IMG/VR virus record: IMGVR_UViG_3300046642_000303
Coordinates: 1-25,506 of that record
Strand: one strand, 5' to 3'
Origin: a virus
DNA: 25,506 nt
The position numbers and the translations under genes were made by a program. The notes beneath the pieces were generated by a model. That model was not told the DNA's origin and ran no database searches. It saw only the letters and a list, made by a program, of their open reading frames with translations. Positions 1-25,506 of this stretch are shown piece after piece (the first letter of the stretch is position 1; each line of letters starts with the position of its first letter).

Positions 1-230
1 ATCTGCGCCGTATCAAGTCGGCAGCGCCTAGCATGTTCCACTTAGCCTAACCCTTTTCCTCGAAGGTGAACGCGATCTGCTGGTTGTCGTTGGCGGGTGT
101 TGGCATGACGTTGCGGTGAATGCCCCAATGACAGCATCCACCAAATGCCCACGAAGCGATACCTGACCTATATCCGCTCGCCGCAATGCCTTACAATGAA
201 GGGGCCTAATACAAATATCTACTCGAAGAA
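1..230. other. left-edge stretch with no assignable gene
   Basis: All three forward frames are open from the edge only briefly, with stops at 29-31, 43-45 and 48-50. Any of them could be the last few codons of an upstream gene, expected to be terminase or another head gene. The third frame ends in MFHLA then TAA at 48-50. Frame 2 is open again from 32 to about 164 but has no convincing start. A 35-codon ORF at 145-252 overlaps the next gene and has no visible ribosome binding site. I see no RNA gene, terminator or clear promoter here. Confidence 0.4.
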
Positions 231-422
231 ATGGTTCGCGTTTTACATTTGAATTATGATGACAATAGCGATGTGTACAAACGACTAAACGATCCAAATA
301 ATGGGACTCTAAGCCAGCTTTGGGATGAGGGTTGGGAATTTCTAGTGGTGGTAAATGGTGAATCTTATTGCGTCAGTAGTGACGGCATTCGTCCATGGTA
401 TGAGGAAGATTCACCATGTTGA
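231..422 (+). CDS. small acidic hypothetical protein, 63 aa
   Basis: I do not recognise this protein. It is a 63-residue acidic polypeptide, aromatic-rich near its end, with no signal peptide or membrane segment. It is visibly more AT-rich than the genes that follow. Its stop (TGA, 420-422) overlaps the ATG of the protease-capsid gene at 416, so the two would be translationally coupled, and that is the main reason to accept it. A purine-rich GAAGAA lies close before the ATG but is a weak ribosome binding site. It could be a small accessory gene carried next to the capsid, or a chance ORF in a recombination scar. Confidence 0.45.
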   Translation: MVRVLHLNYDDNSDVYKRLNDPNNGTLSQLWDEGWEFLVVVNGESYCVSSDGIRPWYEEDSPC

Positions 423-2365
423 ACCGAGCCTATTCGCTTTTGACGGTTAAAGCCGTCGACGAGGACGCGCGGATCATCACCGGCATGGCATCGACGCCGA
501 CGCCGGATCGGCTTGAGGATGTGGTCGAGCCCGCCGGCGCGCAGTTCAAGTTGCCGCTGCCGTTGCTGTGGCAGCACGACTCGAGCCAGCCGATCGGCCA
601 CGTCACCCATGCCAAGGTTAGCAAGGCCGGCATCGAGATCATCGCCAAGATCGCCAAGGGCGTCACCGCCGAGATCGACCGCGCCTGGTCGTTGATAAAG
701 GCCGGGCTCGTCCCCGGCCTCTCGATCGGCTTCAAAGCGATCGAGACCGCGCGCATCGAAAAGACCAGCGGAATTCGCTTCATCAAATGGGATTGGCTTG
801 AGCTCAGTGCCGTGACCATCCCGGCCAACATCGAAGCATCCATCCAGACCATCAAATCGATCGACACTGCGCAGCGGGCCGCGTCCGGCCCACGAGCTCG
901 TGGTGTTGTTCATCTCAACCCACCCGGCGCCTCGGGACGATCCCAACCCGCCCAGGAGGGCGCTGCTATGAAAACGATTGCCGAACAGATTACTGCGCTT
1001 GAGGCCAAACGGTCCGCGAGCGCGGCCCGCATGGAAGTCGTGATGCAAAAAAGTCTCGACGAGGATCGGACCTCGGATGCGGCCGAGCAGGAAGAGTTTG
1101 ACGGCTTGCAAGTCGATGTCGAGAAGCTCGACAAGGATCTGGTGCGGTTGCGCCAGCTCGAGAAGGCGAAGGCGTTCGCGGCCAGGCCGATCATCAAGGC
1201 CGACACCGCGGCCGAAGGTGCCGCCGCCCGCGCCGGCAGTATTGTCGTGCGTGGCCAGCCGCAACTCGAGCCGGGCATCGAGGCGGTGCGGATCTGGAAA
1301 GCGCGGATCTGCGCGAGGCTGGATGGCCGTCCCGTCGCGGATGTTGCCGGTGAAATGTACGGCGCCGATTCCAATGCCTATGCCGCGGTGACAAAAGCCG
1401 CGGTGCCGGCCGGCACGACCATCTCGCCGAATTGGGCCTCCGGGCTGGTCGGAACGGAAACCGGCGCGGTCGCTGATTTCGTGGAATGGTTGCGGCCGCG
1501 GACCATCCTGACTCGCTTCGGGACCGGCGGCGTTCCAGCCTTGCGGGCGGTCGGATTCTATCTGCCGCTGATCACGCAAACCAGCGCCGGGGCCGGCTAC
1601 TGGGTCGGCGAGGGGAAAGCCAAGCCTCTAACTGCGTTCAACTTCACGCGCACGCACCTGGTGCCGACGAAGGTGGCGAACATCACCGTCCTGACCCAAG
1701 AGAATATCCGCTACAGTAATCCGAAGTCGGACACGATCGTTCGCGATCAGCTTGCGGCCGCACTGATCGAGCGGCTGGACATCGATTTCATCAATCCGGC
1801 CAAGACCGCGGTGGCCGGAATCTCGCCGGCCTCCATCACCAATGGTGCGCCGGCCATTGTCTCGTCAGCGGGAACGGATGCCGACAGTGTGCGCCTCGAT
1901 CTGCGCTCGCTGTGGGCCAAATTCACTGCGGCAAATAACCCGCCCACGACCGGCGTATTCGTGATGTCATCCAACGTGGCGGTATCACTAGCATCGATGG
2001 TCAATCCATTGGGGCAAGAGAGCTTCCCCGATATGAACATGACCGGCGGCACGCTGTTTGGAATGCCGGTGATCTCGTCCGATCACGTCGCCGATACCAT
2101 CGTCGTTCTGGTCAATGCGTCGGACATCTATCTCGGCGACGAGGGTGGCGTTGCGGTCGATGCCAGCATGGAAGCATCGATCGAAATGTCGGATGCCCCA
2201 ACCGGGGATTCCGGCGCACCAACGGCATCGACAGCCGTCTCGATGTTCCAGACCAACTCGGTCGCGATTCGCGCCGAGCGGACAATCAACTGGGCTCGCC
2301 GCCGCACGCAATCGGTCGCCTATCTGACCGGCGTCGATTGGGGTGGCCCCGTCCATACGGCATAG
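416..2365 (+). CDS. fused prohead protease / HK97-type major capsid protein
   Basis: This 649-residue protein joins two head genes that are usually separate. Residues 1 to about 150 look like an HK97-family (peptidase U35) prohead protease: LLWQHD gives the likely catalytic His54, GLSIGF gives Ser103, and WLELSAV gives Glu129. Such proteases process the scaffold part of the capsid protein during head maturation. A linker rich in Ala, Pro and Gly (about 150-184) leads into a coiled-coil delta-domain-like segment (185-255) and then an HK97 capsid fold, with WVGEGKAK and a C-terminal MFQTNSVAIRAERTINW. The start at 416 has GAGGA at 402-406. A second start inside the frame (see 968) probably makes capsid protein alone. 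Portal normally comes before protease and capsid, but here it follows. Family assignment is by motif and layout. Confidence 0.9.
   Translation: MLNRAYSLLTVKAVDEDARIITGMASTPTPDRLEDVVEPAGAQFKLPLPLLWQHDSSQPIGHVTHAKVSKAGIEIIAKIAKGVTAEIDRAWSLIKAGLVPGLSIGFKAIETARIEKTSGIRFIKWDWLELSAVTIPANIEASIQTIKSIDTAQRAASGPRARGVVHLNPPGASGRSQPAQEGAAMKTIAEQITALEAKRSASAARMEVVMQKSLDEDRTSDAAEQEEFDGLQVDVEKLDKDLVRLRQLEKAKAFAARPIIKADTAAEGAAARAGSIVVRGQPQLEPGIEAVRIWKARICARLDGRPVADVAGEMYGADSNAYAAVTKAAVPAGTTISPNWASGLVGTETGAVADFVEWLRPRTILTRFGTGGVPALRAVGFYLPLITQTSAGAGYWVGEGKAKPLTAFNFTRTHLVPTKVANITVLTQENIRYSNPKSDTIVRDQLAAALIERLDIDFINPAKTAVAGISPASITNGAPAIVSSAGTDADSVRLDLRSLWAKFTAANNPPTTGVFVMSSNVAVSLASMVNPLGQESFPDMNMTGGTLFGMPVISSDHVADTIVVLVNASDIYLGDEGGVAVDASMEASIEMSDAPTGDSGAPTASTAVSMFQTNSVAIRAERTINWARRRTQSVAYLTGVDWGGPVHTA
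954..970 (+). promoter_or_regulatory. internal Shine-Dalgarno and start for the capsid protein
   Basis: AGGAGG at 954-959 sits 8 bases before ATG at 968-970, in frame with the surrounding 649-codon gene. The match to the anti-SD sequence is full length. It lies exactly at the protease/capsid linker boundary, which makes chance unlikely. Confidence 0.8.
968..2365 (+). CDS. major capsid protein from an internal in-frame start, 465 aa
   Basis: Codon 185 of the fusion gene is ATG, preceded 8 bases upstream by AGGAGG (954-959), one of the strongest ribosome binding sites in the window. Translation from here gives a 465-residue protein of normal length for an HK97 capsid subunit with its own delta domain: a charged coiled coil in the first 70 residues, then the capsid fold. 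Hundreds of capsid subunits but few proteases are needed per head, so a nested start would supply the excess. That ratio argument is inference; the SD and reading frame are seen directly. Confidence 0.75.
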   Translation: MKTIAEQITALEAKRSASAARMEVVMQKSLDEDRTSDAAEQEEFDGLQVDVEKLDKDLVRLRQLEKAKAFAARPIIKADTAAEGAAARAGSIVVRGQPQLEPGIEAVRIWKARICARLDGRPVADVAGEMYGADSNAYAAVTKAAVPAGTTISPNWASGLVGTETGAVADFVEWLRPRTILTRFGTGGVPALRAVGFYLPLITQTSAGAGYWVGEGKAKPLTAFNFTRTHLVPTKVANITVLTQENIRYSNPKSDTIVRDQLAAALIERLDIDFINPAKTAVAGISPASITNGAPAIVSSAGTDADSVRLDLRSLWAKFTAANNPPTTGVFVMSSNVAVSLASMVNPLGQESFPDMNMTGGTLFGMPVISSDHVADTIVVLVNASDIYLGDEGGVAVDASMEASIEMSDAPTGDSGAPTASTAVSMFQTNSVAIRAERTINWARRRTQSVAYLTGVDWGGPVHTA

Positions 2366-2380
2366 TTTACGGCATAGTTT
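2357..2380 (+). repeat. 12-bp tandem duplication containing the capsid stop codon
   Basis: ACGGCATAGTTT is present twice head to tail (2357-2368 and 2369-2380). The unit holds the last two codons and the TAG stop of the capsid gene, so the duplication places a second in-frame TAG at 2375-2377, four codons after the first. Confidence 0.9.
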
Positions 2381-2391
2381 AACGCCAACTG

Positions 2392-2434
2392 GCCGGCGGC
2401 AAGCAAGGCCTCCAACCTTGCTGCCGGCATTTTT
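2392..2434 (+). terminator. hairpin terminator or attenuator after the capsid gene
   Basis: The arms 2392-2403 and 2417-2428 pair over 12 bp with one G-U, around a 13-base loop, followed by ATTTTT (five T, 2430-2434). This has the form of a Rho-independent terminator with a short T run. It lies in the only sizeable gap in this part of the late operon, directly after the capsid gene. It may reduce read-through to portal and later genes, or protect the 3' end of a capsid mRNA. Confidence 0.7.
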
Positions 2435-2447
2435 GGAAACCAAACCC

Positions 2448-2798
2448 ATGAAAAGAATGCTCGGGCTGAAAGCTCTCAGGCCGCATTTGTACGGCACGCG
2501 CCGGCTCGAGGCGGGCGATGAATACGAAGCGCCGGCCGAAGAAGCGATCGCCCAAGTCGCAACCCGCAAAGCGGACTTCATCAAGGGCAAAATGAGAGTG
2601 GCGGATACACCAGCGCCGGCCGAGAAACCAGCGCCGCCGCCTACGCCCATACCGCAACACGAACCCGAGCCCGAACCCGAGCGTGGCGAGCCGGATATCG
2701 AAAACTTGCGCCGCGAGGCCATGCAGCTCGGCATCGATGTCGATGGCCGCTGGGGCGTGGCGCGGCTGAATTATGAGATCGCCAAGGCGAAACGCTGA
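2448..2798 (+). CDS. small phage protein with C-terminal HeH-like domain, 116 aa
   Basis: The start at 2448 (MKRMLGL) was chosen because the upstream in-frame codons run through the terminator hairpin. The N-terminal half has a short motif of the type seen in small phage proteins next to capsid genes (LYGTRRLEAGDEYEAP). The middle is a Pro/Glu-rich linker with repeated PEPEPE. The C-terminal part (LRREAMQLGIDVDGRW, about 82-97) resembles the HeH/LEM-like helical domain found at the ends of small phage proteins. Its role is unknown; a minor head or head-fibre component would fit. Its stop overlaps the portal start by one base (TGATG). Confidence 0.7.
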   Translation: MKRMLGLKALRPHLYGTRRLEAGDEYEAPAEEAIAQVATRKADFIKGKMRVADTPAPAEKPAPPPTPIPQHEPEPEPERGEPDIENLRREAMQLGIDVDGRWGVARLNYEIAKAKR

Positions 2799-4213
2799 TG
2801 CGCATCCTCGGCCTGCCAGTGCCGTTCACCGGCGAAAAGCAAAAGCAAATCGGTGCGCTTACTTCCGTCACGGAAGGCCGCGGCGGCTGGTTTCCGATTG
2901 TGCGCGAGCCTTTCACCGGCGCGTGGCAGCGCAATATCTCGATCAACAACGACATGGTGTCGTCGTTCAATGCGGACTTCGCCTGCAAGACTCTGATTTC
3001 CCGCGACATCGCAAAGCTGCGCGTCAAGCTCGTCGAGCAAGATAGCGACGGCATTTGGTCGGAGACCACCAACCCGGCTTTTAGTCCGGTGTTGCGCCAG
3101 CCGAACAACTATCAAACCCGCAATCAGTTCTGGGAAAGCTGGCTACTGTCGAAGTTGAGTCGCGGCAACACCTATGTCCTGAAGATTCGCGACAATCGCA
3201 ATATCGTCACCGATTTGCATGTGCTCGATCCTACTCGCGTGCAGCCGCTCGTGGCGCTCGATGGGTCCATATTCTATCGCCTGAGCACCGACCATCTCGC
3301 TGGCCTGGACACCGAGATCGTGGTGCCGGCGCGCGAAATTATCCACGATCGGTTCAACTGTATGTTTCATCCGCTGGTCGGTACGCCGCCGGTGTTCGCC
3401 AGCGGGCTCGCCTCGATGCTCGGGCTCAACGCGCAGAAGGCATCAGCACTGTTATTTGAAAATAACTCAACGCCAGGCGGACTGCTCACCGCGCCCGGCG
3501 AAGTCACCGAGGTCGAAGAAAAACGCATCAAGGAAGAATGGGAACAGCGTTTCTCGCGGGTGAATCTCGGTCGGGTAGCGGTGCTTTCCGGCGGCATGAT
3601 GTATCAAAAAATGCCGCTGACCGCGGTTGAAACGCAGATGATCGACCAGCTCAAATGGTCGGCGGAAACGGTGTGTTCTGTTTATCATGTACCGCCGTAC
3701 AAGGTGGGCATCGACGTGCTGCCGCGCGGGTTTACCAATCTGCAGGCTTTGAACGTCGAATATTATTCGCAGTCATTGCAATCGCACATCGAGGAAATCG
3801 AGGAACTGCTCGACCAGGCACTCGGCATCGGCGAGGCCGAGGGACTCGGCACCGAATTCGATACCGATAACCTTTTGCGCATGGACACCATCGCGCTGAC
3901 CACCACCGTCAAGGATGCCGTCGGTGCTGGTGTGATGTCGCCGAACGAGGGCCGCGCCAAGCTCGACTTGAAGCCGGTCACGGGCGGCGACTCGCCGTTC
4001 CTCCAACAACAAAACTATAGCCTTGAGGCGCTCGCTAAGCGCGACGCGCAGGCCGATCCGTTCGCGCCCGCAACGCCGCCAGCACCATCGTCCGCAAATG
4101 CGCCAGCCGACCAGGTGCCGCCGGCAAAGGATCAAGCGCCGCCCGCTGCCGCCAAATCTCTCGCGCAGCGGTTCAATCTGGCCTTGAAGGCCGTACATCG
4201 CGAGGCCGCATGA
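2798..4213 (+). CDS. HK97-family portal protein
   Basis: This 471-residue protein forms the dodecameric ring at one head vertex through which DNA enters and leaves and to which the tail attaches. Typical portal features are visible: NDMVSSFNADFACKTLISRDIAKL near the N-terminus, WLLSKLSRGNTYVLKIRD in the core, DRFNCMFHPLVGTPPV, and QMIDQLKWSAETVCSVYHVPPYKVG followed by NLQALNVEYYSQSL. The C-terminal 70 residues are a Pro/Ala-rich tail. Length is normal for the family. It overlaps the genes on both sides by one to four bases, so it is translated as part of a coupled series. It lies after the capsid gene instead of before it. Confidence 0.92.
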   Translation: MRILGLPVPFTGEKQKQIGALTSVTEGRGGWFPIVREPFTGAWQRNISINNDMVSSFNADFACKTLISRDIAKLRVKLVEQDSDGIWSETTNPAFSPVLRQPNNYQTRNQFWESWLLSKLSRGNTYVLKIRDNRNIVTDLHVLDPTRVQPLVALDGSIFYRLSTDHLAGLDTEIVVPAREIIHDRFNCMFHPLVGTPPVFASGLASMLGLNAQKASALLFENNSTPGGLLTAPGEVTEVEEKRIKEEWEQRFSRVNLGRVAVLSGGMMYQKMPLTAVETQMIDQLKWSAETVCSVYHVPPYKVGIDVLPRGFTNLQALNVEYYSQSLQSHIEEIEELLDQALGIGEAEGLGTEFDTDNLLRMDTIALTTTVKDAVGAGVMSPNEGRAKLDLKPVTGGDSPFLQQQNYSLEALAKRDAQADPFAPATPPAPSSANAPADQVPPAKDQAPPAAAKSLAQRFNLALKAVHREAA

Positions 4214-4467
4214 TGGATGACAACCTGCTCGCCGACCTCGCGGAGGGCCTGGTGCCATTCGTGCGCGACTACGTGACCGATGCATTCAGCAAGACCGTGC
4301 TGCCGCCCGAGCTCGCCGGGCAGGTCGCGATGGCGGTGCGGATGCTGCACGAGTCGCCACCAATCGAGCAGCACAGCGCCGCGCCGCGGCCATCGCCGAA
4401 GGTGACCCGCATCGAGCGCGATGAGGACGGCAACTTCGTGCCGGTCTACGACGAGGCGCAACCGTGA
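4210..4467 (+). CDS. small conserved-looking phage protein, 85 aa
   Basis: I do not recognise a named family. The protein has an amphipathic helical N-terminal half (LADLAEGLVPFVRDYV), a short Pro/Ser linker, and a charged C-terminus reading VTRIERDEDGNFVPVYDE. The start overlaps the portal stop (ATGA, 4210-4213), and a second ATG follows directly. By position it could be a small head protein or a portal or packaging accessory. Confidence 0.7.
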   Translation: MMDDNLLADLAEGLVPFVRDYVTDAFSKTVLPPELAGQVAMAVRMLHESPPIEQHSAAPRPSPKVTRIERDEDGNFVPVYDEAQP

Positions 4468-4829
4468 TCCTTGAACTGTCGGAAGATGCCGGCAATGCCA
4501 TGCTCGACGTGCTTGGCAGTATGATGGATGGCGGCAGCATTGAGTTGCTGACTAGCGATGGCACAGCCTTGGCGGTGCTGAATCTGTCCGACCCGGCGGC
4601 GCAGGATGCTATCGGCGGTCAGTTGGAGTTCAACGAGATTGCAGAGGAAGATGCCGCGCGCGCACAGGGCATCGTGGAAATTGCGCGCATCATCGCGGCA
4701 GATGGCAGCAATATCTTTTCCTGCGATGTCGGCGACGAGAACAGCGACGCAGCGATCAAGCTCAACACCACCAAGATTTATCGCGGTGGCCCGGTTCGGC
4801 TCAAGTCGTTCCGATTGGCAATGCCATGA
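4464..4829 (+). CDS. hypothetical phage protein, 121 aa, GTG start
   Basis: Translation begins at GTG 4464-4466, overlapping the previous TGA. The product is acidic, about 121 residues, with alternating hydrophobic stretches suggesting a beta-rich small domain (IELLTSDGTALAVLNL; GGPVRLKSFRL). It has no signal or membrane segment. The next gene starts inside its stop (ATGA at 4826). It sits just before the fibre gene, so it may help attach or fold a fibre; that is a guess from position only. Confidence 0.65.
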   Translation: MILELSEDAGNAMLDVLGSMMDGGSIELLTSDGTALAVLNLSDPAAQDAIGGQLEFNEIAEEDAARAQGIVEIARIIAADGSNIFSCDVGDENSDAAIKLNTTKIYRGGPVRLKSFRLAMP

Positions 4830-6283
4830 CCCAGCAGGTCATCAATATCGGCAGCGCACCGGATGACGCCACGGGCGATCCGCTGCGGACTTCATTCGAT
4901 AAGACGAATGAGAATTTCACCGAACTCTATTCCAAGGGGGCCACGGAAGGCCTCTGGAATTACAACAAGAGTAGCACCGATACCACCACCGCGCCGGTGT
5001 CGGGCCGCTTCAAAACCAATAGCGGAGACTATCGCGGCGCCACGCAGATTGCGATCAACGCGATCACCATTCAAGGCATCGATAGAAGCAGCACACTGCG
5101 GACACTGCTCGTTGGCGATCTTGTTCAGTGCCAGGATTCGACTAACGCCGCGGCCTGGTGCCGCTATAGTTTGCAATCGCTTCCGGTCGACCACGGAACT
5201 TGGTTTCAACTTAACGTCACCTATCAAACCGATGGCGGCGTGGCATCTGGCGATAATCAAGAAATCGTTTTTGTCTTCACGGCCAGCAGCGGTGGCGGCG
5301 GTGGCAACGTCAGCAATGTTGGCATACCAACAAACGGCCAGATTGCGCAGTGGACGGATGCCACTCACATCCAGGGCATTGCTACATCTACACTTGGTTT
5401 CGCGCCGCTTGCTTCGCCGACATTCACTGGCGATCCAAAGGCTCCAACGCCTACCGCGGGCGATAACGATACATCAATTGCGACAACAGCTTTTGTGGCC
5501 GCTGCAGTTGCCGCTGGAAGCGCCGGTGCACCAGTCGGTGCGGAATACATCACGTCAACGGCCAACGCGACGCTGACCGCCGAACGGGTGCTGACCGATA
5601 CCGCGACGGTGACGTGGGACCGCGCGACGGCGGGGCAGATCAAGGCCAATGCAGCGGGCGGCGGCAGCATCACCGCTCCTACCCGCACGGTTCTTACTTC
5701 GGGCACCGGCACCTACACCACGCCGACCGGGGCGACTTGGCTCGAAGTTGAACTGGTCGGCGGTGGCGGTGCCGGTGGGTCCGGCACTGTTGGCACGGAC
5801 GGTGGAAACACGACATTTGGCCCGATCACCTGTACCGGTGGAGGTGTGGGGCCTGCGGCTGGCAGCCCGGCGGTGAATGGCGGCACTGCAAGCGGCGGCG
5901 ATGTGAACTTAAAAGGCGCCGATGGGGATGCCAATACTGCGGGTGGCGTCCCCGGTCAGGCCCACGCCACCGGCGGCATGGGCGGTGTTTCGCCCTTTGG
6001 CGGCGCCGGGCGTGGTGTTTACGACGGCAATCCTCCCGGCGACGCTTCGCCCAATACCGGCTCGGGCGGCGGTGGCGGCGGCGTGAATGCGGCGGCAGGC
6101 GTCGCGGGCATGCAAGGTGGGGGCGCCGGTGGTTATGCCCGCAAGCTCATCGCTAGTCCGGCCGCAACATATAGCTATGCCGTTGGGGCCGCTGGCGTTG
6201 CTGGCTCTGCTTTCGGCAGCACCTATGCAGGCGGCAACGGTGGCAGCGGCATCATCATCGTGACGGCGCACTTCGGAGGGTAG
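4826..6283 (+). CDS. fibre protein with glycine-rich tip domain, 485 aa
   Basis: Three fibre hallmarks are visible in order. The N-terminus (about 3-32) has NIGSAPDDATGDPLRTSFDK then NENFTELY, a common tail-fibre attachment motif. Around residues 190-225, PLASPTFTGDPKAPTP followed by DTSIATTAFV matches the repeat seen in lambda Stf-like side fibres. From about 300 on, TWLEVELVGGGGAGG and a long Gly/Ala-rich segment end in GGSGIIIVTAHFGG, the glycine-rich receptor-binding tip type. The protein probably acts on the virion surface in host or surface binding. Its gene lies between portal and head-tail connector rather than with the tail tip genes, so it could be a head-attached fibre. Confidence 0.8.
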   Translation: MTQQVINIGSAPDDATGDPLRTSFDKTNENFTELYSKGATEGLWNYNKSSTDTTTAPVSGRFKTNSGDYRGATQIAINAITIQGIDRSSTLRTLLVGDLVQCQDSTNAAAWCRYSLQSLPVDHGTWFQLNVTYQTDGGVASGDNQEIVFVFTASSGGGGGNVSNVGIPTNGQIAQWTDATHIQGIATSTLGFAPLASPTFTGDPKAPTPTAGDNDTSIATTAFVAAAVAAGSAGAPVGAEYITSTANATLTAERVLTDTATVTWDRATAGQIKANAAGGGSITAPTRTVLTSGTGTYTTPTGATWLEVELVGGGGAGGSGTVGTDGGNTTFGPITCTGGGVGPAAGSPAVNGGTASGGDVNLKGADGDANTAGGVPGQAHATGGMGGVSPFGGAGRGVYDGNPPGDASPNTGSGGGGGGVNAAAGVAGMQGGGAGGYARKLIASPAATYSYAVGAAGVAGSAFGSTYAGGNGGSGIIIVTAHFGG

Positions 6284-6286
6284 TCG

Positions 6287-6343
6287 GTGGCCTTTAATTT
6301 CCCAGCTTCCCCTACCGAATTTACACACCAAAAGTCTGAATGA
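6287..6343 (+). CDS. 18-codon coupled mini-ORF with fibre-like start
   Basis: GTG at 6287 follows GGAGGG (6275-6280) by 6 bases, and 18 codons end in TGA at 6341-6343, overlapping the next gene's ATG at 6340. The peptide begins with AFNFPASPTEF, which resembles the opening of phage fibre proteins (the FPxSPT style). It could be a leader that couples translation of the next gene to the fibre gene, or the stump of a fibre gene removed by recombination. No ribosome binding site of its own is evident for the downstream gene, which supports a coupling role. Confidence 0.45.
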   Translation: MAFNFPASPTEFTHQKSE

Positions 6344-6978
6344 CCGTCACTGTCGACAGCACTGCGCACACCGCCGATGCGACGTGGCCCAGCGCTGATG
6401 GATTTATTCCGTCCAACATCGTCCAGGCGGATCTGTCCGAGCCGGTGGGCGGGCAAGTCACCGCCGACACCGTTCGGTACACCGCCGACAATACGATCTA
6501 TCCGACTGCTGATGGCGGCGTCCTTCCCGGCGCTGTTGATACGACCGATGCGACCGTTATTGCCGGCGAGATCGAGATATCAGTCGGCGGTGGCGGCTAC
6601 TATCCGCGGCCGCGGCCATACCCGGTCGAGGGCGTCGGCTTCGGAATCCTGCCCCAGCTTGAGGGCGAGGCCCATGGCGTCGTCATTCTGGCTGGCGTTG
6701 GCGTCGGCAGACTTCCCGGCCTCGTCGGCGAGGCGGCTGGCGCATCTGGTGTTGTCGGGCGCAGCGAAGCAAAGTTCCTCGTCCGCGCCGCAGCGATCGG
6801 CGCCCGCGGCCAGGTTGGCGCGGCGGTTGCGGTTCTCAAGGGCCTGTCAGTGGCGAGCGCGGGCGCTGTCGGCACGCGCGGCTCGGCCTCAGGCACGATC
6901 ATGAAGTTCAAAGCCAGCGCTACCGGCCGGCATGACGACGATGAAGCCGCCGTGATGGCATTTCTGCTGGCAGCATAG
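6340..6978 (+). CDS. Gly/Ala/Val-rich structural protein, 212 aa
   Basis: I cannot assign a family. The N-terminal third is polar and threonine-rich with repeated TAD/SAD motifs (TADATWPSADGF, YTADNTIYPTADGG), suggesting a beta-structured fibre shaft. A GGGGYYPRPRPYPVEG hinge follows (about 86-100). The rest is a low-complexity Gly/Ala/Val region ending in an acidic DDDEAA and a hydrophobic tail. It lies in a run of fibre-like genes and is probably an accessory fibre or decoration protein. Its ATG overlaps the stop of the 18-codon ORF. Confidence 0.65.
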   Translation: MTVTVDSTAHTADATWPSADGFIPSNIVQADLSEPVGGQVTADTVRYTADNTIYPTADGGVLPGAVDTTDATVIAGEIEISVGGGGYYPRPRPYPVEGVGFGILPQLEGEAHGVVILAGVGVGRLPGLVGEAAGASGVVGRSEAKFLVRAAAIGARGQVGAAVAVLKGLSVASAGAVGTRGSASGTIMKFKASATGRHDDDEAAVMAFLLAA

Positions 6979-6986
6979 GGTGCGGC

Positions 6987-7610
6987 ATGAGTGAATTACC
7001 CTCTCCGCAATATACCTGGAATGAGGCCATCGGTGTTTGCCTGGCCATGTGCCATCGCGCCTTGGCCGAGGTTCGTGCGCTCGCGCGCATCCCAGGACCG
7101 CCGGGCGAAACCGGCCCAGAAGGCAAGCGCGGGCTGCAGGGCGAGCGCGGCGAGAAGGGCGAGCGCGGGGAAGCCGGTAAGCCGGGCGCCATCGGCCAGG
7201 CTGGCGTCGACGGAAGACCCGGCGAGCGCGGCCAGAAGGGCGATCCCGGCCGCAACGCCAGCGATCTGACGTATCTGCAGGACTATGCCGTTGAGCAAGT
7301 CGGGCGCGCGCTCAAGACCGCCACGTTCACGAGCTCGGACGGCGGCCGCACCTTGCGCTGGGCCTTGGGCGAGACGGTGCATGAAATCAAGACCGCCATC
7401 GTCCTCGATGCCGGGGTGTGGAAAGAGGGAACAGCCTACGTTGCCGGGGATGGTGTGACGCTGGGCGGATCGTTCTTCATTGCGCAGGGCGACACGTCAG
7501 CCAAGCCCGGCAAGTCGGACGAGTGGCGCCTCGCCGTCAAGCGTGGCAGCGACGGGCGCGACTTGCGGCCGGACGAGAAACGTGTGCTCGAGCCGATTAG
7601 GTTCAAGTAG
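6987..7610 (+). CDS. collagen-like fibre protein with CBM-like C-terminus, 207 aa
   Basis: After a helical N-terminus (1-34), residues 37-90 form 18 uninterrupted Gly-X-Y triplets, which would fold as a collagen-like triple helix. Next comes a short helical trimer-like region (DYAVEQVGRAL). A C-terminal domain follows with WKEGTAYVAGDGVTLGGSFF and later SDEWRLAVKRGSDGRD, which resembles the small carbohydrate-binding modules (type 5/12) often seen in phage fibres. The product is likely a trimeric surface fibre that binds a glycan. It is followed without a gap by the connector gene at 7611, so it belongs to the same transcript. Confidence 0.82.
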   Translation: MSELPSPQYTWNEAIGVCLAMCHRALAEVRALARIPGPPGETGPEGKRGLQGERGEKGERGEAGKPGAIGQAGVDGRPGERGQKGDPGRNASDLTYLQDYAVEQVGRALKTATFTSSDGGRTLRWALGETVHEIKTAIVLDAGVWKEGTAYVAGDGVTLGGSFFIAQGDTSAKPGKSDEWRLAVKRGSDGRDLRPDEKRVLEPIRFK

Positions 7611-8285
7611 ATGCATTCGATCCTCGAAATCATCGGCGAGTCGACCGACAGCGCCGGTCCTGACCTGATCAGCCTCGACGACCTCAAGCTTGCGCTCGGC
7701 ATCACGGGCACGACCGAGGATGCGGCGCTGCAGGCCGCCATCACAATGCAGTCACGCATCATTGCAGAATATTGCAATCGTCGTTTCGGACTGGCCGAGG
7801 CGATGGAGACGTTCACATTCGATCGCGGTGAAATCATTTTGCAGCGGCAAGCTCTGGTACTGTCGCTATATCCGGTCTCGGCAATCTTCGAAGTGTCGAC
7901 GGCGGGCGCGACCGATGCCGATTATGAATTAGATGCGGAAGGCGGCCGGTTGTGGCCAGGAGGCACATGGTGGCTGGGCGCGCCAATCGAGAATCCTGGA
8001 GTGCCCTACCAGGGCAAGATCTCGGTCACCTATAGCGGCGGATATGATTTGCCCGAAGATGCGCCGGCAAGATTGCAGCGAGCTGTAATCGAGTGCGTCA
8101 GCAGCGTGCGCACGACAGCGGGGGGCGGCTATCGCGATCCAACGATTCGTGAGGTCCAGCACGGCGACACTCGCATAAGCTATATGTCGCCTTCATTTGC
8201 TTCCGGTGCAATCTCAACGGGACAACATCTTAGCCCATCGGTCGTCGATCTCATCAATCCGTTCCGGCGCCGGTATATCGCATGA
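7611..8285 (+). CDS. head-tail connector, gp6-like
   Basis: The protein is 224 residues. The N-terminal part (ISLDDLKLALGITGTTEDAAL, then IIAEYCNRRFG) matches the helical gp6-like head-tail connector fold (phage QLRG / phiE125 gp8 type). The later part has VTYSGGYDLPEDAPARLQRAVIE, the usual closing motif before a C-terminal extension. These proteins form the ring under the portal. The ATG abuts the stop of the collagen-like gene. The C-terminus overlaps the next gene by four bases. Confidence 0.85.
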   Translation: MHSILEIIGESTDSAGPDLISLDDLKLALGITGTTEDAALQAAITMQSRIIAEYCNRRFGLAEAMETFTFDRGEIILQRQALVLSLYPVSAIFEVSTAGATDADYELDAEGGRLWPGGTWWLGAPIENPGVPYQGKISVTYSGGYDLPEDAPARLQRAVIECVSSVRTTAGGGYRDPTIREVQHGDTRISYMSPSFASGAISTGQHLSPSVVDLINPFRRRYIA

Positions 8286-8914
8286 TGCAATTCTGGTCGG
8301 TCCCGCATGAATGGCCAGGCGAGACTGTCTTCATCATCGGCGGCGGGCCGTCGGTGCTCGGGGTCGACCTCGAGCTGCTGCGCGGCTGCCGCGTCATTGT
8401 CATCAATTCGAGCGTCTATAAGGCGCCATGGGCGGACTTCCTCTATTTTGGGGATTGGCGCTGGTGGAACGAGCCGGACAACCGGGCGGCAGTTGCGAGC
8501 TTCCGCGGCCGCGTCGTCACTGTCTCGCGCTTGGTAAGGGATCAAAAGGTGTTGACCTGCCGCACCGCCAACCCGCCGGGGTTGGAATTGCAGCAAGACA
8601 GTCTGATGCAGAAATGGACTTCGCTCACGGCCGCAACCAACCTGGCGGCGCATCTCATCGGGCCGGGCGGCACCATCGTCTGGCTCGGGGCTGACGGCCG
8701 GGTTGCCGCGGATGGCCGCACGCATCACCATAACCCGCACCGCTTTCCGCACCGGGCCGACTGCTACCACAAGCAACACGCGGATTTGGTGACGATCGTG
8801 CCGTCGCTGCAGGCGCTCAAGATCGCGGGATTCAATGCCTCGCCTGGAACGGCCTGGGGCGATCTTCTCCCAGTTATCAGCCTGCAGGATGTCCTTGAAC
8901 GACGCGCCGCGTAA
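8282..8914 (+). CDS. DUF115/sialyltransferase-like Rossmann protein, 210 aa
   Basis: Residues 16-25 read VFIIGGGPSV, the nucleotide-binding opening of DUF115 (MptE-like, motility accessory) proteins and, more distantly, of GT42 sialyltransferases (GNGPS type). Further features fit: VIVINSSVYKAPWADFLYFGD, a central WLGADGR, a His-rich stretch (147-165, with HHH) and FNASPGTAWGDLLPV near the end. It probably works in the cytosol on a sugar nucleotide or a glycan acceptor, but the reaction cannot be told from sequence alone. It is the first of three sugar-related genes placed between connector and head-completion genes. Identity as a sugar enzyme is inference from motif and neighbours. Confidence 0.65.
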   Translation: MMQFWSVPHEWPGETVFIIGGGPSVLGVDLELLRGCRVIVINSSVYKAPWADFLYFGDWRWWNEPDNRAAVASFRGRVVTVSRLVRDQKVLTCRTANPPGLELQQDSLMQKWTSLTAATNLAAHLIGPGGTIVWLGADGRVAADGRTHHHNPHRFPHRADCYHKQHADLVTIVPSLQALKIAGFNASPGTAWGDLLPVISLQDVLERRAA

Positions 8915-9791
8915 GCCAATTCTGATCCGCGGGATGTGGGGGCTCGGCGACAACATCTTTTCGCGGCCGTTCGTGCGCGCGGCGGCGGCACAATACGAGC
9001 TCCATCTCGAGACGCCATGGCCCGAGCTCTACGCCGATCTCGATATCAAGTTCATACGAGGTGGGCGTCGGCTGCGCACGCAGCAGAAGAATATCGTGCG
9101 GCAACCGGAGAGTCTCTGGTCGCGATCGTTGGCGCCGATGCGCGAAATGAAGGTGTCCTATTTCGATCTGGCATCGCGATCGATCATCCGGGCGCTGGAG
9201 GCCAGGTGGGCGGCACTGACAGTTGTCTTTGATCCGGCGCTGTTCGATCTGCCCGATATGGGGTCATCGCCGGTCGTCTCGCAGCGGCCGATCGCCGTCA
9301 TCCGGCCGGTGACGGTGCGCCAGGAATGGCGCAACGAGGCGCGCAACCCGCGGCCGGAATATATCGCCGCGCTGGCCCGTGAACTGATGCCGACGCACAC
9401 CGTGGTCGCGGTCGCCGACATCGCGCCAGGCCAGGAATGGGCGGTCGAGGGACTACCGCCCGCGCACCATTATTTGGTGTCTGGCGAACTGGCGGTGCGC
9501 GAGCTGCTCGCACTGGTGCGTGATGCAGATATCGTGATCGGCGGCGTCGGCTGGATCGTCCCGGCCGGCCTCGCGCTCAAGGTCAAAACCTTCGTGGTGC
9601 TGGGCGGCCATGGCGGCCACAACGCACCCGAAAAGATCACCGATCGGCGGCTCGATCTCAGCCGCATCGGGTTTGCCGTACCGGAGGCGTTCTGCCGATG
9701 CACGAATATGTTGCACACCTGCGACAAGAGGATCGCCGACCCGGTCGGGCAATACCACCGCTGGTCGCGCAGTTCTCGCGCCGTCGCCTGA
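8889..9791 (+). CDS. GT9 (heptosyltransferase-like) glycosyltransferase, 300 aa
   Basis: I chose ATG 8889, which gives MSLNDAPRK, over an upstream ATG at 8835 because it leaves only a 26-base overlap with the previous gene. The N-terminus has ILIRGMWGLGDNIFSRPFVR, the GxGDxI acceptor-side loop of ADP-heptose:LPS heptosyltransferases (GT-B fold). The C-terminal half has AVRELLALVRDADIVIGG and FVVLGGHGGHNAPEKI (about 235-250), the sugar-nucleotide side. A Cys-rich end follows (CRCTNMLHTC). It should transfer a sugar, perhaps to LPS, capsule or a virion protein; the donor is unknown. It is shorter than typical 340-residue heptosyltransferases. Confidence 0.75.
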   Translation: MSLNDAPRKPILIRGMWGLGDNIFSRPFVRAAAAQYELHLETPWPELYADLDIKFIRGGRRLRTQQKNIVRQPESLWSRSLAPMREMKVSYFDLASRSIIRALEARWAALTVVFDPALFDLPDMGSSPVVSQRPIAVIRPVTVRQEWRNEARNPRPEYIAALARELMPTHTVVAVADIAPGQEWAVEGLPPAHHYLVSGELAVRELLALVRDADIVIGGVGWIVPAGLALKVKTFVVLGGHGGHNAPEKITDRRLDLSRIGFAVPEAFCRCTNMLHTCDKRIADPVGQYHRWSRSSRAVA

Positions 9792-10390
9792 CCTGGTGGC
9801 CCGAGCTCGGCATTGGCCATTATCCGGTCGAGGTCGGGTTTGCGCCCTACGATCAGGACTATTTCGACAGCTTCGATCGCAACGCTAATAGCGATCTCGG
9901 GCGCGCGTTGATGAATGCGCGGTTCAACTTTGTCGAACGGCATTACAGGGGGACATTGATCGATGTCGGTATCGGCTCGGGTGCGTTCGTCGAACTCCGT
10001 TGCGCGCGCCGGCGCACAACCTACGGTTACGATGTCAACCCGGCCGGCCTCGAATGGCTCGAGCAGCGCTCGCTGCTGGTCGATCCGCATCTGGTTTCGT
10101 TCGATGCTGCAACGCTGTGGGATGTGCTCGAGCATATCCCGGATTTTCAATCGCTCTTGGCCAATGTGAAGGAATGGGTGTTTACGTCCTTGCCGATCTT
10201 CCGCGACGCCGAGCATGCGCTTTCATCCAAGCACTTCAAGCCGGACGAGCATTGCTGGTACTTCAGTCGCGATGGTCTCGTGTTCGCGATGAAACTATGC
10301 GGCTTCGATCTAGTGTCGGAAAGCATGATCGAGACCGAGCTCGGCCGCGAGGACATCGGAACTTTTGCGTTCCGAAGGGAACGGCGATGA
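9698..10390 (+). CDS. SAM-dependent methyltransferase (class I), 230 aa
   Basis: The class I fold is clear: motif I DVGIGSGAF (89-97), an acidic motif II at YGYDVNP (Asp112), FDAATLWDVLEHIPDF (135-150) as the motif IV region, then KPDEHCWYFSRDGL (182-195). This arrangement is typical of type 11/23 methyltransferases that act on sugars or small molecules. The first 31 codons overlap the end of the glycosyltransferase gene by 94 bases in another frame. No later in-frame ATG comes before the fold, so the start is likely right. It could methylate the sugar made or transferred by the two genes before it; this is inference from context. Confidence 0.78.
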   Translation: MHEYVAHLRQEDRRPGRAIPPLVAQFSRRRLTWWPELGIGHYPVEVGFAPYDQDYFDSFDRNANSDLGRALMNARFNFVERHYRGTLIDVGIGSGAFVELRCARRRTTYGYDVNPAGLEWLEQRSLLVDPHLVSFDAATLWDVLEHIPDFQSLLANVKEWVFTSLPIFRDAEHALSSKHFKPDEHCWYFSRDGLVFAMKLCGFDLVSESMIETELGREDIGTFAFRRERR

Positions 10391-10728
10391 TCGACTTCAG
10401 CGCGCTGCTCTATAACCCGATCTATGCTGAGCTTGGCGTGTCGGCGGTGCTGACCGCAGCCGGGACGGCGGGCGAGATCCCGCTGACCGTGATCGACGAC
10501 ACCAGACCGAAGACAGCCGCCAGCGGCGTCTTGGAAGTGCGCAGCGTCGGGCCTGGCGCTTATGCCCGGATCCCCGAACTGACTGCAAAAGGGATCGCAC
10601 GCGATGACTACATCGACGCGGCGTTGACCTTCAACGGCAGGTCGTGGGTCGTGCGCTCCTATGAACTGCGCGGCAGCCCGAACGGCGAGGATGTCGGCGA
10701 GGTGCGGTTTCTCTTGAAGGCCGAATGA
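10387..10728 (+). CDS. head completion / head-tail joining protein, FII-like, 113 aa
   Basis: The start ATG 10387 overlaps the methyltransferase stop (ATGA), and upstream in-frame codons belong to a shadow frame. The product is 113 residues, beta-rich: MIDFSALLYNPIYAELGVSAVLT, a central LTVIDD, and VLEVRSVGPGAYARIPEL. The form is that of small head-tail joining proteins (lambda FII / Gifsy-2 type). Position between the connector and the tail terminator supports this role. The family call is tentative. Confidence 0.6.
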   Translation: MIDFSALLYNPIYAELGVSAVLTAAGTAGEIPLTVIDDTRPKTAASGVLEVRSVGPGAYARIPELTAKGIARDDYIDAALTFNGRSWVVRSYELRGSPNGEDVGEVRFLLKAE

Positions 10729-11183
10729 TGATTGATGTTCGCGAAGATATCCTCGCGCGCTTGCTCGTGGTGGGTGCCGCTATCCCGAATATCCGCTCGG
10801 CACAGCGCAACAACGTCGACATACCGGAAGATCAGTTGCCGGCGGTGATTATATTTGACGGCGACGAGGAAACCCACGACGCCTCCGACCTGTCGCAGCG
10901 CCCCGCAAATCGACCGACCGTTGTGCAGATGCGTCCTGAAATTCATATCGCAGACCAAGGCGACGAGGTCACTTTGGATATCCCTACGCTACGGCGCGAA
11001 CTCATCAAGCGGGTACTAAACGACATCGAGCTCAATGAGCAGATCGTGAAGACTGGCCGGTTCGGCAATGGAGCAATCCGATATCTCGGTTGTCAGACGG
11101 ATGTGGTTTGGCTGCGCAAGTTGCATTTGGCACTGCGCGCACAGTTCATGATCAAGTACACGCTGCGACCCAACGACCTCTAG
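10725..11183 (+). CDS. tail terminator-like protein (gpU type), 152 aa
   Basis: The 152-residue protein opens with a helix (VREDILARLLVVGAAI), then LPAVIIFDGDEE and VVQMRPEIHIAD, and later DIPTLRRELIKRVLNDIELNE, the alpha/beta pattern of gpU-like tail terminators that cap the finished tail and join it to the head. It lies directly before the tail tube gene, where this protein usually sits. The start overlaps the previous stop (ATGA, with a second ATG next to it). A different neck protein is possible. Confidence 0.65.
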   Translation: MMIDVREDILARLLVVGAAIPNIRSAQRNNVDIPEDQLPAVIIFDGDEETHDASDLSQRPANRPTVVQMRPEIHIADQGDEVTLDIPTLRRELIKRVLNDIELNEQIVKTGRFGNGAIRYLGCQTDVVWLRKLHLALRAQFMIKYTLRPNDL

Positions 11184-11199
11184 AAAGGAAAGCACCGCC

Positions 11200-11709
11200 A
11201 TGCCCACGTCACCGAATATCCAAAACTATCACATCGGCAAAGGGATCGTTTCGTTCAAGGAAACGGGTTCTGCAACCTTCACGGACCTCGGCAATGCGCC
11301 GAAGTTCATCTACACGCCGACAGTTACCAAGAAGGAGCATTTTTCCTCACGCGAAGGAATCAAGACCAAGGATTTCACCGCAGTCACCGAGATCGGCGCA
11401 ACGGTTAAGGTCACGCTCGACGAGATCACACCCGAGAATCTCGCGATGTTTGCGCTGGGTGATTTGTCAACCGGCGGCACCATCACAGGACTGACAAAGG
11501 CTGAGTTTACTGGCACGCTCCAAGTCGTCGGCACCAATGACATCGGCCAGCATGTCAGTTGGACCGGTGATGTGTCATTCGTGCCCTCCGGTGATTTTAG
11601 TTTCATCACCGACGCCGATGACTTCTCGACCATCGAACTCGAGGCCGAAGTTCAGAAATCTGTCGATGGCTCGTTCGGCACCTGGGAAGTCACAGAACCA
11701 ACGGCATAG
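11200..11709 (+). CDS. major tail (tube) protein, 169 aa
   Basis: A 169-residue beta-rich protein with NYHIGKGIVSFKETGSATFTDL at the N-terminus, then KEHFSSREGIKTKDFTAVTE, VKVTLDEITPENLAMFALGD, and a C-terminal DVSFVPSGDFSFI. This is the pattern of siphovirus tube proteins, which stack in hexameric rings. AAAGGA at 11184-11189 serves the ATG at 11200, a separate ribosome binding site that suits a highly expressed structural protein. The gene is followed by the two-frame tail chaperone and the tape measure gene, the standard order. Confidence 0.85.
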   Translation: MPTSPNIQNYHIGKGIVSFKETGSATFTDLGNAPKFIYTPTVTKKEHFSSREGIKTKDFTAVTEIGATVKVTLDEITPENLAMFALGDLSTGGTITGLTKAEFTGTLQVVGTNDIGQHVSWTGDVSFVPSGDFSFITDADDFSTIELEAEVQKSVDGSFGTWEVTEPTA

Positions 11710-11716
11710 GAACATC

Positions 11717-12178
11717 ATGGCAGACCTTCTGGACATTGCACCATCGACGGCGGTCGAGGTCGTCAAGATCGACGGCAGGCGGATCATCGTGCACGGACTG
11801 CATGGGGACGCTATCGCGTCGATTATTGCGCGGTTCCCTGAGCTCGGAGCACTGCTCAATGGGGGCAACGTTGGGACGCGATTGATCGAGCGCTTCGGTG
11901 CTGCGATCGGGCCGATCATAGCGGCCGGTTGCGGACATCTCGGCGATGAGGAATACGAACTGCGCGGCGGAATGCTATTGGTAGAAGATCAATTGAATTT
12001 ATTGAAGGCAATCATCGGACTCACATTCCCAAACGGAATAGTCTCCTTCGTCGAGAGGTTGACGACGTTCATCACAAGCGCGGACGAAGGAGCAAAGCCA
12101 ATCAAAGTGCGCTTGCGGAAATCGCCATCGCCATTACAGCCCTCATCCGACGCGGCTTCCCGCCCGAATATGCAATGA
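11717..12178 (+). CDS. tail assembly chaperone, zero-frame product (gpG-like), 153 aa
   Basis: The ATG at 11717 was taken, since upstream in-frame codons shadow the tube gene. The product is helical: IDGRRIIVHGLHGDAIASIIARFPELGALL, then LVEDQLNLLKAIIGLTFPNG. It matches in size and position the gpG-like chaperone that coats the tape measure protein. The last 25 residues (VRLRKSPSPLQPSS onwards) look like out-of-frame translation, Ser/Pro/Arg-rich, whereas the -1 frame from about 12097 on reads as a clean helical protein. This points to a frameshift product (see next entry). Confidence 0.75.
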   Translation: MADLLDIAPSTAVEVVKIDGRRIIVHGLHGDAIASIIARFPELGALLNGGNVGTRLIERFGAAIGPIIAAGCGHLGDEEYELRGGMLLVEDQLNLLKAIIGLTFPNGIVSFVERLTTFITSADEGAKPIKVRLRKSPSPLQPSSDAASRPNMQ

Positions 12179-12255
12179 CGCTGACGCCGCGGCAGATCGC
12201 GGCCTATCTCGAATTTAGTCATCAGCTTGATCGCGGCGACCGGGACGAAAAGTAA
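11717..12255 (+). CDS. tail assembly chaperone -1 frameshift product (gpGT-like), about 179 aa
   Basis: In the -1 frame after about 12097 the sequence encodes QSALAEIAIAITALIRRG, FPPEYAMTLTPRQIAAYLEF and SHQLDRGDRDEK, then TAA at 12253-12255, exactly before the next gene's ATG at 12256. That frame has no usable start except ATG 12175 near the end, so it is probably reached by -1 slippage as in lambda gpG/gpGT. A candidate site is A GCA AAG (12091-12097), where AAG can slip to AAA; A ATC AAA (12100-12106) is another. Neither is a perfect XXXYYYZ heptamer. A sequencing indel or true mutation is the alternative. Confidence 0.6.
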
Positions 12256-12810
12256 ATGGCCCTAAAATTCACAGTCAAAGCCGATCCGCTGGGCTTGTAT
12301 CAGTTGCTGCGCGACAAGCAGCGGCCGGTGGCCACCGCGGCGGTTGCGGCATTGCGTGAGGCGGCGGACGATGCAGTCGAGGAAGGACGCGCCAACATCG
12401 CTGGCGCCGGCCGCTTCGGAAATAAATGGCAAGCAGGATTGAAACGTCGGATAGTGGGAGCAAGAGAAGGCGGCGAGCCGTCCTTGCAGGCCAAGGCCAT
12501 CATCTTTCATTCGTTCGGTGGTCTCGCCGGTGTGTTTGAGCACGGCGCAACGGTCCAAGGCAAACCGCTGCTTTGGATTCCGACCACGCCAGGCGGGCCG
12601 CCGGCGAGCCGCTCCGGTAAGAAGCTAGTGTCTGCCACCGTGCGCGGTCACCCAATGCTGTTCGACGCCAACGACAAAGACCGCAACCGCAAGCCGCTTT
12701 ACATTGGCGTGCCGTCGGTTCGCATCCCAAAGAAGTGGCGCATCACTGAGATCGTCGAGGAACACGCCGCCCGGATCGGCGAATTGTTTCTGCAACACTT
12801 CAAGGGATAA
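12256..12810 (+). CDS. minor tail/neck-type protein, possibly DUF6441-like, 184 aa
   Basis: The 184-residue protein starts directly after the frameshift product stop. It has a helical N-terminus (LRDKQRPVATAAVAALREAADDAVEEGR), a basic centre with GRFGNKWQAGLKRR, then GVFEHGATVQGKPLLWIPT, LVSATVRGHPMLFDAND, and a C-terminal KPLYIGVPSVRIPKKWRI helix. This arrangement resembles small phage proteins of the HK97 gp10/neck or DUF6441 type. In this position, between chaperone and tape measure, its job could be in tail assembly or at the neck. The family call is uncertain. Confidence 0.6.
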   Translation: MALKFTVKADPLGLYQLLRDKQRPVATAAVAALREAADDAVEEGRANIAGAGRFGNKWQAGLKRRIVGAREGGEPSLQAKAIIFHSFGGLAGVFEHGATVQGKPLLWIPTTPGGPPASRSGKKLVSATVRGHPMLFDANDKDRNRKPLYIGVPSVRIPKKWRITEIVEEHAARIGELFLQHFKG

Positions 12811-12821
12811 ATTAGTGCGTC

Positions 12822-14624
12822 ATGGCAGATCCAATAAAAATAGAGATTGATCTTGAGGGCGGCAAAGAAGTCGAGCGGCAACTCGCTGATATCGGCAAGG
12901 CTGGCGAGAAGTCGTTCAGCGACATTCAGAACGCGGCCGATCAAGTCAACCTCAGTTCGACCTCCGCGGAGTTTGATGATCTCGGCAACACCGGCCAGGC
13001 GGCATTCAACAAGATCAAGTCAGCCGCGGAAAGCGCGGTGGTGTTCGAGCAGGTTATTCAGGGCGTCAAGAAAGTCGAGGGCGCGTTCGAGAATCTCGGC
13101 ACTGCCGTCACTCGCATGGCCACCCGGATGACCAAATCGCTCGGGCTGTTTGGTGTGCTGGCGCGCTCGTTTGGGCCGGTCGGTATTGCAGCCGGCGTTG
13201 CGGCTGGAGCCATTATCAAGTTCGGCAACGATGCGGCAAAATCGCTGAGCCAACTCACCGCCGAGGGCGCGAAGCTGGGTTTGACGGCACAACAATTTGA
13301 CCAATTGGAAAAGGTTCTTGCGCGAGCTGGCATATCTACCGATGCGATTGCGCCAGGCTTGGAGAAGTTAAAACAATCGCTCGCCGAAGGCTTGGTGCCT
13401 AGTTCTGTCGCTACACTATTTACTGATTTTACCACAACTCTCACTGGCATTACTGGGGCATTCCAACGGTTCATCGCCCAACTGCAAACCATGCCTGATA
13501 GTGTGGCGCGCACCCAAACGGCGATGTCGGTATTAGGGGATACTCTTGGCGCTCAAGTGATCGCCGGGTTGCAGACTGGCACTCTCAACGCGAACAACTT
13601 TGCCAGTGCTCTTGGTCAGATTACGCCGGCAACTCAGGAGCAGATTATTGCAGCGGCCAAGTATGAACAGGCGTTGGCACTACTGAATCAGGCGTGGACC
13701 GAACTCAAAACAAGTATCACGCCGATCGCCACACCAATTTTCGGGTTTTTGACCGAAGAACTCAAAAACCTCCGAAAGGATATTGCGGAAATTATTGCGG
13801 AGTTCAACGTGCTGAAGGCGGTTTTTAATCTGCTCAAAGCGCCATCTGATCAACAGGCCGCAGCAGCACAAAAAGTTAAAGAAGCATGGGATCAGCTCGG
13901 GAAAGCAGGCCAGCAGGCCGCGCAGCAGACCACGGCGGCAGCTAATACAACCACCCAAGCGTTGCAGCAAACAGGACAAGCGGGCGCGCAGGCGGCGCAA
14001 GGATTGGACACAGCCGCACAGGCCGCCGAAGGACTCAAGTCGTCAAATGATAACCTCGCGAGCGCGAGCAAGCCGACGCAGACTCTCATACTGGATGTCA
14101 ACAATCTCGCACAGGCATACGCGCGCGCTGCCGCTGCCGCCGACTCTGCCGCAAACGCGGCGAGATATTTTGCCACTCTTCCTCGTCCGACCTCGATCCC
14201 ATCTTTGGAGTCGCAGCGTCCAACCGGTTTTGCGGGCGGTGGGTTGCTCGGCGGGCGCGGTACCGGCACCTCCGACAGCAATCTGGCCTGGGTCTCGCGC
14301 GGCGAGCACATCATGCCGGCGCGGGCGGTGGCACAACCGGGCGTCCTTTCGTTGCTGGAGGCGTTGCGGCGCTCGGGCGGCGACCTGCGCGGTGTGCTCG
14401 ACGGGATTAGCCGGTTTGCCTTGGGCGGTCTGGTGCCGCGATCGATACCGGCGTTCGCCAGTGGCGGCTCGGTTGGCAGCATGAGCCATGTCACCATTCA
14501 GTTCCCCGGCCTGCCGCCCGTTGGCGGCTTGCGCGCTTCATCTGCGGTGGTCGGCGAATTGCAAAAGGCGGCAGCACTGGCGCAGGTCCGGTCGGGTGGC
14601 CGCAAGCCAAGCCGGTATTCCTAA
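12822..14624 (+). CDS. tail tape measure protein, 600 aa
   Basis: The protein sets tail length by spanning the tube lumen and is later ejected toward the host membrane. It opens with IKIEIDLEGGKEVERQLADI, is largely helical, and has a hydrophobic segment (about 108-135, LGLFGVLARSFGPVGIAAG) likely to insert in the host membrane. A Gln/Ala-rich coiled region follows (350-410). The C-terminus has the usual closing motif for these proteins: GFAGGGLLGGRGTG, then WVSRGEHIMPARAV. At 600 residues it is short for the family, so the tail may be short. The ATG at 12822 has no strong ribosome binding site. Confidence 0.88.
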   Translation: MADPIKIEIDLEGGKEVERQLADIGKAGEKSFSDIQNAADQVNLSSTSAEFDDLGNTGQAAFNKIKSAAESAVVFEQVIQGVKKVEGAFENLGTAVTRMATRMTKSLGLFGVLARSFGPVGIAAGVAAGAIIKFGNDAAKSLSQLTAEGAKLGLTAQQFDQLEKVLARAGISTDAIAPGLEKLKQSLAEGLVPSSVATLFTDFTTTLTGITGAFQRFIAQLQTMPDSVARTQTAMSVLGDTLGAQVIAGLQTGTLNANNFASALGQITPATQEQIIAAAKYEQALALLNQAWTELKTSITPIATPIFGFLTEELKNLRKDIAEIIAEFNVLKAVFNLLKAPSDQQAAAAQKVKEAWDQLGKAGQQAAQQTTAAANTTTQALQQTGQAGAQAAQGLDTAAQAAEGLKSSNDNLASASKPTQTLILDVNNLAQAYARAAAAADSAANAARYFATLPRPTSIPSLESQRPTGFAGGGLLGGRGTGTSDSNLAWVSRGEHIMPARAVAQPGVLSLLEALRRSGGDLRGVLDGISRFALGGLVPRSIPAFASGGSVGSMSHVTIQFPGLPPVGGLRASSAVVGELQKAAALAQVRSGGRKPSRYS

Positions 14625-15020
14625 ATGCCTCTGACACATTCCCCGCCCTATACTCTGCTTGCGATCGATAATATTGACTTCAGCGATCCTGCCGTGCGCG
14701 GCATCACCATGACGCTGGAGCCGATCGACCAGGCCAAGAACCTGGCGCGCGATTGCCGCGGCGCGCTGGCCGATATCTCGCTCGCGCAGTTTCGGCAATA
14801 CAAGGTCACGATCACCTGCACCGACCATGAGGCGCCCGAGCTCACCGACGTGTGGCCCGGCCAGGACATCACCATCACTTGCATCCCCGGCCTCGGCGCC
14901 GCCAACACCACCGGCGACGTGTTGATCATCCTCGCCAAGGTCACGGCTTGGAACACCTCGCGCGACGAATGGGCGGCTGAGGTGGCCTGGCAGATCGAGG
15001 CCGAGCAAAGGACGCCTTAA
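14625..15020 (+). CDS. minor tail protein, 131 aa
   Basis: The ATG abuts the tape measure stop. The product is 131 residues, beta-rich (YTLLAIDNIDFSDPAVRGIT; YKVTITCTDHEAPELTDVWP; DITITCIPGLGAAN), with no signal or membrane segment. Its position directly after the tape measure gene and before the large tail protein is that of a distal tail or tail-tip connecting protein. I do not recognise a named family. Confidence 0.65.
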   Translation: MPLTHSPPYTLLAIDNIDFSDPAVRGITMTLEPIDQAKNLARDCRGALADISLAQFRQYKVTITCTDHEAPELTDVWPGQDITITCIPGLGAANTTGDVLIILAKVTAWNTSRDEWAAEVAWQIEAEQRTP

Positions 15021-15023
15021 GCG

Positions 15024-17006
15024 ATGCCTGCCGGCCTGCCCTATTTTGCCTGGATCGATGTCAGCGAGACCACGTTCGGCCCGGAGCATGTGCGCTGGGA
15101 CGAGAGCGTGTTTTCGTTCGAGCTGAAGCAAGATGAGGGCGATCCGGCAAACATGACCATTGTTGTTCGCCGCCCGCGCAACACTGCCGGCGATCCGATC
15201 GGGCTGCTCGGTCCCGGCCGCAAAATCTGGGCGTGGTTCGCGCTCGACTGCGGACCCGCGTTGATCAAGTTTCGTGGTCGGTTGGTCGGCATTCCCACCA
15301 GCATGTTCGAGGATTTGGTCACGCTGGAATTCGTCGCGCGACCGGTGGATGTGGTGGCACAGAAGGAAGCTCTCGCCGATTCGCTGCGGGTGCTGCCGTA
15401 CTACGACGAGGCCATGATCGACCCGCAACGGCGCACCGACCCCGAGGTTGTGCTCGAGGGCTACACCAAAATCTGGCATTACGACCGCGAGACTCTCGTG
15501 ATCACCGTCTCGGACGAGATCAGCGGCGAGGATGGTCTTGTCGATTTCTTATGTGCGAATGGCGACGTGTTTTATGACGGGATCGGCCTGTCGCTCACCA
15601 GCGGGCCGTTGGCACGCGTCGATATCAATGCCGAATTCACCTGGACCCAGCAAGCGAGCGGCACCGTCGATCTGACGCAATATCTGATCTCGCAGTGGCC
15701 GAAGGTCTTTGGCGGTGAAATCTATTTGAATGCTGCGGACTGGCCCAAGAACAAGGCCGGCATCGGCGATGGCTGGGAGGTTGCAGAGTCGCACGCGCAA
15801 GACCTTGTTGACACGCAAACCTATACCGAAACTTTGGGCGGCGGCGGGATCACCAAATTTGCCGATGGCAGTACGTCCGAAGCACAGTGGTCATCGTCAA
15901 AGACGACTCTCAGGCATCCGCGCAATGTCGTCCACTTTGACCCTAGCAAGAAACTCGTCACCAATGCCTCAAGCAGCGTTTCTCATTCCAAGGATGGTGA
16001 TGGCGTCGACTATGTGTCGTCGACCAGTCAAAGCTACTCCGATTCGGAAGCGGTCATTGTGGTGCAAGCCATCAAGCCGACGTTGGTGGCGGGTTACAGG
16101 GCCGAGCGGCAATGTACGGAGAAAGTGTCGCTCACATTGTTCGCCGACGTGCAGCCGATCCTGACTGATCCCGAGGATGGCGAAGCGCTGCTGATCAATG
16201 ATATCCGCTCGGTCAATCTGAGTGAGATCATCGATGGACAGCCGCCGATCATCGGCAACCCGGCGCGACGATCCTACATCGCGACCGATCGCGGCAATCG
16301 AAGCATCGAGCATTTGATCGCATACGCGCGGGCGCAACTGATGAAGCGGGCGCGGGTCGTCGAGATCGCATTCGTGCCGAAGCTCGCGCGCATGCCGGAA
16401 GTCACGTTGCGCAAGAATGCATTCCTGGCCGAGCCGCGCGTCGGCGAGGCAACCGGCAAGATCATCGGCTATTCGGTCGCCCTTGATGGTTCGGATGGCC
16501 AGATCAAATGCGAGGTCAAGATCGGCTGCACCATCGGTTATGGCGGCAGCGTTGCGGCGGCGGACGGTACGCCGACCTATTGCACGATCGACTATGCCGG
16601 TCCCGACTATCAGCAGTTTATCAACCGGGTGGTTCTGTTTCCGCTCGATACGTCGGTCGGCTATCAACCGCCACTGGCCGCCCCGAATGATGACGGCATC
16701 AATTTTCTATCCGGGCTCAAAGCTGATGATGTCATCCAGGTTGGTCTGACCGTTGAATATGGCCCGGAGCCGCCGGGGCCTGCGGATCAAGACCCGCCTT
16801 TTAATTTCAGCGGTCCCACGTCCAACAACGACAAGCAGAATCAGCTCGAGGCGCGATCCGAATGGATCAAAAACGTCGCGCTTCCGCCATACGAGACACG
16901 AGCCAAGTTCAAGCTCAAGAGTATGATGGGCGAATTCTCGACCAATTATGAACTGCAAGTCACCGACCTGATGATTCCGACCGGCATTGATCTGGAGGCG
17001 GTCTGA
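15024..17006 (+). CDS. large tail protein, probable tail-tip hub, 660 aa
   Basis: The 660-residue protein follows the tape measure and a small tail protein, where siphoviruses encode the hub or tip. The N-terminal 200 residues (WDESVFSFELKQDEGDPAN, then LIKFRGRLVGIPTSMFEDLV) resemble the gp27-like hub fold, with a DPANMTIVVRRPRN beta segment. The middle holds a repetitive Ser/Asp stretch (SSSVSHSKDGDGVDYVSS), and a later part has VEIAFVPKLARMPEVTLRK. No peptidase motif is obvious. It would close the tube and carry the tip fibres encoded next. Assignment rests on position, size and the N-terminal pattern. Confidence 0.7.
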   Translation: MPAGLPYFAWIDVSETTFGPEHVRWDESVFSFELKQDEGDPANMTIVVRRPRNTAGDPIGLLGPGRKIWAWFALDCGPALIKFRGRLVGIPTSMFEDLVTLEFVARPVDVVAQKEALADSLRVLPYYDEAMIDPQRRTDPEVVLEGYTKIWHYDRETLVITVSDEISGEDGLVDFLCANGDVFYDGIGLSLTSGPLARVDINAEFTWTQQASGTVDLTQYLISQWPKVFGGEIYLNAADWPKNKAGIGDGWEVAESHAQDLVDTQTYTETLGGGGITKFADGSTSEAQWSSSKTTLRHPRNVVHFDPSKKLVTNASSSVSHSKDGDGVDYVSSTSQSYSDSEAVIVVQAIKPTLVAGYRAERQCTEKVSLTLFADVQPILTDPEDGEALLINDIRSVNLSEIIDGQPPIIGNPARRSYIATDRGNRSIEHLIAYARAQLMKRARVVEIAFVPKLARMPEVTLRKNAFLAEPRVGEATGKIIGYSVALDGSDGQIKCEVKIGCTIGYGGSVAAADGTPTYCTIDYAGPDYQQFINRVVLFPLDTSVGYQPPLAAPNDDGINFLSGLKADDVIQVGLTVEYGPEPPGPADQDPPFNFSGPTSNNDKQNQLEARSEWIKNVALPPYETRAKFKLKSMMGEFSTNYELQVTDLMIPTGIDLEAV

Positions 17007-17476
17007 TGGGGTTCGAAGTTGTCGTTCGCCCGGCAGTCTTGCCCAACATCCGGCCGGCACCGGCGCAGACCTTGCCGCCGGCGGATGATCCCGAGAAGGG
17101 GTTCTGTATGATCCGCGGCAATCCCGCCAAGTCGCTCGATCTCACGACGAGCTGGAGCCGCAGCACGTCGAAGTCGCATCAGGTTGAAACGAAGCGGCGG
17201 TTTGACGAGGTGCGGGTCTATCAAGAGAACGATGACGGTACGGTAAATAGAGACAACTTTGTTGATGTCGAAGTGGCCAACAAGATTTGGTCGAAGGGCG
17301 GAAAGCAGCCGGCCATCGATGGCAGCAAGCCGGGCTCTGAGGGCGGTCCTGAAAGCTCAAAGGGCAATTCACTGGAGATCGCGCAATGGTATGCGCGTGA
17401 ACTCGAGCGCGCGAATGCCGAAATCCGCAAGCGCGATGAGATCAGGAAGAACGCAGACGCGAAGGAAGGCGAATGA
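17006..17476 (+). CDS. hypothetical tail-region protein, 156 aa
   Basis: I do not recognise it. The first half has short hydrophobic and Pro-rich segments (VVVRPAVLPNIRPAPAQTLP) and a polar beta-like part (SLDLTTSWSRSTSKSHQVET). The second half is acidic and Gly/Ser-rich, ending in a charged helix (AQWYARELERANAEIRKRDE) that could form a coiled coil. Its start overlaps the hub stop by one base and its stop overlaps the next start (ATGA). It may be an adaptor between hub and fibre. Confidence 0.6.
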   Translation: MGFEVVVRPAVLPNIRPAPAQTLPPADDPEKGFCMIRGNPAKSLDLTTSWSRSTSKSHQVETKRRFDEVRVYQENDDGTVNRDNFVDVEVANKIWSKGGKQPAIDGSKPGSEGGPESSKGNSLEIAQWYARELERANAEIRKRDEIRKNADAKEGE

Positions 17477-18276
17477 CGATCGTTTATGTCACGACGGGTG
17501 CGTGGGGGGCCGGCACCGGCACGCCGAACAGCGCTGCCCAGGTCGATGGCAATTTCTACGATCTCGACCAGCGCGTGGTCACCCTGAACGCCGACCTGGC
17601 CGAAGGCAAGCGCATCGACTACGTGACCTATACCTCAAGCAGCATGACGTTTCACTATACCGACGGGACGACGCAAGTCATTCCATTGCCAATTGCCACT
17701 TTGCAATATGTCGGGCCGTGGATGAACAGCATGCCGTTGGTGCCCGGCAACTTGTTCACCGCCGGCAATGGTTTTTATCAGGTGCTCGAGGCTCACACGA
17801 CGCCGGCATATCCGGCGAACTTTGATCCCGATGCCACCGATGGCACCACCGATCAGAACCCGCTCTATCAACTCTGGATGCCGCTGCGCGATGTCAACTA
17901 TGACGCCGCGATTTTCGTGCCAGGCAGTATCCAGCGCAGCCCGAACGAACTGTTCTTTCAGGGCATTGCCAACCGGACGATGAATCTGGGTAGCGGCAAT
18001 GAGAGCGCCTACGCCTATCTCGATGTCGGCAACGAAGGCACCGGCGCGACCGATATCATCCTGTCGATCGAGAAGAACGGCAGCGAGATCGGCACCATCA
18101 CGTTCGATGCCGGCGGCTCCATTGATACCGCAGGCGGACAGGCAGGCGCGTTTAACATCCCGGCTGCGACCGACTTTGCCGAGGGCGACCGCTATGCGCT
18201 CCGCGTCACGCAATCCGACAACGCCGGGCCGTCCGGGCTGTCGGTCACGCTGCCGTTCGTGCGCACGGATATCTAA
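17473..18276 (+). CDS. tail fibre-like protein, 267 aa
   Basis: The N-terminus (WGAGTGTPNSAAQVDGNFYD, residues 10-29) is a variant of the phage fibre attachment motif; compare the similar NENFTELY region in the protein at 4826. The middle has VTYTSSSMTFHYTDGTTQVI and a YVGPWMNSMPLVPGNLFTAG stretch of the kind seen in carbohydrate-binding fibre modules. The C-terminal third is a beta-sandwich-like segment (ATDIILSIEKNGSEIGTITF and FAEGDRYALRVTQSDN). It likely makes a tip fibre. Its stop overlaps the next ATG by one base. Confidence 0.7.
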   Translation: MTIVYVTTGAWGAGTGTPNSAAQVDGNFYDLDQRVVTLNADLAEGKRIDYVTYTSSSMTFHYTDGTTQVIPLPIATLQYVGPWMNSMPLVPGNLFTAGNGFYQVLEAHTTPAYPANFDPDATDGTTDQNPLYQLWMPLRDVNYDAAIFVPGSIQRSPNELFFQGIANRTMNLGSGNESAYAYLDVGNEGTGATDIILSIEKNGSEIGTITFDAGGSIDTAGGQAGAFNIPAATDFAEGDRYALRVTQSDNAGPSGLSVTLPFVRTDI

Positions 18277-19337
18277 TGGCGCTTAGTCAGGATGTTCTGA
18301 CGCGGATCATCAATGTGCATTGGGGCGGCGGCGGCATATTTATTGCGGGTGATATGGATAGTAATATTTACCGCCTGAATATCGAAGATGAAACGCCAGC
18401 TTGGCGGGAGCTCGGTAAGTTGGATTTTCACAAAGAAAACGAAGACGGTTATTTCTCAGGACGAGTTGCAGGCAGCGCTTATGCGGTGGCTGATATCAAA
18501 GACGAGGAAAACAATACCATTGGCACAAAGCCGGTGTTTGTCCTCGTCGGCGGCAGTGGATTCGCCAATGAGTTCGGCGTCATCATGGCATCCAGGGATG
18601 GATTGAACTGGTCGAGAGTATTTACGATCGGGCCAAATCCAGACAGCGGCACCTATATCGGTGCTGGGATTTTCGGCGTTGTATGGGATGAGAAGGAACG
18701 AAAGTTTTATGCCGGCGGGCATCAGGTCGACAATTTTATTGATGGAGAAGCCGACCTCAAATGGGAGGAGCAAACCGATTTCCTTTTCCAATCGTCCGAT
18801 GGATTCAAATGGAGCAAAGTCAGTCAGCATGTGATCCATGTCGAGGCATCCCTTTCTGCTGAATTGTCTTACCCTGACTACAAGACTGGTCTGTTGGCGG
18901 GGCATTGCAGCAAACTTGTCAAGGACGACAACGGCAACGGCATTCCTGATGGAAACTATGGATATAAAAGCGAGACGATTTTGATCGCACCAAGCAAGGT
19001 GATTAAAATCGATTATTTATTCGGTCTCTATCTCAATGATATTCCCAGAGGTTCTACCACGGTCACCGTGACGAATTTTGGTGAGGGGGTTCCGCCTTCC
19101 TATCCTTCGGATGTTGGCATCCCAATAGCCTGCACCGCTACCGCTGGCGGCAAATGGATGGCCGCGGGTGGGGTTCTGGGCAGCAATTTCGACGCGGGCA
19201 CAGGTCGCAGCCAAGCCGCGATGCTGGTTCCTTCCGAAGCAGGCGATGAATACGTTTGGAAGGCGATCAATCCAGCCGGAACCAACATGATCATTACCAT
19301 GACTGGCGGGACAACAAAGACAAATGCTGGTCTGTAG
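18276..19337 (+). CDS. Asp-box (sialidase-like) beta-propeller protein, receptor-binding candidate, 353 aa
   Basis: Two Asp-box motifs of the BNR type are visible: ASRDGLNWSRV (about 108-118) and SSDGFKWSKV (about 173-182). Each precedes a Val/Ile-rich strand, as in beta-propellers. A third repeat-like area has VFVLVGGSGFANEFGVIMAS. The gene is visibly more AT-rich than its neighbours, so it may have been acquired separately. Catalytic sialidase residues cannot be confirmed, so a binding role is more likely than an enzyme. It is one of four surface-type genes in a row (17473-20855). Confidence 0.65.
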   Translation: MALSQDVLTRIINVHWGGGGIFIAGDMDSNIYRLNIEDETPAWRELGKLDFHKENEDGYFSGRVAGSAYAVADIKDEENNTIGTKPVFVLVGGSGFANEFGVIMASRDGLNWSRVFTIGPNPDSGTYIGAGIFGVVWDEKERKFYAGGHQVDNFIDGEADLKWEEQTDFLFQSSDGFKWSKVSQHVIHVEASLSAELSYPDYKTGLLAGHCSKLVKDDNGNGIPDGNYGYKSETILIAPSKVIKIDYLFGLYLNDIPRGSTTVTVTNFGEGVPPSYPSDVGIPIACTATAGGKWMAAGGVLGSNFDAGTGRSQAAMLVPSEAGDEYVWKAINPAGTNMIITMTGGTTKTNAGL

Positions 19338-20199
19338 CGTCAGCCTGCGCCCGCCACGGCATGCTATCGCGGCCGAGCTCACCGAGGTAGTCACAGCGAC
19401 GGATGTGCTTGCGTTCGGGAACGTCGTTTTTGCCACGCTGGTCGATGACCCGGCCTCGGTGAACGAAACCGTCGACGCCTATCTCGGCGAGATCATGCTC
19501 GAGGCGGCGAGCGCTGCCGATACCATTACTGCTGGGAGCGCCTTTGTTGACGCGGTTGTTGAGTCCATGACCACAACCGAAACGCAAGACGCCACAGTGA
19601 GCACCGCGGTGACCAGTGCGACCTGGGATGCCGCCACCGTTGCCTCTGTCACGCTTTCTGGCGGCAATCTCGTTGCTACCAACACTGGAACCACGTCGGC
19701 GAATCAGGGTGCGCATGTTGCTGCAACGTCGGGGAAGACCAGCAACAAATATTATTTTGAATTTACGTGGACGACACCCTTGCAAACCGGAAACATGGGT
19801 ATCGGCATTGGCACCACGGCTTCCACTTATACCAATATGGGGAATGGTGGGACGACGGGTGTTGAAAGTTATGCTGGTGGATCAACTTGGTCGAATGGAA
19901 GCCAGATTTTAGCCGGTGCTGGTGGCTGGTCCGCTGCACAAGTAATCGGTATCGCGGCCGATCTTGATAATAGACGGTACTGGTTCCGTCAAACTCCGTC
20001 CGGCAACTGGAATAACAGCGGCACCGCCAATCCTGCCACCAACACGGGCGGATTGACGATCCCCGCTGGAACCATGGTGCCGTTCGTGACATTCGGCGGT
20101 ACAGGTGGTGTGGCGAGCAACGTCATAACCGCCAATTTTGGCGGCAGTGCCTTTGGTGGCACGGTGCCATCCGGGTTCAATTCAGGGTGGCCGGCCTAG
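19324..20199 (+). CDS. SPRY-like tail fibre / receptor-binding protein, 291 aa
   Basis: Residues 18-90 hold about three degenerate 25-residue Ala/Asp/Thr-rich repeats (VVTATDVLAFGNVVFATLVD; AASAADTITAGSAFVDAVVE). The C-terminal 190 residues resemble a SPRY/B30.2-type domain: NKYYFEFTWTT, MGIGIGTTASTYTNMG, VIGIAADLDNRRYWFRQ, GTMVPFVTFGG and NVITANFGGSAF. Phages use such domains for surface binding. The gene overlaps the previous one by 14 bases in another frame, starting at ATG 19324 without a clear ribosome binding site, so coupling is likely. Confidence 0.68.
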   Translation: MLVCSVSLRPPRHAIAAELTEVVTATDVLAFGNVVFATLVDDPASVNETVDAYLGEIMLEAASAADTITAGSAFVDAVVESMTTTETQDATVSTAVTSATWDAATVASVTLSGGNLVATNTGTTSANQGAHVAATSGKTSNKYYFEFTWTTPLQTGNMGIGIGTTASTYTNMGNGGTTGVESYAGGSTWSNGSQILAGAGGWSAAQVIGIAADLDNRRYWFRQTPSGNWNNSGTANPATNTGGLTIPAGTMVPFVTFGGTGGVASNVITANFGGSAFGGTVPSGFNSGWPA

Positions 20200-20270
20200 A
20201 AAGCCGCAAAGGCCTCGGCCACGTATTACATCGATCCAAAGATCGACCTAACTCTCAGCGGGAGAACGCC

Positions 20271-20855
20271 ATGACCGAGGAACGCGCAGACGCGCGCGAA
20301 TGCAGTGACGCATCCGTCATCCGCGGCAGCGGTATCGGTGAGTGTGCCGAAGCGCATGGCCGCTATGAGATTGAGTGCATTGGCCCTGACGGCAAACTCA
20401 AATGGCGCGACACGATCGAGAATGTGGTCGCGACCGTCGGCAAGAACCTGGCGCTGGATACCTTCCTCGCCGGCTCGACCTATACCGTGGTCGGGCCGTT
20501 CATGGGCCTGATCTCGTCGGTGTCCTATACGGCGGTCGCTGCGGGTGACACCATGGCCTCGCATGCCGGCTGGCTCGAGGCCGGCGGCACCAATGCGCCG
20601 ACCTATTCCGGCAACCGCAAGACCGCAGTCTGGTCGGCCGCCGCGTCGGGGGCGAAGGCGCTGTCGGCGGCGCTGTCGTTCGCCATCACCAGCACCGGCA
20701 CCGTCAAGGGCGCGTTCCTCTGCTACGGCAGCGGCGCGCTCAACACCAAGGACAACGCCGCCGGCGTACTGTGGTCGGCCGGCACGTTCTCGACCGGCGA
20801 CAAGGCAGTGGTGAACGGCGACACGCTCAACGTGAATTATTCGACGAGCCTGTAA
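20271..20855 (+). CDS. phage structural protein of unknown function, 194 aa
   Basis: I chose ATG 20271 because GGGAGA at 20260-20265 gives it a ribosome binding site; upstream in-frame codons lack one. The N-terminal part is acidic with RYEIECIGPDGKLKWRDTIENV, then VGKNLALDTFL, PFMGLISSVSYTA and a Gly/Ala/Ser-rich beta domain (SALSFAITSTGTVKGAFLCY). This pattern occurs in proteins of alphaproteobacterial phages near tail and lysis genes, but I know no function for them. It could be a decoration or tip protein. Confidence 0.7.
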   Translation: MTEERADARECSDASVIRGSGIGECAEAHGRYEIECIGPDGKLKWRDTIENVVATVGKNLALDTFLAGSTYTVVGPFMGLISSVSYTAVAAGDTMASHAGWLEAGGTNAPTYSGNRKTAVWSAAASGAKALSAALSFAITSTGTVKGAFLCYGSGALNTKDNAAGVLWSAGTFSTGDKAVVNGDTLNVNYSTSL

Positions 20856-20859
20856 AAGC

Positions 20860-20872
20860 GGGAGAGCCTCCC
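20860..20872 (+). promoter_or_regulatory. SD-masking hairpin directly before the endolysin start
   Basis: GGGAG (20860-20864) pairs with CTCCC (20868-20872) around a 3-base loop, and ATG follows at 20873. The left arm is the likely ribosome binding site, so the hairpin would hide it. A 5-bp GC-rich stem is short but stable. This is a sequence-level prediction. Confidence 0.45.
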
Positions 20873-21871
20873 ATGAGGGTTGTCATATCGTCTGGCCACG
20901 CAAAATATGTTCGCGGGGCCTCGGGGTTCATTGACGAGGTGGATGAGGCCAGGCTTGTAGTCGAGCAGGTTGCCACGATGCTGCGCGGCATGGGCGTCGA
21001 GACAACGACGTTCCACGATGATGTCAGTCAATCGCAATCCGAAAATCTCGATCGCATCGTCGACTTCCACAACAGCAAAACTCGCGATCTCGACATCAGC
21101 GTTCACTTCAACGCCTATGAGACGACGAGCAAGCCAATGGGTTGCGAAGTGCTGTATGCATCGCAGACCGGAAGGGAAATTGCAGACGAAGTCGTGGATG
21201 CGATATGTACCAGTTCTGGCTTGATAAATCGTGGTCCGAAAGAACGCACCGATCTGGCGTTCCTCAATGGCACCGAGGAACCTGCGATATTGATCGAGAC
21301 TTGCTTCGTCGATTCGCAGGCCGATGTCGATATCTATGGCGACAAATTCGACGTTATTTGCGACGCCATTGCATCGGCAATCTCAGGGGAAGAGACTGAG
21401 CTGCCCGGATTGCGACCACCGAAGCCCCCAGGGATGGGGCTTAACCCGGAGCCCGAGCCGCCGTCGGATGTGTTGTTCGCCGCTGAAGGTAAATGTTCAT
21501 ACTTCGGCGGTCCCAATGACACCGGCGTATCGCCGAGCGAGGGATTGGCCTTCATCTACGACATCGATGAGGCTCCGCATCTATTCCTTCCCTACCAGCC
21601 CGAGGGAACGTCTGGCCTGGCGCGCCGCCTCAATCCCTACGTCCATTATGTGGCCTGTCGTTGGGACTACGGCGTGACGAGCAAGGAGATGCTAAAGAGC
21701 GGCAAGCTGGCGTTGGTTCGCGCTGGCGGTTTCGAGCTCAAAGCATTCCCGGCCGATTGGGGACCGAACGAAAACACCGGCCGCATTGCCGATCTCTCGC
21801 CCAGCCTGATGGATGATCTTGGGCTGACGACCGATGACGAGGTTGAAGTCATCTATCCAGTTGAGCCCTAA
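20873..21871 (+). CDS. N-acetylmuramoyl-L-alanine amidase endolysin with C-terminal DPBB-like domain, 332 aa
   Basis: The N-terminal domain (1-170) is an Amidase_3 zinc amidase that would cut the bond between muramic acid and the stem peptide of peptidoglycan. His9 (SSGHAKY), Glu22 or Glu25, His78 (DISVHFNAY) and Glu142 (AILIETCFVDS) fit the zinc/catalytic set. A Pro-rich linker (176-198) follows. Residues 200-332 contain GKCSYFGGPNDTG, AFPADWGPNENTGRIADLSP and DDLGLTTDDEVEVIYP, the pattern of RlpA-like double-psi beta-barrels. No signal peptide is visible, so a holin is expected. The start is ATG 20873, behind a GGGAG site that can be masked by a hairpin. Confidence 0.85.
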   Translation: MRVVISSGHAKYVRGASGFIDEVDEARLVVEQVATMLRGMGVETTTFHDDVSQSQSENLDRIVDFHNSKTRDLDISVHFNAYETTSKPMGCEVLYASQTGREIADEVVDAICTSSGLINRGPKERTDLAFLNGTEEPAILIETCFVDSQADVDIYGDKFDVICDAIASAISGEETELPGLRPPKPPGMGLNPEPEPPSDVLFAAEGKCSYFGGPNDTGVSPSEGLAFIYDIDEAPHLFLPYQPEGTSGLARRLNPYVHYVACRWDYGVTSKEMLKSGKLALVRAGGFELKAFPADWGPNENTGRIADLSPSLMDDLGLTTDDEVEVIYPVEP

Positions 21872-22206
21872 TGCGCCCTCTCGAGGACATGAGCCTGGGT
21901 CAGCGGGCGATCGCGACAGTCATCATTGTGGTGATCGTCCTGCTGATCTTAGCCGTCATCGGCTATCTGTCGGGACGCTGGGAGGAGGCACAGGCGCAAG
22001 TCGTTCCCTCGAAATGGGATAGCCGCATGATCGAGCTCGACAAGCAGGCGCTGGATCAAGCCTACGCTGCGCAAATGGCGCATGTCTTTGGCATCTGGAT
22101 CAAGGATGGGGTCACTGATCCGTCGCGGGCGCGAGTGGGCTTTGGCAATGCGCGCAAGGGCTACAATGCAGCGATGATCGAGATTGAACGGCGCCAGCAA
22201 CAATGA
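21871..22206 (+). CDS. membrane-anchored protein in lysis cassette, spanin-like position, 111 aa
   Basis: A single strong transmembrane segment (about 13-34, AIATVIIVVIVLLILAVIGY) is followed by a soluble helical part (SKWDSRMIELDKQALDQAYA, then a Gln/Arg-rich end). The N-in, C-out arrangement and the place after the endolysin are those of an inner-membrane spanin (Rz-like), but there is no lipoprotein partner nearby and no sure similarity. A holin-associated protein is another option. The ATG shares one base with the endolysin stop, and its stop overlaps the next ORF start (ATGA). Confidence 0.6.
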   Translation: MRPLEDMSLGQRAIATVIIVVIVLLILAVIGYLSGRWEEAQAQVVPSKWDSRMIELDKQALDQAYAAQMAHVFGIWIKDGVTDPSRARVGFGNARKGYNAAMIEIERRQQQ

Positions 22207-22320
22207 TCCGCCGCTACTGGATCGTTGTTCCGATGTGGCGCCGCGTCTTATCGATGGTCGCATGGTCCCACGCTACTGATCGCCATCATCGTCATCGCGA
22301 CGATACTGCTTATGCGCTAA
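22203..22320 (+). pseudogene. frameshifted small membrane protein, about 40 codons
   Basis: From ATG 22203 (ATGA overlap with the previous stop) the frame reads MIRRYWIVVPMWRRVLSMV and then becomes His/Arg-rich, with the next in-frame stop at 22332-22334. In the +1 frame from about 22264 the DNA encodes PTLLIAIIVIATILLMR, a membrane segment, and ends in TAA at 22318-22320 just before the next gene's ribosome binding site. Joining the two would give a small membrane protein of about 38 residues. A near-duplicate ATGGTCGC/ATGGTCCC at 22254-22269 marks the likely indel site. A frameshift mutation or a sequencing error are both possible. Confidence 0.4.
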
Positions 22321-22330
22321 GGAGGTTCAG

Positions 22331-22573
22331 ATGAGTCTCAGCGGCCTTGTGCTCGGCGTCATCAACGCCGCAATCGTCGTGGCGATCCTGCTGCTGGTCG
22401 GCGCGATCATCCTTTGGTTCTGCTCGTGGATGGGGATCGCGGTGCCGGGGAATGTCCAGAAAGGCTACATTGCCGTGGTTGCGCTGATCGGGCTTTACCT
22501 GATCGTGGCGCTGCTGTTCGGCATCCCCAGCGTCAGGATCATCGGGCACGCTGCACTTGCGATGGTGGCGTGA
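22331..22573 (+). CDS. small two-helix membrane protein, holin candidate, 80 aa
   Basis: AAGGAGG (22319-22325) before ATG 22331 is a near-perfect ribosome binding site. The 80-residue protein has two hydrophobic segments (about 6-30 and 46-65: AAIVVAILLLVGAIILWF and IAVVALIGLYLIVALLFG) with a short loop between them that contains VPGNVQKGY. Size, membrane layout and place downstream of the endolysin make it the best class II holin candidate here. Holins share little sequence, so this is a judgement from form and context. Confidence 0.6.
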   Translation: MSLSGLVLGVINAAIVVAILLLVGAIILWFCSWMGIAVPGNVQKGYIAVVALIGLYLIVALLFGIPSVRIIGHAALAMVA

Positions 22574-22686
22574 TGGATCGTGCGACCAAGGCGGCCATCG
22601 TCATCTTCGTGGTCGTGGTGTTCTTGATGCTGATGCTGGCAGCTTACGGATATTTCGGCGGCGGTTGGGACACATCGCCGCCCTGA
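22573..22686 (+). CDS. single-span membrane miniprotein, 37 aa
   Basis: The ATG shares its first base with the stop of the 80-residue gene (TGATG). It encodes 37 residues: a short charged start (MDRATK), one membrane segment (about 8-24, AIVIFVVVVFLMLMLAAY) and a short Gly/Trp tail. It is the last gene before the late-operon terminator. Possible roles are a holin partner or antiholin. It is real in the sense of tight coupling and strong hydrophobicity, but too small to assign. Confidence 0.5.
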   Translation: MDRATKAAIVIFVVVVFLMLMLAAYGYFGGGWDTSPP

Positions 22687-22731
22687 CTGCTAGATTGCTC
22701 CCGCTCGTAAGGCTCTCAGGATATCAACACA

Positions 22732-22762
22732 GGTCGTCGCCTACGGGCGGCGGCCTTTTTTT
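22732..22762 (+). terminator. Rho-independent terminator of the late operon
   Basis: Arms 22732-22741 and 22746-22755 form a 10-bp stem (two G-U pairs) closed by a TACG loop, giving the very stable cUACGg tetraloop in RNA, and seven T follow at 22756-22762. It sits after the last lysis gene and before the convergent regulator. The opposite strand has no T run, so it works for + transcription only. Confidence 0.92.
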
Positions 22763-22772
22763 GTCGGCCCGG

Positions 22773-23054
22773 TCAATCGTCGTCATTGTTGAGCAAGTCC
22801 ATGGCCGTGCCATAACGAGGGCGGCGGTAGCGCGGCGGCGGCGATCCCGGTGGTGCCAGCAGCTCGACCGGTTCACATTGCAGCGCGCGGGCCAGTTGCT
22901 CGATACGGTCGACGCCGAGGCCGGCGCGCCCACGCTCGTAGTTCTGGATGGTGCCGACGGTGACGCCGAGCGCCCTAGCGAGGCGGCCTTGTGAGACCGC
23001 GCGGTGCAGGCGGACCTGGCGCAGCCGTTCGCCCAGCCGGGAATCGTGGCCCAT
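22773..23054 (-). CDS. XRE-family (Cro/CI-type) transcription regulator, 93 aa
   Basis: The 93-residue protein has a classic helix-turn-helix in its first 70 residues: GERLRQVRLHRAVSQGRLAR, then ALGVTVGTIQNYERGRAGL and VDRIEQLARALQCEPVELL. The remaining 25 are a Pro/Arg-rich tail without a peptidase or dimer domain, so it is Cro-like or a short repressor rather than a full CI. It is the only gene on the minus strand and is convergent with the late operon. The start is backed by a GGGAGGGGGG purine run just before it on the minus strand. It probably controls the control region 23055-23458 and the integrase operon. Confidence 0.88.
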   Translation of the reverse strand: MGHDSRLGERLRQVRLHRAVSQGRLARALGVTVGTIQNYERGRAGLGVDRIEQLARALQCEPVELLAPPGSPPPRYRRPRYGTAMDLLNNDDD

Positions 23055-23116
23055 TTGCCCCCCTCCCTGAATGCACGAAAATCGGTTGGTGATCTGAAAA
23101 ATGGATAATGGTTGTA

Positions 23117-23146
23117 ATGTTAAGCCCGGTGTCAGGTTGATTGCAA
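23117..23146 (-). promoter_or_regulatory. candidate promoter for the XRE gene
   Basis: Read on the minus strand, TTGCAA (23141-23146) and TAACAT (23117-23122) are 18 bases apart, fitting a sigma-70-type promoter with moderate matches. It would leave a leader of about 60 bases before the ATG at 23054. Prediction by eye only. Confidence 0.35.
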
Positions 23147-23157
23147 GAGTTGCTTAA
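23120..23157. promoter_or_regulatory. inverted repeat, candidate operator
   Basis: TTAAGC (23120-23125) and GCTTAA (23152-23157) are perfect 6-bp inverted arms with centres 32 bases apart, about three helical turns. The left arm covers part of the candidate -10 box of the XRE promoter and the right arm lies just behind the -35, as expected for autoregulation. Confidence 0.35.
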
Positions 23158-23184
23158 TGTTGGGGGGGCGAGCGAAACCTGTTG

Positions 23185-23208
23185 GATGTTGCCCCAGATG
23201 TTGCCCCG
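23185..23208. repeat. 12-bp tandem repeat
   Basis: GATGTTGCCCCA is followed directly by GATGTTGCCCCG, two copies that differ only in the last base. It lies in the control region, possibly as iterated protein-binding sites. Confidence 0.8.
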
Positions 23209-23216
23209 GCGCCGGG
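23205..23216. repeat. perfect 12-bp palindrome
   Basis: CCCGGCGCCGGG is a perfect dyad overlapping the end of the tandem repeat. It could be an operator or recombination-protein site; GC-rich palindromes also arise by chance in such DNA. Confidence 0.6.
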
Positions 23217-23345
23217 TGCCAAATCGGAAACGTAGCAACTTCAAAGACTTGGGCCGGAAGGTCAGGTTGTGTTCAATAACGTCCTGGCCTGTAAACATGG
23301 ACAAACATTTGGCGGCATCGAGCAACATTTAATGCGTGAAACCGC

Positions 23346-23374
23346 TTGTAAATCGGCGTTTCCCCTGCTACATT
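23346..23374 (+). promoter_or_regulatory. candidate promoter for the membrane protein-integrase operon
   Basis: TTGTAA (23346-23351), a 17-base spacer and TACATT (23369-23374), with TG one base upstream of the -10 as in extended -10 promoters. It lies about 85 bases before the GTG start at 23459. Confidence 0.4.
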
Positions 23375-23420
23375 ATGCAACATCAGGTGACATTGCCAAT
23401 CACGGCGAAACACCAGACAT

Positions 23421-23441
23421 TGGGGCCCCCGAGGGGCCCCA
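23421..23441 (+). repeat. GC hairpin before a GTG-start gene
   Basis: TGGGGCCCC, a CGA loop and GGGGCCCCA form a perfect 9-bp stem. It ends 5 bases before the AGGAG ribosome binding site (23447-23451) of the next gene. There is no T run, so it is not an ordinary terminator. It may affect translation or protect the mRNA 5' part. Confidence 0.75.
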
Positions 23442-23458
23442 GCAACAGGAGAACGAAC

Positions 23459-23809
23459 GTGATTTCGAAGTCTGTAATTATATTCTGGTCGGTCGTTTGT
23501 TTGACAATCGCTATGAATTTGATGGCCAAAGATACACAAGGAACAGGAACCGTCATTTACATTCTTGGGAACGGATTGCTCTGGGCGATCGTGGTTATCC
23601 CGACGGCATTGATCGGCCAACTTTTCAAATCTCAAAAAGTCTACAGCCCCAAGATGCGAATGATCCGTGGTGGTGTACTCACCGCCATCGGGTTGCTGAC
23701 ATTCATGATGGTGAATGCATCTCAACAGCCTGCACCTATGAAAGCCTTTGGAAAGAATGATCCCCGATCAATTACGGGGCACGGGTTCCAGCCTTGGATT
23801 GAGCGATGA
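23459..23809 (+). CDS. small membrane protein, 116 aa, GTG start
   Basis: I start it at GTG 23459, because AGGAG (23447-23451) lies 7 bases upstream; an ATG at 23336 in the same frame lacks such a site and adds low-quality sequence through the hairpin. The protein has three hydrophobic segments (near 4-20 SVIIFWSVVCLTIAMNL, 33-50 VIYILGNGLLWAIVVIPT, 69-85 GVLTAIGLLTFMMV) and a short Pro/Lys tail. I do not recognise it. The stop overlaps the next ATG (ATGA). Placement between repressor and integrase suggests a lysogeny-expressed accessory gene, for example superinfection exclusion; that is only inference. Confidence 0.6.
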   Translation: MISKSVIIFWSVVCLTIAMNLMAKDTQGTGTVIYILGNGLLWAIVVIPTALIGQLFKSQKVYSPKMRMIRGGVLTAIGLLTFMMVNASQQPAPMKAFGKNDPRSITGHGFQPWIER

Positions 23810-24036
23810 CCGCCAGTGAATTCGAGACCCTGCGCCAGGACATCAAAGCGATGCGCGCCGACGTTGATCGGCATTTCGTGGAGATTGAAATTCGCTTTGC
23901 GCAGGTCGACGCCAAGCTCGACGCAAAACCGAGCGTAGCCGCCCTCTATCAATCCGTGGCCGTGATGATGTTCGGTCTTAGCGCGGCGATCACAGGAACG
24001 GTCGTGGTGCTCAAAAATATCGGACTACTGGGATGA
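23806..24036 (+). CDS. coiled-coil protein with C-terminal membrane anchor, 76 aa
   Basis: The first 45 residues form a heptad-like charged helix (TLRQDIKAMRADVDRHFVEI, then RFAQVDAKLDAK), and residues 48-70 are one hydrophobic segment (VAVMMFGLSAAITGTVVVL). This tail-anchored coiled-coil form is common in small phage and bacterial proteins of unknown role. The start overlaps the previous stop and its own stop overlaps the integrase ATG at 24033, making a coupled three-gene unit. Function is unknown. Confidence 0.65.
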   Translation: MTASEFETLRQDIKAMRADVDRHFVEIEIRFAQVDAKLDAKPSVAALYQSVAVMMFGLSAAITGTVVVLKNIGLLG

Positions 24037-25385
24037 AAACCACGCTCACTGACCGCGCCGTCAAGACGGCCAAGGCCGACATTAGCGACGACCTCGTTTC
24101 TGGTTTCCTGCTGCGCGTTCGTCCATCTGGCGCAAAATCTTATGCCCTCAAGGCTCGCTACCCCGGCTCGCCCAATCCAACACGGCGCACCATCGCTAGG
24201 GTTGGCGAGATATCGCTAGCTGAGGCGCGCGACAAAGCGCGGAAATGGAAGGAGCTTCTGCAGCGCGGCATCGATCCGGCCGGCGAGCTCGAGCGCGAGC
24301 GGGGCGAGGCTGACCGCAAGCGCAAGGACACGATCGCCACGCTGGCCGAGACCTATCTGGCGACGCAGGTCATCGGGAAGATGCGGCAGGACGTGCGGAT
24401 GGTGCATAACTTCCGCGACATCCTGATCCCGATGTTCGGGCACCGGCCGGTCGCCGACCTAACCTCGCGCGAAGTCTCGCTGGCGCTGGCCGAGATCGAG
24501 CAGCACGGCAGCGATCTCGGGTTGGTCAAGCTCGGCGTTCGAAAGGAGTTGCGCCGTCCTGGCCGGGCGAGCGGGCCGGCGCCAACGCAGGCGCGCAACC
24601 TGTTCGTCTATCTGGATGGCATGCTGCGCTGGGCGGCCGGCACCGGCGACTATGGCATTGAGTTCTCGCCGCTGATGCGCGTCAGTTTGGCCAAGCGGTT
24701 CGGCCCGGCGCCGCGGCGATCGCGCTACCTCAACGACATCGAGATCGGTGCGGTCTGGCGCGCGAGCGGCACGCTGCGCTCACCCTATCGGCAACTCTAC
24801 CGCATGCTGTTCCTGACCGGGCTGCGGCTGTCAGAAGTGCTCGAGGCCGATTGGCGCGAGTTCGATATCAAGGCGAAGGAGTGGACGATCCCGGCTGAGC
24901 GCATGAAGGGCAAGAACGGCAGCGCGCAGGAGCATACCGTCCCGCTGACGGCGCACATGCTCGACGTTCTGAAAGAGGTTCCCCGCGGGCCGCGTGGGCC
25001 GTTCGTCTTTTCGGTCAACGGCGGCGTCAGCCCGATTGCCAACCGCGGCAAGTTCAAGGAAATGCTCGACGCCGCCATGGCCGCCGACCTGCGCGTGCCC
25101 GACAGTCAGCTCGGGCATTTCACCAATCACGATCTGCGCCGGACGCTGCGGACCCGCGGGCGCAAGCTCGGCATCGCCTCCGATATCGGCGAGGCTATCC
25201 TGGCCCACCGTCGCGTCGGCGTCGCTGGCATCTACGACCATGACGACCGGCTCGAGGAGCGGCGCGCGGCGCATGAGCTGTGGGGCGAGTTCCTGCTCAA
25301 GTGCGCGGGCGGCAACGTGGTGCGGATGCAACGTGGTCCCCGATTAGGCAGGGGCGCAAGCTCAACCCGAACATCTAGCGGGTAG
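24033..25385 (+). CDS. int: tyrosine recombinase, P4-type phage integrase, 450 aa
   Basis: The enzyme inserts and excises the prophage by strand exchange through a covalent 3'-phosphotyrosine. The N-terminal DUF4102-like arm-binding domain (1-90: LTDRAVKTAKAD, SGFLLRVRPSGAKSYALK, then LAEARDKARKWKELLQRGID) is followed by a core-binding part (100-225) and the catalytic domain. Catalytic residues fit: Arg265 (LTGLRLSEV), Lys292 or Lys294 (MKGKNG), His366 and Arg369 (NHDLRR), His392 (LAHRRV) and Tyr401 (GIYDHDD). The set looks complete, so it is probably active. The ATG overlaps the coiled-coil gene stop (ATGA). The C-terminal 30 residues are low-complexity. Confidence 0.93.
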   Translation: MKTTLTDRAVKTAKADISDDLVSGFLLRVRPSGAKSYALKARYPGSPNPTRRTIARVGEISLAEARDKARKWKELLQRGIDPAGELERERGEADRKRKDTIATLAETYLATQVIGKMRQDVRMVHNFRDILIPMFGHRPVADLTSREVSLALAEIEQHGSDLGLVKLGVRKELRRPGRASGPAPTQARNLFVYLDGMLRWAAGTGDYGIEFSPLMRVSLAKRFGPAPRRSRYLNDIEIGAVWRASGTLRSPYRQLYRMLFLTGLRLSEVLEADWREFDIKAKEWTIPAERMKGKNGSAQEHTVPLTAHMLDVLKEVPRGPRGPFVFSVNGGVSPIANRGKFKEMLDAAMAADLRVPDSQLGHFTNHDLRRTLRTRGRKLGIASDIGEAILAHRRVGVAGIYDHDDRLEERRAAHELWGEFLLKCAGGNVVRMQRGPRLGRGASSTRTSSG

Positions 25386-25406
25386 TGTGAGAGTAACGAA
25401 CTCACA
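25386..25406. repeat. short inverted repeat after the integrase
   Basis: TGTGAG (25386-25391) and CTCACA (25401-25406) are perfect arms with a 9-base loop, starting directly after the integrase stop. No T run follows, so it is a weak terminator at best; an accessory site near the attachment region is possible. Confidence 0.4.
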
Positions 25407-25467
25407 GATACAAACGAACCCGGAAGCCAATGTAGGTTGAGGCCACATCATTATAGGATGACAAAAA

Positions 25468-25506
25468 ATGGCTGACGTATCAGAACCGGACTTTCGCTAC
25501 CTCGAT
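25468..25506 (+). CDS. start of a gene cut by the right edge
   Basis: AGGA (25455-25458) lies 9 bases before ATG 25468, and 13 codons (MADVSEPDFRYLD) run to the edge. It is too short to identify. It could be the first host gene outside the prophage or a further phage gene. Confidence 0.4.
   Translation, partial: MADVSEPDFRYLD

Follow-up and report, generated by a model that had tools for sequence, protein, structure and literature searches.

Tailed phages build their shell from hundreds of capsid subunits and have to enclose a limited number of proteases in it; in HK97 the two proteins come from separate genes, gp4 for the protease and gp5 for the capsid. In the viral DNA studied here (IMG/VR record IMGVR_UViG_3300046642_000303, positions 1 to 25,506; this whole stretch of 25,506 nucleotides is called the window), a protease of the same S78 type and a capsid protein predicted to share the HK97 shell fold and the N-terminal delta domain of the HK97 precursor are, unlike in HK97, encoded by one gene. 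This raises the question of how a single reading frame could provide both proteins in suitable amounts. The frame contains an internal ribosome-landing site, conserved in dozens of distant relatives, which very probably also gives the shell protein alone and would thereby fix the ratio of protease to shell protein with no second gene needed.

Anatomy of the fusion gene

The initial annotation had placed a prohead protease, with His54, Ser103, and Glu129 as its catalytic residues, and an HK97 capsid in one 649-codon frame and had noted that such fusions are already known in phages. The open frame, Pfam, and PHROG bear this out. Peptidase_S78 (PF04586) was found at residues 48 to 150 (E value of 8e-12; 46.0 bits against a cutoff of 21) and Phage_capsid (PF05065) at residues 382 to 638 (E value of 2e-18; 67.5 bits against a cutoff of 24.2), and TIGR01543 gave 46.6 bits, under its cutoff of 59. 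The model of PHROG 617 (phrog_617), itself a fusion family, aligns almost completely, with positions 9 to 626 of 626 matching residues 2 to 642 (E value of 3.9e-153). Fusions of this family, with the same domain order, include ORF003 of Pseudomonas phage PAJU2, annotated as “prohead protease fused capsid protein,” and those of Escherichia coli phage JLK-2012, Salmonella phage FSL SP-016, and Rhizobium phage RHph_X2_26. The three residues, predicted to be catalytic, are unchanged in 44 aligned relatives.

Structure prediction, which the initial annotation had proposed as a check, placed an HK97 shell and delta helices in the capsid half and gave a folded protease half. The AlphaFold2 model (me5f6e9857e4b; 44 sequences; mean pLDDT of 74.5) shows a folded protease up to residue 133, disorder from 136 to 185, helices at 188 to 215 and 222 to 255, and then the shell domain, so that codon 185 marks the end of the disordered linker, where the delta-domain helices begin. 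The modeled shell superimposes on HK97 prohead I (8fqk) with a VIA-align Z score of 17.2 (253 residues; root mean square deviation of 3.8), profile positions 199 to 266 align with residues 3 to 68 of an HK97-type major head protein (PDB 9gyi), and the matches from a fold search with the whole model cover the capsid half alone (residues 273 to 644). On the basis of model and profiles, the capsid part would be an HK97-fold major capsid protein with an N-terminal delta domain in its precursor. Given the delta helices and the HK97-matching shell, a product starting at codon 185 would be a complete HK97-type precursor.

Table 1. Features of the protease-capsid locus (coordinates are those of the window)
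Feature	Coordinates	Strand	Properties and basis
Complete fusion ORF encoding an S78 prohead protease, a linker, a delta domain, and an HK97-fold major capsid protein	416..2365	+	649 aa, uninterrupted, ATG start
Ribosome-binding region ahead of the protease ATG, GAGGAAGATTCACC	400..415	+	Weaker SD, -6.3 kcal/mol (anti-SD duplex energy)
Protease domain, residues 1-136	416..823	+	PF04586, invariant columns, AlphaFold2 strands E3-E133
Linker, residues 136-185	821..970	+	Predicted disordered, pLDDT <50
Internal Shine-Dalgarno (SD) element, AGGAGG	954..959	+	-10.8 kcal/mol; top SD among the 37 in-frame start codons of the ORF
Predicted internal start of the free capsid precursor, ATG at codon 185	968..970	+	Conserved; homologous to the capsid Met1 of split relatives
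Predicted nested product, free capsid precursor	968..2365	+	465 aa; Phage_capsid at its residues 198-454; HK97 fold
Delta (scaffold-like) domain helices, residues 188-255	977..1180	+	AlphaFold2 helices; profile match to PDB 9gyi
Portal protein gene, downstream of the fusion	2798..4213	+	PF04860, E value of 2e-75

The surroundings of the fusion resemble those in PAJU2. A contig (L002) that is 100% identical over window positions 1 to 5362 extends further left and carries a terminase-like ORF ending ∼180 bp left of the first base of the window, so that terminase and fusion are separated by one small ORF and fusion and portal by another, much like the arrangement of TerL, fusion, small ORFs, and portal in PAJU2. 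The ATG of the fusion overlaps the stop codon of the small upstream ORF at 231 to 422 (ATGTTGA at 416 to 422), and because of this overlap the start of the protease may depend on translational coupling. Further downstream, just after the head-tail connector gene and before the tail genes, there are three cargo-like genes (8282 to 10390), whose products match phrog_4603 (sialyltransferase-like), phrog_6804 (conserved, function unknown; E value of 1.7e-98), and phrog_6564 (methyltransferase). A collagen-like Gly-X-Y protein is encoded at 6987 to 7610; its C-terminal residues 130 to 193, a domain common to this tail-fiber-like protein and large portals, match the C-terminal end of portal families phrog_1289 and phrog_2271, the latter of which is also matched by the window's own portal.

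Conservation of the internal start

The initial annotation had described AGGAGG eight bases ahead of an ATG at codon 185, located at the linker, and all of these positions and numbers are correct: the spacer is GCGCTGCT (8 nt, 960 to 967), and the ATG is in frame. Across the whole window, AGGAGG followed by ATG after 4 to 10 nucleotides is expected 0.91 times and was found twice. Given this expectation, the motif is not significant by itself, and conservation had to carry the argument. The internal SD-ATG is lifted above chance by being in frame, exactly at the domain border, and conserved across relatives; a chance origin was thus set aside on conservation and not on the frequency of the motif.

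A search of viral contigs yielded 80 loci, and with further loci from genomes, a full-length fused frame was present in 74. Relatives were also sought in genomes with a Brucella genome as the center of the search; family phrog_80 was left out there, since its matches are mostly stand-alone proteases. Counts for the fused family refer to 51 nonredundant representatives (<90% identity), and every count is inflated by the relatedness of the sequences. At one homologous position, these representatives carry an ATG in 48 cases and, where the internal start differs, a GTG, which is a start codon as well, in 2 (L056 and L083), while in the remaining one (L046) the ATG is displaced by one codon through the alignment; such column counts are flattered by the preference of aligners for placing Met on Met. 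The start codon typically lies 5 to 9 nt 3′ of the SD in nearly all fused members, and both elements are retained at this position down to ∼40% identity. In PAJU2, for example, the homologous place reads CCCCAGGAGGGCAACGAC-ATG, with the ATG at codon 197.

The internal SD is usually the stronger one. Its median anti-SD energy was -10.8 kcal/mol versus -5.8 kcal/mol for the protease start, and it exceeded the protease SD in 41 of 50 representatives (Wilcoxon P value of 3e-7, ignoring kinship), with the reverse in the other 9. Among the 51 ORFs, the internal site has the strongest SD ahead of any in-frame start codon in 38, including that of the window. A minority of fused relatives have a weak internal SD (-1.0 in L043 and -4.4 in L056, and also L069 and L074), and enterobacterial Marienburgvirus and SP-016 phages carry AAGGA-type elements only. 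Together with the nine representatives that have a stronger protease SD, this suggests that the ratio of the products may be tuned differently in some lineages, enterobacterial phages among them.

The hypothesis had been staked on conservation of the SD and ATG among relatives with the same fusion; both are conserved, and it survives. The initial annotation had also regarded the internal start as marking out this particular fusion. The clear SD-ATG stands, but it is the general rule in the PHROG 617-type family and recurs in a second one.

Constraint at the SD: nucleotides over peptide

Because QEG is the commonest tripeptide encoded under the SD, a protein-level cause needed testing. For that, synonymous codons were resampled from the usage of each gene in 2,000 shuffles. 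The observed mean SD energy was -9.5, against a shuffle mean of -7.1 (z = -7.6; reached in 0 of 2,000 shuffles; n = 51). The excess persists among representatives below 75% identity (z = -5.1) and below 60% identity (z = -4.3; n = 16), and below 50% identity (n = 9) 4 of 2,000 shuffles were as strong as the observed SD. Single loci are not significant, since in many of them a third to half of the per-locus shuffles match the observed energy.

The codons point in the same direction. The Glu codon within the SD is GAG in 42 of 42 cases versus 57% elsewhere in the same genes, and the codon ahead of it, which encodes Gln, Lys, Leu, Pro, or Thr, nevertheless ends in G in 39 of 42 (28.8 expected). 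There are 18 different tripeptides at the site, with QEG in 21 of the 51 representatives. Seven representatives have the SD core in a different codon phase, where other peptides such as KGD, KGN, and KRT are found. The linker surrounding the SD is highly variable while the SD persists.

Split relatives and a second fusion family

In several relatives, protease and capsid are separate genes. The free capsid genes of these split relatives (Stenotrophomonas, Moraxella, Brucella, and L081) begin at the residue homologous to codon 185. The separate capsid gene of Stenotrophomonas phage SOVA965 begins with MKTYAEQIADLE (MKTYAEQI), homologous to MKTIAEQITALE at codon 185 of the window; in Moraxella phages Mcat4, Mcat7, and Mcat9, the protease and capsid genes overlap by ATGA at the homologous place; and in L081, the capsid is in a different frame with its start at the homologous place. 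One Brucella genome contains a fused prophage copy together with a split one (G001:C27), whose capsid start is TGGAGGTAGCA-ATG-GCTACTTACGCTGAACAG. Fused and split forms do not separate in a tree of the capsid parts but are mixed, with five changes, at least four of which are forced by starred branches; the tree is unrooted and gives these changes no direction. Such repeated switching fits an internal start that is already functional as a gene start; fission would cost little because this start already works as one.

Some relatives show further irregularities. The separate capsid gene of SOVA965 (L087, 2181 to 3586) is annotated as two overlapping ORFs, each named “major capsid protein,” for which a frameshift, a sequencing error, or a programmed shift are options. 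In the split relative L111 (G392; from 2079 on the minus strand of the locus), the capsid ORF is extended at its N terminus, and the extension, which precedes the delta domain, includes a hydrophobic stretch, FAWTIVAVAALACLFALTG. In L076 and L077, two distinct large viral contigs, the fusion frame (each from 3001) ends inside the capsid part, at codons 379 and 375, respectively, and both stops directly follow the same motif, FVEFLRP, which may reflect an intervening element or an intron-like insertion.

We also examined NF045541 (scaf_prot_MCP2), a protease/MCP fusion family that is different from that of the window, whose protein scores 57.5 bits against its curated cutoff of 525. An in-frame ATG is present at the homologous linker position in 23 of 24 genomic members, and in 15 of the 24 its SD surpasses that of every other ATG (2.2 expected), with SD sequences including CAAGGAGCATCCCCG, AGAGGAGCTGAA, and CAAGAGGAGTCCCCT. 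These SDs are stronger than in synonymous shuffles as well (z = -6.7; z = -4.2 below 60% identity). Two more distant fused ORFs, L108 and L113, have GAGGAGG or AAGGAGG ahead of a linker ATG. In Gifsy-2, the best in-frame SD-ATG is at codon 221, just behind the ClpP-like protease domain, and is weaker (-8.8). Given its conservation in the fused family, its match with the starts of split genes, and the linker SD-ATG of NF045541, the nested start of a free capsid looks like a recurrent design.

Proposed mechanism and alternatives

We consider it highly likely that the two in-frame starts lead to a minority of protease-capsid fusion and a majority of free capsid, which co-assemble and thereby place the protease in the prohead. 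Ribosomes loading at 416 would make the protease-delta-capsid fusion, and those loading at the internal AGGAGG and initiating at ATG 968 would make a protease-free capsid precursor consisting of delta and shell domains. Since the internal SD is stronger than the protease SD, free capsid should exceed the fusion, initiation being only roughly predictable from SD strength. We infer that fusion subunits would then co-assemble through their delta and shell domains, so that the prohead encloses a limited set of protease domains, which would cleave delta domains and linkers there to leave a shell of one mature protein. The excess of capsid over fusion and the targeting of the protease into the head, both suggested in the initial annotation, are read from SD strength and domain order.

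Alternatively, only the fusion could be made, so that each capsid subunit bears a protease that is removed by self-cleavage at the linker, the SD-ATG being left over from a time when the capsid had its own gene. There is a precedent in Gifsy-2, which has a single protease-scaffold-capsid gene and particles that mature (Effantin et al. 2010, Virology 402:355, as cited in PMC11930000); a relic is conceivable given that split and fused forms interconvert, and a disordered linker would be easy to cleave. A relic should decay, however, whereas the SD exceeds the synonymous expectation even below 50% identity amid a highly variable linker, a similar site is found in NF045541, and in Gifsy-2, too, the best in-frame SD-ATG closely follows the protease domain. 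We therefore regard this alternative as unlikely. Still less probable is a pause site: elongating ribosomes would be slowed at the SD-like element, giving the protease time to fold before the capsid is made, and no translation would start there. Its location exactly at the border of protease and delta domain would suit such a role, but a pause needs no start codon, which is nevertheless kept at its distance from the SD in nearly all members, and this residue is also the first one of separate capsid genes. Least credible, and largely refuted, is an SD that arises through codon bias from a conserved Gln-Glu-Gly linker peptide, which might serve in cleavage or binding: the frequency of QEG alone would yield part of the SD, CAG-GAG-GGC is common at high G+C, and per-locus shuffles often reach the observed energy, but the wobble G and GAG stay the same across different amino acids, the SD occurs in other phases, and the joint shuffles reject synonymous chance.

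Comparison with known systems

In the C/Nu3 gene of lambda, a protease-scaffold gene contains a nested in-frame scaffold gene. There, one frame with an internal start yields an excess of assembly protein over protease fusion, and the domain common to both brings the protease into the prohead; the window gene is proposed to work in the same way. Unlike lambda, which nests a scaffold and has a protease of another family, the window gene nests the capsid itself behind an S78 protease; its nested product contains the Phage_capsid domain and is thus not a scaffold separate from the capsid. By analogy, the window gene would be comparable in its working to C/Nu3, yet it is not a member of that system. 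Gifsy-2 resembles the window gene in combining a protease, a scaffold-like region, and a capsid within one frame and in having its best SD-ATG just after the protease, but its ClpP-like protease is unrelated to S78. In the thaumarchaeal proviruses NCAV2-Pro1 and Nvie-Pro1, a protease domain is fused to an HK97-like capsid protein, and the fluidity of these modules has been remarked upon (PMC6563490). These are archaeal, and the passages of that paper describing them do not raise an internal start.

Protease-capsid fusions and nested in-frame assembly genes are thus already known. For a conserved internal capsid start in such fusions we found no description in the open-access literature searched; subscription journals may contain one. 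In the six records of fused phages that we examined, the nested free capsid is absent from the annotation, each listing one product.

Implications for capsid maturation

Our results make it probable that internal initiation of free capsid generally accompanies protease-capsid fusion in tailed phages and evolved independently, with a ribosome-binding site under selection in at least two sequence-distinct families and repeated, nearly neutral switching between one and two genes, and that it is systematically missing from annotation. The nested start would solve dosage and targeting of the protease with one gene. If this is general, a large number of phage capsid genes are annotated without their main product, and proteomic searches use the wrong capsid N terminus. 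The role of protease dosage in capsid maturation would then be testable through one ribosome-binding site, which can be mutated without changing the protein.
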